Of a stretch of 64,000 nt of DNA, positions 1 through 64,000 are shown in pieces. The notes under the pieces were generated by a model. The model did not search any database. It worked only from the letters and a program-made list of their open reading frames with translations, and was not told where the DNA came from. The stretch comes from Bacteroides mediterraneensis. GTDB taxonomy: Bacteria > Bacteroidota > Bacteroidia > Bacteroidales > Bacteroidaceae. Position numbers and translations under genes: made by a program. The stretch covers positions 62,001 to 126,000 of the forward strand of contig NZ_JACJKA010000005.1 in assembly GCF_016900355.1 (NCBI RefSeq), written 5' to 3'. The first letter of the stretch is position 1. Every line of letters starts with the position of its first letter.

Positions 1-636
1 TTTGATTTCGGTGGATTCCGTATTTTCGGTTCTTCTCCCGAGACTCACTGCAAAATTGAAGATCGAAAAGCGACCATCGACCCGATTGCCGGTACTACTC
101 GCAGAAGCGGAGACAAGAAAACCGATGAAGCCTTGACCGAAGCTTTGCTGGCTGATCCGAAAGAAAATGCAGAACACGTGATGCTGGTCGATTTGGCTCG
201 CAACGATTTGAGCCGGAACTGCCACAATACGCACGTGGAATTCTACAAGCAACCGCAGTACTACAGTCACGTCATCCATCTGGTAAGCCGAGTAAGCGGT
301 ACCTTGGATGAAGGAGCCGACCCCATCAAGACGTTCATTGATACGTTCCCAGCCGGCACGCTAAGTGGAGCTCCAAAGGTGAAAGCCATGCAGCTGATTA
401 GTGAAATTGAACCGCACAACCGAGGTGCTTACGGAGGCTGCATCGGTTTCATCGGATTCAACGGCGACTTGAATCAAGCCATCACCATCCGCACCTTCGT
501 AAGCCGCAACAACGAACTCTGGTTCCAAGCTGGAGGCGGCATCGTAGCCAAGAGTAACGAGAACAATGAACTGCAAGAAGTAAACAACAAGCTGGGAGCC
601 TTGAAGAAAGCCATTCTCCTGGCCGAAAAAAGATAA
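1..636 (+). CDS. trpE: Anthranilate synthase component I, C-terminal part (5' truncated by window edge)
   Basis: Large subunit of anthranilate synthase, converting chorismate to anthranilate in the first committed step of tryptophan synthesis. The frame is open from base 1 and no start is visible, so about 211 C-terminal residues of a roughly 465-residue protein remain. The chorismate-binding core is recognisable in GSSPETH, DPIAGTTRR, LVDLARNDL, FPAGTLSGAPK and, near the end, AGGGIVAKS. It ends 6 nt before trpG, the partner amidotransferase subunit. An in-frame TTG at 133 is internal, because the conserved GSSPETH motif lies upstream of it. The family call is secure. Confidence 0.96.
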   Translation, partial: FDFGGFRIFGSSPETHCKIEDRKATIDPIAGTTRRSGDKKTDEALTEALLADPKENAEHVMLVDLARNDLSRNCHNTHVEFYKQPQYYSHVIHLVSRVSGTLDEGADPIKTFIDTFPAGTLSGAPKVKAMQLISEIEPHNRGAYGGCIGFIGFNGDLNQAITIRTFVSRNNELWFQAGGGIVAKSNENNELQEVNNKLGALKKAILLAEKR

Positions 637-642
637 CACCCT

Positions 643-1209
643 ATGAAAATTGTCATCATCGATAACTATGACTCATTTGTATACAACCTGAGTCACCTAC
701 TGAAAGAACTGGGAGCTGAGGTCACTGTAAAACGTAACGACCAATTCAAACTGGAAGAACTGGAAGAGTTCGACAAAATCCTTCTCTCCCCGGGACCTGG
801 TATTCCGGAAGAAGCCGGACTTCTGTTGGATGTCATCCGTACGTATGCCGGAAAGAAGCCCATTCTTGGTGTCTGCCTGGGCGAACAGGCCATCGGCGAA
901 GTGTATGGAGGCAAACTGACCAACCTGGATGAAGTGTTCCACGGCATACAGAGCCCCATCACCCTGACCACCCCGGATTATCTGTTTGAAGGACTTCCCT
1001 CACAGATCCAAGTCGGAAGATACCACTCCTGGGTAGTGGACCAAAAAGGACTTCCCGATTGTCTGGAAGTCACTGCGGTCAGCAAAGAAGGGTATATCAT
1101 GGCGCTCCGTCACAAGACACTCGATGTACGCGGCGTACAGTTCCATCCCGAATCCGTGCTGACTCCCGACGGAAAGCAAATACTGGCTAATTGGATACAG
1201 CACCAATAA
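643..1209 (+). CDS. trpG: Anthranilate synthase component II (glutamine amidotransferase)
   Basis: Class I glutamine amidotransferase, 188 residues, that supplies ammonia to TrpE. N-terminal KIVIIDNYDSFVYNL is the usual TrpG/PabA opening. The nucleophile is Cys78 in GVCLGEQAIG, and the other triad residues are His168 and Glu170 in QFHPES. The residue after LG in the Cys loop is Glu where enterobacterial TrpG has His (LGHQ). The close coupling to trpE and trpD supports TrpG, though such proteins can also serve PabB in folate synthesis. Confidence 0.95.
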   Translation: MKIVIIDNYDSFVYNLSHLLKELGAEVTVKRNDQFKLEELEEFDKILLSPGPGIPEEAGLLLDVIRTYAGKKPILGVCLGEQAIGEVYGGKLTNLDEVFHGIQSPITLTTPDYLFEGLPSQIQVGRYHSWVVDQKGLPDCLEVTAVSKEGYIMALRHKTLDVRGVQFHPESVLTPDGKQILANWIQHQ

Positions 1210-1258
1210 GCCTCTAAAAGAAACTCATTTTATAACTGATAAAATTTAGAAATACAAT

Positions 1259-2257
1259 ATGAAACAAATACTGAAACGGATATTCCACCACGAAGAGCTG
1301 ACCCGTGAAGAGGCCTGCTCATTGATGCACAAAATGACCAGTGGTGAAATGAACGAAGCCCAAACAGCTGCCTTGCTGGCGGCTTTTCAGATGCGGGGCG
1401 TTACGGTAGACGAACTGATTGGTTTCCGGGATGCCTTGCTGGAGGCCTGTGTCCCCATCGACCTGCATGAATTTCATCCGATTGACATCGTAGGAACCGG
1501 AGGAGACGGAAAAAACACCTTCAACATTTCTACCTGTGCCTGCTTTGTAGTGGCGGGAGCCGGCTATCGGGTAGCCAAACACGGCAACTATGGAGCGACC
1601 TCCGTAAGTGGAGCCAGCAACGTCATGGAACATTACGGAGTGAAGTTCACCAACAATCCGGACAAACTGAAACGCTCTATCGAACAGTGTGGCATGGCCT
1701 ATCTGCATGCACCCTTCTTCCATCCGGCCCTGAAAACCGTGGCTCCTGTCCGCAAAGCACTGGGCGTACGTACCTTGTTCAACTTGCTGGGGCCGCTGGT
1801 CAACCCTTGTCATCCGGCCTGCCAGCTGTTGGGAGTAGCCGACCTGCCGCAAATGCGACTTTACACCAACACACTTCAGAAGCTCGGCCTTCAGTTTGCG
1901 GTGGTCAACAACCTGGATGGATACGACGAAATTTCGCTGACCGACGAATTCAAGGTAATGACCAATCGCTACGAGACCATTTACCGTCCATCGGATTTGG
2001 GCTTCTCCATGGCCCGCCAAGAAGAACTTTACGGAGGAAAGACCCCGGAAGAGGCAGCCGCCATTTTCGACCGTGTACTTCACAATGAAGGCAGCAAGGC
2101 GCAGACCGATTGTGTACTGATCAATGCTTCCTTTGCCATCCAGGCCTTGGAACCGCAGAAGAAAATCGAAGAATGTGTCGCACTGGCCAAAGAATCGCTC
2201 GAAAGTGGAAAAGCACTGGCCACCCTGCAAAAATTCCTTACTCTCAACCAAGAATAA
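1259..2257 (+). CDS. trpD: Anthranilate phosphoribosyltransferase
   Basis: Transfers the phosphoribosyl group of PRPP to anthranilate. The 332-residue length is normal for stand-alone TrpD. Seen: the GTGGDGKNTFNIST phosphate-binding loop near residue 81, KHGNYGATSVSGASNVME, and RTLFNLLGPLVNP. It follows trpG after 49 nt and is separated from trpC by 3 nt, so it belongs to one transcription unit. TrpD is not fused to TrpG here, unlike in enterobacteria. Confidence 0.96.
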   Translation: MKQILKRIFHHEELTREEACSLMHKMTSGEMNEAQTAALLAAFQMRGVTVDELIGFRDALLEACVPIDLHEFHPIDIVGTGGDGKNTFNISTCACFVVAGAGYRVAKHGNYGATSVSGASNVMEHYGVKFTNNPDKLKRSIEQCGMAYLHAPFFHPALKTVAPVRKALGVRTLFNLLGPLVNPCHPACQLLGVADLPQMRLYTNTLQKLGLQFAVVNNLDGYDEISLTDEFKVMTNRYETIYRPSDLGFSMARQEELYGGKTPEEAAAIFDRVLHNEGSKAQTDCVLINASFAIQALEPQKKIEECVALAKESLESGKALATLQKFLTLNQE

Positions 2258-2260
2258 ATT

Positions 2261-3055
2261 ATGACTACTGATATTTTACAAACGATTGTCGCCCATAAGC
2301 GTATAGAAATAGCCCACCAGGAGGAAGCCGTATCTCGTGATTTCCTGATACGACAATTGGAAACGAATCCTCCTCGCCCGGCAAAGAGCCTGAAACAGTC
2401 ACTGGCTACCTCTCCAACCGGTATCATTGCTGAATTCAAGCGACGCTCTCCGTCCAAAGGGTGGATTGCCCCAGGAGCTGATCCAGCTATTATCGTTCCC
2501 GGATACGAACAGGCCGGAGCCTCTGGCATCTCTGTGCTGACCGACCAGGAGTTCTTTGGGGGGCGACTGAAGGATTTACAAACCATCCGCCCGTTGACCG
2601 AGCTGCCGATACTGCGAAAAGATTTCATCATCAGTCCTTACCAGCTTTATCAAGCCAAGGTTGCAGGAGCGGATGTGGTCCTGCTGATTGCCGCCGACCT
2701 GACCATAGAGGAATGTAAAGAACTGGGCAAACTGGCTCATCAGCTGGAAATGGAAGTCCTGCTGGAAATTCATTCCGAAAAAGAACTCGACTACGTGAAT
2801 GAATCTGTAGACTTGATTGGGGTGAACAACCGCAACTTAGGGACTTTCCATACAGACGTGGAGAATTCGTTCCGCCTGGCAGAAAAACTTCCCAAAGAAC
2901 TTTTATGGGTGTCCGAAAGCGGCATTTCACAGCCTGACACCCTCAAGCAACTGCGGGAAGCCGGATTCAGAGGGTTCCTGATGGGAGAAAGATTCATGAA
3001 AACGCCTTCTCCGGCACAGGCATTGTCAGATTTTATTCAAGCAGCTGCCTTATGA
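2261..3055 (+). CDS. trpC: Indole-3-glycerol phosphate synthase
   Basis: TIM-barrel enzyme that closes the indole ring from carboxyphenylamino-deoxyribulose phosphate. It has 264 residues, the size of a monofunctional TrpC. Signature AEFKRRSPSKGWI carries the catalytic lysines and phosphate site, with LRKDFI, EVLLEIH, VNNRNLGTF and SESGI following in the expected order. Its TGA overlaps the ATG of trpF (ATGA), a sign of translational coupling. Confidence 0.96.
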   Translation: MTTDILQTIVAHKRIEIAHQEEAVSRDFLIRQLETNPPRPAKSLKQSLATSPTGIIAEFKRRSPSKGWIAPGADPAIIVPGYEQAGASGISVLTDQEFFGGRLKDLQTIRPLTELPILRKDFIISPYQLYQAKVAGADVVLLIAADLTIEECKELGKLAHQLEMEVLLEIHSEKELDYVNESVDLIGVNNRNLGTFHTDVENSFRLAEKLPKELLWVSESGISQPDTLKQLREAGFRGFLMGERFMKTPSPAQALSDFIQAAAL

Positions 3056-3675
3056 TTGTCAAAGTTTGCGGAATGAGGGACGCGGAAAATATCCGTCAGG
3101 TAGAACAGACCGGGGCCGACTGGATGGGATTTATTGACTACGACCGTTCGCCACGTTATGTAAAAGGAGTACCGGAATACCTTCCGGCCTCCTTGCAAAA
3201 AGTGGGAGTGTTTGTCAATGCTTCCCTTCCACACATCCAGGAAAGAATCGCTGACTGGCGCTTGGATTTCGTACAACTCCACGGAAAGGAATCACCCGAT
3301 TTTTGCCAACAGCTTCGGCCTACAGGCGTAAAAGTCATCAAGGCATTTTCCTTGCACACTCCCGAAGACGTGCAGGCCACAGAAGAGTATGTTCCTTATT
3401 GTGACTATTTTCTCTTCGATACCCCTTGCAAGGAATACGGAGGCTCCGGAAAAACCTTCGACTGGGAACTGCTGACGCACTACCAAGGGTCCGTTCCGTT
3501 CCTGCTCAGTGGAGGATTGAACCCTACGAGTCTGGAAGCCCTGTCTGCCTTTCATCACCCTCAGTGGGCCGGCATTGACTTGAACAGTGGTTTTGAACAG
3601 GCTCCTGGTATAAAAGATGCCGCTTCTCTCTCCACTTTTATTCATTCATTCAAACAAAACAAGTACAACTTTTAA
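3052..3675 (+). CDS. trpF: Phosphoribosylanthranilate isomerase
   Basis: Catalyses the Amadori rearrangement of phosphoribosylanthranilate, the step between TrpD and TrpC. It has 207 residues and begins IVKVCGM with the catalytic Cys. Other marks are WMGFIDYDRSPRYV, QLHGKES, FDTPCKEYGGSGKTFDW with the catalytic Asp, LLSGGLNP and GIDLNSGFE. The start overlaps the trpC stop, and trpA begins 13 nt downstream. Confidence 0.95.
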   Translation: MIVKVCGMRDAENIRQVEQTGADWMGFIDYDRSPRYVKGVPEYLPASLQKVGVFVNASLPHIQERIADWRLDFVQLHGKESPDFCQQLRPTGVKVIKAFSLHTPEDVQATEEYVPYCDYFLFDTPCKEYGGSGKTFDWELLTHYQGSVPFLLSGGLNPTSLEALSAFHHPQWAGIDLNSGFEQAPGIKDAASLSTFIHSFKQNKYNF

Positions 3676-3688
3676 AAAATTAGCAACT

Positions 3689-4468
3689 ATGAACCGCATT
3701 GACCAATTATTCCATACACACAAAGACCATGTACTTTCCATTTATTTCTGTGCAGGCACTCCTACCTTGGAAGGAACTGTCGAAGTAATCCGTACCTTGG
3801 AACAGAAAGGGGTACAGATGATTGAAATCGGTATTCCGTTCAGCGACCCGATGGCCGATGGTCCCGTCATCCAGCACGCCGCCACTCAGGCCCTGCGCAA
3901 CGGCATGACCCTCCGTACCTTGTTCAGCCAGCTGGAGCATATCCGCCCGGAGGTACAGATGCCGCTGGTACTGATGGGTTACCTGAATCCCATCATGCAG
4001 TATGGTTTTGAGAACTTCTGCAAGAAATGCCAAGAGTGTGGCATCGACGGAGTCATCATTCCCGACCTGCCTTTCAAGGATTATATGAACGAATACCGTC
4101 CCGTAGCCGAGAAATACGGCCTCCACATGATTATGCTGATTACTCCGGAAACCAGCGAAGAACGTATCCGCCTGATTGATGAACATACCAACGGATTCAT
4201 CTACATGGTTTCTTCGGCTGCCGTGACAGGGGCACAGAAAGAATTCAACGCACAGAAACAAGCCTACTTCCAACGCATCGAACAGATGCATCTGCGGAAT
4301 CCGCGCATGATTGGTTTCGGCATCTCCAATAAGAATACTTATGAAGCAGCCGCAGCCCATGCAGCCGGATGCATCATCGGAAGTAAGTTTGTCACTCTGC
4401 TGGAAGAAGAAAAAGACCCAGGAAAAGCCATCGACAAACTGAAAGAAATGCTGAAAAAGGAAGAATAA
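3689..4468 (+). CDS. trpA: Tryptophan synthase alpha chain
   Basis: Cleaves indole-3-glycerol phosphate to indole and glyceraldehyde 3-phosphate. I chose ATG 3689 (MNRIDQLF) over an in-frame ATG at 3617, because 3617 lies inside trpF and would add 24 unrelated residues; the result, 259 residues, fits the family. Motifs: IEIGIPFSDPMADGPVIQ with the catalytic Glu/Asp, DGVIIPDLPF, MLITPETSEERI and VSSAAVTGAQ, then GFGISNK. It is the last gene of the operon. trpB is not seen and presumably lies left of trpE, as is common in Bacteroides. Confidence 0.95.
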   Translation: MNRIDQLFHTHKDHVLSIYFCAGTPTLEGTVEVIRTLEQKGVQMIEIGIPFSDPMADGPVIQHAATQALRNGMTLRTLFSQLEHIRPEVQMPLVLMGYLNPIMQYGFENFCKKCQECGIDGVIIPDLPFKDYMNEYRPVAEKYGLHMIMLITPETSEERIRLIDEHTNGFIYMVSSAAVTGAQKEFNAQKQAYFQRIEQMHLRNPRMIGFGISNKNTYEAAAAHAAGCIIGSKFVTLLEEEKDPGKAIDKLKEMLKKEE

Positions 4469-4523
4469 TTAATCATTCTGCTATTTTTAAGGGCTTATTC
4501 TTTCGGTTTCAGCATATTTTAGC

Positions 4524-4531
4524 TATCTTTG
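4524..4531 (+). promoter_or_regulatory. Probable -7 element of the asparaginase promoter
   Basis: TATCTTTG matches the Bacteroides sigma-ABfr -7 consensus TAnnTTTG and sits 23 nt before the ATG at 4555, after the end of the trp operon. A TTTC about 17 nt upstream could serve as the -33 box. Confidence 0.6.
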
Positions 4532-4554
4532 TGCCAAACTAAACGAAGAGCCAC

Positions 4555-5604
4555 ATGATAAAACCAGATTATCCTTCCGTACTGCTGATTTACACAGGGG
4601 GAACTATCGGTATGATTGAAAATCCGGAAACCGGTGCATTGGAAGCATTCAACTTCGACCAGCTACAAGAAAATGTGCCGGAACTGAAACGATTCAACTA
4701 TCGTATTTCCTCCTATCAGTTCAACCCTCCCATCGATTCCTCAGATATGGAACCGGCATTGTGGGCCAAACTGGTCAAGATTATCCAGTACAACTACGAC
4801 AATTTTGACGGCTTCGTCATTCTGCATGGAACTGACACCATGGCGTATACCGCCTCTGCCCTGAGCTTTATGTTAGAGAACCTCAGCAAACCGGTGATTC
4901 TTACCGGCAGTCAGCTGCCCATCGGAGTCTTACGTACAGACGGGAAGGAAAACCTGATTACTTCTATCGAAATAGCAGCCGCCAAACATCCTGACGGAAC
5001 AGCCGTAGTGCCGGAGGTTTGTATCTTTTTTGAAAACCTCCTGCTCCGCGGCAACCGTACCACAAAAATCAATGCGGAAAACTTCAACGCCTTCCGCTCC
5101 TATAACTACCCTCCATTGGCCACCGCCGGAATCCATATCAAATATGAATACAACCGCATCCGAAAGGTAGACCCGAATTTACCCATGCACCCTCATTACG
5201 TATTTGATACCAATGTGATTATCCTGACTCTTTTCCCGGGTATCCAGGAAAACATGGTACGTACCGTACTCAATACTCCCGGCTTGAAAGCAGTCATATT
5301 GAAGACCTACGGTTCGGGAAATGCTCCACAAAAGCCTTGGTTTATCCGGCTGCTGTCGGAAGCTACATCCAAAGGAATCGTCATCGTAAACATCTCCCAA
5401 TGCCAGACCGGTATGGTCGAAATGGCACGTTATGAAACCGGACTTCATCTGCTGGATGCTGGAGTCATCAGCGGTTATGATGCAACGGTAGAAAGTGTAT
5501 TGACCAAACTAATGTTCTTGCTTGGACACAAGCTCAGCCCCAGGGAAATACGCATTGAAATGAGCCGTTCTATTGCCGGAGAGTTCACCAAGCCCACACT
5601 GTAA
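4555..5604 (+). CDS. ansA: Type I L-asparaginase
   Basis: Hydrolyses L-asparagine to aspartate and ammonia. The 349-residue chain has the two threonine signatures of the family: TGGTIG with Thr14 near the N-terminus, and HGTDTM with Thr93 and Asp94, plus a conserved Lys131 in TDGKEN. There is no signal peptide, so it should be cytoplasmic (type I, AnsA-like). It appears to be a single-gene unit with its own promoter. The next gene is on the same strand but about 100 nt away. Confidence 0.9.
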   Translation: MIKPDYPSVLLIYTGGTIGMIENPETGALEAFNFDQLQENVPELKRFNYRISSYQFNPPIDSSDMEPALWAKLVKIIQYNYDNFDGFVILHGTDTMAYTASALSFMLENLSKPVILTGSQLPIGVLRTDGKENLITSIEIAAAKHPDGTAVVPEVCIFFENLLLRGNRTTKINAENFNAFRSYNYPPLATAGIHIKYEYNRIRKVDPNLPMHPHYVFDTNVIILTLFPGIQENMVRTVLNTPGLKAVILKTYGSGNAPQKPWFIRLLSEATSKGIVIVNISQCQTGMVEMARYETGLHLLDAGVISGYDATVESVLTKLMFLLGHKLSPREIRIEMSRSIAGEFTKPTL

Positions 5605-5648
5605 CCCAAATGTAACATCTATTTCATAAGGACGAAACAAGAAAGGGG

Positions 5649-5656
5649 CATCTTTG
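5649..5656 (+). promoter_or_regulatory. Possible -7 element before the response regulator
   Basis: CATCTTTG differs from TAnnTTTG at the first base only and lies 48 nt before the start codon. It is the best candidate in the 99-nt gap after the asparaginase gene. Confidence 0.35.
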
Positions 5657-5703
5657 TCACGAAAACTAAATCATATAGAATTTTGTATTAACTTTAATAG
5701 AAA

Positions 5704-6396
5704 ATGCACATGAACGATTATCGGATTTTAGTCGTAGACGATGAAGAAGACCTGTGCGAGATTCTCAAGTTCAATCTCGAAATGGAAGGTTATACGGTAG
5801 ATACTGCCAACTCTGCAGAAGAAGCGTTGAAACTGGATCTTCCATGCTACAATTTAATCCTGCTGGACGTGATGATGGGCGAAATATCCGGTTTCAAGAT
5901 GGCCAGCATGATGAAAAAAAATAAAGATACGGAAAACATACCTATCATTTTCATTACGGCCAAAGATACGGAAAACGATACACTGACAGGATTCAACCTG
6001 GGAGCTGACGACTATATATCCAAACCTTTCTCCCTGCGTGAAGTTATCATGCGGGTAAAGGCGGTATTACGCCGTACGGGAGGAGTACAGACACAGGTAC
6101 CGGACCAGCTCACTTATAAAGGTCTGGTGGTCAATATACCCAAGAAAAAGGTCACCATCAATAATGAAGAAGTTTCACTGACCAAAAAAGAATTCGAAAT
6201 ACTCCTGTTGCTGCTGCAAAACCAGGGAAGAGTATTCTCACGCGAGGACATTCTGGCCAAAGTATGGCATGACGAAGTGTACGTACTCGACCGTACTATC
6301 GATGTCAACATCACCCGCCTCCGCAAAAAAATTGGTGAATACGGACAATATATCGTAACCCGATTGGGCTATGGTTACTGTTTTGAATGTGAATAA
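5704..6396 (+). CDS. OmpR/PhoB-family response regulator
   Basis: DNA-binding response regulator of 230 residues. The receiver domain (about 5-125) has acidic pair Asp12/Asp13, phospho-acceptor Asp55 in LLDVMMG, Thr in FITAKD and Lys in SKPF. A winged-helix effector domain (about 135-230) follows, with LTKKEFEILLLLLQN and the DRTIDVNITRLRKKIG recognition region. A second ATG two codons in (5710) is an equally good start. It is followed after 17 nt by its probable histidine kinase. The arrangement resembles PhoB/PhoR, but the stimulus cannot be read from sequence. Confidence 0.92.
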   Translation: MHMNDYRILVVDDEEDLCEILKFNLEMEGYTVDTANSAEEALKLDLPCYNLILLDVMMGEISGFKMASMMKKNKDTENIPIIFITAKDTENDTLTGFNLGADDYISKPFSLREVIMRVKAVLRRTGGVQTQVPDQLTYKGLVVNIPKKKVTINNEEVSLTKKEFEILLLLLQNQGRVFSREDILAKVWHDEVYVLDRTIDVNITRLRKKIGEYGQYIVTRLGYGYCFECE

Positions 6397-6413
6397 ATGA
6401 AGGCTGCACGACC

Positions 6414-8201
6414 ATGACAAAATTCTATTATCGCATTCTTCCGTTCAGTCAGCGGTTGTTCTTTTCTGTCATCTTCCTGTTCTTGGCCTATGCGGTATGT
6501 TTCATGCTCTTCCAATACAAACGCGAAAAAGCCTACAAAATAGAACTGCTGAACACCCAATTACAGAACTACAACAACCAGTTGTGTGACTTTATAGGCG
6601 AACATCATGGATTCAACCCCGACTCCATGCAGCGTTATGTGACCACTCACATGATGCCCAATCTGCGTGTGACGTTGATTGAACCTTCCGGTAAAGTTAT
6701 CTATGACAATACCAACCCACATTGGGATAAATTTGCCAATCATTCTTCCCGCAAAGAAGTACAAGATGCCCTGATGTATGGAAGCGGCTATTCTATCAGC
6801 CGACAGTCAGAAAGCATTCAAGGGGAAGAATATTTTTATTCGACACGTTATTTCCCCCCCTATCGTCTCATCATACGGTCAGCCCTTCCCTATAACCTGA
6901 GTTTGGCAGAACATCTGCAAGCAGATTCCGGCTACCTGTGGTTTGCCCTTATCATCTGCCTGGTGCTGATTTTTATCTTCTACCGTTTCACCCGGAAGTT
7001 AGGAAAGTCCATCACCAAACTGCAGCAGTTTGCCATGAAGGCCGACCGCAATGAGCCGATTGACATGGATATCCTGCAAACTTTCCCTAAAAACGAACTG
7101 GGAGAGATTTCACAGCACATCATCAAGATATACAAACGTCTGCACCGTGCCAAAGAAGCGCTTTACATTGAACGTGAGAAGCTGATTTCTCACCTCCAGA
7201 CCTCCCATGAAGGACTCGGGGTATTCACCAAGGAGCGGAAGGAGATTCTGGTCAATAACCTGTTCACACAATACATCAACAATATCTCAGACCGGAACCT
7301 TCGTTCTACCAATGAAATCTTCGACATCCCGGAACTGAAACCTATCACAGAATTTCTGAACCGGAACGAAGGCAACCCTAACAAAGAAGAGAAACGCTAT
7401 TCCTTGCATATCAACAAGAATGCGCGCAGCTTCACGCTCGAATGTATCATCTTTCAAGATATGTCGTTCGAAATATCCATCATCGACGTCACTCAGGAAG
7501 AAGAACAGGCGCGTTTGAAACGCCAGCTGACCCAGAACATCGCCCATGAACTGAAAACACCCGTCAGCAGTATTCAAGGATATCTGGAAACCATCATCAA
7601 CAATCCAAATATTCCACAAGAGAATGTCCGCACCTTCCTGGAAAGAAGCTATGCGCAAAGCAACCGACTGACCTTCCTGTTACGGGATATTTCCGTACTG
7701 ACCCGCATGGACGAAGCACCGGAAATGGTAGAAAAAGAATCGGTCAACCTCAGCAAGATTGTAGAAAACATATTGAATGAGGTGACTTTGGGACTAGAAG
7801 AGAAACACATCACCGTGGTCAACAAACTTCCGCCAAACATCACCCTGACCGGAAGCAGTTCCTTACTTTATTCCATCTTCCGAAACCTGATTGACAATGC
7901 AATCGCCTACGCAGGAACGAACATACAAATCACAATCAAGTGTTTCCGCGAAGACGAGAAATTCTATTACTTCAGCTTCTCGGATACAGGTGTTGGTGTA
8001 CCCGAAGAGCACCTGAACCGCTTGTTCGAACGCTTCTACCGAGTGGACAAAGGACGGTCGCGGAAATTAGGAGGCACAGGATTGGGACTGGCCATCGTCA
8101 AGAATGCCGTTCTTTTCCACGGAGGCACCATCTTTGCCAAGAACATGCCGACCGGCGGACTGGAATTTGTCTTCACGTTACAGAAAGCAAAACAAGGATA
8201 A
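6414..8201 (+). CDS. Sensor histidine kinase (PhoR-like)
   Basis: Membrane sensor kinase of 595 residues, partner of the upstream regulator. TM1 is about residues 9-28. A periplasmic sensor region of about 145 residues follows, then TM2 at about 175-195 (WFALIICLVLIFIFY). A HAMP/linker and PAS-like segment lead to the dimerisation helix with phospho-acceptor His378 in NIAHELKTP. The ATP-binding domain shows the N box (NLIDNAIAYAG), G1 (DTGVGVP), F box (FERFYRVD) and G2 (GGTGLGLAIVK). All kinase motifs are intact. It ends facing the oppositely oriented beta-barrel gene across a repeat array. Confidence 0.93.
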   Translation: MTKFYYRILPFSQRLFFSVIFLFLAYAVCFMLFQYKREKAYKIELLNTQLQNYNNQLCDFIGEHHGFNPDSMQRYVTTHMMPNLRVTLIEPSGKVIYDNTNPHWDKFANHSSRKEVQDALMYGSGYSISRQSESIQGEEYFYSTRYFPPYRLIIRSALPYNLSLAEHLQADSGYLWFALIICLVLIFIFYRFTRKLGKSITKLQQFAMKADRNEPIDMDILQTFPKNELGEISQHIIKIYKRLHRAKEALYIEREKLISHLQTSHEGLGVFTKERKEILVNNLFTQYINNISDRNLRSTNEIFDIPELKPITEFLNRNEGNPNKEEKRYSLHINKNARSFTLECIIFQDMSFEISIIDVTQEEEQARLKRQLTQNIAHELKTPVSSIQGYLETIINNPNIPQENVRTFLERSYAQSNRLTFLLRDISVLTRMDEAPEMVEKESVNLSKIVENILNEVTLGLEEKHITVVNKLPPNITLTGSSSLLYSIFRNLIDNAIAYAGTNIQITIKCFREDEKFYYFSFSDTGVGVPEEHLNRLFERFYRVDKGRSRKLGGTGLGLAIVKNAVLFHGGTIFAKNMPTGGLEFVFTLQKAKQG

Positions 8202-8264
8202 GGCACTTCAGGCAAGACATTCTGTACTCATTAAGAACTGAAGCTGCCATTCTTCCCCTCAATG

Positions 8265-8354
8265 CCAGTACTTCCTTGGAAGTACTGGAGTACTCCCCTG
8301 AAAGTACTACAGTACTCCTTTGACAGTACTGAAGTACTTCCTTGGCAGTACTGA
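8265..8354. repeat. Array of four 22-nt tandem units built on AGTACT (array 1)
   Basis: Four consecutive 22-nt units (8267-8288, 8289-8310, 8311-8332, 8333-8354) follow the pattern AGTACT-N8-AGTACT-N2, giving eight AGTACT palindromes in 88 nt. The N8 part is also conserved, roughly (T/C)CC(T/C)TG(G/A)N. Unit 1 with the two bases before it forms a perfect inverted repeat, CCAGTACTTCC / GGAAGTACTGG, with a 2-nt spacer. It lies between convergent genes (histidine kinase and beta-barrel receptor). Arrays at 23324 and 36450 share the period but not the word. Confidence 0.9.
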
Positions 8355-8403
8355 GAAAAGACTTTTTTCCTGATTTAACCAGACTATCTCTCAATTGATA
8401 AAC

Positions 8404-8444
8404 TGGGAATCTTTCGGCATATTGCCGCCGGGTTCTCCCTTTTT
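8404..8444 (+). terminator. Possible terminator between convergent genes
   Basis: An imperfect hairpin (outer GGGAA with TTCTCCC, inner CGGC/GCCG around ATATT) is followed by TTTTT on the plus strand. It would end transcripts from the histidine kinase after they pass the repeat array. The stem is irregular. Confidence 0.35.
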
Positions 8445-8465
8445 AGTAAAGCAATTCTCTTAATC

Positions 8466-10772
8466 TTATAAACGATTCTTTTCACTTTGACCAGCACCCC
8501 TTCCTTTATATTTGCTCATCGTAGAGTTAAATGCATAACGTATGGTAAACTGAACAGCCTGTGAATCACTATAGTTCCATTTATCAAGTTTCATTTGAGT
8601 TCCATAGGTTATCATTGAATTACGGGCTGTTTTGAATATATCTGTGGCACTAAGCTGGAAAAACCAGTTACCAATTGTTTTGGTTACACCCAGATTTATT
8701 TGCCATGACGGTTTTAGTGTAACCACATCCATATCTCCCGATGAATGATATAGCATATCACCTGTAATGGTGAAACCTTTTCCGACAGATATACTATTGT
8801 AGAAATTGATAAACAACAATGGATTGTTCATTCGCAGTTCTGTCCCCATAAATGGTATTTTAAGGTTTTGTCCCATCAGATTAAATTGGAGACGAGGTGA
8901 CCAGATTGATATTTTAGGGGATAGAGATACCATCGCTGTATATTTTGAGATATGATCATAATTCATATAAGTCATCAGATTTACAGGTTCTCCTTCCTTA
9001 TATGCTTCCACAATCCCGACTATAGCATCTTTTACATATTGATAGCCTGCTGAAAAGAAAACCCATTTGTAAATGCCAGCCAAAGAAACATCGTGATTCA
9101 TTTCCGGTTTCAATAGAGGATTCCCTGTCTCATAGGTAAAGCGGTCATCATATTGTATATTGCTGCTTAATTGACTATACAGCGGCCGCCTTGTCTTGGC
9201 AGTATATGATAGCGTAAACTTAGCTTTTTTAATAGGGAATGTAAAGTCTATATTGGGAAACAGACGGTCATATTTTCGGCTTTGCTCTGATATCAAGAAC
9301 CCATTCTCATAGTAATCGGATATGGTATGCTCATACCTTAATCCCCCTGAAAGTTCATACACTCCTATGGGGAAAGTGGCACTTATGAAACCAGCAATAT
9401 TATGTTCCTTGATATTGTCATCTGCATCCGGCAAAAAATCATTATAGTTATCATATCGGTCAGTTCTATTTGTATAAGTGTACTCATAACCGGCCTCAAG
9501 TGTATTTTTGCCAAAGTCGTAATCCAGGACGGATTTGGAGGCAAACATTGAACTGTTGATGTGATTCAGGCTGCTTATTGTCGATTCTCCTTCCGATAAA
9601 CTGACTTCATCTATTTCCTGTTCAGCTTTATTGCGACTTGAATAATAGTCGTTATTTACAGTAAGCGTCCAATCACCATATTCACCTATGTAATACATAT
9701 TCAATATGTTCGTCGGCACATTCTTTCTTTTCCAGTAGGTATAGTAATCTATTTTATCATCAAGGGCACCATTTAATTCGATTGTTTCATGTGTGGTCCA
9801 GTCTGAATGATTATAAGGTGTACCTCGAAATTCATATTTTGCTCCCAATACATTCTTAGGGTTTATTTGCCAGTTGAGACCTAAATTGGCATTATAAGTT
9901 GTGCTGACAGGCAATATGATAATGTCAGAATTCAGCTCATACAGATTATGCCCAGTATTTATCATGGTGACATTGTTCTGCTGCTGATATCGTCTTGAAT
10001 GGTCAAAAGCAAAGGCCCCGAATATGTCAAGATTATTCTTCCTGAAATTGAGAGAAAGGTTGTCTGAATTAGACCAGGAGTGAGCAGCCCGGACGACACC
10101 TTGTATTGAGCCGCTTAATCCGTCTCCTTGTTTCTTGATTGTGCGGACTAATAACACCGATTTTACTTCCGCGCCATATTTAGCCCCCGGATTACTGATG
10201 ACTTCTACACTTGCAATATCTTTTGATGACAATCTATATAATTCGCTGTTGTCCGTCAGTTTTCTCCCATTCACATATATGATTGGTGTCCCTTTGCCAA
10301 AAACAGTAAATTTGTCATCTTCACGCATCACGCCCGGAAGTTGTCCAATCACATCCATTGCATTCCCGAGCAGGCTCAAAACAGACCCATTTACAGTTGT
10401 GATTATACCCCCTTTTGTCAAATGTTGAGAAGGTCGTTTTGCCGTTACCGTAACTTCGTCCAATAGGATATTGTCTGAAACAAGTACGAGTGTTCCAATA
10501 TCATTTTTCTCATCCAGCGTTTTTATAATTGTCTTGTATCCGAGAGCGGAAATTTGTAGAAACTTTGCTTTTGCATAATCGGTAAAAAAATCAAATTTAC
10601 CACTTGCGTCTGTTACTGTTCCTGCGATATATACGGAATCAGCACCCATCAAAATAACATTTGCAAACTCTACGGGGTTTTGATTCTCGTCACATACCGC
10701 ACCTTTGATTTGCGCCTTGACTGTAAATGGCACAATCATTAAAACAAAAATAAATAAAAGATTTCTTTTCAT
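8466..10772 (-). CDS. Outer-membrane beta-barrel protein of the TonB-receptor type
   Basis: A 768-residue outer-membrane protein. Signal peptide MKRNLLFIFVLMIVPFTVKA, a carboxypeptidase-regulatory-like beta-sandwich (about 22-105, IKGAVCDENQNPVEFANV), a plug-like domain (about 115-215, with VIGQLPGVMREDD and VYVNGRKL-like IIYVNGRKL), then a long barrel ending KYKGRGAGQSEKNRL, the usual tail of the outer membrane beta-barrel (OMP_b-brl_3) family. Start: ATG 10772 is preferred over 10784, because a -7 box at 10800-10807 would leave only about 8 nt of leader for the upstream ATG. The gene is visibly AT-richer than the trp and two-component genes. The upstream neighbour is a TPR regulator. The substrate is unknown. 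Confidence 0.85.
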   Translation of the reverse strand: MKRNLLFIFVLMIVPFTVKAQIKGAVCDENQNPVEFANVILMGADSVYIAGTVTDASGKFDFFTDYAKAKFLQISALGYKTIIKTLDEKNDIGTLVLVSDNILLDEVTVTAKRPSQHLTKGGIITTVNGSVLSLLGNAMDVIGQLPGVMREDDKFTVFGKGTPIIYVNGRKLTDNSELYRLSSKDIASVEVISNPGAKYGAEVKSVLLVRTIKKQGDGLSGSIQGVVRAAHSWSNSDNLSLNFRKNNLDIFGAFAFDHSRRYQQQNNVTMINTGHNLYELNSDIIILPVSTTYNANLGLNWQINPKNVLGAKYEFRGTPYNHSDWTTHETIELNGALDDKIDYYTYWKRKNVPTNILNMYYIGEYGDWTLTVNNDYYSSRNKAEQEIDEVSLSEGESTISSLNHINSSMFASKSVLDYDFGKNTLEAGYEYTYTNRTDRYDNYNDFLPDADDNIKEHNIAGFISATFPIGVYELSGGLRYEHTISDYYENGFLISEQSRKYDRLFPNIDFTFPIKKAKFTLSYTAKTRRPLYSQLSSNIQYDDRFTYETGNPLLKPEMNHDVSLAGIYKWVFFSAGYQYVKDAIVGIVEAYKEGEPVNLMTYMNYDHISKYTAMVSLSPKISIWSPRLQFNLMGQNLKIPFMGTELRMNNPLLFINFYNSISVGKGFTITGDMLYHSSGDMDVVTLKPSWQINLGVTKTIGNWFFQLSATDIFKTARNSMITYGTQMKLDKWNYSDSQAVQFTIRYAFNSTMSKYKGRGAGQSEKNRL

Positions 10773-10799
10773 ACTTACTTGCATTTTTATGACTCAATG

Positions 10800-10807
10800 C
10801 AAAAGTA
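10800..10807 (-). promoter_or_regulatory. Probable -7 element of the beta-barrel gene
   Basis: Reads TACTTTTG on the minus strand, a full match to TAnnTTTG, with the expected start site about 20 nt before ATG 10772. The TPR regulator gene has the identical octamer at 12538-12545. Confidence 0.6.
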
Positions 10808-10838
10808 TGATTTTAGTTATAGGAGCTTCAGGACTATG

Positions 10839-10859
10839 CATTGCAGATTTATTGCAATG
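10839..10859. promoter_or_regulatory. Dyad upstream of the beta-barrel promoter, candidate operator
   Basis: Perfect 7-bp inverted repeat CATTGCA / TGCAATG with a 7-nt spacer, about 32 bp upstream of the -7 box. This is a position where an activator could bind. The adjacent TPR-HTH regulator is the obvious candidate, but the link is inference. Confidence 0.4.
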
Positions 10860-10918
10860 AAGGTTTCCGTGTTTCACTTTTGTTTCAACCCCTGTATATT
10901 ATAATGTATATCAGCCTA

Positions 10919-12520
10919 TTATCTACCGAATATAAATTGATACATCTGAGGGTCAAGCTTTTCTTTAAGTCTGCTTTTTCGGGTTCTGATAGCGTTTTCC
11001 GAAGCTCCCATGCACTTGGAAATCGTTGTATTATTTATTTTCAGAAGACAAAAGAGACATAGTGTCAAATCATCCAGATTGACTCCATTGCCTGCCGCTT
11101 TTATATCGATTATCATGTCTGTGAATTCTTCGAATAACTGTTTCCTGAGCTTGTCCCTTTCTGCAGGCGGAAGAAAAGAACCATTGGAATGCTTGTCATT
11201 CCCTTCCAATATTTGAAGTTTCTTCATCCATCCATTCCGAATGAAATTGTCTCTGCAAATTTCTACTCTTTTCTTCCAAATTTTAGTCAATTCAGAATTT
11301 TGGTCATTTTCAGAATCGATAGATTGTAATTCTATCTGATTGACACGAATCTGGTCCAGTTCTTTTCTTATTTTGATATATCGTTTCTTGTTATTTCTGT
11401 CGTATAGGAAGAACAATATTATACCAAAGAATACGATTGACAATATGATGACAATCTTTCTTTGGGTTCTTAGTTGAGATTCATGAATGTGTTTCTGCAA
11501 TAGTAAGTTGTTGCTTGAAATCTCATTATTCAGAGCTTCTTTTCTTGAAATGACTTGTGAAATTGAATCGTTCCTTGAAATCCCTTCACTTGCAGAAACT
11601 TCTTCACCCAAGGTGTATTTTACACATGCATTGAGTATTCTAAGACTGTTGTATGTATTGATTGAATACTTATCAGGGGCGCTACTATATAACGAATCAG
11701 CTTTGTCGCAAAAATATTTTGCAATGCCTGTATGCCTGTTGTTTAGATTGAGAAAACCTAATGTAATCAATTTTCCCAAACTGTTTTCAGGTAATTCCGT
11801 TAAATAGCTTTTGGCTTTTTCGTAATTTACGCCTGGCGTATTTGCATAATTCAGCACATAGGTGGTATAATTAGATTCTCCTTTATCTTGTTGTGAAAAA
11901 TCAATGGCGCGGGCGATATAAACCAATGCGGAGTCATTTTCATTGATGAAGCCATAGCAGGCTCCAATTTGGTGCAGAGCATAGGCCTTTTGTTGTGCTG
12001 TCTCCGCATAAGTTAATGCTTCCCTTGCATATAGTATTGCTTTATTGTAATCTTTTTCAGCAGACGGTTCACAATAAATATCTGCCAGTTTCATATACAA
12101 AGAATACAGCTGGGTTTTATTTCCCTCACCTATCATGTTGATTGACTGCTGCCAATAATAGAACATTGAATCCTGTTGTCCACGCCACATCGCCTGATAG
12201 ACTTTGAGTTGATAGGCTTTGAATAGCTCTATACTGTCACAATTCTGCTTGAAATATGATACACTGTTGTCCAATAGGCTATCAGAGGCAAAGGCTTTGC
12301 TTTGTTGAAGTTTTGTCGTAGCGAGCAATATGCCGCATCGTGCTCTTTGTTGCTGGGTCAATTTTGAATATGGATATAATGTTTCCAGTATTGTTTGGGC
12401 AGAATCGGGATGCTCAACGGCCATTGATTCTGCCGTATCTAAAATCCTCTCTTTTTGTGTGGAATTGTTACAAGCACATAACGCCACTGCTAATATAATG
12501 ACATATAGTATATTTCTCAT
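10919..12520 (-). CDS. Lipid-anchored TPR regulator with transmembrane helix and C-terminal HTH
   Basis: A 533-residue protein with a lipoprotein signal (lipobox ALCAC, Cys17). An extracytoplasmic helical region with TPR-like repeats follows (about 30-310), then a coiled segment, one TM helix at about 355-376 (IVIILSIVFFGIILFFLY), and a cytoplasmic part. The C-terminal 60 residues look like a LuxR/GerE-type helix-turn-helix: LDDLTLCLFCLLKINNTTISKCMGASENAIRTRKSRLKEKL read in pieces. This layout is common in Bacteroides for membrane-bound one-component regulators. It lies directly upstream of the beta-barrel gene, same strand, and likely controls it. AT-rich like its neighbour. Confidence 0.75.
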   Translation of the reverse strand: MRNILYVIILAVALCACNNSTQKERILDTAESMAVEHPDSAQTILETLYPYSKLTQQQRARCGILLATTKLQQSKAFASDSLLDNSVSYFKQNCDSIELFKAYQLKVYQAMWRGQQDSMFYYWQQSINMIGEGNKTQLYSLYMKLADIYCEPSAEKDYNKAILYAREALTYAETAQQKAYALHQIGACYGFINENDSALVYIARAIDFSQQDKGESNYTTYVLNYANTPGVNYEKAKSYLTELPENSLGKLITLGFLNLNNRHTGIAKYFCDKADSLYSSAPDKYSINTYNSLRILNACVKYTLGEEVSASEGISRNDSISQVISRKEALNNEISSNNLLLQKHIHESQLRTQRKIVIILSIVFFGIILFFLYDRNNKKRYIKIRKELDQIRVNQIELQSIDSENDQNSELTKIWKKRVEICRDNFIRNGWMKKLQILEGNDKHSNGSFLPPAERDKLRKQLFEEFTDMIIDIKAAGNGVNLDDLTLCLFCLLKINNTTISKCMGASENAIRTRKSRLKEKLDPQMYQFIFGR

Positions 12521-12537
12521 ATTTGTCCCTTTTGATG

Positions 12538-12545
12538 CAAAAGTA
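12538..12545 (-). promoter_or_regulatory. Probable -7 element of the TPR regulator gene
   Basis: TACTTTTG on the minus strand matches TAnnTTTG, 18 nt before the start codon. Confidence 0.55.
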
Positions 12546-12621
12546 TATATTTCTTTTTATTGCTATCCTATAATTGAAATATAATATGTGGACGCTTATT
12601 CATGAATTGTACCATTCTTAT

Positions 12622-12662
12622 TAAAAAAATCCCCCGTACTTACCACAAGCACGAGGGACTCT
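12622..12662 (-). terminator. Intrinsic terminator of the peptide transporter gene
   Basis: On the minus strand TCCCTCGTGCTTG and AAGTACGGGGGA pair around a short loop, followed by a run of T (seen as AAAAAAA at 12623-12629 on the plus strand). It sits 20-60 nt past the transporter stop codon. Confidence 0.75.
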
Positions 12663-12683
12663 CTATGTAATCTGTCTAAAAGT

Positions 12684-14240
12684 TTATTTCGCTACACGTT
12701 CCAGCCATTTCACCATGAACAGCATGACTCCCATTGAAACGAGGCATACGATCATGAAAATAGCCCAGCAATATCCGATAGGAATGGCATTATACATAAG
12801 AGGGCCAATCCACAACAGAAGATTACCTACAGCAGTTGCACCCAGCCACAATCCCTGGCAAAGTCCTAAAAGATGCTTTGGAGCTACCTTCGAAACGAAT
12901 GACAATCCAAGTGGAGAGATAAACAACTCGGCCACAGTAAGCAGGAAGTAAAGAACAATCAATACCCATGCACCTGCCTTTACCTGCTGGTCAATAGGAA
13001 GTTCCCGATATTCAGCAGCAGAAGGATAACCCATAATGAGTGAATATGCAGACAAGAAGAGATAAGCCAGACCAGCGATGAACATACCGATGGCAATCTT
13101 ACGCGGAGTAGAAATCTCCTTGCCTCTTCTTGAAAGAGAACCAAAAATCATCATGATAATCGGAGTCAATGTAATCACAAAGAACGGATTCACAGCCTGC
13201 CATATTTCCGGAGCAATGGTGGATGTATCTACGAAGTCTCTCGCAAAGAGTGAAAGTGAAGTACCGTTCTGATGGAATGAGAACCAGAAGAAAATAACCA
13301 CCCCAAGCACTGCAAACAATGCGTAAAGACGCTGTTTGATTTCCTTCGCCATGGCAGTCTTTTCTTCAGCTGAATAAGTAACAGCAGCTGCGGCTTCTTT
13401 CTTTCCCGGATTTGGGAACTTACTCTTGGTCACAAAGAAGATAACCAAAGAAATAAGCATTGCGGCCACAGATGCCAAAAATGAATAATGAATACCTTCA
13501 TTAAATATCTGCAAATACTGTGCGCAAGAAGCAGCCATATCGGTAGTTGCGCCCACACATTGTGACATCAATTGATTCAAGTTGCCCATCGCCTCAGCCG
13601 ACATGCCGTCAGCCCCTTTCGCTATATATTCATGGCACAGAGCAGGAAGACCTGCATTGTAGACCATATTGTGTGCACTCAGCCACCAGCTTCTCAACAG
13701 AGGAGCGATAAACGGAGCGATAAGTCCACCAATATTAATAAATACATAAAATATCTGGAATCCGGAATCTCTCTTACTTTTAGCTTCAATCAGTTCCTTT
13801 TCCCCCTTCTTTGCAGCCTCTGCCTCAAGATCATCGTACATCTGACCTACAATAGCCTGAAGGTTTCCCTTGAACAGACCGTTACCAAATGCGATGAAGA
13901 ACAAGGCAATACAAGTAAGTGTAAGCAACCATGATGTATTGCCTGCATTGGCAGTAATAGGAATAGATAATGCAATATATCCCACAGCCATGACCACGAG
14001 ACCGGCCATGATTGTACCTTTATAATTCTGCTTTCTGTCGGCTATCAGACCCCCTACAAGACTTAACAGATAAATACCTGCATAAAAGAATGAATAGATA
14101 AGTGTACTTTTTTCCTCACTTATACCAAATTTAGAACAAAGAAATAATACCAATACGGCATTCATGATGTAGTAGCCGAAACGCTCCCCCATGTTAGAAA
14201 GTGCAGCAGGTATCAGACCTTTAGGATGCTTGTTAAACAT
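12684..14240 (-). CDS. POT-family proton-coupled oligopeptide transporter
   Basis: Inner-membrane symporter of 518 residues, PTR2/POT branch of the major facilitator superfamily, taking up di- and tripeptides. N-terminal GERFGYYIMNAVLVLFL carries the ExxERFxYY-like family signature (here NMGERFGYY). GGLIADRK follows TM2, and FFIAFGNGLFKGNLQAIVG with the FYVFINIGG segment is typical. About 12-14 hydrophobic segments are visible. It is transcribed alone, with its own promoter and terminator. Confidence 0.88.
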   Translation of the reverse strand: MFNKHPKGLIPAALSNMGERFGYYIMNAVLVLFLCSKFGISEEKSTLIYSFFYAGIYLLSLVGGLIADRKQNYKGTIMAGLVVMAVGYIALSIPITANAGNTSWLLTLTCIALFFIAFGNGLFKGNLQAIVGQMYDDLEAEAAKKGEKELIEAKSKRDSGFQIFYVFINIGGLIAPFIAPLLRSWWLSAHNMVYNAGLPALCHEYIAKGADGMSAEAMGNLNQLMSQCVGATTDMAASCAQYLQIFNEGIHYSFLASVAAMLISLVIFFVTKSKFPNPGKKEAAAAVTYSAEEKTAMAKEIKQRLYALFAVLGVVIFFWFSFHQNGTSLSLFARDFVDTSTIAPEIWQAVNPFFVITLTPIIMMIFGSLSRRGKEISTPRKIAIGMFIAGLAYLFLSAYSLIMGYPSAAEYRELPIDQQVKAGAWVLIVLYFLLTVAELFISPLGLSFVSKVAPKHLLGLCQGLWLGATAVGNLLLWIGPLMYNAIPIGYCWAIFMIVCLVSMGVMLFMVKWLERVAK

Positions 14241-14302
14241 AAATAATGAAGATTTTAATAGTTAATAGTGTTAATACTCGTATATATTCTGTCTCTAGTT
14301 CG

Positions 14303-14310
14303 CAAATATA
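14303..14310 (-). promoter_or_regulatory. Probable -7 element of the peptide transporter gene
   Basis: TATATTTG on the minus strand, a full match to TAnnTTTG, 62 nt before the start codon. The leader between them contains three TTAATA hexamers (about 14254-14276) of unknown meaning. Confidence 0.6.
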
Positions 14311-14346
14311 CAATTATTCAGATAAATATGCAAAATGGAGATTCAT

Positions 14347-17346
14347 TTACTCCGCTCCATCCGGAAGCCTTCCACGATAGGCCCGATTCATAACCCGTTC
14401 AAAACTATGAATGATTTCCTGTCCCATGTTGACACGGGTACTGTCCACCTTCCGAATCTCAACCGGGGTTACTGCATTTTTATACTTCGCCTTTCCGATG
14501 CGTATCTTCATCTTATCCAGGTTTCCGGTAATGTTGACACCCGCCTTGAACGGCAACGGCGATTTCAAAATGGAGATATGGTAATTAAAGTTCATATCCA
14601 GTCCCTGCGTTCCTCCTACTGCCGCCTTATAACGGTCTATCTGAAGCACGAAAGGATAGACGGTGACATTTCCATCTTTCACGGTCAGATTCACCGAGAT
14701 ACTGTCGAACACATTCCGTTTCTTGTTCTTGAACATCAGCGTCTTGGATATTTCTGCAAAGGTTTCTCCATCCATCAGGACCAGACTGTCACCTTTGATG
14801 TGTATGGCTGCCTTCAACGTCGGAATCTTCACGTTCAGATTGGAATCAAGTACTGCTTCAGCAGCCGCATCAAAATCGACCATTCCCTTGAACGAACGCA
14901 ACATCGGCACAATCGTATCCAAAGAAGGAATGAAATCGACCAGCTTTCCGATATTAACTTGCCGCAACCGGAAATCAAATCCTGCATATCCACGAGTCTT
15001 TTTGCGAGCGCGATATACCAAAGTCGTTTCCACATCTGCACCCAGACCTTTCATTGTCAGTTTTCTCAAATATACGGCCTGATTACGAATATCCACCGCT
15101 CCTTTTACTTGCTCAAAGACCATATTGCCATACGTCACCTTGTTCAGATTGGTTTTCAGCTCGAAATCGATCTTCGGCGGAATGACAAACAATTGCAACG
15201 GTTCAGTACTTGACACCGTATCCGTTTCTGCCTGAAGTGTATCCTGAGGAAAGTTCAATGCATTGATCAACTGGTTGCAGTCCAAGTTACGGGAAGAAAT
15301 CTCCAGATTGGCCTTCAACATTTTGCCTTTCTTCATGGCTGCATACAGCCCATATACCGCTCCACTTGCCGTCAGATTGGAACGCCCGATACGAAGGCTG
15401 GCATTTTTCAGCGTAATCTTCCGGTCGCCGACCGTCACAGCCGTTTTTCGCATCCTTACCGGCAAAGCCAGTTCCGGTGTCCGGAGGGTAAGCCGGTTAA
15501 ATCCGACAATTCCTTTCGGAAGCCAGAGCGAATCCCGCACTTTGTCTGCCGACAAATTAAAGCCACCCTTGTCCATGCCCATCTTCATGTTACCCATCCG
15601 GCAGAAAAGCGTATCGGTTTCCAAGGCTACCTTTACATTCGGCATGGAAGGGTTCCGCTTGCTGGGCTGCAAATGTAAAGAAGCTTTCGCCTTTTTACTG
15701 AATACCCTCAATGAGTCTCCTATTCCTCCTTTCAGACGACTCATCTGCAATTTACACTCCACATCAATCAAACGAGTGGTATCCTGAGGATTTGTTGATT
15801 TAATGGTCGCATTCAGCGCCTCCAGTTCGGCCGACAGGGTCGAAGCCCGCAACACTGCCTTCTGAATATTAATCTGAGCCGCCAGGTTATCTTCTCCGAT
15901 GAAACGTAAAGCCGCATTGCTGGTAAACTCAAAATTCTTCTTCGTATCACGCAAATACATATTCTGCATGTCCAGTTTTCCTTTCAGACGTACCCGTCCC
16001 CAGTCTTGTTTCTGAATAGACGACAAGCGACAGCGCAACCGGAAATCGGCTCCTACCCGTCCTCCGATAGACACTCCTTCTTGCAAAGGAAACGTCTTGG
16101 CCAACGATGTCAGGTCAATCTCCGAACGAGTGTGAAACGTGATGTCAGGATCACCCAACAAGTCTTTCACCTCTCCATCGGCCAATATATCCGTATGAGC
16201 CCCCTTAAACTGGAAAATCTCCAGATGAGCGTACGACTCCTTTTGACGCATCAAATCGACGTAACCGTTGAATTCCGCCGTCAGTTCATCCACTCCATAA
16301 GGCAAATCGGCATACTTAGCCGAAGCCTTCTGTATGTTCACCTTTAACGTTGCCTCCGGCATGTGCTGCTTACCGTAAAGTCCCTTCAAGGTACCTTCCA
16401 GCGTAACTTCTCCGTTAGCCGTAAGCTTCTGACGCTTCAACACACTCTCCGGAACCATGTTCAATACCGTTTCCAAAGAAGGTGCATGCAGTCTGTAGCC
16501 TATATCCACCCGAGCCGGACCACCCACGCTGTCTCTGCCAAGTGTTCCCGACACATCGAGTGCCACTCCGTTCAACGTCAATCCAGTATCTTTAAAGGTC
16601 AGCGTCCTAGAAGCACGATCCAGCTGCATATCCGCATTCAACCCTACGGCCAAATGATTGACCAGCAACTGTCCGTCTTGCCAGAAAAGCAGATTCTCAT
16701 TGTCATATTGCAGTGCCAGCATCGAATAATCCTTTTTCAAGGAAGCCTTCAAATTCAGATTCAAATTCTGTATCCGGGCATATACCCTTGTGTTCCGGTC
16801 ATCAAACGTCACATTCGACCGCTTCAAAGAGACCCGATTGATTTCTATCTCCTGAATCGTGGTATCCCTTTGCGCCACTGTATCCTCTTCCAGCTGGTCG
16901 TCCGTATTCTTCACGATATTCCAGTTGCTTTTTCCCTCTTTGTTGGTAAATGCGTATACCGAAGCATCCTCCAGTCCCAAATACCGGAGATTGATTTTAT
17001 GTTTCCATAAATAATCTATGGGATTGACCACTACCACGCATTTCTTGAACGAAACCAGCGAATCGGTTTTCTGCCACAACGTATCATTCATCGCCTTGGA
17101 TACCAATACTCCGTCCGTTACTTTCAGTCCGAAACGCGGAAAAGTAGAAAAGAACGTCAGTTCCACTTTCTCCATCTCCAAATGGGCATTCAACGTACGG
17201 TTAGCCACATTCAAGACCACCGGAGTCAGTTTTTCCGGCGTAAAAATAAAATTCACCACGATTGTCACGGCCAGCAAGAAAACAACCAATAACGAACCAA
17301 GTGAAATAGCCGTCAGCCGGATAGTTTTACGTAATTTCTTGTTCAT
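14347..17346 (-). CDS. AsmA-family envelope protein
   Basis: A large 999-residue protein with an N-terminal TM anchor at about residues 9-33 (LTAISLGSLLVVFLLAVTIVV) and a long periplasmic beta-rich body, typical of AsmA/TamB-type bridge proteins that move phospholipids or assist outer-membrane assembly. The N-terminal block FTPEKLTPVVLNVANRTLNA and the FDFRLRQVNIGKLVDFIPS region near the C-terminus fit the family. Start: ATG 17346 (MNKKLRK) follows AAGGA at a good distance. ATG 17373 and 17469 give longer in-frame forms, but the latter overlaps the upstream gene. Likely co-transcribed with the phosphopantetheinyl transferase gene. Confidence 0.8.
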   Translation of the reverse strand: MNKKLRKTIRLTAISLGSLLVVFLLAVTIVVNFIFTPEKLTPVVLNVANRTLNAHLEMEKVELTFFSTFPRFGLKVTDGVLVSKAMNDTLWQKTDSLVSFKKCVVVVNPIDYLWKHKINLRYLGLEDASVYAFTNKEGKSNWNIVKNTDDQLEEDTVAQRDTTIQEIEINRVSLKRSNVTFDDRNTRVYARIQNLNLNLKASLKKDYSMLALQYDNENLLFWQDGQLLVNHLAVGLNADMQLDRASRTLTFKDTGLTLNGVALDVSGTLGRDSVGGPARVDIGYRLHAPSLETVLNMVPESVLKRQKLTANGEVTLEGTLKGLYGKQHMPEATLKVNIQKASAKYADLPYGVDELTAEFNGYVDLMRQKESYAHLEIFQFKGAHTDILADGEVKDLLGDPDITFHTRSEIDLTSLAKTFPLQEGVSIGGRVGADFRLRCRLSSIQKQDWGRVRLKGKLDMQNMYLRDTKKNFEFTSNAALRFIGEDNLAAQINIQKAVLRASTLSAELEALNATIKSTNPQDTTRLIDVECKLQMSRLKGGIGDSLRVFSKKAKASLHLQPSKRNPSMPNVKVALETDTLFCRMGNMKMGMDKGGFNLSADKVRDSLWLPKGIVGFNRLTLRTPELALPVRMRKTAVTVGDRKITLKNASLRIGRSNLTASGAVYGLYAAMKKGKMLKANLEISSRNLDCNQLINALNFPQDTLQAETDTVSSTEPLQLFVIPPKIDFELKTNLNKVTYGNMVFEQVKGAVDIRNQAVYLRKLTMKGLGADVETTLVYRARKKTRGYAGFDFRLRQVNIGKLVDFIPSLDTIVPMLRSFKGMVDFDAAAEAVLDSNLNVKIPTLKAAIHIKGDSLVLMDGETFAEISKTLMFKNKKRNVFDSISVNLTVKDGNVTVYPFVLQIDRYKAAVGGTQGLDMNFNYHISILKSPLPFKAGVNITGNLDKMKIRIGKAKYKNAVTPVEIRKVDSTRVNMGQEIIHSFERVMNRAYRGRLPDGAE

Positions 17347-17384
17347 CTTTTTCCTTAAAATAAAATCATCCATCATTTGTCTCG

Positions 17385-18023
17385 TTATGTACCCATGCCA
17401 TACGTACAGACAAACTCCGGATGAATCAGATAATGAATCATAAAATGCCTGGATGAATCCGGGCGGCAAAATTCTCCCCTAAACGTCCCGGAAGCAGCCA
17501 GTTTGAAGGGTTTCACTTTCAGATGAGCCAGGAAGTCGACTTCTGCACAATCCAGCACCTTGAACATCGTTTCCTTGGCAGACCAGTGCAACAACAGTTG
17601 ATATAGTTCTTCCTGTGGTTCCATATTTTTCCGGTCGGGCATTTCATCGTCCCGTACAAAACGAGAAACCACCTTCCGGACCCTCTCGCCATACCACTCG
17701 ATATCAATTCCCGGAGAGGCAGTGGCATGCAAGCCTACAGCCACATAATTTCGGGTGTGAGAGATGGAAATACGCCTGCTATCCTCCCACAGGAAAGGCT
17801 TTCCCGACAGCTCATGCCCAATTCGGACCTCCTTTCCACACAAGGTTTTCAGCAGAACCCGTACAGCCAGATATTCCAACTTCCGCGAAGGAGCCTTCAA
17901 ACGGTCCAGTTCTTCCTGTACCCTCGTATCCGACAGGCAGGCACGAAGCTCTTCTGGCGTTTCGGTCACTCGCCAGATGCCCCATCTTCCTTCCTCTTCT
18001 TCCCAGGTCTTCCACAGCGGCAT
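17385..18023 (-). CDS. 4'-phosphopantetheinyl transferase superfamily protein
   Basis: A 212-residue Sfp-type enzyme that would transfer phosphopantetheine from CoA to a carrier protein. The diagnostic magnesium-binding motif is GIDIEWYGERV, and the second motif WSAKETMFK supplies the Glu and Lys. SISHTRNYVAVGL precedes them in the expected order. Starts 2 nt after the GldE-like gene stop, so translation is probably coupled. Carrier protein partner is not in the window. Confidence 0.88.
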   Translation of the reverse strand: MPLWKTWEEEEGRWGIWRVTETPEELRACLSDTRVQEELDRLKAPSRKLEYLAVRVLLKTLCGKEVRIGHELSGKPFLWEDSRRISISHTRNYVAVGLHATASPGIDIEWYGERVRKVVSRFVRDDEMPDRKNMEPQEELYQLLLHWSAKETMFKVLDCAEVDFLAHLKVKPFKLAASGTFRGEFCRPDSSRHFMIHYLIHPEFVCTYGMGT

Positions 18024-18025
18024 AA

Positions 18026-19393
18026 TTACTTTTTCTCCTTCTCGTCATTGTTTTCTTCCGCCGGAGCAGAAGGCAAGATGGTTACTTTCACTTTCAAAAT
18101 CCGCCGAGAATTCATTTCGAGGATTTCAAAGCGATAATTCATATAGTTGATGATTTCATGCAATGCCGGAAATTCGCCTTTCAACTCCAGCAAAAGTCCC
18201 GCCAGCGAATCAGCATCCCCTGAAACCTTGTCAAACACATCTTCACTGTCTTTGATAATCTTATAGAAATCAGAAAGTAACGTTTTTCCCTCAAACACAT
18301 AAACGTTCTCTGTCAGCTTCACATAAGTACGTTCTTCTTCATCGTATTCATCATTGATTTCTCCGACGATTTCCTCAATGATGTCTTCCATTGTCACAAT
18401 ACCCGAAGTACCACCAAATTCATCCACGACCACCGCAATATGAATCTTGTTGGCCTGAAAGTCACGCAACAAGTCGCCAATCATCTTATTCTCCGGAACA
18501 AACAAAGCCGGCCGAATCAAATTCTGCCACTTGAAATCGTCGCCTCTTCCTAAATACGGAAGCAGGTCCTTGATGTACAAAATACCTTTGATGCAATCGC
18601 GCGTTTCCTCGTATACAGGAATACGTGAATAGCCGTTTTCATTGATGCATTTCAACACCTCTGAAAAAGAAGAATCAATATCCAAGTCTACGATATCCAG
18701 ACGGGAGGTCATGACCTCTTTCGCAGTTTCCTCCCCAAAACGGATGATGCCTTCGAGCATATTGCTTTCTTCCGAGGTATCCTGAATATCCGTCAGTTCC
18801 AAAGCTTGAGAGAGTTCATTAACCGACAGGTTCCGTGCTTTCTTCTGAGAGAAACGATTGAGAAAAAACGATGAGCGGACTAAGACTGAAGATACTGGCC
18901 AAAACACCGTCCGCAGCACAGTAATGGCTGGCGCCGCTTTTCGGGCAAACGATAACGTATGCTGAGCCGAATAAATTTTAGGCATGATTTCACCGAACAG
19001 CAGCAGCAAGAAGGTCAGTACCACGGTGACAATCAGAAACTCCAGGATTTTTGCCTGACCAAAATCTATCAAACTGGCAAACACGTAGTTCAACAGCATG
19101 ATAATCGTCACATTGACAAAATTATTTGAAATCAGAATTGTGGCCAGCAAACGCTCCGAATCATCCAGCAAGCCTTTGATTTTGGTGTCAGAAGGATGAT
19201 TCTCCTCTTCAATTTCATTCAAATCAGAAGGAGAAAGCGAAAAGAAAGCAATTTCAGAAGCCGACACAAAACCCGATACATACAGCAGCATCAGGGTCAG
19301 AAGTAAAGCTATAACCGCCCCCCATGTAAGGGGCATTACGGTAATTCCGTCACACAGCTCCGACAAGCGGAGCAAACACGAGTCAGGGTCCAT
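18026..19393 (-). CDS. gldE: GldE-like membrane protein (DUF21, CBS pair, CorC/HlyC domain)
   Basis: A 455-residue CNNM/CorC-type protein. About four hydrophobic segments form the DUF21 domain (residues 20-190), then two CBS domains (about 210-345), including VVDEFGGTSGIVTMEDIIEEIVGEI read in pieces, and a C-terminal CorC_HlyC domain. The order mutY-ssb-gldE-phosphopantetheinyl transferase is a recurrent Bacteroidota arrangement, which favours the name GldE. That name comes from gliding flavobacteria; no gliding genes are seen here, and magnesium/cobalt efflux is the alternative role. A paralogue lies at 54794. Confidence 0.8.
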   Translation of the reverse strand: MDPDSCLLRLSELCDGITVMPLTWGAVIALLLTLMLLYVSGFVSASEIAFFSLSPSDLNEIEEENHPSDTKIKGLLDDSERLLATILISNNFVNVTIIMLLNYVFASLIDFGQAKILEFLIVTVVLTFLLLLFGEIMPKIYSAQHTLSFARKAAPAITVLRTVFWPVSSVLVRSSFFLNRFSQKKARNLSVNELSQALELTDIQDTSEESNMLEGIIRFGEETAKEVMTSRLDIVDLDIDSSFSEVLKCINENGYSRIPVYEETRDCIKGILYIKDLLPYLGRGDDFKWQNLIRPALFVPENKMIGDLLRDFQANKIHIAVVVDEFGGTSGIVTMEDIIEEIVGEINDEYDEEERTYVKLTENVYVFEGKTLLSDFYKIIKDSEDVFDKVSGDADSLAGLLLELKGEFPALHEIINYMNYRFEILEMNSRRILKVKVTILPSAPAEENNDEKEKK

Positions 19394-19436
19394 CCTATAA
19401 TATTCCTATTTTTTAATTAAAGAGACTATCTGAGTA

Positions 19437-19868
19437 TCAGAACGGCAAATCATCCGAAGGGTTATTTTCAGATTGAGCCGGAGCCGATGCTGAAGAAGCC
19501 GGTTGAGCTTGTGCAGGCACTGCTGTCTGCGCACTCCGTGGGGTCAGCATCTCCATATTGTCACCGAAAATTTCCGTCACATAACGTTTCACACCATTCT
19601 GGTCGTCATACGAACGCGTACGGATTTTACCTTCAATATACAATTTGTCGCCTTTATGCACATATTTTTCAGCGGTCTCCGCCAATCCGCGCCACAGCAC
19701 GATATTATGCCATTCCGTACGTTCCGGCACCTGCGTGCCATTAGCCAGCGTATAAGCACGATCAGTAGTCGCCAACGGAAAAGTCGCTACTGCCACACCA
19801 CTGTCCAAATATCTTACTTCAGGGTCTTTACCCACGTTACCAATCAATTGTACTTTATTCAATGACAT
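19437..19868 (-). CDS. ssb: Single-stranded DNA-binding protein
   Basis: A 143-residue SSB. The OB fold occupies about residues 1-110 (NKVQLIGNVGKDPEVRYLDSG, then ERTEWHNIVLWRGLAETAEKYVHKGDKLYIEGKI in pieces). A Ala/Gln/Pro-rich linker and the acidic partner-binding tip DDLPF close the protein. It starts 4 nt downstream of the mutY stop, so the two repair genes form one unit. Confidence 0.95.
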   Translation of the reverse strand: MSLNKVQLIGNVGKDPEVRYLDSGVAVATFPLATTDRAYTLANGTQVPERTEWHNIVLWRGLAETAEKYVHKGDKLYIEGKIRTRSYDDQNGVKRYVTEIFGDNMEMLTPRSAQTAVPAQAQPASSASAPAQSENNPSDDLPF

Positions 19869-19872
19869 AATT

Positions 19873-20937
19873 CTATTTTTTATGATTTGGTTTCAAAAGT
19901 AACGAAAAAAAACGAGAAATCAAGCGCGATACCGGGAAATTATGAAAATCGTCAATCGGAATCTGCTGATACCCAGGAAGTGCGACAGGCTCTTCCTTCA
20001 ACACCACCTCATAGCACCTGGCGTGAATCACTCGATGCGACAACACATGCTTGATTTCAGGGCATACCACCCGGAACGATTCCATTTCCCCACCGCCCAA
20101 AAGAGCCTGAAATTCAGGAAGAGAGAGAAGTTCCTCCTCTCCTACCTCCTTAGCGGTTTCTATCAATGGAAATTCATACAGATTCTGCCAGATATCGCCT
20201 GCCGCCCGCTTCTTTATATAAGTATATGCGCCTGCCCGCACATAAATATATGAAAAATAGCGGTCGAGCACCTTGGTCTTCCGTTCCTTCCGAGGCAACC
20301 TGTCCACCCAGTTTTTCTGCAAGGCCACGCAACTGTCTGCCAGCGGACAAAACAGACACGAAGGAGACGAAGGCACACACTGCAGGGCTCCGAAATCCAT
20401 GATGGCCTGATTATATAAAGCCGGACGGTTCTTATCCAGCATCTCACCCGCGAGGGAGGCAAACAATTTCTTCCCGGCACCTGTATCAATGGGTTCTTCC
20501 ACTCCCATCCAACGTGACAATACCCGGTACACATTGCCGTCGACCACCGCATAGGGCAAATCATAGGCAAAGGAACAAATAGCCGCCGCCGTATAGTCTC
20601 CCACTCCTTTCAAGGCCCTCACCTCCTCATAGGTCGTAGGGAAACTGCCTTTTTCGGCAATTACCTTTGCTGCCGCATGCAGGTTGCGGGCACGAGAATA
20701 ATAACCCAATCCCTGCCAGCACTTCATCACCTCGTCTTCCGAAGCACGGGCCAACGTGTCCACGTCGGGAAAATGTTCCATAAAACGACAGTAATAATCA
20801 TATCCCTGTACGACCCGGGTCTGCTGAAGAATGATTTCTGAAATCCATATTTTATAAGGATCCTTGGTGTTCCGCCAAGGCAAATCACGCTTGTTTTCTT
20901 CGTACCAACCGATTATCTTATCTGCAAAAAAATTCAT
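19873..20937 (-). CDS. mutY: A/G-specific adenine DNA glycosylase
   Basis: Removes adenine mispaired with 8-oxoguanine. Length 354 with the start at ATG 20937 (MNFFADKIIGWYEEN). The frame opens further upstream to 21000, but the added residues are not family-like and would cross the promoter at 20956. Seen: WISEIILQQTRV, helix-hairpin-helix LKGVGDYTAAAI, catalytic Asp in VVDGNVYRVLSR, the 4Fe-4S cysteines in a C-x6-C-x2-C-x5-C array, and a C-terminal NUDIX-like domain. Confidence 0.93.
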   Translation of the reverse strand: MNFFADKIIGWYEENKRDLPWRNTKDPYKIWISEIILQQTRVVQGYDYYCRFMEHFPDVDTLARASEDEVMKCWQGLGYYSRARNLHAAAKVIAEKGSFPTTYEEVRALKGVGDYTAAAICSFAYDLPYAVVDGNVYRVLSRWMGVEEPIDTGAGKKLFASLAGEMLDKNRPALYNQAIMDFGALQCVPSSPSCLFCPLADSCVALQKNWVDRLPRKERKTKVLDRYFSYIYVRAGAYTYIKKRAAGDIWQNLYEFPLIETAKEVGEEELLSLPEFQALLGGGEMESFRVVCPEIKHVLSHRVIHARCYEVVLKEEPVALPGYQQIPIDDFHNFPVSRLISRFFSLLLKPNHKK

Positions 20938-20955
20938 CTGACACATATTTGCCCG

Positions 20956-20963
20956 CAAAAATA
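20956..20963 (-). promoter_or_regulatory. Probable -7 element of the mutY-ssb unit
   Basis: TATTTTTG on the minus strand matches TAnnTTTG and lies 19 nt before ATG 20937, supporting that start. Confidence 0.5.
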
Positions 20964-21090
20964 ATATATTTGCCCGACATATACAGACAAACCTCTTCAC
21001 ACACCCTTTAAAAAGGAATAAAACCCTCGAAAAGCACGACTTTTCAAAAAAAATATTCCCGATATATTTCCAAAAGATACAGAAAAGCTA

Positions 21091-21098
21091 TATATTTG
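21091..21098 (+). promoter_or_regulatory. Probable -7 element of the HU-family gene
   Basis: TATATTTG matches TAnnTTTG, with a TTTC about 20 nt upstream as possible -33 box. It is 46 nt before the ATG. Confidence 0.65.
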
Positions 21099-21143
21099 CA
21101 GTCCAAAAAATTAAGATAACGTATAACAATAATTATTAGCGAA

Positions 21144-21419
21144 ATGACTAAAGCAGATATTGTAAACGAAATTGCCAAGAACACAGGAATTGACAAGGCA
21201 ACAGTATTGGCAACCCTTGAGGCGTTCATGGGATCAGTTAAGGAATCTTTGTCGAAAGATGAGAATGTCTATCTCCGTGGCTTCGGTAGTTTCATTGTGA
21301 AGAAAAGAGCGCAGAAGACTGCTCGTAACATTTCTAAGAACACTACAATCATCATCCCGGAACACAATATTCCGGCTTTCAAACCTGCAAAAACATTTAC
21401 TCTATCAGTAAAAAAATAA
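21144..21419 (+). CDS. HU/IHF-family DNA-binding protein
   Basis: Nucleoid protein of 91 residues that bends DNA as a dimer. MTKADIVNEIAKNTGI and LRGFGSF are typical, and the beta-arm region (KTARNISKNTTIIIPEHNIPAFKP) ends with the proline-bearing tip. One of several HU paralogues expected in a Bacteroides genome. A very small basic protein gene follows after 36 nt. Confidence 0.92.
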   Translation: MTKADIVNEIAKNTGIDKATVLATLEAFMGSVKESLSKDENVYLRGFGSFIVKKRAQKTARNISKNTTIIIPEHNIPAFKPAKTFTLSVKK

Positions 21420-21455
21420 TTAACATTTAGTATTAACCCATAAAATTTTGAAGCT

Positions 21456-21548
21456 ATGCCAAGCGGAAAGAAAAGAAAAAGACATAAAATGTCTACTCAC
21501 AAACGTAAAAAAAGACTGAGAAAGAACAGACATAAAAGCAAAAAATAA
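21456..21548 (+). CDS. 30-residue highly basic protein, possibly ribosomal (mS38/COX24-like)
   Basis: A complete 30-codon frame: starts MPSGKKRKRHK and ends KNRHKSKK, with 17 Lys/Arg and 3-4 His and no acidic residue. It lies 36 nt after the HU gene and before the RNase G leader. The pattern (K/R)HKM-x3-KRKKRLRKNR resembles the AURKAIP1/COX24 (mS38) tail, which in mitochondria is a small-subunit ribosomal protein. I recall similarly short proteins being annotated after HU in Bacteroides, but could not check. The length and composition are seen; the ribosomal role is inference. Confidence 0.75.
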   Translation: MPSGKKRKRHKMSTHKRKKRLRKNRHKSKK

Positions 21549-21571
21549 TTGTTAGTCTGTCCGACTTCAAT

Positions 21572-21619
21572 AAAGAACAAACTTGCAAAGCTAAAAAAAG
21601 TCTTTCAGGTTTGTTCTTT
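21572..21619 (+). promoter_or_regulatory. Long hairpin in the RNase G leader
   Basis: AAAGAACAAACTTG (21572-21585) pairs with CAGGTTTGTTCTTT (21606-21619), 13 of 14 positions plus one wobble, around a 20-nt loop. No T-run follows, so it is a poor terminator. It lies 42 nt before the RNase G start, where an RNase-sensitive autoregulatory element could sit. Confidence 0.6.
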
Positions 21620-21661
21620 GTGTAATTAGCAATTTAGTAAAAACAAAAAACCAAGCAAAAA

Positions 21662-23236
21662 GTGACAAGCGAATTAGTAGTAGACGTACAGCCCAAGGAA
21701 ATTTCTATCGCCCTCATGGAAGACAAGAAGCTGGTAGAGTTCCAGAAAGAAGAACGCAACCTGTCGTTCTCGGTCGGCAACATGTACGTAGGAAAAGTCC
21801 GGAAACTCATGCCCGGCCTCAACGCCTGTTTCGTAGATGTAGGCTTTGAGAAAGACGCTTTTCTCCACTATTTAGACTTGGGACCACAATTTCATTCTTA
21901 CCAGAAGTACCTCAAGCAAGTCATCAGTGACCGGAAAAAACTCTATCCCATGTCGAAAGCTTCCATGCTTCCCGACATTGAAAAAGACGGAACCATTTCC
22001 AGTGTACTCCAGCAGGGACAGGAGGTCATCGTGCAGATTGTCAAGGAACCGATTTCGACCAAAGGCCCACGACTGACCTGTGAACTGTCGTTCGCCGGAC
22101 GCTATCTGGTATTGATTCCTTTCAATGACAAGGTATCCGTCTCACAAAAAATTAAATCCAGCGAGGAAAGAGCTCGCCTCAAACAGCTGCTCCAGAGCAT
22201 CAAGCCCAAGAACTTCGGAGTGATTGTACGTACCGTAGCCGAAGGCAAACGAGTAGCAGAGCTGGATGCGGAACTGAAAGTCTTGCTGAAACATTGGGAA
22301 GATACCATCACAAAAGTACAGAAGGCCACCAAACTGCCCTCATTGGTTTATGAGGAGACAAGCCGTACCGTAGCCATGCTGCGCGACTTGTTCAACCCGT
22401 CGTACGAAAACATTTACGTCAACGACGAAACCGTTTATAACGAAGTAAAAGATTATGTGGCGCTCATTGCCCCTGAACGTACAGGCATCGTGAAGCGCTA
22501 CACCGGCCAGCTTCCTATTTTCGATAATTTCGGAATCACCAAACAAATCAAGTCCTCCTTTGGAAAAACCGTTTCCTACAAGAGCGGGGCTTATCTGATT
22601 ATCGAACACACGGAAGCGCTCCATGTGGTGGACGTGAACAGTGGAAACCGCTCCAAATCAACCAACGGACAAGAAGCAAACGCACTCGACGTGAATCTGG
22701 GCGCAGCCGATGAGTTGGCACGCCAGCTCCGGTTGAGAGATATGGGCGGAATCATTGTGGTAGACTTCATCGATATGAATCTGGCAGAAAACCGGCAGAA
22801 ACTTTATGAACGCATGTGTCAGAACATGCAGAAAGACCGGGCCAAACACAACATCCTGCCTCTGAGCAAGTTTGGACTGATGCAGATCACGCGCCAGCGT
22901 GTACGTCCGGCAATGGATGTCACTACCGATGAAGACTGCCCTGTTTGTTTCGGAAAGGGGAAAATCAAACCTTCCATCCTGTTCACCGATACATTGGAAA
23001 GTAAGATAGACTATTTGGTCAACAAGCTGAAAGTGAAGAAATTCACGCTGCACATCCATCCTTATGTGGCTGCCTACGTAAACCAAGGACTCATGTCCTT
23101 GAAACGAAAATGGCAGATGAAGTATGGATTCGGCATCAAAGTCATTCCGAACCAGAACCTGGCATTCCTGCAATATAAATTCTTCGATGCACACAACCAG
23201 GAACTGGACATGAAGGAAGAATTCGAAATCAAATAA
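21662..23236 (+). CDS. rng: Ribonuclease E/G family endoribonuclease
   Basis: RNase G-type enzyme of 524 residues for mRNA and rRNA processing. GTG start at 21662. An S1-like domain (about 35-115, VGNMYVGKVRKLMPGLNACFVDVG in pieces) is followed by the RNase H-like/DNase I-like catalytic part with metal-binding Asp residues in VVDVNSG and IIVVDFIDM, and the zinc-link CPVCFGKGK. It lacks the long degradosome tail of RNase E. Ends at a strong terminator. Confidence 0.93.
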   Translation: MTSELVVDVQPKEISIALMEDKKLVEFQKEERNLSFSVGNMYVGKVRKLMPGLNACFVDVGFEKDAFLHYLDLGPQFHSYQKYLKQVISDRKKLYPMSKASMLPDIEKDGTISSVLQQGQEVIVQIVKEPISTKGPRLTCELSFAGRYLVLIPFNDKVSVSQKIKSSEERARLKQLLQSIKPKNFGVIVRTVAEGKRVAELDAELKVLLKHWEDTITKVQKATKLPSLVYEETSRTVAMLRDLFNPSYENIYVNDETVYNEVKDYVALIAPERTGIVKRYTGQLPIFDNFGITKQIKSSFGKTVSYKSGAYLIIEHTEALHVVDVNSGNRSKSTNGQEANALDVNLGAADELARQLRLRDMGGIIVVDFIDMNLAENRQKLYERMCQNMQKDRAKHNILPLSKFGLMQITRQRVRPAMDVTTDEDCPVCFGKGKIKPSILFTDTLESKIDYLVNKLKVKKFTLHIHPYVAAYVNQGLMSLKRKWQMKYGFGIKVIPNQNLAFLQYKFFDAHNQELDMKEEFEIK

Positions 23237-23238
23237 GC

Positions 23239-23280
23239 AAAAAGGCCGTTTCCCGCAAAATAAAGGAAACGGCCTTTTTT
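23239..23280 (+). terminator. Intrinsic terminator of rng
   Basis: GGCCGTTTCC (23244-23253) and GGAAACGGCC (23265-23274) form a perfect 10-bp stem, flanked by A-run and T-run, directly after the rng stop codon. Confidence 0.92.
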
Positions 23281-23323
23281 GTATACTCATCCCACCCATT
23301 TATTCAACCGTCTTTGCATAAAT

Positions 23324-23412
23324 ACCTCGTCACGACCGTGTCAAGACCTCATCACGTTCGTGTCGACCTCTCGTCACGTTCATGCTGAGCTCTCCGCACG
23401 TTCGTGTCGAGG
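23324..23412. repeat. Array of four 20-22-nt units with a CACG-N2-CGTG core (array 2)
   Basis: Units at 23324-23345, 23346-23365, 23366-23387 and 23388-23409 each run ACCTC (or AGCTC), 2-4 nt, then the dyad CACGNNCRTG and a TG/TCG tail. The first and last units are inverted relative to each other at their ends: ACCTCGTCACGA against the complement ACCTCGACACGA. Located between the rng terminator and the promoter of the C69 peptidase. Nothing else is seen in the 333-nt gap. Confidence 0.85.
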
Positions 23413-23533
23413 TAAATTTACCTATGCTTTCTGACTACTTTTCACCCAGAAATGAATATTTTTGTACGCATACTTCAGTTTTATCGAAGCATTTTCATAG
23501 GAGAATTACTTTGATAATTCACATATTTTTCTC

Positions 23534-23541
23534 TATCTTTG
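23534..23541 (+). promoter_or_regulatory. -7 element of the C69 peptidase promoter, with -33 TTTG at 23510
   Basis: TATCTTTG matches TAnnTTTG, and TTTG at 23510-23513 stands 20 nt upstream. This is the clearest two-box Bacteroides promoter in the window, 28 nt before the ATG. Confidence 0.75.
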
Positions 23542-23569
23542 CAAACAGATAACATTTTAACACAAAAAC

Positions 23570-25168
23570 ATGAAAATAAGTAGCATTTTATTTTTCATTG
23601 GGATTACATTCTCACAGCTGTCTATGGCACAGCAGACACTGCTTCATGACCCGGACTGCTGCACCAGCATCATGGTGGGAAAAGCAGCCTCTACCGACGG
23701 CTCCGTCATGACCAGTCACACCTGCGACAGCTGGTACCGAACCTGGGTCAATGTAGTTCCAGCGGCAGATTATGCCAACGACACAGTCATGAACATTTAC
23801 CACGGCCGCATGCACACGGAATCGGTCACTGACCAGACCAACCTGACCGTAAAGGGACAAATTCCGCAAGTCAAACACACTTATGCCTTTCTGGATACGG
23901 CTTACCCCTGCCTCAACGAAAAGCAGCTGGCCATGGGAGAAACCACCATTAGTGGAAGAGACACCCTGCGCAACTCCAAAGGTATGTTCATGATTGAAGA
24001 ACTGGCTCGGGTAGCCCTGCAACGTTGCACTACCGCCCGCCAGGCCATCCAGCTCATGGGGAAACTGGTAAAGGAATACGGATACGGTGACTCAGGCGAA
24101 TGCCTTACCATTGCCGACCCGCAGGAAGTATGGCACTTTGAAATCTTCGGCGAAGGTCCTGATAAAATCGGAGGTGTATGGGCAGCTGTCCGTATTCCCG
24201 ACGATGAAGTGGGCGTATCAGCCAACATTCCTCGTATCAGTACTCTCGATTTGAAAGACACCCGCAATTACATGGCTTCCGACAATGTGTTCAGCGTGGC
24301 CAAGAAGCTCAAGCTGTGGGACGGAAAAGAACCGTTCAAGTTCTGGAAAGCCTACGGAGGTCCGAACTATTCGGGCAAGATGCGATCCTTCAGCATCCGC
24401 GAGTTCTTTATCCTGAGCACCTTGGCTCCTTCACTCAAGCTCAGCATGGACGATGAAGAACTGCCGTTGAGCGTAAAACCGGAAAAGAAACTCAGCAATG
24501 CCGATGTCATGGCCTATCTGCGACAGACCTATGAAGGCACGGAATGGAGTGCGACGAAAAACCTGAAAGTAGTCGTCAAAGACCGGAAAACGGGAAAAAC
24601 AGATACTATCACCAGCCCGCGGGCCAACCCGTGGATGCGTACCGACGAAGTACAGCTGTACAACGCGCTTCAGAAAGGCAGCGTGAAAGCCAACCGAAAC
24701 ATCGCCGTACCACAATGTGCCTACTCTACCGTCATCCAGTTGAGAAGCTGGCTTCCGGACGCCGTAGGAGGTGTCTGCTGGTTTGCCATGGACAACCCGG
24801 GACAAAGCCCGCGCGTACCTATTTTCTGTGGTACGACCGACCTTCCTGAAATGTTCAAGATTTGCGGCAACCATCGCTACCGTCTGGATGCAGCTCTGTG
24901 GCACTACCGCCAGGCCAACAAGCTGGCTACCGTGAGATGGGGAAATGCCCGGAAGATTTTAGAGAAGAACCAGATGCACTTTGAACGGAAAGGACTGGAA
25001 GAACTCCCGCTGGTGGAACAGCGTTATGCCGAACTGGTCAAGAGCGAAGGCGAAGAAGCTGCCAAAGCCTATCTGACTGATTATACCAAGGACTTCATCG
25101 GAGCTACCTTGCTGCGCTGGGACGAGATGACCGCCAAATACTGGAACGATTACCGCTTCGGATTCTAA
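23570..25168 (+). CDS. Secreted C69-family dipeptidase
   Basis: A 532-residue Ntn-type peptidase (PepD/U34 family). Signal peptide about residues 1-20 (ISSILFFIGITFSQLSMA). The nucleophile is most likely Cys31 in DPDCCTSIMVGK, matching the CTTILVGK motif of PepD, followed by ASTDGSVMTSHTCDS. SGECLTIADPQEVWHFEIFG and later VGGVCWFAMDNPGQSPRVPI are family regions. Forms a pair with the next gene, 40 nt downstream, also an exported cysteine-type aminopeptidase, so both probably process peptides in the periplasm. Confidence 0.88.
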   Translation: MKISSILFFIGITFSQLSMAQQTLLHDPDCCTSIMVGKAASTDGSVMTSHTCDSWYRTWVNVVPAADYANDTVMNIYHGRMHTESVTDQTNLTVKGQIPQVKHTYAFLDTAYPCLNEKQLAMGETTISGRDTLRNSKGMFMIEELARVALQRCTTARQAIQLMGKLVKEYGYGDSGECLTIADPQEVWHFEIFGEGPDKIGGVWAAVRIPDDEVGVSANIPRISTLDLKDTRNYMASDNVFSVAKKLKLWDGKEPFKFWKAYGGPNYSGKMRSFSIREFFILSTLAPSLKLSMDDEELPLSVKPEKKLSNADVMAYLRQTYEGTEWSATKNLKVVVKDRKTGKTDTITSPRANPWMRTDEVQLYNALQKGSVKANRNIAVPQCAYSTVIQLRSWLPDAVGGVCWFAMDNPGQSPRVPIFCGTTDLPEMFKICGNHRYRLDAALWHYRQANKLATVRWGNARKILEKNQMHFERKGLEELPLVEQRYAELVKSEGEEAAKAYLTDYTKDFIGATLLRWDEMTAKYWNDYRFGF

Positions 25169-25208
25169 ATCTCTCAATTTCATTCATTACCTATAATATA
25201 CAGAAAAT

Positions 25209-26396
25209 ATGAAAACAATTGCGTTTATCTCAGCCTTATTGCTTGCTTCCGCCTCTCTCCAGGCACAACCCGAAGCCAAAGGCTATCAGTTTACTACCGT
25301 AGTCAACCAGAAAGTGACTCCGGTCAAGAATCAGGCTGCCACAGGCACCTGCTGGTGCTTTGCCACCACTTCCTTCATTGAAGCAGAACTACTCCGCCAG
25401 GGAAAAGGCGAATACGACCTTTCGGAAATGTACATCGTCCGTCAGAAATACATGAACCAGCTGAAGGACAATTACCTGCGCCACGGACGCGGCAACATCG
25501 GCCCGGGAAGTATCTCTCCCAGCTGGTTTACGGCCTTCAAGCAGGTAGGCATCGTTCCGGAAGAGGTGTACAGCGGCATCAACTACAACTCACCTACCCA
25601 CAACCACAAAGAGCTGACCGCTTACTTGGAAGCCATTGCCGAAAAGGCGATCAAGCTTCGCCAGCAAAGCCCTGAATATGAAAAACTGATTCAGAGTCTG
25701 TTTGATATTTACCTGGGAAAACTTCCTGAAAAGTTCACCTACAAAGGCAAGGAATATACTCCGAAATCCTTTGCACAGAGCCTGGACATTCATCCGGAAG
25801 ACTACGTCATGCTGACCAGCTTCACACACCAGCCTTACTATCAGGCTTTCGACCTCGAAATTCCGGACAACTGGGAACACGCCAAAATCTATAATCTTCC
25901 CCTCGACGAAATGATGGAGGCCGCAGACCATGCCCTGGAAAACGGATATACCGTTGCCTGGGACGGAGATGTCAGTGAAAAAGGATTCTCGTTCAAACAC
26001 GGAGTGGCCATCAATCCGGAAGTAGAAAAGACCGAAGACTTGAAAGACACTGACTTTGCCCGCTGGCAGAAAATGGATGCCAAGGAAAAACTTGACGAAG
26101 CCTTCAAGTTTGAATACCCGTGTCCGGAAGTAAAGGTGACTCCTGAAATCCGCCAGAAAGGCTACGAAACCTTCACTACGACCGACGACCACCTGATGCA
26201 CCTCACCGGTATCGCCAAGGATCAGAACGGCACCAAGTACTACATCACCAAAAACTCCTGGGGAACCAACCGTAACGACTTCGGCGGCTACCTGAACATG
26301 TCAGAAAGCTACGTACGTGCCAAAACCATCTATATTCTGATGCACAAGGATGCCTTGACCAAGGACTTGAAGAAGAAACTCGGTCTGGACAAATAA
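25209..26396 (+). CDS. Exported C1B-family (PepC/bleomycin hydrolase-like) aminopeptidase
   Basis: A 395-residue papain-fold peptidase with signal peptide MKTIAFISALLLASASLQA. Oxyanion Gln42 and nucleophile Cys48 lie in NQAATGTCWCFATTSFIEAE, the catalytic His in DDHLMHLTGIA and Asn in YITKNSWGT. Cytoplasmic PepC has no signal peptide; the exported form is common in Bacteroides. Transcribed with the C69 gene; a hairpin at 26433 closes the unit. Confidence 0.87.
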   Translation: MKTIAFISALLLASASLQAQPEAKGYQFTTVVNQKVTPVKNQAATGTCWCFATTSFIEAELLRQGKGEYDLSEMYIVRQKYMNQLKDNYLRHGRGNIGPGSISPSWFTAFKQVGIVPEEVYSGINYNSPTHNHKELTAYLEAIAEKAIKLRQQSPEYEKLIQSLFDIYLGKLPEKFTYKGKEYTPKSFAQSLDIHPEDYVMLTSFTHQPYYQAFDLEIPDNWEHAKIYNLPLDEMMEAADHALENGYTVAWDGDVSEKGFSFKHGVAINPEVEKTEDLKDTDFARWQKMDAKEKLDEAFKFEYPCPEVKVTPEIRQKGYETFTTTDDHLMHLTGIAKDQNGTKYYITKNSWGTNRNDFGGYLNMSESYVRAKTIYILMHKDALTKDLKKKLGLDK

Positions 26397-26432
26397 AAAA
26401 ACCTACCTGAAAAACAACCAGGTTGCCAAAAG

Positions 26433-26478
26433 GGATGCTTATCTTTGCAGCAAGTCACAAGATAAGCATCCTTTTTTA
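26433..26478 (+). terminator. Terminator hairpin that also holds the next gene's promoter
   Basis: GGATGCTTATCTT (26433-26445) pairs perfectly with AAGATAAGCATCC (26459-26471), followed by TTTTTT. The left arm contains TATCTTTG (26440-26447), a TAnnTTTG -7 box for the Fur-family gene. A start near 26454 would fall in the loop, so transcripts begun here lack the left arm and should escape termination, while read-through from the peptidase genes should stop. Confidence 0.75.
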
Positions 26479-26906
26479 TGAAAACAGAAGACTATGCCCT
26501 CATTCTGGAAACGGCTGGCATCCGCCCCACTTCCACCCGACTACTCATCTACGAAGCCATTGCCGGACAAACCGACACATTCAGTCTGAGTACTTTGGAA
26601 AAGGAACTCGACAGCATCGACAAGTCGGTCATTTTCCGTACACTCGTGCTCTTCCACGAACATCATCTCATCCACAGTGTAGACGACGGAAGTGGCTCCC
26701 ACAAATATTGCATCTGCCACAACCACGGCCACTGCAACGACGATGAAGCCCACTGCCATTTCTATTGTGAGGTATGTCAGAATACCTATTGTCTGAGCCA
26801 GGACCTCATTCCGCACATCGACCTGCCCGAAGGATTCATCGCCCGGAAAGTGAACTATATCGTGAAAGGCGTATGCGCCAAATGCGCCTCCAAGCACCAG
26901 AAATGA
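26478..26906 (+). CDS. Fur-family transcriptional regulator
   Basis: Metal- or peroxide-responsive repressor of 142 residues. The N-terminal winged helix includes RPTSTRLLIYEAI and DKSVIFRTLVLFHEHHLIH (the usual VYRTL is VIFRTL here). The dimerisation part is rich in His/Cys: HNHGHCNDDEAHCHFYCEVCQ, and a structural zinc site is completed by CxxC at VCAKCAS. Sequence does not settle Fur, Zur or PerR; the Cys/His-rich HCHFYC region and short C-terminus lean toward Zur or Fur. Leader is about 24 nt. Confidence 0.88.
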   Translation: MKTEDYALILETAGIRPTSTRLLIYEAIAGQTDTFSLSTLEKELDSIDKSVIFRTLVLFHEHHLIHSVDDGSGSHKYCICHNHGHCNDDEAHCHFYCEVCQNTYCLSQDLIPHIDLPEGFIARKVNYIVKGVCAKCASKHQK

Positions 26907-26988
26907 ACGTTTTTTTGACCTACATCAATAAAACGCTGTTTTCCTTCATTTTTATGTTGTAAAGCATGAATTCTATTCAGAAAAGCCC

Positions 26989-26996
26989 TATCTTTG
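26989..26996 (+). promoter_or_regulatory. -7 element of small-peptide transcript 1
   Basis: TATCTTTG, full TAnnTTTG match, followed by GCAGCGTAATCAAG. The second locus has TACCTTTGCAGTGTAATAAA at the same place, so the initial transcribed sequence is conserved between the two. Confidence 0.65.
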
Positions 26997-27148
26997 CAGC
27001 GTAATCAAGAACGGAAGTTCAATGATTCACACAGTAGAAAGATTGTTTTTTTAGATTATAAGATTGTTTTCAACCTCGTCGGGAGACGATATTTTTAAGG
27101 TTAAATTGAAAAGGTATTAAGGTTTATTTAAAAAGAAAGGGTAACAAC

Positions 27149-27226
27149 ATGAAAACGATGAAAAATTTCATTCAGAAGATCTTCAAGGGAGATCCGATGG
27201 TTTGGGGTTACGTAATGCTCGGATAA
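27149..27226 (+). CDS. 25-residue peptide with DPMVWGYVML motif (copy 1)
   Basis: Short complete frame: MKTMKNFIQKIFKG then DPMVWGYVML and a final Gly. AAAGAAAGGG lies 9-18 nt before the ATG. A paralogue at 41507-41602 keeps MK-x-x-x-K, the KI pair and DPMxWGYVML. The N-terminal half is cationic and amphipathic, and the C-terminal half is aromatic/hydrophobic. No TM helix of normal length. Function unknown; candidates are a small membrane-active peptide or a regulatory leader peptide. The pairwise conservation is the reason to call it a gene. Confidence 0.65.
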   Translation: MKTMKNFIQKIFKGDPMVWGYVMLG

Positions 27227-27329
27227 GGAGCAAGTAACCCCTTTGCTGGCCAGGATGTCAGCTTGTTTAATTGAAAGTTGTAAAGTTTACTGCATATTCT
27301 GTACCGGTATTCCGGTATAAATCTAAGAG

Positions 27330-27362
27330 TATCCTACCGAACCCGTCGGTGGGATATTTTTG
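27330..27362 (+). terminator. Intrinsic terminator of small-peptide transcript 1
   Basis: TATCCTACCGA and TCGGTGGGATA form an 11-bp stem (one T-G pair) around ACCCG, followed by TTTTTGTTTTT. Confidence 0.85.
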
Positions 27363-27459
27363 TTTTTACCTCTCCCCCTTGCCTGAATCTGAAGCAAATC
27401 CTTGCCAGTTCTAAATCTTTTCCCTAACTTTCCCTCAAATTTCTAAAACCAACACAGAA

Positions 27460-27615
27460 ATGTCATTAATCAGAGTGATTCTCTCTCTTATTTTTCCGCC
27501 CCTTGCCGTCATCGACAAAGGGTGCGGATCGGTACTGATTGTCTTTATCCTCACGCTGTGCGGATGGATTCCAGGAGTCATCGGCGCCCTTATCATCCTG
27601 AACAAACAAAATTAA
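27460..27615 (+). CDS. Pmp3/YqaE-family small membrane protein
   Basis: A 51-residue protein with two hydrophobic segments: residues 3-18 (LIRVILSLIFPPLAVI) and 24-48 (SVLIVFILTLCGWIPGVIGALIIL). The FPPLAV and GWIPGVIGA motifs mark the Pmp3 (UPF0057) family, linked elsewhere to stress and membrane-potential tolerance. It is 32 nt upstream of the CBM9-like gene and may be co-transcribed with it. No clear promoter box was found. Confidence 0.85.
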   Translation: MSLIRVILSLIFPPLAVIDKGCGSVLIVFILTLCGWIPGVIGALIILNKQN

Positions 27616-27647
27616 GTTTCTAATTCAATATCCTAAATACTTACACC

Positions 27648-28307
27648 ATGAAAGAATTACATGTACCCGAAATTACCGGACAGTCCCACGTGGCTGCCAA
27701 AGACATCCCAACCCTGCTCGATACGCATCAGGTAGAGTTCCAGCCGATTTCCTGCGTGAACTGGAAAGATTTTCCCTACTGCCCGGAGGTGTCCTTCCGA
27801 ATGGCCCACACTGGCGATTGCATCTTGCTGAACTACCGCGTAAAAGAAGAAAGCGTACGGGCCATCGCTGCCGAAGACAACGGCAGAGTTTGGGAAGACT
27901 CCTGTTGTGAATTCTTTTTCCAGCTTCCGGAAGACCAGGAAGAAAACGTATATTATAACTTTGAATGTAACTGTGGGGGAACCCTTCTTATCGGTGGCGG
28001 ACGCCCGGGCGACAGACCTCATGCTCCCCAAGAGATTCTCCAGCAAGTAGACCGATGGACTTCACTCGGAAAGGCTCCGTTTGAAGAACGAATGGGAGAA
28101 TGCAGTTGGCAACTGGCTCTTTGCATCCCCAAGGAAGCGTTCTTCCGTCATCAGCTGAAAGGCTTCAAAGGACTGACTGCTCGTGCCAATTTCTACAAAT
28201 GCGGAGACTTGCAGAACACGCCACACTTCCTGTCATGGAATCCCATCGACTTGCCGAAACCGTGCTTCCACTGTCCGGAATTCTTCGGGAAGGTTATATT
28301 CGAATAA
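27648..28307 (+). CDS. Carbohydrate-binding family 9-like protein
   Basis: A 219-residue protein without a signal peptide. It has the CBM9-like beta-sandwich order: CPEVSFRMAHTGDCILLNYRVKEES, then VWEDSCCEFFFQLPED, YYNFECNCGGTLLIGGG, and near the end LTARANFYKCGD...HFLSWNPI. Family members in Bacteroides often occur as stand-alone proteins of unknown role. Eleven Cys residues is unusual for a cytoplasmic protein of this size. Its 3' end faces the MFS gene over a shared hairpin. Confidence 0.75.
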   Translation: MKELHVPEITGQSHVAAKDIPTLLDTHQVEFQPISCVNWKDFPYCPEVSFRMAHTGDCILLNYRVKEESVRAIAAEDNGRVWEDSCCEFFFQLPEDQEENVYYNFECNCGGTLLIGGGRPGDRPHAPQEILQQVDRWTSLGKAPFEERMGECSWQLALCIPKEAFFRHQLKGFKGLTARANFYKCGDLQNTPHFLSWNPIDLPKPCFHCPEFFGKVIFE

Positions 28308-28330
28308 TCCTCCCCCCTGATAAACACGCC

Positions 28331-28372
28331 AGCGGCCTGCCTTCAAACATAGAATTTTGAAAGCAGGCCGCT
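28331..28372. terminator. Shared hairpin between convergent genes
   Basis: AGCGGCCTGCCTTCAAA (28331-28347) pairs with TTTGAAAGCAGGCCGCT (28356-28372), 16 pairs with one mismatch. No good T-run on either side, so termination strength is uncertain. Confidence 0.6.
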
Positions 28373-28379
28373 GTCCGTA

Positions 28380-29606
28380 TCACTTCCTCGCAATCCACAC
28401 ATAAACACTTTTCTTTCCTTTAAACAGCCATAGAACGCTCAAGGAAATAATCCATGCCACAGCCAATAGCACAAAAAGCAACTCCATGAACGAGCTCCAC
28501 CCATACCCCGACAACACGATGCCGGACAAAGAGCCTACCACACTGGATCCGGCATAATAGAACAACCAGTAAATGCTGGTGGCACTGCTTTTCATCTGCC
28601 CAGCATGTACCGATACAATCCGACTGGCCAGCGTATGAGTTCCGAAAAAAGCAAAAGTCATCAACCCCAGTCCCAGCACGATGGCCCAAAGCTGCATCCA
28701 GAGCAACAAGGCCATTCCTGCCCCCATCAGTCCCAACGTGCCTTGCAAGAGCCTCTCCGGACTATACTTATCTGAAAGAGTGCCGGCCACGACCGAACCG
28801 ATGATTCCCGCCACATACATGGTGAAAATCAGTGCGACCCAATGATGGGGCAATGAGAAAGGAGGTGCCTCCAGCAAGAAAGACAGATAATTGTAGATGC
28901 TCACAAAAATACCCATGGAAAGCGCGGCAATGAGATACATGGAAACAAAAGTACCCCGCGTCAGCAGAAAACGCATCTGATGCAACTTCTCCTTCAATGA
29001 TACATGACCTGCCGAAAAATTCCGGCCCGCTGGAATCTTCCAGCAAAACAATCCTCCTAACAGCAGACTGACAATACCAATCAACCACACGGCCGACTGC
29101 CATCCTCCCCATCCAGACACCAACGTGGCAGCGACTCTCCCTGACATTCCTCCCAGGGTGTTTCCACTCAAATACAGACTGATGGCCAACCCAATCATAG
29201 CTTTATCTACTTCCTCCGAAAGATAAGCCAACGCTACCGATGACACTCCGGCCAACACCATTCCTTTCAACAGATTCAGGACCAACAGAAGGAAATAACT
29301 ATCAGTAAAGGCAGACACAATGGTCAACAGAGAAGAAAGCAGCAACGAAGCTCCCATCAGGCGTTCGCGTGACACGGAATCAGCCTTGAAAGCCATAACA
29401 ATCAATCCCAATGCCATGCCGGCAGTAGAGGCCGACACTGACAGACTGCTTTCCGCCGGACTGACGCCAAAGTTCCGACACATTTCCGAAAGCAGGGGTT
29501 GAAACAAATACAACTGGGCAAAAACCGACAATCCGGACAAAAACATGCAGTTACGTATCAGGCGAAACCGAGCAACTGCCTCACGCGAACGATTCATTTC
29601 TTTCAT
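28380..29606 (-). CDS. Major facilitator superfamily transporter
   Basis: Twelve-helix inner-membrane transporter of about 408 residues, resembling the arabinose-efflux/YnfM-like branch: GLSVFAQLYLFQPLLSEMCRNFGVSPAESSLSVSASTAGMALGLIV in the first two helices, GGMSGRVAATLVSGWGGW in the middle, GTLSDKYSPERLL at the central loop. Start: ATG 29606 (MKEMNRSR) follows AAAGGGAA and leaves about 23 nt of leader after the -7 box; ATG 29624 would leave about 5 nt. Transcribed alone. Substrate unknown. Confidence 0.82.
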   Translation of the reverse strand: MKEMNRSREAVARFRLIRNCMFLSGLSVFAQLYLFQPLLSEMCRNFGVSPAESSLSVSASTAGMALGLIVMAFKADSVSRERLMGASLLLSSLLTIVSAFTDSYFLLLVLNLLKGMVLAGVSSVALAYLSEEVDKAMIGLAISLYLSGNTLGGMSGRVAATLVSGWGGWQSAVWLIGIVSLLLGGLFCWKIPAGRNFSAGHVSLKEKLHQMRFLLTRGTFVSMYLIAALSMGIFVSIYNYLSFLLEAPPFSLPHHWVALIFTMYVAGIIGSVVAGTLSDKYSPERLLQGTLGLMGAGMALLLWMQLWAIVLGLGLMTFAFFGTHTLASRIVSVHAGQMKSSATSIYWLFYYAGSSVVGSLSGIVLSGYGWSSFMELLFVLLAVAWIISLSVLWLFKGKKSVYVWIARK

Positions 29607-29635
29607 TTCCCTTTTTCCTTTCATGATTAGGAAAA

Positions 29636-29643
29636 CAAAGGTA
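29636..29643 (-). promoter_or_regulatory. Probable -7 element of the MFS gene
   Basis: TACCTTTG on the minus strand matches TAnnTTTG and decides between the alternative starts of the gene. Confidence 0.6.
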
Positions 29644-29991
29644 GGCCGTCACTTCCAATCTTCATCTATCGGAAAAATGCTTTTTATCAATGATATCCAT
29701 CGAAAAGAACAATGAATATAAAAAATATTTTATCTTATTCCGCTCTTTTTTATTTTATGAAAGCCTCATTCAAAGATGTTTAAGGGATATAAAGTATAAA
29801 AAATACACGCAAGTCTCTTTCCGGATTGAACAAAACAAAAACAATTTACGTTTAAGAACAAAACGAACTACTTTACTAACGACATACACAGAAACTAACA
29901 GAAAAAGTAACTGATTAATTACTTTTTTGGACATATAAATTAAGGATATTAGCGATAGAAAGATTGTGATTACTGAGAAAACAACAACAAA
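29644..29991. other. AT-rich gap with no recognised gene
   Basis: About 350 nt, very AT-rich, between divergent genes. An open frame on the plus strand (29690-29914) has biased Lys/Asn/Tyr composition and no coding signal. A dyad AAAGTAA / TTACTTT with an 8-nt spacer lies near 29905-29926. No clean TAnnTTTG box precedes the surface cluster. Confidence 0.6.
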
Positions 29992-31845
29992 ATGAGAAAA
30001 TTTACTTTTATTGCATTCTTATGCACTTTGCTATTGGTTTCTTGTAACCAGGAAGAACACTTAGGCACATCTTCCACAGAGAACAAATCTGGGATTGTAT
30101 TCAAACTGCAAAAACAAGGCTATGAAGGAGTCTCTTCACGCGCCTCGGAAACGGAGACTTCCCTTTATGACCAATTGTATTACTTTATTGTCAATGAAAA
30201 CGGTGACAAAGTAAAAAACATCAAGAGCTATTATGAAGCCGCTACCTCGGAAATCTATACCGAAGGACTTCACAAAGGAGAGTATCGATTGGTGGTATTA
30301 GGCATCAAAGGCAATCCGACGGCTGACCAGGCTATTATCCATACTCCGGAACATATTCAAGACGAGTGGCTCGAATTTCCGGCGGACTTGCAGAAACCGC
30401 TGGAAGCTGAATACTTCTATTCACAGACTCCTTTCTCCATTGTAGAACAACAAACGGAAGAAGGCATCCAAGAAGTAGCCTCTATCCCGGAGGAAGTGAC
30501 GCAGAAACGAATTGTCAGCCGGGTGGATTTTGACTTTGCGTATCAGAATCCCTACGTGGGCTACGCGGTCACAGACAAAAGTCTGGCATTGGAAGACGTA
30601 CGGTTCTATACTACTCTTTCTGGCAACGGGGATTTAGGCGGAGAAAGCAACGGCACAATGGACGTCCTTTCACTGAACCAGCAGACATCTTATCTGTTCA
30701 TGCCCTTGTGCAACGGTTCAACTCTTCACGGAGATATCAACCTCTCAACTTGCAACTACCGAAAAGAAAACAGAAAGCAGGTATACAGCTTCGAGCAGAA
30801 AGAACTGGCCCCCAACCATATTCATTTAGTTGAAACCCAAGTGAATCATCCGGACGACAAAGCGGTGACCATGTTCATCACTCCAGCAGCCTATAATCAA
30901 GGTGAGCACAGCCTGATTCTGCAGGATACAGAACGGAAAGAAGTATATACTGACAAGACTGTACGGTGCTTCAATACTGCCCAGCCACTACAGGTTTCCG
31001 TCACAGAAGAAGGAAAACTGCATACACGCTTCTACTCTCCTCGCAAACTGACCAATGTACTGATCAAGATGCAACTGCCGCAAGTAAGTGAAGAGTTCTT
31101 CGACTTGGCTTATTTTGATTCAATTCCGGCTTTCGGCGACTTCTGGGAAGAAATTCCGTTGCTGCAACGTGCCGCCATGTGCCGCACAGAATCCGGACGA
31201 TACATAGAAATACAAAAGAAGACAGCATCTGAATTGAGTCAGGCCGTACTCAAGATTGAATCGGACGACCCTTACTGGAGCAAGCTGCAGGAAATCAAAC
31301 ACGGTTGGACCATTTACTGGGGACTCTACGGAGGTGACCCGGAGAAAGAAGATGGAGGTCCAGTAGGAAACTGGATGGGAATCCGTCCGGTACATTGCCG
31401 GGAATCGGTCGCTCTCTTCCTGAACTTCACCTACATGATTGACATGCCGGAACACGAACAGATTCTGCATGACAATGCCCACCAACTTTACGATGACAAC
31501 AAACAGCTTGTAAAGGTAGAAGAGGTTTTGAAAAAAATGAGAGCCAGCAGAACACTTCAGGTGGGACTGGTTTATCCTGGAAACGGAATCATCGGACTGG
31601 GAGGAGGAAGTACCTTTGGAGCCTACCAACGAGGATGGTTCGAACATTACTTCAACCGATATGCATGCAGTGTGATGTTCCATGAACTGGGACACGTCAT
31701 GGGATATGGACATAGCAGTTCCTTCACGTACGGTCCATGGGCAGAGCAGTTGATGAACAACTTCTATGTAGACAACATCCAGCAGATGCCGATTGACTCA
31801 CGTGATTACCTGAACAGCTCACAGAATCCTTATCAATACAAATAA
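29992..31845 (+). CDS. Metzincin-like zinc protease lipoprotein with fimbrillin-like N-terminal region
   Basis: A 617-residue lipoprotein (lipobox LLLVSC, Cys18). The N-terminal half has beta-rich stretches like FimB/Mfa-type proteins (YYFIVNENGDKVKNI, GEYRLVVLGIKGN, SRVDFDFAY, TSYLFMPL). The C-terminal part carries HELGHVMGYGH at residues 564-574, a zinc site HExxHxxGxxH of the metzincin type with catalytic Glu565, preceded by AYQRGWFEHYFNRYACSVMF. It stands first of three surface lipoprotein genes, 31 nt before the next. Substrate unknown; the neighbours suggest a target at the cell surface. Confidence 0.75.
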   Translation: MRKFTFIAFLCTLLLVSCNQEEHLGTSSTENKSGIVFKLQKQGYEGVSSRASETETSLYDQLYYFIVNENGDKVKNIKSYYEAATSEIYTEGLHKGEYRLVVLGIKGNPTADQAIIHTPEHIQDEWLEFPADLQKPLEAEYFYSQTPFSIVEQQTEEGIQEVASIPEEVTQKRIVSRVDFDFAYQNPYVGYAVTDKSLALEDVRFYTTLSGNGDLGGESNGTMDVLSLNQQTSYLFMPLCNGSTLHGDINLSTCNYRKENRKQVYSFEQKELAPNHIHLVETQVNHPDDKAVTMFITPAAYNQGEHSLILQDTERKEVYTDKTVRCFNTAQPLQVSVTEEGKLHTRFYSPRKLTNVLIKMQLPQVSEEFFDLAYFDSIPAFGDFWEEIPLLQRAAMCRTESGRYIEIQKKTASELSQAVLKIESDDPYWSKLQEIKHGWTIYWGLYGGDPEKEDGGPVGNWMGIRPVHCRESVALFLNFTYMIDMPEHEQILHDNAHQLYDDNKQLVKVEEVLKKMRASRTLQVGLVYPGNGIIGLGGGSTFGAYQRGWFEHYFNRYACSVMFHELGHVMGYGHSSSFTYGPWAEQLMNNFYVDNIQQMPIDSRDYLNSSQNPYQYK

Positions 31846-31876
31846 ACAGAAGAAAACCATAAAAATACCTGAACGA

Positions 31877-34093
31877 ATGATGATGAAATATATACTCGCA
31901 CTGACCAGTGCAAGCTTACTTTTATTGAGCGGATGCCAGCAGGAAGATATCCGGCAAACACCGGATACCCATGGAATGCTCGCTGTAAAATTCTCCAAAG
32001 CAGGGATGATAAACGGAACAGATGCGGATGCAGAATCACAGATCCACACACTCAACGGTTATCATTTCGAAGACGGCATTCTGAAAGAAACATTCTCTTC
32101 CCTGCAAATGGATGCAGAAGGTATCTGCCACCTGGATATTGCTTCAATGCAAGGCAGCCTTTACTTCCTGGCCAACGGAGAAAAAGCCATCACTCCAGAA
32201 AACCTGAAAGAAGGAGTCACTACTCTGGAAGCGTTTCTAAAGCAGCAAGCCACCGCCGAAAACATGGCTTCTGAATCTATGCTAATGACAGGAAAGACGG
32301 AATTGGGCACAGACGATACTTCGGTATCAGTATCCCTGAAACGTGCGGTGGCCCGCATCGATCTGGATTCACCGTTCGAAGATGCTGAAGTGAATAGTGT
32401 CGTACTCAAGAACGTGGCACTGACGGGTTATCTCTATGAGCAGGATGCACTCCAAACCTCTGAGAAGTTTGAAACGACCGACCTGACCAAAGATTTCGGC
32501 AAACAACCCTTCAAGAATGACAAGACTTCGCTTTTCTATCTTCCTGAACAAAATTCAAACGGACATGAAGTAGAAATCATGATAACGACCCACGGTGGAT
32601 GGCACCGGTTGAAGACTACTCTTCCGGCACTGAAACGCAACCACGTCTACACGCTCAAGGTGTATGGAAACGGTTCCAACTGGAAAGTGGAAGTCCTGAC
32701 GAATGACTGGGAAACTGGCTCTTCTTCTGAATCAGGTCTCACCCACAAAGGATTAGTGGATAAAGAAAACTCACAACTTTCTGAAGGAGTGACTTTGAAT
32801 GCACAAGGAGATACGGTATTCGTTCCTTACTGGAAAAGCGATTTTCAACTGACACTGGCAGCAGAAGCCGGAGCGGAAGTGACAATCCAGGGACAGGCCA
32901 ACGGAGTCACCGTAACACCTACTCCACTTTCACGCTCCCTCACACCGGTGGCACAGTTCCAAGTATCGAGCAAACAGAAAATGCCGGGAAGCCACTATGA
33001 ATATATGTATCTGGACGTACATAAAAACGAGGTGCAGACAGGCCGTGTCGTACTGGTATTCATCCCTAATCCAATTCAAATGACCGGCTCACTGCAATTT
33101 GACGACAATGGACTTTGTGATTTCCACACTTACGTTGACGGAGAACTGGCTCGCATTACCCTTCCAGAGGGAAAAACCATCTCTTTGAACTTCAACGAGG
33201 GAGAAGCTCAGTGGATGAAGCTGGCAGAAGAAGGAGACCGCACCTACCGCCTGTTAGGAGGATGGAAACCCAACGACCCGAAAGCAGACGGACGGGCACA
33301 AACCGGTGAACTGGTGATTGCGGATGCAAACGGTGGACATTCGGAAGTATATACCATCCGACGCCTCAACTGGGGATTGCCAGTGGTACAAATCAACGGC
33401 GTATGGTGGTGCAAGTATAACCTGAGAGGAAATGTAAAAAGTTTCAGCGACCAGATTTTAATAAAATCGGATCCTGCGGCCAACGGCAGTCTGGCTGACT
33501 ATCTGCGAAGCTGTTCGGACGAAGACTTCCTCCAAGTGTTAGGCGACCAGTATCAGGCAGGAAATCCAGATGGATTGAAACTGACTCACAAGGACGGCCA
33601 GTTCTATTATGAAGGGTATCAAAGCCAGACGGGTAACTTCGGCACAATGGCTCCCACCGAGATGGCTCCCGACGGATACCAGATTCCGGATTACGACGAC
33701 TACCGCTTCTATACATGGGGCTCCAACTGCAACTTAGCTTACTTCGACCCCGGAGTCTTCAACAACGGACTGGGACAACGCCTCAACTTCAACGTAGTAG
33801 AACGCAATGCCACTTTCAAGGGGCTGAACTATGGTCCGATTTCGTTCTATGATTTTGAATACGAAGGCAATCATCTGACGCTTTGCGGACTGGGACACCA
33901 ATACAATGAAACGACCCTCTCCAGCATGATGATTCTGTTTGCCACCTACGGCAATGCAGGAAACACCTGGATGATAGAAGGATATGCCAAAAGCACCGGA
34001 AAAGGAAACTGGTTCAAGTATGCAGGCAGCAATGCCCAAAAGACCCGTACCATCCGATGCATAAAGACTCCGGTAGAATACATCTACGAATAA
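31877..34093 (+). CDS. Fimbrillin-like surface lipoprotein A
   Basis: A 738-residue lipoprotein (lipobox LLSGC). Residues about 30-275 look like a fimbrillin-family domain, with SLYFLANGEKAITPENL, SVSLKRAVARIDLDSP and the closing strand RNHVYTLKVYG...VEVLTNDWETG. The C-terminal 350 residues contain LGGWKPNDP, NWGLPVVQINGVWWCKYN, SDQIL and MAPDGYQIPDYDDY, and end VEYIYE. The NGVWWCKYN...DGYQIP order recalls FISUMP/C-type-lectin-like domains (inference). Paralogue of the next gene, probably by tandem duplication. Confidence 0.7.
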   Translation: MMMKYILALTSASLLLLSGCQQEDIRQTPDTHGMLAVKFSKAGMINGTDADAESQIHTLNGYHFEDGILKETFSSLQMDAEGICHLDIASMQGSLYFLANGEKAITPENLKEGVTTLEAFLKQQATAENMASESMLMTGKTELGTDDTSVSVSLKRAVARIDLDSPFEDAEVNSVVLKNVALTGYLYEQDALQTSEKFETTDLTKDFGKQPFKNDKTSLFYLPEQNSNGHEVEIMITTHGGWHRLKTTLPALKRNHVYTLKVYGNGSNWKVEVLTNDWETGSSSESGLTHKGLVDKENSQLSEGVTLNAQGDTVFVPYWKSDFQLTLAAEAGAEVTIQGQANGVTVTPTPLSRSLTPVAQFQVSSKQKMPGSHYEYMYLDVHKNEVQTGRVVLVFIPNPIQMTGSLQFDDNGLCDFHTYVDGELARITLPEGKTISLNFNEGEAQWMKLAEEGDRTYRLLGGWKPNDPKADGRAQTGELVIADANGGHSEVYTIRRLNWGLPVVQINGVWWCKYNLRGNVKSFSDQILIKSDPAANGSLADYLRSCSDEDFLQVLGDQYQAGNPDGLKLTHKDGQFYYEGYQSQTGNFGTMAPTEMAPDGYQIPDYDDYRFYTWGSNCNLAYFDPGVFNNGLGQRLNFNVVERNATFKGLNYGPISFYDFEYEGNHLTLCGLGHQYNETTLSSMMILFATYGNAGNTWMIEGYAKSTGKGNWFKYAGSNAQKTRTIRCIKTPVEYIYE

Positions 34094-34135
34094 GAAACAA
34101 CAGATTTTACCTTACAGACAAGTAAACGAACATAT

Positions 34136-36439
34136 ATGCACATAAAAAAATACATACAGCATTTCGGGATACTCTCGGCCATCTTGCTCACAACAGCCTG
34201 CAATAACGATTTTATCCCTAAAGATGAAAATACCCCGAATGAAGACAACGGAAGTATCCCTGTACGGACAGTCAGTGCCCGCGTCAAGGCCTTCCAGATA
34301 GAAGGAGAAGATGCCTCTCTCTCTGGAGAAAACAGCGTCACAGACCTGCAAGCCTGTCTGTTTGAAGAAGGAGTATTGACCCATATCTATACGCAACTAT
34401 CTCAAAAGGATGACCAATATACCCTTCAGACCGACAAAGAAGCCGGCCACTTGTACTTCGTGGGTAACACAGCGAGCCAGCTTGACCTGCAAGCCCTCAA
34501 GGAACAAGGCCTGACAGAAGAAGAATGGCTGAAAACCACTTTAGAATACGCCAAGAAAGATGCACAAGCTTCGGAATTCTTCTCCGGTATGCTGGATTTG
34601 GGCAAGAATAATGAGAGTACGCTGCACACGGATCTGGAAAGAGGATCGGCCCGGTTTGACTTGTCTTTACCGGCCAACAGTTCCCTCCAGGTAAAAGGAA
34701 TCACATTCACCCAAATCGCACAACGCACATTCCTGTTCCCGCAGAATCCGGTAGCAAGTCCGGAAAATACGGAACGGACAGATAAGCGCGTTGATTTTTC
34801 AGAGACGCTGAATGCCAGCACCCAAGGAGTGGCTTACCTGTACGAACAGACTGGTACCGATGTGAAAGCCCAGGTTAATGTCGTAAAGAAAGGAAAAGAA
34901 ACTACCGTAGAAAGCAGCCTGCCTTCCACCTTGAAGCGCAACACAGTCTATACCTTGAGCCTCAGCGAAGACTCTGTCAGCGGAAGCGTGAAGCTCCAAG
35001 TCATTGAATGGGAAAATGGAGGCGATCACAACCTCTCTTCCGAAGCTGGGGCCTTGAAAGTAGATACTCAAGCTTCTACCCTTCCAGAAAATGTGACAGT
35101 AAACGACGAAAAGAACCGGATTGTATTGCCTTATACGGCTACCGAACTGACACTGGCCATTGACTGTGACGACCAGCTGGAGTTCATCCCAGACCCGATG
35201 CCGCTGACCGTACAGACACTGGGAGGCAGCAGCGCAGAAACCATGGAAAAGAACCTGTTCCGTATACAAAAAGACAGATGGCGCTTAGGGGTTCCCGGAG
35301 AAGAAATCAAGCTGCGCTACCACCGGAAGGGATTGCAACAAACTTACCCGGACGACTTCCTGACCGTGGTTCTGACGGAGAACCCGACCCGTATGGAAGG
35401 ATTGCTCAATTACAATGACAGCTACGAGTTCCACTTTGACCGCTATATCGACAATGAACTGGGGGTACTGACCTTGCCGGAGTCTAAAAAACTAACTGTA
35501 GAGTATAAGAATGGAGAAGGCCACTGGATTAAACTGGCGGCACGAGAAAACAATTCCCACTCCTTCCGCATCTTGGGAGGATGGAAACCGAATGACCCCA
35601 CAGCCAACGGACGTGTACAGAAAGCCACACTGGTAATCTGCAATAACGACGGCACGGAACGTGAAGAATATACGGTGAGCCGTCGCAACTGGGGACTCCC
35701 GGTGACGTACCTCAACGGAGTATGGTGGTGCAAGTACAATGCCATGGGCGATTCAAAGGACTTCAACGACCAGATACTTTCATCAAACGACCCGGCTGCG
35801 AAAGCAGGAAAAACAGTTTTCGATTATCTGCGTGACTGCACTCCGGAAGAATTCTTCAAACTCTGGAAATGGCAATATCAGGGAAAAACCACCCAGGGTA
35901 TGCAGGTGATAGATGACAACGGAGTAGCCAAGCTGGAAGGATACAGCACGTCAAGCGTCCATATCAACAAGCTGGAACCTACAGCCATGGCTCCCGACGG
36001 GTACGAACTACCTTCGATGGAAAACTTCGAACGTGTACTGAACTCCACCAGCGGTACCATCTGGCTGATGTGGGACGGAAGCCATACTACTGCATGGAAC
36101 GGAAATACCACCATCCAGCGCCGTCAACGCCGACGGAACGATGTAACGGTCGGTTCCGTCGAAATGACCGACCTGATTTATATCCAGATGTACAACCAGG
36201 CAGAACAGCAATACGAACCGCTCGTGTGGTACGGATCAGGAGCACAATGGAACGACAGCGGCATCAAACACGGACATTACAATGCCATGCTGTGGGCCAC
36301 GTATTCTCCCGACAACGGACAAGGCTGGTATTATGTCGGTACGATGGGCGGCCTTTACCCGAGCAAGAACGGAGCCGGTTCCAACGATTCCCGCCTTCTG
36401 CGGTTCAAAAAATCGGACGTGGAATATATCTATGAGTGA
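34136..36439 (+). CDS. Fimbrillin-like surface lipoprotein B
   Basis: A 767-residue lipoprotein (lipobox LLTTAC). Same plan as lipoprotein A: a fimbrillin-like N-terminal region with AGHLYFVGNTASQ, DLERGSARFDLSLP and RNTVYTLSL...VIEWENG; then ILGGWKPNDP, NWGLPVTYLNGVWWCKYN, NDQIL, MAPDGYELP and the same VEYIYE end. The last 130 residues (TIWLMWDGSHTTAWNG to GGLYPSKNG) differ from lipoprotein A, as expected of a variable binding face. Ends 10 nt before repeat array 3, which forms its terminator. Confidence 0.7.
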   Translation: MHIKKYIQHFGILSAILLTTACNNDFIPKDENTPNEDNGSIPVRTVSARVKAFQIEGEDASLSGENSVTDLQACLFEEGVLTHIYTQLSQKDDQYTLQTDKEAGHLYFVGNTASQLDLQALKEQGLTEEEWLKTTLEYAKKDAQASEFFSGMLDLGKNNESTLHTDLERGSARFDLSLPANSSLQVKGITFTQIAQRTFLFPQNPVASPENTERTDKRVDFSETLNASTQGVAYLYEQTGTDVKAQVNVVKKGKETTVESSLPSTLKRNTVYTLSLSEDSVSGSVKLQVIEWENGGDHNLSSEAGALKVDTQASTLPENVTVNDEKNRIVLPYTATELTLAIDCDDQLEFIPDPMPLTVQTLGGSSAETMEKNLFRIQKDRWRLGVPGEEIKLRYHRKGLQQTYPDDFLTVVLTENPTRMEGLLNYNDSYEFHFDRYIDNELGVLTLPESKKLTVEYKNGEGHWIKLAARENNSHSFRILGGWKPNDPTANGRVQKATLVICNNDGTEREEYTVSRRNWGLPVTYLNGVWWCKYNAMGDSKDFNDQILSSNDPAAKAGKTVFDYLRDCTPEEFFKLWKWQYQGKTTQGMQVIDDNGVAKLEGYSTSSVHINKLEPTAMAPDGYELPSMENFERVLNSTSGTIWLMWDGSHTTAWNGNTTIQRRQRRRNDVTVGSVEMTDLIYIQMYNQAEQQYEPLVWYGSGAQWNDSGIKHGHYNAMLWATYSPDNGQGWYYVGTMGGLYPSKNGAGSNDSRLLRFKKSDVEYIYE

Positions 36440-36449
36440 CTATGAATAA

Positions 36450-36567
36450 CGTTCCCAAAAACGTCTTTGCGTTTGGATGAAAACGTAAGGACGTTTTACT
36501 TGAAACGCAAGTGCGTTTGGACAAAAACTCTTTGACGTTTGACTCCAAACGCACTTGCGTTTTTTTA
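36450..36567 (+). repeat. Array of five ~22-nt units built on CGTTT...AAACG (array 3), ending as a terminator
   Basis: Units at 36450-36469 (20 nt), 36470-36491, 36492-36513, 36514-36535 and 36536-36557 start CGTT and hold an internal complement AAACG or AAACT near position 12-16; a sixth unit begins at 36558. AAACGCAAGTGCGTTTGG (36503-36520) is exactly complementary to CCAAACGCACTTGCGTTT (36545-36562), and a T-run follows, so the 3' half is an 18-bp terminator stem for the lipoprotein genes. Confidence 0.88.
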
Positions 36568-36680
36568 CCCCCTTCCCAACGCCTCCATTTTACCTTTCCA
36601 CACGACACATTCCACCTGTTCCCGCACAATGAGGAATGAACTTTTCGGATGAATCGCCCCTAAAATCCAAGGAGTTTTAT

Positions 36681-36688
36681 TATTTTTG
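36681..36688 (+). promoter_or_regulatory. Probable -7 element of valS
   Basis: TATTTTTG matches TAnnTTTG. It lies downstream of the in-frame ATG at 36636 and 41 nt upstream of ATG 36729, which rules out the earlier start. Confidence 0.65.
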
Positions 36689-36728
36689 CAGCCGATTATA
36701 CGATAAACATAAAAAGACTATTATAACC

Positions 36729-39407
36729 ATGGAATTAGCAAGTAAGTACAATCCCGCTGACGTGGAGGGAAAATGGTACCAATACTGGTTGGACCACAAA
36801 CTTTTCAGTTCTAAACCCGACGGACGTGAACCTTACACCATCGTCATTCCTCCTCCCAACGTGACAGGAGTACTCCACATGGGACACATGCTGAACAATA
36901 CCATCCAGGATATCCTTGTAAGACGTGCCCGCATGATGGGTAAGAATGCCTGCTGGGTACCGGGTACGGACCACGCCTCCATTGCCACGGAAGCTAAGGT
37001 AGTTAACCGTCTGGCACAACAGGGCATCAAAAAGACAGACCTTACCCGCGAAGAGTTCCTGAAACATGCATGGGCATGGACAGAAGAACACGGAGGCATC
37101 ATCCTGAAACAGCTCCGCAAACTGGGGGCATCATGCGACTGGGACCGCACAGCGTTCACCATGGACGAAACCCGCAGCAAGAGTGTCATCAAGGTATTCG
37201 TAGACCTATATAACAAAGGATTGATTTACCGCGGCGTACGTATGGTAAACTGGGACCCGAAAGCACTGACCGCCCTCTCTGACGAGGAAGTTATCTACAA
37301 AGAGGAACACAGCAAGCTGTATTACCTGCGTTATTATATTGCCGACGACGACATGAGCGGTGAGACAGGAGCCGAAGGCGAAGTGGTACACCGCGATGCA
37401 CAGGGACGCCGTTACGCCGTAGTCGCTACAACCCGTCCGGAAACCATCATGGGTGATACGGCCATGTGTATCAACCCAGAAGACCCGAAAAACCAGTGGC
37501 TGAAAGGCAAAAAGGTTATCGTGCCATTGGTAGGACGCGTCATTCCGGTCATTCAAGACAGCTACGTAGACATTGAATTCGGTACAGGATGTTTGAAAGT
37601 GACTCCGGCACACGATGTAAACGACTACATGTTAGGAGAAAAATACAACCTGCCTTCCATTGACATCTTCAACGACAACGGTACACTGAGTGAGGCTGCC
37701 GGCCTGTATGTAGGCATGGACCGCTTCGATGTACGTGCACAGATTGAAAAAGACCTGGAGGCTGCCGGACTGTTGGAAAAGGTAGAAGCTTATACCAATA
37801 AGGTAGGTTTCTCTGAACGTACCAACGTGGCCATCGAGCCGAAACTGTCCATGCAGTGGTTCCTGAAGATGCAGCACTTTGCCGACATGGCTTTGCCGCC
37901 GGTAATGAACGACGAACTGAAGTTCTATCCTGCCAAATATAAGAACACTTACCGCAACTGGCTGGAAAACATCAAGGACTGGTGTATCAGCCGTCAGCTG
38001 TGGTGGGGACACCGTATCCCGGCTTACTATCTGCCGAAAGGTGGCTTCGTGGTAGCTGAGACTCCGGAAAAGGCACTGGAACTGGCCAAGGAAAAGACGG
38101 GCGATGCCAACCTGAAACTGGAAGACCTGCGTCAGGAAGATGACTGCCTCGATACTTGGTTCTCTTCTTGGCTGTGGCCTATCTCTTTGTTCGACGGTAT
38201 CAACAACCCGGGCAACGAGGAAATCAAATACTACTACCCGACTTCCGACCTGGTAACCGGACCGGATATCATCTTCTTCTGGGTAGCACGTATGATTATG
38301 GCCGGCTACGAATACATGGGCGACATGCCGTTCCGCAACGTATACTTCACCGGTATCGTGCGTGACAAACTGGGCCGTAAGATGTCCAAGTCACTCGGTA
38401 ACTCTCCCGACCCGCTGGATCTGATTGACCGTTACGGAGCCGATGGCGTACGTATGGGAATGATGCTGGCAGCTCCTGCCGGAAACGACATTCTCTTCGA
38501 CGAAGCTCTGTGCGAACAAGGACGTAACTTCAACAACAAGATATGGAACGCCTTCCGCCTAGTAAAAGGCTGGCAGGTGGCCGACATCGAACAGCCGGAA
38601 TATGCAAAACTTGCGACTGAATGGTTCGACTCCATGCTGGCGAAGACCGCAGAAGAAGTGAACGACCTGTTTGGCAAGTACCGTCTGAGCGAGGCCCTGA
38701 TGGCTGTCTATAAATTGTTCTGGGATGAATTCTCCAGCTGGTACCTGGAAATGGTGAAACCGGCTTATGGACAGCCTATCGACAAGGTAACTTATGAAAA
38801 GACTCTGGCCTTCTTTGAAACCTTGCTGAAACTGTTGCATCCGTTCATGCCGTTCATCACGGAGGAATTGTGGCAACACATTTACGACCGTCAGCCGGGC
38901 GAAAGCATCATGACGCAGACCCTCGTAAAAGACATGCCGTACAATGAAACCCTGATTACTCGCTTTGAAGCCGTGAAGGAGGTCATCAGCGGTATCCGTA
39001 CCATCCGCTTGCAGAAGAACATCGCACAGAAAGAAGTTCTGACACTGGAAGTCATCGGAGAAAATCCGGTAGCTGAGTTCACTTCTGTCATTGCCAAACT
39101 CTGCAACCTGTCGGAAATCAAACAGGTAGCTACTAAGGCAGATGGAGCAGCCGCCTTCATGGTGGGCACTACCGAATATGCGGTACCTCTGGGAAACCTG
39201 ATTAATGTGGAAGAAGAGCTGAAGAAGCTGGAAGCTGACCTGAAATACCAGGAAGGATTCCTGCAGAGCGTACTGAAGAAGCTGAGCAACGAGAAGTTTG
39301 TCAGCAAGGCTCCGGCTAACGTCATTGAAATGGAACGCAAGAAACAGGCTGACGCTGAAACTAAGATTGCAGCTTTGAAAGAAAGCATTGCTGCATTGAA
39401 ACGCTAA
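36729..39407 (+). CDS. valS: Valyl-tRNA synthetase
   Basis: Class I aminoacyl-tRNA synthetase of 892 residues that charges tRNA-Val. Start [17 protein letters not shown] fits the family; the frame opens 31 codons earlier, but that segment spans the promoter. HIGH box is HMGH (50-53, in [14 protein letters not shown]), KMSKS is at 551-555, and the editing domain includes [13 protein letters not shown] and [18 protein letters not shown]-terminal coiled coil (last 70 residues) is typical of ValRS. Transcribed alone, closed by a terminator. Confidence 0.96.
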
Positions 39408-39429
39408 ATAATCATCATTTCAAAATAAA

Positions 39430-39463
39430 AGAGAGCATGCCAATTGACGTGCTCTCTTTTTTT
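39430..39463 (+). terminator. Intrinsic terminator of valS
   Basis: GAGAGCA (39431-39437) pairs with TGCTCTC (39450-39456), loop 12 nt, then TTTTTTT. Confidence 0.88.
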
Positions 39464-39699
39464 ATATAACCTGAAAATCATATCCACAAAACCAGAAGAA
39501 AATGACACGCTATACCCCACTATCTGATAAGGAATCACTCCCCAAAAAGCGATAAGATGTCGTTGAAGAACAATAATCTTTCTTCCACGAAAAACTATAT
39601 TCATTTATATCCTTCCCAGAAGAGTTAAAACTCTTAAAAATCTCGGTATTCACTCTATTTATCAATAAAAACAAACTTAATCAAAGTATTATCTAAAAG
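39464..39699. other. Gap without recognised gene
   Basis: About 235 nt. Contains a dyad AAGAGTT / AACTCTT (39620-39635) with no T-run. A minus-strand frame that crosses the valS terminator is not convincing. Nothing else seen. Confidence 0.5.
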
Positions 39700-39707
39700 T
39701 ATATTTG
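39700..39707 (+). promoter_or_regulatory. Probable -7 element of the DUF1593-type gene
   Basis: TATATTTG, full match to TAnnTTTG, 28 nt before the ATG. Confidence 0.65.
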
Positions 39708-39735
39708 CAGTATTAATCTGAAAAACGCAAATATC

Positions 39736-41166
39736 ATGAAAAGAAAAAAACTTATCCTATCTTTATTTATGGCTATCACCTCTGTTATCTATCAGCCATT
39801 GACCGCAAGTATCCCAAAGGAAACCAAAATACTAAAACCCCGATTAGTTGTCTTGACCGACATTGCCCCAGTGGAAGTTGAACCTGATGATATGGAATCT
39901 ATGATAAGACTACTTTCTCATGCCGACTTATTTGAAATAGAAGCGCTTATCACCAATAGTGGATGGAACAGCAGCGGAAAGAAATATCCCAATGAATGGA
40001 CGAATAATCTTCATAAAGTAATCAATGCGTATGAAAAGGATGTGACAAATCTGATGAAACGCTCGCAACAGAAGGAATTCATGACACTTGAGGAAGAAGC
40101 TAAAAAACAATATATAGGCTACTGGCCAAGTCCGGCATATTTAAGAAGCCGCATAAAAATGGGAAGCTTGGAATTCGGACACAAAATATTAGGCGAGAAT
40201 AACAACTCCGACGGAAGTGATTTTTTAATTACACTAATTGATGAAAAAGACAACCGCCCTCTTTTCATTGGATTATGGGGAGGAGGAAACACCTTGGCAC
40301 AAGCTATCTGGAAAATCGAACAAGAAAGAGGAAAAGCAGAGGTGGAAAAGATTTTGAAGAAAATTTATATCTATGCCATCACAGATCAAGATGTGGCATG
40401 GAACGATAGAGAAAAACATACCTTAAGTTCTCACTATTGGTTAAGAAAAGAATTTGGAGATAAAATAAACTTTATTTGGGATGAAAGTGCATGGCTTTCA
40501 CAAAACAGTATAGGGGCAAGCCGCTGGAATGAATATGCCCAACACATACAAGGGCATGGATACCTGGGCGAAATGTATCCTAAAAATAAATATGGAGTAG
40601 AAGGAGACACCCCATCCTTCCTGTACGTACTCCCCAACGGACTGAGTAACCCTACTCTGCCCAACCAAATAGGATGGGGCGGATATTTTGTATGGGATAA
40701 AACTCCAGATAATGAAACCTATTGCTACACCAATAGCTCAAAAGAAATCAAAACCATCTCACAGAAATACGAGAAATATTTCTACGATGCAGCATTCAAT
40801 AACTTTGCAGCCAGAATGGAGTGGGCAAAGAACGGGAAAGGAAATAGAAATCCGGTAGTAATTGTACAAGGGGAAAAAGGATTAAATGCAGTTACAATAA
40901 AATGCGAAGTCGAAAAAACAATTGAACTGGATGCATCAGGCACCTACGATCCTGACGGAGACCTGCTCACATATAAATGGTGGTATATGCCCGAAGCCGG
41001 AAACTACGACGGAACACTTGAAATAAATGATACAGACAAAACCATAGCCAAGCTCACCATTCCCCAAGAAGCAAAAGGAAGAACCATCCACATAATATGC
41101 GAAGTGACAGACAACGGAAAATACAATCTAAAAAGTTATAGAAGAATAATTATCCACGTAAAATAG
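39736..41166 (+). CDS. Exported DUF1593-type (nucleoside hydrolase-like) protein
   Basis: A 476-residue protein with a signal peptide (about 1-25, KKLILSLFMAITSVIYQPLTA). The N-terminal domain (about 33-370) starts RLVVLTDIAPVEVEPDDMESMIRLLSHAD, the DUF1593 version of the Asp-rich nucleoside hydrolase site, and includes LWGGGNTLAQAIWKI and ITDQD. A C-terminal beta domain (about 380-476, ELDASGTYDPDGDLLTYKWWYMPE in pieces) follows. Noticeably AT-richer than valS, which may mean acquisition. Members often occur in polysaccharide loci, but no such locus is here. Confidence 0.78.
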   Translation: MKRKKLILSLFMAITSVIYQPLTASIPKETKILKPRLVVLTDIAPVEVEPDDMESMIRLLSHADLFEIEALITNSGWNSSGKKYPNEWTNNLHKVINAYEKDVTNLMKRSQQKEFMTLEEEAKKQYIGYWPSPAYLRSRIKMGSLEFGHKILGENNNSDGSDFLITLIDEKDNRPLFIGLWGGGNTLAQAIWKIEQERGKAEVEKILKKIYIYAITDQDVAWNDREKHTLSSHYWLRKEFGDKINFIWDESAWLSQNSIGASRWNEYAQHIQGHGYLGEMYPKNKYGVEGDTPSFLYVLPNGLSNPTLPNQIGWGGYFVWDKTPDNETYCYTNSSKEIKTISQKYEKYFYDAAFNNFAARMEWAKNGKGNRNPVVIVQGEKGLNAVTIKCEVEKTIELDASGTYDPDGDLLTYKWWYMPEAGNYDGTLEINDTDKTIAKLTIPQEAKGRTIHIICEVTDNGKYNLKSYRRIIIHVK

Positions 41167-41320
41167 TTAGGATATATGACAAAAAGTCCTGCTTTTTATA
41201 ACCAACTGACAAATTAGCAAGTCATTTTGTCAATTTCAATCAAAGCATTGATTTATGTCAATAAAAAGAGGGGAAAATAAAATTATATGCTATAAAACAT
41301 GTTTTTCAAAAAAAAGGCAT

Positions 41321-41328
41321 TACCTTTG
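41321..41328 (+). promoter_or_regulatory. -7 element of small-peptide transcript 2
   Basis: TACCTTTG matches TAnnTTTG; GCAGTGTAATAAA follows, similar to the start of transcript 1. Confidence 0.65.
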
Positions 41329-41506
41329 CAGTGTAATAAAACGAACGAAGGAACCCGAAAGGGTACCGGAGAAAGGATAAAAAGATTAAGGATAACAAAA
41401 ACAAACAATAGAATTTTGAAAGGTCCTCTGCGAAGAGCACCTGGAAAAAACTAAACTAGAATTATATATAGGTACTAACCAAAAAGCAAATGAAAGGATA
41501 ACAGTT

Positions 41507-41602
41507 ATGAAAAAGGTAACAAAGATTCTAAACAAAATTGCAAATGCAGATCCGATGATCTGGGGGTACGTCATGTTGAGTGAAAACACTCACACGAAGT
41601 AA
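41507..41602 (+). CDS. 31-residue peptide with DPMIWGYVML motif (copy 2)
   Basis: Complete short frame: MKKVTKILNKIANA, DPMIWGYVML, then SENTHTK. GAAAGGATAAC precedes the ATG. Aligns without gaps over its first 24 residues with the peptide at 27149-27226. The extra seven residues are encoded by the inner hairpin, and the TAA stop lies in the outer stem arm. Cationic amphipathic N-terminal half. Function unknown. Confidence 0.65.
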   Translation: MKKVTKILNKIANADPMIWGYVMLSENTHTK

Positions 41603-41660
41603 CCCGCTGCCGATGACCGGCGATTTATGTATGACTTGAACAAAACAGACTCATATAGAA

Positions 41661-41717
41661 AGTCCGGAAATCAGTTCCCTGTCGAAAGACGGAGGGCAGG
41701 TTTCCGGACTTTTTTTG
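41661..41717 (+). terminator. Terminator of small-peptide transcript 2
   Basis: AGTCCGGAAA (41661-41670) and TTTCCGGACT (41701-41710) form a perfect 10-bp stem closed by a structured 30-nt loop with GTC-GAAA-GAC inside, followed by TTTTTTT. Confidence 0.88.
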
Positions 41718-41754
41718 TTATATCATCTTTCTATCGATTTCTACAGGATTTCCA

Positions 41755-42753
41755 TCAACGAAGAGGCTGCAACTTGACAATTTCTCCCAACTCAGGAATA
41801 ATAACCGACATTCCACGTTTCTTAGCCTCAGCGGCAAATACATGAGGCGGGTCAAACAGTGGTTCATCTGAAAGGTCGAACGTACCATAATGCATGGGAA
41901 TCGTGACACGTGCATGCATATCTTCCGAAGCTGTCAAGGCATCATACGGAGAAATATGGTTAGGTTTCATGAACCAACGCGGCTTATAGGCTCCTATCCC
42001 AATCATGCAATAGTCGATATGCGGAAAGAATCGGGCAATTTCCTCAAAATGATGAGCATATCCGGTATCTCCACTGTTGTAGATGGTAATGCCGCCTCCC
42101 TGAATCATAAAGGAGCCCCACAGACGCTCTCCCCCGTCGCTTACTCCACGTTTGCTCCAATGCTGTGCAGGAAGAAAAGTAAGTCGGAAATCCCCGTCAG
42201 TATACTGATCATACCATGCTGCTTCTATTACTTCCAAATCCGGGAACCAGCTTTTTATAAGCGCTCCCGTATTCAACCCGCAGAACAATTTCATATGCGG
42301 ATTATCAGCCACCAACCGTGCTACACTCGGCTTGTCCAGATGATCAAAATGATCATGACTTATCAGCAAATAATCAATTTCCCGGAAAATAGAGGGGTCA
42401 GCAGGAAACTGACTGCGGCGTTTGACAAACGGAATACTTCCATACACAGGATCAATCATCAGACGCTTTCCGCCTAACTGTAGAAAAAAAGAATTATGCC
42501 CCAGCCAAATCAGGGAATTTCCCACCACTTTCTCTAAAGAGGTGAGGTAATTCACTTTCGGATTCCATTTGATGGTACGTTTTTCCTTCCGCTGGGGATT
42601 GGGAGAGAAACGCCACTTCAATACACTTCCCATACCTGGCTTCCAACGGTGCTGACGATTAAAAAATTTCCCGTTGACCGTCGGATTCCCCCTCCATTGG
42701 GGATGTATGCTCCGCAACCCCTCGTTGCGGCGGAATGTGATTCGCTCTCCCAT
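41755..42753 (-). CDS. Metallo-beta-lactamase-fold hydrolase (NAPE-PLD/UlaG-like)
   Basis: A 332-residue MBL-fold protein. HxHxDH metal motif at residues 133-138 (HDHFDH) after YLLIS, LGHNSFFLQLGGKRLMIDP before it, AQHWSKRG, NSGDTGYAHHF and PMHYGTFDLSDEP after it. The N-terminal RRN...HPQWRGNPTVNGKFFN extension recalls bacterial NAPE-PLD-type phospholipases. No signal peptide. Follows the acidic orphan gene by 11 nt on the same strand. Substrate unproven. Confidence 0.82.
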   Translation of the reverse strand: MGERITFRRNEGLRSIHPQWRGNPTVNGKFFNRQHRWKPGMGSVLKWRFSPNPQRKEKRTIKWNPKVNYLTSLEKVVGNSLIWLGHNSFFLQLGGKRLMIDPVYGSIPFVKRRSQFPADPSIFREIDYLLISHDHFDHLDKPSVARLVADNPHMKLFCGLNTGALIKSWFPDLEVIEAAWYDQYTDGDFRLTFLPAQHWSKRGVSDGGERLWGSFMIQGGGITIYNSGDTGYAHHFEEIARFFPHIDYCMIGIGAYKPRWFMKPNHISPYDALTASEDMHARVTIPMHYGTFDLSDEPLFDPPHVFAAEAKKRGMSVIIPELGEIVKLQPLR

Positions 42754-42764
42754 TTTCTCGGAAT

Positions 42765-43214
42765 TTAGCGTTCCAGCAGGTCTTTTAGAAAGGCATCGAG
42801 TTCTTCATCAAGTCCTTTCAATAAATCGCCACTCAATAATAAGGTATCATCTTCATCGATAATCTGAAGTTCTGCCACCGTCTCCTTCTCATCGTCTACC
42901 AGCACAAAGGAATAAGGTTTCATCAGACAGAGTTTATCCAGTCGTCCTGTTTCCTTCAAAGACTCGATTTCCTTGCGAAGTATCGGTTCTACCACGGCAT
43001 AAAAGTCATCGCTTTCATACTCTACCCATTCATTGATAATCGTACGCGACAACTCATGATCATCGTCGTCGTAAATCACCAATTCCCCGCTGTCTGAATT
43101 CGGTTGCAGATGAATGTCTGTTACCACAGACTCTTCTCCTCCCGTGGCATAACGGCAAAGAGCTTCCTGTAAAGCAGCAGCAATTGCAGCACGTGATTGT
43201 TCACTTAATTCCAT
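42765..43214 (-). CDS. Acidic protein of unknown function
   Basis: A 149-residue cytoplasmic protein, not recognised. Rich in Asp/Glu (for example YDDDDHEL and IIDEDDTLLL), with alternating helix- and strand-like stretches and a C-terminal helix EELDAFLKDLLER. No Cys-based metal site. First gene of a two-gene unit with the MBL-fold hydrolase; the tight spacing suggests related jobs. Confidence 0.7.
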   Translation of the reverse strand: MELSEQSRAAIAAALQEALCRYATGGEESVVTDIHLQPNSDSGELVIYDDDDHELSRTIINEWVEYESDDFYAVVEPILRKEIESLKETGRLDKLCLMKPYSFVLVDDEKETVAELQIIDEDDTLLLSGDLLKGLDEELDAFLKDLLER

Positions 43215-43233
43215 AGGCTATATTTATTATACT

Positions 43234-43241
43234 CAAATGTA
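43234..43241 (-). promoter_or_regulatory. Probable -7 element of the acidic-protein/MBL unit
   Basis: TACATTTG on the minus strand, full TAnnTTTG match, 20 nt before the start. Confidence 0.55.
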
Positions 43242-43269
43242 CAAAAAAAAATGAATCAGACAAGAAATA

Positions 43270-44256
43270 TTAATTGAAATTGTTTCCAAAACGGCGCATT
43301 TGCAGGTTCAATCGCTGAAAATCTTTCGTGAGTTCCTGCAATATGGTCGCATAGAACTTTGCTGCACGCTCCTCTTCCGAACCGGGAGAAGCACTTTGCT
43401 GCGCCTTTGCAATCCAAGAATTAGCCTCCTCCATTTGTCCCTGTACCTCACAAGCCAACGCCATATTGAAGGCAGCCCGTGATTTCAGTCGTCCTTTTTT
43501 GGTGGAGTCATACAGATTCGTCCAAATGCGGCCGGCCTCCTGCCAATCGCCTCCCCGCAAACAAACCGCTGCATCCCGCATATCCGGATTTCCACCATCG
43601 AAATAGATTCTGTCAGCATTTTGCCAATGAGGCACTAACAGATTGACCAATGTATAGGCCGCATGGTTAGAGCCCTCATGCACTACATCGTAATCAGACA
43701 AAGTAGGCGTGAAATCCCACATCAGACTATCAACTTTCGACAACGTCATTACAGGCATCAGACGCGACGGTATATAAGCCCGTACCACGGGACGAACTTT
43801 CAAATCAAAGGCTGTCAACGGCACAAATCCTGGATAATAAATCTCTTTCTTTGCGGTCAAGATTTGTATCTGGTCTACAGAGAAAATCATATCAACTCCT
43901 AAAACCTGACTCAAGCTATCTACCACAGCCTGAGGAAGCAACTCTCCGCCCGTCCTTTCCTGGGTGAGTATCGAATCTGAAATGACAACCTGATTAAAAT
44001 ATCGGCTATCAGCCAATCCGCCAGCCAAGCCTTCTGCCAGCACCTTGCCATCCCCATCCAGTTTTCCCAACGTAAGCAACGTTTTTTTAGGAGAAGGAAT
44101 GGAAGGAGCATGATTGACAATAGCTACTGTGCGTACCTGCTCAGGAAAAGTGACGTCTGCCGGATGAAGCTGATCAAAAGAGAACGACTGCAAGCCTCCA
44201 CAAGAGACCAACATGGTCGCTGCCAGCACAATTCCAGCTATCATATATTTCTTCAT
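43270..44256 (-). CDS. Lipoprotein of the DUF6340-like type
   Basis: A 328-residue lipoprotein (lipobox TMLVSC, Cys19). N-terminal region SFDQLHPADVTFPEQVRTVAIVNHAP fits a Bacteroides family I recall as DUF6340. A C-terminal helical repeat (about 235-315: RAAFNMALACEVQGQMEEANSWIAKA) is TPR-like. Probably faces the periplasm or surface. Function unknown. Has its own promoter beyond the secA terminator. Confidence 0.7.
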   Translation of the reverse strand: MKKYMIAGIVLAATMLVSCGGLQSFSFDQLHPADVTFPEQVRTVAIVNHAPSIPSPKKTLLTLGKLDGDGKVLAEGLAGGLADSRYFNQVVISDSILTQERTGGELLPQAVVDSLSQVLGVDMIFSVDQIQILTAKKEIYYPGFVPLTAFDLKVRPVVRAYIPSRLMPVMTLSKVDSLMWDFTPTLSDYDVVHEGSNHAAYTLVNLLVPHWQNADRIYFDGGNPDMRDAAVCLRGGDWQEAGRIWTNLYDSTKKGRLKSRAAFNMALACEVQGQMEEANSWIAKAQQSASPGSEEERAAKFYATILQELTKDFQRLNLQMRRFGNNFN

Positions 44257-44281
44257 AATCTGTGACTTTTTTGTTTTGAAA

Positions 44282-44289
44282 CAAAAGTA
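44282..44289 (-). promoter_or_regulatory. Probable -7 element of the DUF6340-like gene
   Basis: TACTTTTG on the minus strand. It overlaps a dyad TTTTGTTT / AAACAAAA (44269-44286) that would cover the start site, a possible operator. Confidence 0.5.
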
Positions 44290-44293
44290 ATAA

Positions 44294-44377
44294 ATAAAAA
44301 AGACACGGATTCCATCGTTTTCACAGATTATTCTAAATTAAGAAATAAAAATCTGAAAAACGACAGAATACGTGTCT
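44294..44377 (-). terminator. Long terminator hairpin of secA
   Basis: Reading on the minus strand, GACACGTATTC...CGTTTTTCAGATT pairs with AATCTG..AAAACG..GAATCCGTGTC in three blocks (GACACG, GAAT-type and CGTTTT/AAAACG, CAGATT/AATCTG), and a T-run follows (AAAAAA at 44295-44300 on the plus strand). It lies just upstream of the next promoter. Confidence 0.75.
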
Positions 44378-44401
44378 ATCTAAGGGAATTCAAATGCTTA
44401 C

Positions 44402-47400
44402 TCAAGCATTCTTTCCATGACAGTTCTTGTATTTCAATCCGCTACCGCAAGGACATGGATCATTGCGACCTACGGTTTTTTCAGCCCGATAAGGTTCCTG
44501 TTTCTCTTCACGTGTATCCTGACCAGCTGCCTCGCTCTGAGCCGGATCGTTCAAATCCTGTTTTTCTTCGCGGTACTGCTGACGGGGAGCCTTAGGTTCG
44601 GGAGCAGCCTCACGCACCTGTTCGGGCTCCTGCACCGGAATCTGACCACGCATCAATACAGAAATCGTATTGTTGTTGATTTTGTTGACCATGTTGTCGA
44701 ACAAGTTCACAGACTCAAGTTTGAAAATCAACAGCGGATCTTTCTGTTCGTAGCTTGCGTTCTGTACAGAATGTTTCAATTCATCCAGTTCACGCAAGTT
44801 TTCTTTCCATGCATCGTCAATCGTATGCAACAAGATCGCTTTTTCGAATGCTTTCACAATTTCTTTTGATTCGCTTTCATAAGCCGCCTTCAGGTTAACA
44901 GAGATATTATACATCCGCTTGCCATCGGTAATCGGAATCATGATATTTTCATACATACGACCTTGTGCCTCGTATACCTGCTTGATAACCGGGTTGGCAA
45001 TCTGAGCCATACGTTCTGTTTTCCGTTTAAAGAGAGCCATCGCGTTCTGGAAAGTTTCTTCTGCCAGGTCGTCTTTCTTCTTGGAGCGGAAGTCTTCTTC
45101 TGAGAACGGAGTCTCCATAGCTAATACCTGCAGAATCTCCATCTTGGCATCTTCATAAGTAGGCTGCTGTACAGCATTGTAGCAACGGTCCCAAATCATG
45201 TCCACAATATCCATACCGATACGTTCACCCATCAAAGCGTGACGACGTTTGGTATATACTACCGTACGCTGCTTGTTCATCACGTCATCGTATTCGAGCA
45301 AACGCTTACGGATACCGAAGTTATTTTCTTCTACCTTCTTCTGGGCACGCTCGATAGAGTTGGAAATCATCTTGTGTTCAATCATCTCTCCTTCCTTGAA
45401 GCCGAGCTTATCCATGACTTTCGCAATACGGTCGGACGAGAACAAACGCATCAAGTCATCTTCCAATGACACGAAGAATACGGAAGATCCCGGGTCTCCC
45501 TGACGTCCGGCACGACCACGCAACTGACGGTCTACACGACGTGACTCGTGACGTTCCGTACCAATGATGGCCAAACCACCAGCGGCCTTCACTTCCGGAC
45601 TCAGCTTGATATCGGTACCACGACCGGCCATGTTGGTGGCAATGGTTACCGTAGAGCTCTGACCAGCTTTTGCTACAATTTCCGCTTCTTTTTGGTGCAG
45701 TTTCGCATTCAATACATTGTGCGGAATCTTACGCATGGTCAGCATCTTGCTCAACATTTCAGAGATTTCGACAGAAGTCGTACCTACCAGTACCGGACGA
45801 CCTGCCTGTACCATCTTCTCGATTTCCTCGATAACGGCTTTATATTTCTCACGTTTGGTTTTATAAACGCGGTCGTTCATATCAATACGGGCAATCGGAC
45901 GGTTTGTCGGAATTACCACGACATCCAATTTATAGATATCCCAGAACTCACCAGCTTCTGTTTCAGCCGTACCGGTCATACCCGACAGCTTGTGATACAT
46001 ACGGAAGTAGTTCTGCAAGGTAATGGTAGCAAATGTCTGAGTTGCGGCTTCCACCTTCACTCCTTCCTTCGCTTCCACAGCCTGATGCAGACCGTCGCTC
46101 CAACGACGACCCTCCATGATACGTCCGGTCTGTTCGTCCACAATCTTCACCTGACCGTCCATTACCACATAATCTGTATCTTTTTCGAACATAGTGTACG
46201 CCTTCAACAACTGATTGATGGTATGCACACGTTCAGCCTTAATCGCATAATTGGTCATCAACTCGTCTTTCTTAGCCAGACGTTCTTCATCCGAAAGACC
46301 TTTCTGATTTTCCAGTTCCGACAACTGAGCAGCGATATCCGGCAACACGAACAAGGTCGGGTCCTGTGAGTTACCTGTAATCAAATCAACACCCTTATCG
46401 GTCAAATCTACGCTCTTCAGTTTCTCATCAATCACGAAGTACAACGGTTCTACCGCTTCCGGCATACGCTTGTTGTTCTGCTCCATGTAGATTTCTTCCG
46501 TCTTCAGCATACCAGCCTTGATACCCGGTTCACTCAGGAACTTAATCAACGGCTTGTTCTTCGGCAATGCTTTGTGACTGCGGAATAAAGCCAAGAATCC
46601 AGCTTCCTGATCTTCTTTCTTGTCGGAAGCAATCAAACGCTTGGCATCAGCCAAGTATTGAGTAGCCAACTTACGCTGTGCTTCTACCAGACGTTCTACC
46701 AACGGGCGAAGCACTTCGAACAACTGCTGGTCGCCTTTGGGGACCGGACCTGAAATAATCAACGGCGTACGGGCATCATCAATCAATACAGAGTCGACCT
46801 CATCGACGATTGCATAATTATGTTTACGCTGTACCAAATCTCTCGGGGAAATCGCCATGTTGTCACGCAGATAGTCGAAACCGAATTCGTTGTTGGTACC
46901 GAATGTAATATCTGCCATATATGCACGACGACGCGCTTCAGAGTTAGGTTGATGCTTATCAATACAATCTACGCTCAAACCATGGAACATGTATAACGGG
47001 CCCATCCATTCAGAGTCACGCTTAGCCAAGTAATCGTTGACTGTCACCACATGTACTCCATTTCCTGTCAGCGCATTCAGGAATACCGGGAGAGTAGCCA
47101 CCAAGGTTTTACCTTCACCAGTCGCCATTTCGGCAATCTTACCCTGATGCAGAACCACACCACCAAACAACTGCACGTCGTAGTGAATCATGTTCCACGT
47201 CATTTCATTACCACCCGCTTTCCAATGATTCTTCCAGATGGCCTTATCGCCTTCAATGCGAACGAAGTCACGTCCCTGAGCCGCCAATTCACGGTCGAAA
47301 TCAGTAGCTGTCACTTCCAGTTCCTCATTTTCAGCCAAACGACGGGCTGTATCCTTTACAATCGCAAATGCTGTAGGGAGTACCTCATTCAGTGCTTTTT

Positions 47401-47698
47401 CATATTTTTCCAGCACCTCTTTCTCCAGCTTGTCAATCTGAGAGAAGATAGCTTCACGCTTTTCCAGGTCTGTATCCTCAATAGTGGCTTTCAAGTCCTC
47501 TATTTTCTTGTTTTCCTCTGCGGCAGAATCTTTGATATACTTCTTCAATTCTTCCGTTTTCGCACGAAGCTCATCATTTGTCAACTTGGAGATTTCCGGA
47601 TAAGCGGCTTTTACTTTTTCCACCCATGGCTGGATTTCTTTCATGTCACGAGTTGCCTTGTTTCCGAACAGCTTGCTTATAAATTCATTAAATCCCAT
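44402..47698 (-). CDS. secA: Preprotein translocase ATPase SecA
   Basis: Motor ATPase of the Sec pathway. The 1098-residue length exceeds E. coli SecA (901) because of insertions typical of Bacteroidota. Walker [19 protein letters not shown]-like [20 protein letters not shown], preprotein-binding region, [12 protein letters not shown] and [16 protein letters not shown] are all present. A low-complexity charged linker leads to the C-terminal zinc-binding tail [14 protein letters not shown]. Has its own promoter and a strong terminator, so it is monocistronic. Confidence 0.97.
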
Positions 47699-47751
47699 TA
47701 TATATATTTCTTTTTATTATTTACTAATTAAAATTTTTGGTCTCACCGGTG

Positions 47752-47759
47752 CAAAGATA
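47752..47759 (-). promoter_or_regulatory. Probable -7 element of secA
   Basis: TATCTTTG on the minus strand, full match to TAnnTTTG, 53 nt before the secA start. Confidence 0.65.
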
Positions 47760-47797
47760 ACCAAATTGTGAATTATCTTTCCGTTCTGTCACAATAT

Positions 47798-49381
47798 TTA
47801 TTTACGAATATTAAGCATTGGAGCATCGGAACAGGCATTAGGAGCCCGTATACGCATGAAATGAGCTAATGTAGGAACTATCGAAGTGATTTTCACCGGC
47901 GAATATAATTTTTCCGGCTTTACATCAAATCCCATCAAAACTAAAGGAGCTGTGGCACAAGCTGCCCGCATCACCTCTACTTTCTGAGAATATTCATTCA
48001 CAACCGACCAGCCCGGCATTACTTCCACATAGATATCTCCCGAACAATTCGGATTGTAAGTATTACGAATCTTATCTATTTTCGGAGTCCAAGCCCCTAA
48101 TAGCAGGCGCTGCGCCGAGTACGCATTCTGTACGCCACTCATCTGCACAATAAACTCCGCCGAACGTGACATCACCTCCACCAGGTTCAGTTTCCGTTCT
48201 TCTATCAGCTTATGATTCAGATAAATCTGCCGGTCATAATAAGTTTCTACATATTGTCCCTGACCATAAATGGCCATCAGATACATATTCAACAGAGCCG
48301 CGCAACGCTTGATATGAAATTCTCCACCGGGAATCTTATATTTCTCAGGATCTACCGGATCCGGATCTGTATATCCTGTGGAGGTAATGAAAAACAACGT
48401 ATTACGCAACCCTACCTTACGGTCTATCAAATCGAGTAAATCACCCAGGCTATTGTCCAGACGGACATACATATCCTGGATTTCCATTGCATATTCTGTG
48501 GTAGGTTTATGGTCATAATTACCTGCATAGTATGATAAGGTAAGTAAATCTGGAGCCGCATCCTGTCCCATCTGTGTACTGTTCAAACAAACATTTACCA
48601 GACGGTTCACCTCATCATTCACATACGGACTCGTTTTAAACTTCTTATATTTATCCAGACGTTCGTCTGAGAAGTTATGTTTAAAACTTAATTGTTTGGT
48701 CTCTGTAGTTACGTACTGATACGAAGTAACTGGAAGATAAGGAAGCCACTCAAGACTGTTGATACGAAAATCAAGTCCCTCCTTGTCATTATAATTGCTC
48801 ACCCACTCCGGACAATCTCCATAATAAGTTGTACCAGCCCATTTTCCTGTTTCATCATTCAACCAGAAGGCTCCGTCGGCCGCATGTCCTGCTGCCAAAA
48901 TAGCCATTTCGCGCGTCGGTGCAATGGAATAGACTTCTGCCTGCCCTTGAGTGGCCACCTTCAATTCATCAGAAAGCGTGGAACAATGCAACAATTTTGC
49001 GGATGAACTTTCTGACGTATAGACGCCCATAAAACTCTGGTCGTCTACCGATTTTATAATCCGTAAAGAATTGCGATCCATCCATCGGTTCGCAGGAATC
49101 CCATTATAATAAGGTGTAGTTCCTGTATAAATAGATGCCGTGGCTGAAGAGCGGTCTACATTAATGAAATCATATTCTGCATTTGTATAGATACGACCTT
49201 CCTTGAGCAGACGTTTAAATCCTCTTTCTCCATACAGTGCAGAAAAAGCCTCAATATAATCTGCCCGCAATTGATCGATTGTCAAGCCCACCACCAATCG
49301 CGGAACGGGAGCAGAAGACTGAGATTGAATGCCGGTAATAACAAATACCGTCAATAAAGATGTCAGTATGCGTTCTTTCAT
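47798..49381 (-). CDS. Alkaline phosphatase (PafA)-family protein with a degenerate active site
   Basis: A 527-residue exported protein (signal peptide about 1-20) with the overall PafA-like plan: VVGLTIDQLRADY (Asp36), ATASIYTGTTPYYNGI, AILAAGHAADGAFWLNDETGKW, and KIPGGEFHIKRCAALLNMYLM. By eye against the PafA active site, the nucleophile Thr position is Arg77, the Lys and Arg of the phosphate site are Thr156 and Glu158, one metal Asp is Gly287, and the TADHG metal motif is TSTGY (333-337). Activity is therefore doubtful. Overlaps the stop of the DUF4105 gene by one base, so the two are coupled. Confidence 0.75.
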   Translation of the reverse strand: MKERILTSLLTVFVITGIQSQSSAPVPRLVVGLTIDQLRADYIEAFSALYGERGFKRLLKEGRIYTNAEYDFINVDRSSATASIYTGTTPYYNGIPANRWMDRNSLRIIKSVDDQSFMGVYTSESSSAKLLHCSTLSDELKVATQGQAEVYSIAPTREMAILAAGHAADGAFWLNDETGKWAGTTYYGDCPEWVSNYNDKEGLDFRINSLEWLPYLPVTSYQYVTTETKQLSFKHNFSDERLDKYKKFKTSPYVNDEVNRLVNVCLNSTQMGQDAAPDLLTLSYYAGNYDHKPTTEYAMEIQDMYVRLDNSLGDLLDLIDRKVGLRNTLFFITSTGYTDPDPVDPEKYKIPGGEFHIKRCAALLNMYLMAIYGQGQYVETYYDRQIYLNHKLIEERKLNLVEVMSRSAEFIVQMSGVQNAYSAQRLLLGAWTPKIDKIRNTYNPNCSGDIYVEVMPGWSVVNEYSQKVEVMRAACATAPLVLMGFDVKPEKLYSPVKITSIVPTLAHFMRIRAPNACSDAPMLNIRK

Positions 49382-50589
49382 TATTTCTTATTCAATACTA
49401 ATACATGGCTTGCAGCATTTACCAACAAACCGAGTGCCAAAGGTAACACTGTTAAATTAAATTTTTGCGGCAAAAGCAGGATTAACAGCATAAAAAGTGT
49501 TAAATACACCATATTCACCAAATGATACAGGTCCTTTTTATGTTTTATGTCAAGATAAATCATAAACGGAAGATAAAATAAAGGAATCGGATTGAACAAT
49601 ATCAAGAGCCAATTGGACCCTACAGTTGGATGAGAAGAAACAAAAAACAAGAAAGCAATAATACACCCCGCTATCCCTTGTGCAGCGTACAGAATCACGT
49701 CCCATCCCCAGAACACGCGTTTCTTTTTCCACTGCCAGAAACCAATCAATACATTTAAAAGCAAGAACAACGAGCCCGCCCCCATTGGTGTCAGAGCAAA
49801 AGCCGGTTCAACTTCCGGGGCCACATCTACAATCTTCTCTTCCCGCAACACCAGCGGACGAGTCTTTCCATCCGCCCCCTGAATATAGGCTTCACCGGCA
49901 AAACGACGCATATAAAAAGGAGCAAACATCTGCCCTCTGTTATCAATAGGCGCATCGGCCTCTGCTCCGAGACAGAGGTCAATGCCGAACTCATCCCATG
50001 GAGAATGTGCGGTAAATTCATGTACAATCCCTCTGAAAGACTTGTCACTCTCCCCCGACGGATATATCACTTTCCCTTGGATACTCTTTTCTATTTGGTC
50101 ACGCGCACGAGTCGTACAATTATCATAGAAATAATTATAACGATAAGTTCTGTTTTCCGGGAGGTAGTTCTCTTGAAGCAACCCCAATAAAGTTTGCTTT
50201 TCGGACGAAGTCAGATTCAAGACCTGCTGGTAAACAGAAGAACCACGCAATGCATATTCCGATTCAAAATAAGGATAAGGCATAATTCCCAGTTGGTAGT
50301 CAGTTTCTCCCTTTACAAAACGATATATAAAATGAGGAGTATTAAAGCTGAACATGCCATAATTAAAAACCAAATCTATTCCCCGAGAAAAATTCTGGTA
50401 ACGAATAGCCGTATGACCGAAAAGTTCATAAATTTCATTACCAGGAGCACACGTCAACAAACTAAACTGAATGCTATCATTCTGGAAAGTCGACTCTGCA
50501 TCCGACCGGATGTCACTATAAGTCTCCACAGGGAATACCAGCTGAATCATCCCTACAATCCATAAAAGAACTATCCACTTCCGTTTCAT
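49381..50589 (-). CDS. DUF4105 (Lnb-like) membrane protein
   Basis: A 402-residue protein with an N-terminal signal/TM segment, a periplasmic thiol-hydrolase-like domain (about 40-240) with His59 in ELFGHTAIR and Cys158 in YDNCTTRARD, and a C-terminal membrane domain with about four helices (from residue 255). DUF4105 proteins have recently been linked to lipoprotein N-acylation (Lnb); I recall this but cannot verify it here. Co-transcribed with the phosphatase-like gene; lies near secA. Confidence 0.8.
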   Translation of the reverse strand: MKRKWIVLLWIVGMIQLVFPVETYSDIRSDAESTFQNDSIQFSLLTCAPGNEIYELFGHTAIRYQNFSRGIDLVFNYGMFSFNTPHFIYRFVKGETDYQLGIMPYPYFESEYALRGSSVYQQVLNLTSSEKQTLLGLLQENYLPENRTYRYNYFYDNCTTRARDQIEKSIQGKVIYPSGESDKSFRGIVHEFTAHSPWDEFGIDLCLGAEADAPIDNRGQMFAPFYMRRFAGEAYIQGADGKTRPLVLREEKIVDVAPEVEPAFALTPMGAGSLFLLLNVLIGFWQWKKKRVFWGWDVILYAAQGIAGCIIAFLFFVSSHPTVGSNWLLILFNPIPLFYLPFMIYLDIKHKKDLYHLVNMVYLTLFMLLILLLPQKFNLTVLPLALGLLVNAASHVLVLNKK

Positions 50590-50664
50590 AATTTAATATA
50601 CTTATCAGACCTCAAATTCATCTTTCTGAAATCTGAATAATCCATAATATTCTTTTTTCGCATG

Positions 50665-50672
50665 CAAAAATA
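50665..50672 (-). promoter_or_regulatory. Probable -7 element of the DUF4105 unit
   Basis: TATTTTTG on the minus strand matches TAnnTTTG, in the divergent gap shared with coaX, 75 nt before the start codon. Confidence 0.5.
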
Positions 50673-50769
50673 CATGGATTCTCACATAACCGCGAAATAA
50701 ATAATCAGTTTTATTGAGGTACATATCCAAATTTTATCTTACTTTGCAAGCAAAACAAAGCAAACAAAG

Positions 50770-51495
50770 GTGAATTTAGTAATTGATATTGGCAATACTG
50801 TTGCAAAACTGGCAGTGTTCGAAGGCGATAAAGTGGTGGAAGTTTTACGAGGATCGAACCATTCGCTGGACTGGCTGTCAATGCTATGCAACAAATATCC
50901 AATCGAAAGAGGGATTATCGCATCAGTCATCACACTGAGCAACACTATACGACGACAATTGGCCGGAGTTCCGTTTGACGTCATCGAACTGAACCATCAA
51001 ACCCCTATTCCTATCCGGAACTTATACAAGACCCCCGAAACACTTGGGATGGACCGACTTGCAGCCGTAGTAGGCGCAAATTACCTTGCCCCCGGAAAGA
51101 ACCTGTTGGTTGTAGATGCCGGAACAGCGCTCACATACGAATTTATTGATGCAGAAGGTAACTACTGGGGAGGGAATATCTCACCGGGCATGTATACTCG
51201 CTTCAAGACACTAAATGCCTGCTGCGACAAACTTCCTTTAATAGAAAGTAAAGGGGAAACACCAGAATTCGGATTCGACACAGAAACAGCTATCCGAGCC
51301 GGAGTCATTCGAGGAATTGAATTTGAGATTATCGGTTATATCACCCTACTGCAGAAGAAATATCCTGACCTTTTGGTTTTTTTAACTGGAGGAGATAAAT
51401 TTTCTTTTGATACCAATTTAAAAAGTATCATCTTTGCAGATAGATTTTTAGTATTGAAAGGTTTAAACAGAATATTGAATTATAATGTTAAGTAA
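50770..51495 (+). CDS. coaX: Type III pantothenate kinase
   Basis: Phosphorylates pantothenate, the first step of CoA synthesis. It has 241 residues from a GTG start. Phosphate-binding DIGNT at residues 6-10, [27 protein letters not shown] with catalytic Asp, [15 protein letters not shown] and LTGGD are the family motifs. It overlaps the next gene by 11 nt, opening a run of envelope genes on the plus strand. A candidate promoter TTACTTTG lies at 50742-50749, with an imperfect -7 spacing. Confidence 0.93.
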
Positions 51496-52756
51496 AAAGA
51501 TACTTGTTGGTTCATGTTTTATAGCAAGTGCTACGATTGCGAGTGCACAGATAAGCACAAACTCACCTTACACGCGTTATGGATTAGGAGACATGTTTGA
51601 CCAGAGCTTCACAAACAATGCGGCTATGGGAGGTGTAGGCTATGCACTCCGCACAAACGAACACATAAACGCAATGAATCCAGCATCTTATACGGCGGTA
51701 GACTCTCTTTCCTTTATTTTTGATGCAGGTATGTCACTAAAAAGCTCGAATTTCCAGGAAGGACAATATAAATCAAACGCGAAAAATGCAAGTTTTGACT
51801 ATATCGGCATGCAGTTCAGACTTCATCCCCGCTTGGGTATGACCATTGGATATACTCCATTTTCTACTGTCGGATACAACTTTACCCGAACCAAACCGAT
51901 AGATAACAGCAGCGATGTTACCATTTCCAACAACTTTTATGGCGACGGAGGCTTGCAGCAGATCTTTGGAGGACTGGGTTTCAAGGTGTTTGACCACTTG
52001 TCTATTGGCGCCAACATCGGCTATCTGTATGGAAAACTTCAATATCAGACTACAGCCACCCTTAGTAACGGAGGAGACCAGACCATTACCTACAACACCG
52101 TATCGGTAAGCACTTATCATGCAAGTTTCGGTCTTCAGTATACTCAACCTATCAATAAAACAGATGAAATCACACTGGGATTGACCTATAACTTAGGGCA
52201 CGTGCTCAACAGCCATGACACCCAAGGTACACAAATCACAAATGGCAGCAACTATTCTGTCGTGAATGAACAGAGAATAGATGATTCTTATGGAACTCCT
52301 CATACCTACGGGGCCGGATTAGCTTGGAAACACCAAAAGAATCTGACTGTAGAAGCAGACTATACCCTGCAGAAATGGAGCGGAGTAAAATATAATAACC
52401 GCACTGATTTATATCAGGACCGTACAAAAGTAGCAGTGGGAGCTGAATACCTGCCCAAAGAATACGGAAGAAACTATCTCAGCCGTATACGCTATCGAGT
52501 AGGTGCCTATTATGCCAACTCTAATCTCCAGATTCCAATCGGACAGAATATGGTAAAAGGACCAGATGAATACGGAGTTAGTTTCGGATTCGGACTACCG
52601 TTGAGACTTTACCAGCGGAACAGCGTGTTAAGCATCACTGGCCAATATGTCCATGCAAAACCATCAACGAGCAACATGCTATCCGAAAACCGGTTTGTCT
52701 TAAAAATAGGTCTGACCTTCAATGAACACTGGTTCATGAAGTGGAGAGTTAATTAA
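51485..52756 (+). CDS. Outer-membrane beta-barrel protein of unknown substrate
   Basis: A 423-residue exported protein with signal peptide (cleavage likely after ASA, residue 20). The segment [32 protein letters not shown] and [22 protein letters not shown] resemble FadL/OmpP1-like N-terminal regions. Alternating aromatic strands follow, to the final [18 protein letters not shown]. Frequently found between coaX and a TPR protein in Bacteroides; role not known to me. Confidence 0.75.
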
Positions 52757-52795
52757 TATGAGAATAAACACAATGAACAACTAATCTTACATACG

Positions 52796-54157
52796 ATGAA
52801 AATGAAAATGTTTACAATGCTGTGTGCTTTATCTTTAAGTGCTACAGCAACTTTCGCTCAAAAAGGAGTGGAAGACGGTTCTCGTTTTGGACACGGAGAA
52901 GACAGTCTCCGCTGTTTGCAAAACATCAGTATTTACAGTGAGTATGTAAAAACTGACAACTATGTGGACGCATACAAGCCTTGGATGGCTGTATTTACTG
53001 AAGCACCTTTGGCTCAAGTAAGTACTTACACAAACGGTGCAAAAATCCTACGTGCATTGATTGCCAGTTCAAAAGATGCTGCACAACAGAAGAAGTATCT
53101 GGATGAATTGATGGCCGTTCATGACCAGCGAATCAAATACCTTGACGGATTGAATCAACTGGTAAAAACTCCGACCACTAAAGGTTCCATCCTCGGAATG
53201 AAAGCTCACGACTACATCATGTTCTCTGGATCAAACATTGATGTGAATAAGGCTTATGAAATGACTAAAGAAGCCGTAGACTTGGAAAAATCTGCTTCCG
53301 ATTATTTCATGTTCCAAGATTTGATGGATATGTCCTCTCGTAAATTGAAGACAGATGACACCCACAAGGAACAGTTCATTCAAGATTACCTGACGACTTC
53401 TGGCTATGCAGAAGAAGCATTGAAAGCAGCCACTAAAGAAAGAGACAAAAAATTGCTGAAAACAGCCAAAAACAATGTAGATGCATACTTCATCAACAGT
53501 GGTGCGGCAAGCTGCGAAAACCTGCAGGCTATCTATGGTCCGAAAGTAAGCCAGAACAAAACCAATCTGGAATACTTGAAACAGGTAATCAATGTAATGC
53601 AAATGCTGAAATGTACAGACGAAGAAGCTTACTTTATTGCTTCAGAAGCTGCTCATGCCATTGAACCGACTGCTGCCACAGCAGCTGGATGTGCTTACAT
53701 GTACTACAAGAAAGGCGACATGGCCAAAAGTGTGGACTACTTTGACCAAGCTATCGAACTCGAACAGGATGCAGACAAGAAAGCAGACTATGCCTATAGT
53801 GCAGCCGTAGTATTGTTCAGCAAGAAACAGCTGAGCAAGGCAAAACAATATGCCAACAAAGCACTTTCTTTCAATAGCAAATATGGAAAAGCTTACATTT
53901 TGATTGCACAGATGTACGCATCAAGCCCGAACTGGAGTGACGAAGCTGCATTGAACAAATGTACTTATTTCGCTGCCATCGATAAACTGCAGCGTGCAAA
54001 AAGCGTAGATCCAAGTGTAGCTGAAGAAGCTCAAAAGCTGATCAATACGTATGCCGGACATACTCCGAAAGATGAAGACCTCTTCTTCTTAGGATTGAAA
54101 AAAGGTAACTCTGTCACAATCGGTGGATGGATTGGCGAAACAACAACCATCAGATAA
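52796..54157 (+). CDS. Exported TPR protein
   Basis: A 453-residue protein with signal peptide (about 1-21, ending TFAQ). Mostly helical. TPR-like units are clearest at about 295-385 (GCAYMYYKKGDMAKSVDYFDQAIEL, AYSAAVVLFSKKQLSKAKQYANKAL, AYILIAQMYAS). Ends with GLKKGNSVTIGGWIGETTTIR. Sits 3 nt upstream of lptC and after a beta-barrel gene, so a role in envelope assembly is likely but unproven. Confidence 0.78.
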   Translation: MKMKMFTMLCALSLSATATFAQKGVEDGSRFGHGEDSLRCLQNISIYSEYVKTDNYVDAYKPWMAVFTEAPLAQVSTYTNGAKILRALIASSKDAAQQKKYLDELMAVHDQRIKYLDGLNQLVKTPTTKGSILGMKAHDYIMFSGSNIDVNKAYEMTKEAVDLEKSASDYFMFQDLMDMSSRKLKTDDTHKEQFIQDYLTTSGYAEEALKAATKERDKKLLKTAKNNVDAYFINSGAASCENLQAIYGPKVSQNKTNLEYLKQVINVMQMLKCTDEEAYFIASEAAHAIEPTAATAAGCAYMYYKKGDMAKSVDYFDQAIELEQDADKKADYAYSAAVVLFSKKQLSKAKQYANKALSFNSKYGKAYILIAQMYASSPNWSDEAALNKCTYFAAIDKLQRAKSVDPSVAEEAQKLINTYAGHTPKDEDLFFLGLKKGNSVTIGGWIGETTTIR

Positions 54158-54160
54158 TAT

Positions 54161-54781
54161 ATGCCAGCCAGAATAAAAAAGCACATATATAGACTCTTTA
54201 TCAACATAACAGTTGCCGTATGGGCAACTGTTATGTTTCTTTTTGTTCCGGCCTGCGGGAAAAAGGAACAGCAAATGGCCGCGGCCGTAAAGGAAAGTGA
54301 CTCACTGCCAGATATGCGCACCACAGGAGTTACCACCCTCATCTCCGATTCCGGCATGATCCGGTATAAAATCATCACTGCAGAATGGCTGATTTACGGC
54401 CATCGGAATCCCCCCTTTTGGGCCTTTGAAAAAGGAATTTATCTGGAAAAATTCGACAGTCTTTTTCACGTAGACGCCAGTATCAAAGCCGATACGGCAT
54501 ACTACTATGAACCTAAAAAACTTTGGGAGTTACGTGGACATGTACATATCCAGAGCCAACGGGGCGATAAGTTTGATACCGAACTGATGTTCTGGGACCA
54601 GGACAAAGAAAAGATTTATTCCGACAAATTTATCCGCATTGAGCAAGTAGACAAAGTGCTGACCGGATATGGCTTTGAATCCAATCAGCAGATGACTGAA
54701 TATCAGATTTACAACAATACGGGTATTTTTACGGTTGAAGACAATGCTGCCCCAGCAGACAGCACACGAACTCCCCAATAA
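54161..54781 (+). CDS. lptC: LPS export protein LptC
   Basis: A 206-residue bitopic protein of the LPS transport bridge. One N-terminal TM/lipoprotein-like segment (about 13-32, ending FVPACGK) precedes an OstA/LptC-type beta-jellyroll: MIRYKIITAEWLIY, FEKGIYLEKFD, ADTAYYYEPKKLWELRGHVHIQSQRGDKFDTELMFWDQ in pieces, IYSDKFIRI. Length and fold fit LptC of Bacteroidota. A Cys at the end of the TM segment could be lipidated. Confidence 0.85.
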   Translation: MPARIKKHIYRLFINITVAVWATVMFLFVPACGKKEQQMAAAVKESDSLPDMRTTGVTTLISDSGMIRYKIITAEWLIYGHRNPPFWAFEKGIYLEKFDSLFHVDASIKADTAYYYEPKKLWELRGHVHIQSQRGDKFDTELMFWDQDKEKIYSDKFIRIEQVDKVLTGYGFESNQQMTEYQIYNNTGIFTVEDNAAPADSTRTPQ

Positions 54782-54793
54782 AACCATTCCATC

Positions 54794-56050
54794 ATGGGAC
54801 TTATTATCCAGTTACTCATATCGATGGCATTTTCCGCTTTCTTTTCAGGAATGGAAATAGCCTTTGTATCTTCCAATAAATTACGCTTCGAAATGGAGAA
54901 GACGAACAACGTGTCGTCTTACATCCTTTCCGCATTTTACCGGCACTCCAACAATTTTATTTCTACCATGCTGGTGGGAAACAACATCGCCTTGGTCATC
55001 TACGGTATATTGATGGCCCAGCTCATTGAACATTACATTCTTGCAGATGTTATTACCAATCAGGCATTGCTGGTATCAATAGAAACGATTATCTCTACCC
55101 TGATCATTCTTGTCACAGGAGAGTTTATCCCCAAAACATTATTCAAAATAAATCCCAATACTACCCTGAAGGCATTCAGCCTTCCCGCTTTCGTCTGCTA
55201 CATCATCCTCTACCCCATCAGCCGCTTTTCATCCTTGCTTTCCAGTGGGATGCTTCACCTTGTAGGAGTCAAGACCAACAAGGAAGACCGGGATAAAGCC
55301 TTCACTAAAGTCGATTTGGACTATTTCATACAAAGCAGCATTGAAGAGGGTAAAGAAGGAGAAGAAATTGACAATGAAATTAAAATATTCCGTAATGCCC
55401 TCGATTTCTCCAACGTCAAAATTCGCGATTGCATGATTCCACGTACGGAAATTATAGCTGTCGATTCGGATACGCCATTAGATGAGCTTAAAAAAGTATT
55501 CATTGAAAACGGCATCAGCAAAATTATCGTCTATAAAGACAACATCGACAACATCATCGGATACATCCATTCCTCCGAAATGTTCAAAGCCACCACAGAA
55601 TGGCAGAACAACATACGCAGTATTCCTTTTGTTCCGGAGACAATGGCAGCCCATAAGCTGATGCGTATCTTCAAGCAACAGAAAAGATCATTGGCCGTAG
55701 TGGTAGATGAGTTTGGAGGTGTTTCGGGCATTGTGGCCTTGGAAGACTTGATTGAAGAGATTTTGGGTGATATCGAAGACGAACACGATACGACTTCTAC
55801 GGTAGCTAAACAGATTTCGGAGAACGAATACATCTTTTCGGGCAGAATGGATATCGAAAAAGCCAATGAAACATTCAACCTGAATCTTCCGGAAAGTGAA
55901 GATTACCAGACCATCGGTGGACTGATTCTCAACGAATGTCAGAGTATTCCAAAAGTAAACGAAATCATTCAGATAGAAGGATTCACCTTCAAAATCATCA
56001 AAGTCAGTGCCAACCGAATTGAACTGGTGAAACTGATTGCACAGAAATGA
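54794..56050 (+). CDS. CNNM/CorC (hemolysin)-family membrane protein
   Basis: A 418-residue protein. DUF21 domain with about four hydrophobic segments (residues 1-170), CBS pair (about 205-330; MIPRTEIIAVDSD and VVDEFGGVSGIVALEDLIEEILGDI in pieces), then the CorC_HlyC domain to the end (FKIIKVSANRIELVKL). Paralogue of the GldE-like protein at 18026. Probable ion (magnesium/cobalt) transport role. 12 nt after lptC. Confidence 0.85.
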   Translation: MGLIIQLLISMAFSAFFSGMEIAFVSSNKLRFEMEKTNNVSSYILSAFYRHSNNFISTMLVGNNIALVIYGILMAQLIEHYILADVITNQALLVSIETIISTLIILVTGEFIPKTLFKINPNTTLKAFSLPAFVCYIILYPISRFSSLLSSGMLHLVGVKTNKEDRDKAFTKVDLDYFIQSSIEEGKEGEEIDNEIKIFRNALDFSNVKIRDCMIPRTEIIAVDSDTPLDELKKVFIENGISKIIVYKDNIDNIIGYIHSSEMFKATTEWQNNIRSIPFVPETMAAHKLMRIFKQQKRSLAVVVDEFGGVSGIVALEDLIEEILGDIEDEHDTTSTVAKQISENEYIFSGRMDIEKANETFNLNLPESEDYQTIGGLILNECQSIPKVNEIIQIEGFTFKIIKVSANRIELVKLIAQK

Positions 56051-56092
56051 GCATTTTTTTGAAAGAAAATAGTGACTAAACGGTATTTTTTG

Positions 56093-56100
56093 TATCTTCG
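56093..56100 (+). promoter_or_regulatory. Possible -7 element of the PpiD-like gene
   Basis: TATCTTCG is one base from TAnnTTTG and lies 52 nt before the ATG at 56153. Confidence 0.4.
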
Positions 56101-56152
56101 TGCGCTAATAGCGGAAATATAAAAACAATAAACAAAAAAATAATAACTTTAA

Positions 56153-58291
56153 ATGGCAACTTTACAAAAAATTCGAAGCAAAGGACCTTTATTGGTCATC
56201 GTAATCGGTCTTGCCCTTTTTGCATTCATCGCGGGAGACGCATGGAAAGTGCTCCAGCCGCATCAAGGTAAACAAGACGTAGGAGAAGTGAACGGGGAAG
56301 TTCTCAGTGCACAAGATTATCAAAAGATGGTTGACGAGCTTAGCGAAGTAATTAAACTGACCAACGGACTGAACTCGCTGACAGAAGATCAGCTGAACAA
56401 CGTCAAGGATCAGGTATGGCAAAGCTATGTCAACAATAAACTGATTGCTGAACAGGCTAAGAAGTTGGGCTTGAAGGTGACAGATGCTGAAATCCAGGCC
56501 ATCATTGACCAAGGAACTCACCCGTTGCTGATGCAGACTCCATTCCGCAACCCGCAGACAGGCATGTTCGACAAAGATATGTTGAAAAAATTCCTGGTAG
56601 ATTATGCGAACATGGACGCCAGCAAGATGCCGGCCCAGTATGTAGAATACTACCAGAAGATGGGTGCTTTCTGGAAATTTGTAGAAAAAACTTTAGCTGA
56701 AAGCACACTGGCTCAGAAATACCAGAACCTGGTTACCAAATCATTGATTTCAAACCCGGTTTCTGCCGAAGATGCTTTCAAATCACGTACAGAACAGAGC
56801 GACTTGCTGTTGGCAGGAGTTCCTTACAGCTCTATCAGTGATTCTACCATTCAGGTATCCGACAGCGAAATCAAAGACCGCTACAACGAAAAGAAAGAAC
56901 AGTTCAAGCAACTGGTTGAAACCCGTGACATCCGTTACATTGACGTAAAAGTAGTTCCGTCGGATGCAGACCGCAAGGCTGTAGAAAAGGAAGTGACCGA
57001 ATACAGCAACCAGCTGGCCAAGACTGACTCCGATTTCGGTACTTTCATCCGTTCTACCGGTTCTTCAGTCAACTATTCAGACGTTCCGGTCAACAAAACG
57101 GTATTCCCGGCTGATGTAGCTGCACGCCTTGACTCTACAGGAGTAAACGAAGTATACGGTCCTTATTACAATCAGACTGACGACTCTTACAATGCCTTCA
57201 AAGTTTTGGCTAAAGTTTCTTCTCCTGACTCTATCCAGTTCCGTCAGATTCAGGTATATGCCGATACAGAAGAAAAGACCAAGACACTGGCTGATAGTAT
57301 CTACAATGCACTGAAAGGTGGAGCAGACTTTGCTGCAATCGCCAAAATCTACGGACAAACCGGCGAAGCAAGCTGGGTAAATTCACAAAGCTGGGAAGGT
57401 GCAGAACTGGATGCAGACAACAGCAAGTTCATCAATGCATTGCTCAACCAGCCTGTAAACGAACTGACCAACTTAAACGTAGGACAGGCCAACCTGATTC
57501 TGCAGGTAATGAACAAAAAAGGCATGCAAACCAAATATAAAGTGGCTGTCGTAAAACGACCGGTTGAATTCAGCAAAGAAACCTACAACGCAGCTTACAA
57601 TAAATTCAGCCAGTTTGTAGCACAAAATACAACCATCGATTCAATGGTCAAGAACGCAGAAGAAAGCGGTTATACCCTGACTCCGCGCACAGACCTTTCC
57701 AGCGCAGAACACTATGTAGGTGGTGTACGTTCTACCCGTGAAACTTTGAAATGGATTTTCGCTGCAAAACCGGGTGAAGTTTCTCCGCTGTATGAATGCG
57801 GTGAAAACGACCATCTGATGGTAGTGGCTCTCGACAAGATTCACGAAGCAGGCTATCGTGACCTCAATTCTGTAGCAGAAATGCTGAAGAACGAAATTCG
57901 CCGCGATAAGAAAGCAGACCAGATTATGGCAGATATGAAGAAATACAATTCTATCGCTCAAGTAAAAGGAATGAAAGATGCCGTAAGTGATTCTGTAAAA
58001 CATGTTACTTTCAGCGCACCTGCTTATATTTCAGTGACACGTGCCAGCGAACCGGTAATCGGTGCCGTTGCTGCTAAGACTGCAGTTAACAAAGTAAGTG
58101 CTCCTATCAAGGGTAATGCTGGAGTATACATGATTCAAGTATATGCCAAAAATAAAGGAACCGAAAAGTTTGATGCCAAACAAGAAGAAGCTACTTTGAA
58201 CAACATGGCCGTACGTATCGTAGGAAGCCAGCTGATCAATGACTTGTATCAGAAAGCAAAAGTAGAAGACAAACGTTATCTCTTCTTCTAA
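56153..58291 (+). CDS. PpiD/SurA-like peptidyl-prolyl isomerase
   Basis: Periplasmic folding factor of 712 residues anchored by one N-terminal TM (about 10-30, GPLLVIVIGLALFAFIAGDAW). SurA_N-like chaperone region (about 45-230: EVNGEVLSAQDYQKMVDEL, QVWQSYVNNKLIAEQAKKLGL) and two parvulin-like regions (about 355-460 with FRQIQVYADTEEKTKTLADSIY and about 510-580 with KWIFAAKPGEVSPLYE). The second is the better preserved. Size matches PpiD-type proteins of Bacteroidota. Ends at a strong terminator. Confidence 0.87.
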   Translation: MATLQKIRSKGPLLVIVIGLALFAFIAGDAWKVLQPHQGKQDVGEVNGEVLSAQDYQKMVDELSEVIKLTNGLNSLTEDQLNNVKDQVWQSYVNNKLIAEQAKKLGLKVTDAEIQAIIDQGTHPLLMQTPFRNPQTGMFDKDMLKKFLVDYANMDASKMPAQYVEYYQKMGAFWKFVEKTLAESTLAQKYQNLVTKSLISNPVSAEDAFKSRTEQSDLLLAGVPYSSISDSTIQVSDSEIKDRYNEKKEQFKQLVETRDIRYIDVKVVPSDADRKAVEKEVTEYSNQLAKTDSDFGTFIRSTGSSVNYSDVPVNKTVFPADVAARLDSTGVNEVYGPYYNQTDDSYNAFKVLAKVSSPDSIQFRQIQVYADTEEKTKTLADSIYNALKGGADFAAIAKIYGQTGEASWVNSQSWEGAELDADNSKFINALLNQPVNELTNLNVGQANLILQVMNKKGMQTKYKVAVVKRPVEFSKETYNAAYNKFSQFVAQNTTIDSMVKNAEESGYTLTPRTDLSSAEHYVGGVRSTRETLKWIFAAKPGEVSPLYECGENDHLMVVALDKIHEAGYRDLNSVAEMLKNEIRRDKKADQIMADMKKYNSIAQVKGMKDAVSDSVKHVTFSAPAYISVTRASEPVIGAVAAKTAVNKVSAPIKGNAGVYMIQVYAKNKGTEKFDAKQEEATLNNMAVRIVGSQLINDLYQKAKVEDKRYLFF

Positions 58292-58314
58292 TTCTCTTTC
58301 CTTAAGAAATAGAA

Positions 58315-58346
58315 AAGTCCGGAAGTCGCCTTCCGGACTTTTTTTA
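58315..58346 (+). terminator. Intrinsic terminator of the PpiD-like gene
   Basis: AAGTCCGGAAG and CTTCCGGACTT form an 11-bp perfect stem around TCGC (actual loop 4 nt), followed by TTTTTT. It separates convergent genes. Confidence 0.92.
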
Positions 58347-58350
58347 TGCA

Positions 58351-59562
58351 CTAATTCTTCCAACGGACTTGTAAATAAGCCTGGAAACGGGTACCTTCCT
58401 GCACAGGAGTCAAGGGTAAATATCCGTTTACCATTTTTCCCTCCTTCCATTCCAATGGATAGAGTTCTATCATTCTCTGATGAAATGCAAGTGCCTCCCC
58501 GTTGTGCATATAATGTTCAACCACGTACTCCCCTTCAGACAAAGAATGTACATGCCTGTCATACAATATCCGAGAAAGTACCCCCATGTTCATACGCAGA
58601 TTCACCTCTACACACGGATGAATCCGGAAACCGTCCTCCATACGGCAGACCATCATGTCCACTCCCAGATAACCTTGATAATTCCCGTCCAAGACTTTTT
58701 TCAACACCTCTTCCAGACGCTCCCTCAGCCGGTGTAATAAATCGGAAGATACAGAACAGGCCAGGACAGTTTCTATGGCCTCATTACTCCACAGGCGATT
58801 GGCCTTATAATTACCATGTACATCGGTATCAAAATAAGAATAGCCTACAAAGCGGACATCCCCTCTCTCATCCGAAAAGAATTCCATGGCAAAATCTGCC
58901 ACCTTATCGTAAATAGGTTCTGCCATCAACACCCCCTGAACCTTCATTATTCGGGATGCCCATCCGGCCAGCTGCATATTCCAGCTCTCCGCTGAAACTT
59001 TCCAGAGCCCTCTTCCACTTCCTGACCAGGGAGCTTTCAGAATCACCTGTCGCCTTTCCTGTATAAAAAGCTCCACCTCCGAAAGATGACTGCAAGCTTT
59101 CATCTCCCCACAGATTCCATCCCATCCGGAGAATGCCGGAAGAATTTCCAGACAACACTGCCTGGAAGAAAGATACCGGAGCTGCTGCATCTTCTCCTTC
59201 GATGGCAGCAACGACTCCTCCACTCCTTCTTGACGCAACAGGTGAATCAGACAGGGCGTCCACCCCCAAGGGCGATAACGTGCGGACTGCCAATCATCAG
59301 TCCAGTTTACCGCAGACAACACACGAGTCAACATCTTCCGCCCCTCTTCTTCTCGGCACACCTCCCCCAACTGCTGACGAAACAATTCCACTTGTTTCAG
59401 ACAATCCACTTTCACTCCACACCCTTCATCCGCAAACCATACCGGAAGCACTGACAAATCGGCAGCCATACGGATAATCTCTGCCGGTGCCTTATAATAC
59501 GGAGTAAAGTTGGCCATTGCCATATCGTAGTCAGGATTGAACAAATATATAGCTGGATGCAT
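58351..59562 (-). CDS. ATP-grasp-like protein of unknown function
   Basis: A 403-residue cytoplasmic protein. Start at ATG 59562 (MHPAIYLFNPDYDMAMAN) because the upstream extension to 59613 is hydrophobic and unlike the rest. ATP-grasp signs: ILKAPWSGSGRGLWKV (nucleotide loop, about residues 180-195), VLMAEPIYDKVADFAMEFF, GYLGVDMMV and HPCVEVNLRMNMG (metal-binding Glu/Asn). The N-terminal NPDYDMAMAN...YYKAP is a striking block I cannot assign. Transcribed alone. Confidence 0.72.
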   Translation of the reverse strand: MHPAIYLFNPDYDMAMANFTPYYKAPAEIIRMAADLSVLPVWFADEGCGVKVDCLKQVELFRQQLGEVCREEEGRKMLTRVLSAVNWTDDWQSARYRPWGWTPCLIHLLRQEGVEESLLPSKEKMQQLRYLSSRQCCLEILPAFSGWDGICGEMKACSHLSEVELFIQERRQVILKAPWSGSGRGLWKVSAESWNMQLAGWASRIMKVQGVLMAEPIYDKVADFAMEFFSDERGDVRFVGYSYFDTDVHGNYKANRLWSNEAIETVLACSVSSDLLHRLRERLEEVLKKVLDGNYQGYLGVDMMVCRMEDGFRIHPCVEVNLRMNMGVLSRILYDRHVHSLSEGEYVVEHYMHNGEALAFHQRMIELYPLEWKEGKMVNGYLPLTPVQEGTRFQAYLQVRWKN

Positions 59563-59929
59563 ACAAATCGGAATTAAAATATGACACAAATGTACTGAAA
59601 ATATAAACGTCAATATCGTTTCTCATACTCAAAGCACCTCCAAAACAAGCCTTTTAACTGAAAATTTTTCAGCGGAACTAAACAAGTGTAACAAAAACAC
59701 ATGAAAAACATTTCAATTTGAAATAATATTCAATGAAAAATCGAACAAACCGATAGCAGTTAAAATATAATACAAAAAAGAGAGTGATTTATTCAAATAT
59801 ATATCTAAAAGGAAGTACATTTGCATATCGAAAGACAAAAAGAAAGCAAAACAGCAAAAGACAAAACAAAAAGACAACACCAAAAGAAGAGATAACAAAC
59901 AACAACATTAACTAAAAACACGAAAGCAA
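59563..59929. other. Divergent control region upstream of the nitrogen genes
   Basis: AT-rich 367-nt gap. Holds the palindrome ATTTCAA-T-TTGAAAT (59710-59724) and a -7 box TACATTTG (59816-59823) for the rightward genes, leaving a leader of about 100 nt rich in A. No sigma-54 type GG-N10-GC promoter was recognised. No gene seen. Confidence 0.55.
59816..59823 (+). promoter_or_regulatory. Probable -7 element of the nitrogen-assimilation unit
   Basis: TACATTTG matches TAnnTTTG; the palindrome at 59710-59724 lies about 92 bp upstream. Confidence 0.6.
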
Positions 59930-60631
59930 ATGAAAAGAATGTATCTCACCGGAGTCGTATTGCTCGCATTGGCAAGCACTCCAGCCATTTCAATGGCGCA
60001 AGACAAAGTAGAAACCAGCGTCGGAGCTGATCTCGTTAGTGGATATATCTGGCGTGGACAAGACTTGGGGAATGTCAGCATTCAACCTTCTGCCTCCGTG
60101 TCCTACAAAGGGTTTTCTCTTTCAGGATGGGGATCTGTAGGTATTGACAAAGACGACACCAAAGAATTTGATTTGACTTTGGGGTACAGCACCGGAGGAT
60201 TCAGCGTATCGGTCACAGATTACTGGTTCAACAATGGTCCGCAGTACTTCCACTATGGCGCACACAACACAGCACACGTTTTCGAGGCACAGGTAGGTTA
60301 TGATTTTGGAGTAGTAGCGGTCAACTGGTACACCAACTTTGCAGGAGCAGACGGAGTGAAAGCCAATGGCGACCGTGCATATTCATCCTACTTCAGTGTG
60401 GCAGCTCCCTTCAGACTGGGAGGTCTGGACTGGTCGGCCGAAATTGGCGCCACTCCATGGGAAACCAGCTTCTACAACAATGGAGCTACAGGATTTGAGG
60501 TATCCCACATCAGTCTGAAAGCCACAAAAGAGATTAAATTTACCGATTCCTTCTCACTTCCGGTATTTGCCCAGGCCATCTGGAATCCGGCTACAGAAGG
60601 CGCCTATTTTGTATTTGGACTCAGTTTTTAA
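59930..60631 (+). CDS. Outer-membrane protein, TorF-like putative porin
   Basis: A 233-residue exported protein with signal peptide (about 1-24, ending SMAQ) and a beta-barrel pattern: ETSVGADLVSGYIWRGQDLGNVSIQPSASVSYKGFSLSGWGS in pieces, then alternating strands to AYFVFGLSF with a C-terminal Phe. The WRGxxL/QPS pattern fits the TorF putative porin family. It precedes PII and AmtB, so it may help nitrogen compounds cross the outer membrane (inference). Confidence 0.75.
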   Translation: MKRMYLTGVVLLALASTPAISMAQDKVETSVGADLVSGYIWRGQDLGNVSIQPSASVSYKGFSLSGWGSVGIDKDDTKEFDLTLGYSTGGFSVSVTDYWFNNGPQYFHYGAHNTAHVFEAQVGYDFGVVAVNWYTNFAGADGVKANGDRAYSSYFSVAAPFRLGGLDWSAEIGATPWETSFYNNGATGFEVSHISLKATKEIKFTDSFSLPVFAQAIWNPATEGAYFVFGLSF

Positions 60632-60735
60632 TTATAGAAACATAAATAGAGATAGGTATTAGCAATAAGTAAGGTAAAAGAGATTATTACAGGATAACAA
60701 GAAACAACAATACAAAATACAAATACAACGTTATT

Positions 60736-61092
60736 ATGAAGAAAATTGAAGCAATCATCCGTAGGACTAAATTCGAGGAAGTAAAGGAGGCACTTTTGGC
60801 CGCCGACATCGAATGGTTCTCCTACTATGAAGTAAGAGGTATTGGGAAAACCCGTGAAGGACGTATCTATCGTGGGGTGGTATACGACACCAGTTCCATT
60901 GAACGTATCCTGATTTCCATCGTAGTGCGGGAAAAGAATGTGGAAAAAACCGTACAGGCCATTCTGAAATCAGCCTATACCGGTGAAATCGGTGACGGAC
61001 GTATCTTTATCATCCCCGTGGAAGACTCCATCCGCATCCGCACCGGAGAACGGGGCGACATCGCCCTCTACAATGCCGAACAGGAGAAATAA
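60736..61092 (+). CDS. glnK: PII nitrogen-regulatory protein
   Basis: A 118-residue PII signal protein. Body motifs: KKIEAIIRRTKFEEVKEALL, T-loop tip GRIYRGVVYD with the Tyr equivalent to the modified Tyr51, AYTGEIGDGRIF (B-loop) and IRIRTGERGDIAL (C-loop). The T-loop is about one residue shorter than in E. coli GlnK. Directly upstream of amtB, so it most likely gates that transporter. Confidence 0.92.
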   Translation: MKKIEAIIRRTKFEEVKEALLAADIEWFSYYEVRGIGKTREGRIYRGVVYDTSSIERILISIVVREKNVEKTVQAILKSAYTGEIGDGRIFIIPVEDSIRIRTGERGDIALYNAEQEK

Positions 61093-61143
61093 AAGTTTTA
61101 CAAGCTACTATACAATACATTTACAACTAAAACGAATTGATAT

Positions 61144-62406
61144 ATGGATACAACTATGATACTGGATTCAGGGAATACGGCCTGGATAATCGTGGCCACC
61201 CTGCTCGTTCTATTGATGACTATTCCGGGCATTGCCTTGTTCTATGGCGGACTGGTCAGACAGAAAAATGTCTTGAGCATCATCATGCAGAGTCTGCTCA
61301 TCGTAGGAGCAGTCAGCATACTCTGGGTAGCGTTCGGCTACAGTTTCGTATTTGGCAGCAGCCTGATGGAGACTGACAGCGTCTGGAGACATTTCATCGG
61401 TGGTTTCGACAAGCTCTTCCTGCAAGGAATCACTACTTCCAGCCTGACTACAGGCCGGATTCCGGAACTGATGTTCGTACTCTTCCAGTGTATGTTTGCC
61501 GTCATTACTCCCGCCTTGATTCTGGGAGCTTTTGCGGAACGGGTCAAGTTTGCCGGTTTCCTGATGTTTACAGTGCTTTGGAGCATCCTGGTGTACATAC
61601 CGATGGCCCACTGGGTATGGGGAGGAGGTTTTCTCCAGCAGATGGGTGCCATCGACTTTGCCGGTGGAACCGTGGTACACATCAATGCCGGCATCGCAGC
61701 CCTGGTCATGGCCATACTGATAGGGAAACGGCGCGATTATAAGATTGGACATCCCATGGCTCCGCACAACATCACCTTCGTCTTTATGGGAACCGCCTTT
61801 CTGTGGCTGGGATGGTTTGGCTTCAATGCCGGAAGCGGCCTTTGTGCCGACGGTATCGCCGCCAATGCCTTTCTGGTGACACACCTGGCTACCTGTGTGG
61901 CTGCGCTTACCTGGATGGCTATCGACTGGATTTACAACAAGAAGCCGACTACCGTAGGTGCCTGTACGGGTGCAGTATCAGGACTGGTAGCCATCACACC
62001 CGCTGCCGGAAGCACCGGTATTCTGGGAGCCTTCTTCATCGGACTGATAACCCCGATAGTCTGTTTCTACATGGTAGCCGTCATCAAGCCAAAGCTGAAA
62101 TACGATGACACTCTCGATGCTTTCGGTGTGCACGGAGTGGGCGGTATCATCGGTTCTATCCTGACCGGTGTCTTCGCCACCCGTTTCATTACAGGCAAAG
62201 AAGGGGCGGAAGGAGCCCTTTACGGTGACTGGCACCAGCTGTGGATACAAGTGGCAGCTACCTTGATTTCCATCGTATTCAGCGCAGTCATGACTTATCT
62301 GCTGTTCAAGGTCACAGACAGGATGATAGGCATCCGGGTAGACAAACGGGTAGAGGAAGAAGGATTGGATATCTACGAACATGGAGAATCCGCTTATAAC
62401 CATTAA
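61144..62406 (+). CDS. amtB: Ammonium transporter
   Basis: Amt-family channel of 420 residues with about 11 TM helices: WIIVATLLVLLMTIPGIALFYGGLVRQKN near the start, the signature DFAGGTVVHINAGIAALVMAILIGKR (first pore His), and DAFGVHGVGGIIG (second pore His). The short C-terminal tail (KRVEEEGLDIYEHGESAYNH) is the usual PII contact. Between PII and glutamine synthetase genes, 51 nt each side. Confidence 0.95.
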   Translation: MDTTMILDSGNTAWIIVATLLVLLMTIPGIALFYGGLVRQKNVLSIIMQSLLIVGAVSILWVAFGYSFVFGSSLMETDSVWRHFIGGFDKLFLQGITTSSLTTGRIPELMFVLFQCMFAVITPALILGAFAERVKFAGFLMFTVLWSILVYIPMAHWVWGGGFLQQMGAIDFAGGTVVHINAGIAALVMAILIGKRRDYKIGHPMAPHNITFVFMGTAFLWLGWFGFNAGSGLCADGIAANAFLVTHLATCVAALTWMAIDWIYNKKPTTVGACTGAVSGLVAITPAAGSTGILGAFFIGLITPIVCFYMVAVIKPKLKYDDTLDAFGVHGVGGIIGSILTGVFATRFITGKEGAEGALYGDWHQLWIQVAATLISIVFSAVMTYLLFKVTDRMIGIRVDKRVEEEGLDIYEHGESAYNH

Positions 62407-62457
62407 AATTAACATTCACTACTAACTAATAAATAACCAATAAAAATTTACAGTAAA

Positions 62458-64000
62458 ATGTCAACATTAAGATTCAGAGTAGTAGAAAAGGCCTTCCAGG
62501 CAAAACCGCTGGAAGTACCTGCTCCTAAAGAAAGACCGGGAGAATACTTTGGCAAATACGTATTCAACAGAGAAAAAATGTTCAAATACCTTCCTTCTAC
62601 GGTATTTGCTCGGCTCATCGATGCAATGGACAACGGAGCGGCTCTTGACCGCCAGATTGCCGATGCGGTAGCTGAAGGTATGAAACGTTGGGCCAGCGAA
62701 CTGGGTGCCACCCATTATACTCACTGGTTCCAGCCGCTGACGGAAGGTACTGCTGAGAAGCACGACGCATTTGTAGAACACGACGGAAAGGGTGGCATGA
62801 TGGAAGAATTCTCCGGAAAACTGCTCGTGCAGCAGGAACCGGATGCTTCTTCTTTCCCGAACGGTGGTATCCGTAACACCTTCGAAGCTCGTGGTTACAG
62901 TGCATGGGATCCTTCATCACCTGTGTTCGTGGTAGACGACACTTTGTGTATCCCGACTATCTTCATCGCTTATACCGGTGAATCACTTGACTACAAAGCA
63001 CCGTTGCTGAAAGCTCTCCGCGCAGTCAACAAAGCAGCCGTAGACGTATGCCACTATTTCGATCCGAATGTGAAGAAAGTTATGGCTTACTTAGGATGGG
63101 AACAGGAATACTTCCTGGTAGACGAAGGCCTGTATGCTGCACGTCCGGACCTGTTGCTGACAGGACGTACTTTGATGGGTCACGAAGCATCTAAGAACCA
63201 ACAGTTGGAAGACCACTATTTCGGTGCCATCCCGACTCGTGTAGCTGCTTTCATGAAAGACCTTGAAATCCAAGCTCTTGAACTGGGTATTCCGGTAAAG
63301 ACACGCCACAATGAGGTAGCTCCGAACCAGTTTGAATTGGCTCCTATCTTCGAAGAATGTAACTTGGCCGTAGACCACAACATGTTGATCATGTCACTGA
63401 TGCGTAAAGTGGCACGTACTCACGGATTCCGTGTGCTGTTGCACGAAAAACCGTTCAAAGGTGTCAACGGTTCCGGTAAGCACAACAACTGGTCACTCGG
63501 TACAGATACCGGTACACTACTGATGGCTCCGGGCAAGACTCCGGAAGAAAACCTCCGCTTCATCACCTTCATCGTCAACACATTGATGGCTGTATATCGT
63601 CACAACGGTTTGTTGAAAGCCTCTATCATGAGCGCTACCAACGCACACCGTCTGGGAGCCAACGAAGCACCTCCCGCCATCATCTCTTCATTCCTGGGAA
63701 GCCAGTTGAGCAAAGTGCTTGACCACATGGAAGAAAGTGCAACCGACGAATTGATTTCTCTGGGCGGCAAACACGGTATGAAACTTGACATTCCGCAGAT
63801 TCCGGAACTGTTGATCGATAACACCGACCGTAACCGTACTTCTCCATTCGCCTTCACAGGTAACCGTTTCGAATTCCGTGCCGTAGGTTCAGAAGCCAAC
63901 TGCGCCAGCGCAATGATTGCCCTGAATACAGCCGTAGCTGAACAGCTCACTGAATTCAAGAAAGAAGTAGACGAACTGATTGAAAAGGGTGAACCGAAGA
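62458..64000 (+). CDS. glnN: Type III glutamine synthetase, N-terminal part (truncated by window edge)
   Basis: ATP-dependent glutamine synthetase of the GSIII class. About 514 residues of an expected 725-730 are present. It starts MSTLRFRVVEKAFQ. GSIII marks: FGKYVFNREKM, THYTHWFQPLTEGTAEKHD, GWEQEYFLVD (active-site Glu), TRHNEVAPNQFELAP, HEKPFKGVNGSGKHNNWS and FTGNRFEFRAVGS in order. It belongs with PII and AmtB in ammonium assimilation, replacing or backing a GSI enzyme. The 3' end is beyond the window. Confidence 0.95.
   Translation, partial: MSTLRFRVVEKAFQAKPLEVPAPKERPGEYFGKYVFNREKMFKYLPSTVFARLIDAMDNGAALDRQIADAVAEGMKRWASELGATHYTHWFQPLTEGTAEKHDAFVEHDGKGGMMEEFSGKLLVQQEPDASSFPNGGIRNTFEARGYSAWDPSSPVFVVDDTLCIPTIFIAYTGESLDYKAPLLKALRAVNKAAVDVCHYFDPNVKKVMAYLGWEQEYFLVDEGLYAARPDLLLTGRTLMGHEASKNQQLEDHYFGAIPTRVAAFMKDLEIQALELGIPVKTRHNEVAPNQFELAPIFEECNLAVDHNMLIMSLMRKVARTHGFRVLLHEKPFKGVNGSGKHNNWSLGTDTGTLLMAPGKTPEENLRFITFIVNTLMAVYRHNGLLKASIMSATNAHRLGANEAPPAIISSFLGSQLSKVLDHMEESATDELISLGGKHGMKLDIPQIPELLIDNTDRNRTSPFAFTGNRFEFRAVGSEANCASAMIALNTAVAEQLTEFKKEVDELIEKGEPK

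Follow-up and report, generated by a model that had tools for sequence, protein, structure and literature searches.

Dispersed intergenic arrays of 22-bp dyad units in Bacteroides mediterraneensis, possible duplex-DNA elements at transcription-unit boundaries

Three intergenic arrays are located within a stretch of 64,000 nucleotides of the B. mediterraneensis genome (the whole stretch is referred to here as the window; its source assembly, G000, has 3.53 Mb in 107 contigs). As the initial annotation had observed, the arrays share a period and do not share their words: the AGTACT, CACG and AAACG families are all at 22 nt. What holds the period constant among unlike words, and do the units function in duplex DNA or as hairpins in RNA?

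The three arrays and the anatomy of their units

All three of the annotated arrays exist, and each follows the 3′ end of a plus-strand gene. The distance to that end had been given as 10–87 nt; measured from the upstream stop codon to where the first 22-nt unit starts, it is 64, 88 and 19 nt for arrays 1, 2 and 3, respectively. The features of the window are the following.

6414..8201, + strand: histidine kinase (HisKA, HATPase_c), gene upstream of array 1
8266..8353, unstranded: array 1, AGTACT family, four 22-bp units, in a convergent gap
8267-8286, 8289-8308, 8311-8330, 8333-8352: the AGTACT-N8-AGTACT units of array 1
8466..10784, − strand: outer membrane beta-barrel family protein, convergent gene past array 1
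21662..23236, + strand: ribonuclease E/G family, gene upstream of array 2
23325..23412, unstranded: array 2, CACGnnCGTG family, four 22-bp units
23325-23346, 23347-23368, 23369-23390, 23391-23412: the units of array 2
34136..36439, + strand: gene upstream of array 3, without a Pfam match, which served to locate orthologous sites
36459..36562, unstranded: array 3, AAACG-N6-CGTTT family, five 22-bp units
36459, 36481, 36503, 36525, 36547: unit starts of array 3
36560..36566, + strand: terminator-like T-tract (7 T) on the exit side of array 3

Array 1 contains the pattern AGTACT-N8-AGTACT-N2 four times (8267-8352), with spacings of 22, 22 and 22 nt. Array 2 has TA immediately outside on the left and on the right, and is located 3′ of a separate terminator-like hairpin. 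Array 3 shows three near-identical words at distances of 44 and 44 nt, with the intervening units identified by eye. Arrays 1 and 2 are detected by Tandem Repeats Finder, and array 3 is missed. The tandem units of arrays 2 and 3 are real, but their length, annotated as 20–22 nt, needs to be corrected, as all the spacings are 22 nt. No Rfam matches at the gathering score are found within the window. A valyl-tRNA synthetase is called at 36636-39407; its called start (36636) is probably too early, and an ATG near 36730 appears better by eye.

Every unit had been described as palindromic. Dyad words are indeed present, but the units are not true palindromes: each consists of inverted half-sites, with a nearly invariant word, around an asymmetric core. 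The half-sites of the AAACG family are positioned every 11 bp, with alternating orientation. After orienting the 159 cores of this family, the variants AAGT (86), AAGG (29) and AAAG (27) are found, and AAAT is absent (0, versus 19 expected). These cores are present in both orientations about equally, with neighbouring cores co-oriented in 77 of 121 cases (p = 0.003).

The spacing constraint of about two helical turns, proposed for the three arrays, holds for their families as well. The distance between neighbouring units is 22 nt in 173 of 174 pairs for three families in G000 (the remaining one is 44 nt), in 39/41 pairs for the orthologous arrays of G007, and in all the pairs of the AGTACT arrays of G082 (42/42) and G007 (15/15). 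This spacing is kept although the non-word positions vary. The AAACG arrays of G008 have 61 spacings at 22 nt and 8 at 21 nt. Six of the eight five-base spacers in G008 contain A/T only and the other two have one G, compared to 0 of 47 A/T-only cases among the six-base spacers between exact words. Given this A/T composition, the 21-nt steps of G008 seem to reflect a distinct second type of spacer and not random slippage. The eight steps are located in loci L219, L220 and L224-L228, and their T/A-rich spacers appear as though two array ends abutted.

The number of units is nearly fixed in several families, mostly at 4 to 6. In G000, 26 of the 30 AAACG arrays have 5 or 6 units, the AGTACT arrays have 3 to 5, and all 8 CACG arrays have 4 (7/8 by a stricter rule). 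Four units are also found in 14/14 AGTACT arrays of G082 (arrays from 14 of the 15 loci fetched), 5/5 AGTACT arrays of G007, and 20/22 AAACG arrays of G008.

Word families and the significance of the period

The initial annotation had suggested that the units are copied locally. This claim falls because every word is a dispersed family, although gain and loss of whole units does occur locally. A search with the DNA of array 1 finds five further places in G000, and its exact dyad pattern is present at 8 places. The words of arrays 2 and 3 are present at 8 and at least 40 places, respectively (40 of 66 first-look candidates were scored for array 3), with the array of the window included in each of the three counts. 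The words are found in related species as well.

The array 3 sequence is matched in 5 of 60 genomes (its own and 59 relatives), all in one genus. With up to 3 mismatches, its two-unit pattern has 264 forward matches in G000, 224 in G007, 260 in G008, 268 in G063 and 260 in G082, and the reversed control has 0 in G000 and 0 or 1 in each of the other four. G017 has 2 matches to the pattern and 2 to the reversed control. The AGTACT pattern, with up to 2 mismatches, is found in 17 of the 60 genus genomes, its own included. Because the reversed control also matches in 12/60, with at most 4 matches each, only the nine genomes with at least 6 matches are counted as clear; the strongest are G063 (76 forward matches) and G082 (45).

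Four families in G000 have the 22-nt period (AAACG, AGTACT, CACG and CGTACG-like), and a CCACASTGTGG family has a period of 21 nt. Members of the latter are located at C22:50951-51022 and C22:348687-348764 in G000 and at several G007 sites, with ends of TCTGT...ACAGA by eye. A GGAAACGTACGTTTCC-like 22-nt family is present at C22:81470, C22:117153 and C66:519 of G000; two of these three are in divergent gaps and the third is at a sequence edge, and the family is perhaps regulatory. A ACATAAGTGAGT-type word, recognized by eye, forms a 22-nt array at C44:22858-22925 of G000 and another near C1:207700 of G017, one being the reverse complement of the other. In G017 and G080, units of AGTCCT-N8-AGGACT are found beside AGTACT, the word being altered symmetrically in both half-sites.

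The 22-nt period is far above chance. The scan for periods of 15–60 nt and at least 2.5 copies covered 263 intergenic gaps of at least 60 bp (81,528 bp) from 680 kb of G000, omitting one 4,524-bp gap that contains a CRISPR array; besides C22, the scanned stretches are on the contig of the window or on contigs first noticed through a word match. It gives 20 merged arrays, 17 with a period of 22 nt and 3 with a period of 21 nt, and none at other periods; among the latter three, the array at C22:267505 resembles a coding repeat. When the sequences of these gaps are shuffled ten times with dinucleotides preserved, 1 array is found in total. The excess at about 22 nt over shuffled intergenic DNA, on which the initial annotation depended, is thereby confirmed for these gaps. 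Apparent intergenic arrays of 63–66 nt were considered as 3 × 22 nt and rejected, as they correspond to a CRISPR array. This CRISPR-like array (C19:6339-9194 of G000, L020) has the repeat ATTTCAATTCCATAAGGTACGATTAAAAG and a period of 63–66 nt.

Stretches of G011, G017, G002 and G008, together with 23 Bacteroidales loci, show unlike words with a similar period in other species. The intergenic arrays in this set have periods of 22 nt (8 arrays), 11 (4), 15 (3) and 21 (2), with single or paired arrays at 10, 16, 17, 20, 23 and 36 nt. Some of the 22-nt arrays from other species bear the AAACG word again.

Constant-size, non-coding satellites of bacteria were reportedly the subject of a 2020 article by Subirana and Messeguer in J Bacteriol. 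The excerpted text of Subirana and Messeguer, PMC8161180, describes bacterial satellites of 20–23 nt with constant size and variable sequence and with several families per genome. They are non-coding and their words are species-specific; the correspondence to two helical turns is remarked on, and their function is stated there to be not known, with proteins or small RNAs suggested. The arrays described here fit with these satellites. The spacings and the scan place them within 20–23 nt, they are non-coding (overlap with a called ORF is found for 1 of the 50 family arrays), G000 has several families of the same size and unlike sequence, and the words are limited to a lineage (5/60 genomes for the array 3 sequence, 9/60 clear for the AGTACT pattern). 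The terms palindrom-, hairpin and Bacteroid- are absent from the main text of PMC8161180, as excerpted. Relative to that text, the dyad words with an asymmetric core, the near-fixed unit number and ends, the placement at 3′ ends and in convergent gaps, the word change at an orthologous site, the T-tracts and the covariation test are additional here. Among the open-licence papers listed in literature searches, no title or abstract opening describes such arrays in Bacteroides or Phocaeicola.

Placement near genes and change at orthologous sites

Gene neighbours were assigned with our own coding-score gene caller. Sixty-one arrays were found, and leaving out 11 that had not been assigned to a family (7 pieces of CRISPR and 4 more) gives a set of 50, from which array 3 of the window is absent. 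Removal of 6 arrays at sequence edges and the one in an ORF leaves 43 arrays of G000 with a defined context: 22 tandem, 13 convergent and 8 divergent. The background of 205 gaps of at least 100 bp consists of 115 tandem, 27 convergent and 63 divergent gaps. Convergent gaps are enriched for arrays in this comparison, which is by gap number (p = 0.011); by length, the convergent share is 14.6 of 81.5 kb. The deficit of arrays in divergent gaps (8/43 versus 63/205) is non-significant (p = 0.14). Of the 22 tandem arrays, 18 are closer to the 3′ end of the upstream gene (p = 0.004). For G008 the contexts are 10 tandem (9 closer to the 3′ end), 4 convergent, 5 divergent and 3 at an edge, and for G082 they are 7 tandem (7/7 closer to the 3′ end), 7 convergent and 0 divergent. 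The arrays are thus preferentially located in convergent gaps and close to the 3′ ends of genes.

The main comparison of orthologous sites was between G000 and G007 (B. mediterraneensis), the colinear aligned blocks of which are 84–97% identical. Array 1 has 4 units in both genomes, with 94% identity over 89 columns without gaps. Array 2 is opposite a diverged array (71% identity), and array 3 is 98% identical with one gap. At 8 of 15 sites the array is better conserved than the remainder of its intergenic gap, and at the other 7 it is not, so strong conservation is not general. Among 21 AAACG cores at matching positions, 11 are identical, 4 are within one base and 6 are different, and the core changes are switches between the variants of the family. 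Unit numbers differ by whole units, with differences of 44 nt at C22:364135, 42 nt at the 21-nt array C22:348687, and 22 nt between species in the CGTACG-like family. At some sites the array is present in only one of the two genomes, and at C22:299166 an AAACG array of G000 is opposite another word in G007 (by eye).

The site of array 3 (site 3) was traced in relatives through the upstream gene, and the 3′ side was examined at 11 of 23 loci and at 9 further loci. The period at this site is conserved, as had been anticipated, at 21–23 nt, and the word is not always kept. Five AAACG units are common to B. mediterraneensis, P. plebeius and an uncultured Bacteroides. In one uncultured Phocaeicola, the site is occupied by a 21-nt array with another word, AATACAACTTGTATT. 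By eye, G079 has a AAATGCTTCGTCGTTT-like 22-nt array farther downstream, and G080 has a AAGATTATTAATCTT array with a period of 23 nt. No array is found directly 3′ of the gene in L146-L150, L160, L163, L194, L195, L197 and L198.

Array 3 aligns with two relatives at 82–90% identity without gaps, while their downstream DNA is not alignable (36–37%). Because the array aligns and the downstream side does not, array 3 has stayed with its upstream gene. Between these two relatives, unit 4 is one base off the reverse complement of its counterpart, a single hint of a possible inversion in place.

Duplex DNA, RNA hairpins or mobile elements

Two functions had been offered for the arrays in the window, binding of a dimeric protein and hairpin strings in 3′ UTRs. 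If they are strings of RNA hairpins, they would function as multi-hairpin bidirectional intrinsic terminators or as 3′-end protectors, in which the pairing matters and the word does not. We regard this explanation as rather doubtful. It agrees with the location at gene 3′ ends, with the retention of array 3 beside its upstream gene, and with the predicted folds of the arrays, which are very stable (−31 to −65 kcal/mol). However, covariation is not observed. Within the words, pairing equals the independent-column expectation (z of −0.7 to 0 for AAACG, from 237 distinct units of G000 and G007), where the power is low because nearly invariant columns cannot reveal covariation. Symmetric positions that vary pair as often as expected by chance or less, with no z above 0.7. 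No symmetric position thus has the excess pairing of compensatory base-pair changes in a stem, with weak power at the invariant word positions.

At the centre of the unit, pairing is found in 5 of 159 AAACG units versus 58 expected, in 14 of 89 G008 units versus 30, and in 3 of 38 CACG units versus 16. Pairing is also low at pair 9 of AAACG (39/159 versus 60) and pair 4 of AGTACT (35/107 versus 49). The deficit in the core arises because one asymmetric motif lies in either orientation; it is a sign of asymmetry and does not in itself demonstrate binding. Read on the gene strand, the tandem arrays have 30 G.T and 26 A.C mispairs, which gives no G.U preference; in the other arrays, for which the strand is arbitrary, there are 11 G.T and 36 A.C. 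Selection for long-range RNA folding is not seen in 29 arrays when loops, orientations and spacers are shuffled (mean z of +0.34 relative to loop-shuffled arrays). Moreover, RNA hairpins have no need for an exact spacing. The results on covariation, G.U pairs and folding, together with the exact spacing of two helical turns, therefore favour a duplex-DNA reading, and of the two functions offered earlier, the protein is the better fit to the spacing and the covariation.

Hairpins do fit the T-tracts of one family. On either side, the AAACG arrays are bordered by T-tracts that run outward. In G000 the mean tract is 6.0 at the exit and 4.73 at the entry of tandem arrays (n = 15 pairs, p = 0.008), 6.19 at convergent ends (n = 16) and 3.42 at internal positions (n = 262). 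The means in G008 are 5.7 for exit and 3.91 for internal positions (p = 4e-6); the difference between exit and entry (5.7 versus 4.9, n = 10) is not significant there (p = 0.22). The AAACG family probably helps to terminate transcription. T-tracts are mostly absent from the AGTACT and CACG arrays. The AGTACT arrays are without an adjoining T-run, and the CACG arrays have AT-rich flanks, with TTTTT two bases outside in two of them. A hairpin terminator is unlikely as a function common to all the families, because of this lack of T-runs in AGTACT and because array 2 and the array at C22:218514 are both located past a separate terminator-like hairpin. The AAACG arrays resemble intrinsic terminators in having a dyad and a T-tract, here at both ends, but the arrays contain several exactly spaced units and show no excess pairing.

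Tentatively, we read the arrays as duplex-DNA elements that are bound by putative word-specific proteins at the boundaries of transcription units. The element would be discrete, dispersed and intergenic. Its 22-bp units are near-fixed in number, mostly 4 to 6, and each has two inverted half-sites of the family-specific word around a short asymmetric core. One putative dimeric or oligomeric protein per word would occupy neighbouring sites separated by exactly two helical turns. The loaded proteins would form a nucleoprotein stretch at gene 3′ ends and in convergent gaps, which may act as a roadblock, terminator or insulator. The outward T-tracts of the AAACG family would assist termination. Plasmid iterons and operator arrays are short protein-binding sites repeated at about two helical turns. 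The arrays here have the same kind of site repeat, but they are chromosome-wide near gene ends, their units are dyads, and their binder is only putative. Several observations are against the protein-array reading. Several proteins would be required, as a single genome has five words or more. Divergent placements exist (8/43 in G000 and 5/19 in G008), the array is better conserved than its gap at only 8 of 15 sites, and the T-tracts at the AAACG ends, longer at the exit in G000, suggest a terminator role at the RNA level.

The arrays could instead be non-autonomous mobile or selfish palindromic elements, similar to REP/BIME or MITE, that are copied whole and are harmless, their 3′ placement reflecting tolerated insertion sites. 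This we find unlikely, even though the families are dispersed and have conserved ends and a near-fixed unit number. TA is directly outside the CACG arrays in 7/8 cases on each side, and in the AGTACT arrays of G082 a C is found before CAGTACT in 14/14 and a final G in 13/14, the same 14 arrays that all have 4 units. The presence of an array in only one of two sister species at some sites is also in agreement with mobility. In a test for descent of whole arrays, none of 200 shuffles reaches the in-register similarity between AAACG arrays, for part of which the shared T-tract ends may account. The signal is weak for CACG (4/200 shuffles as high), and there is none for AGTACT (188/200), which argues against copying of whole arrays in that family. 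Moreover, no clean empty site with a target duplication is found between G000 and G007, and array 3 is retained at one site between well separated species.

The RAYT transposase domain PF01797, the only one searched for, has 0 matches in G000, and of 14 control genomes, 5 are positive in the same search. On this basis we rejected a REP system that encodes its own RAYT. Units of REP/BIME carry a GTAG or CGTC tag at one end, outside the pairing part; the CACG word holds CGTC/GACG within its symmetric part (by eye). In the excerpts of PMC2817692 and PMC3733652, REP/BIME are short intergenic palindromic repeats with many copies in regularly spaced groups, and roles in termination and protein binding are proposed for them. 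The arrays here are similar in all of these structural aspects, but they differ from REP/BIME as described in these excerpts in their exact 22-bp period, in words that are unlike between families, and in a genome without the RAYT domain.

Neutral satellites formed in place, through slippage during replication or template switching at hairpins, could produce the whole-unit differences of 44, 42 and 22 nt and the unit that is nearly the reverse complement of its counterpart, and for 7 of 15 arrays conservation does not exceed that of the flanks. This origin is very improbable, being largely refuted by the same word at 8 to at least 40 distant places, and other periods are not found in the scanned gaps and the copy number is near-fixed.

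Constant-size, variable-sequence satellites have been reported from many bacterial groups without a function. In this genus there are dense, near-fixed families, sites that are shared and swapped between species, and tests that separate a role in the duplex from one in RNA. If the arrays are boundary elements, the view of transcription ends and gene insulation in common gut bacteria would change. It is conceivable, if doubtful, that the Bacteroidales have a family of related putative DNA-binding proteins, each with its own word, that would act as terminators or roadblock insulators on boundary arrays of 4–6 sites. Protein and words would co-evolve and take each other's place at a given site, while the 22-bp dyad architecture and the near-fixed number of units would be kept. 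If such a word-specific protein family exists, it would provide a functional explanation for the constant-size, variable-sequence satellites of bacteria.
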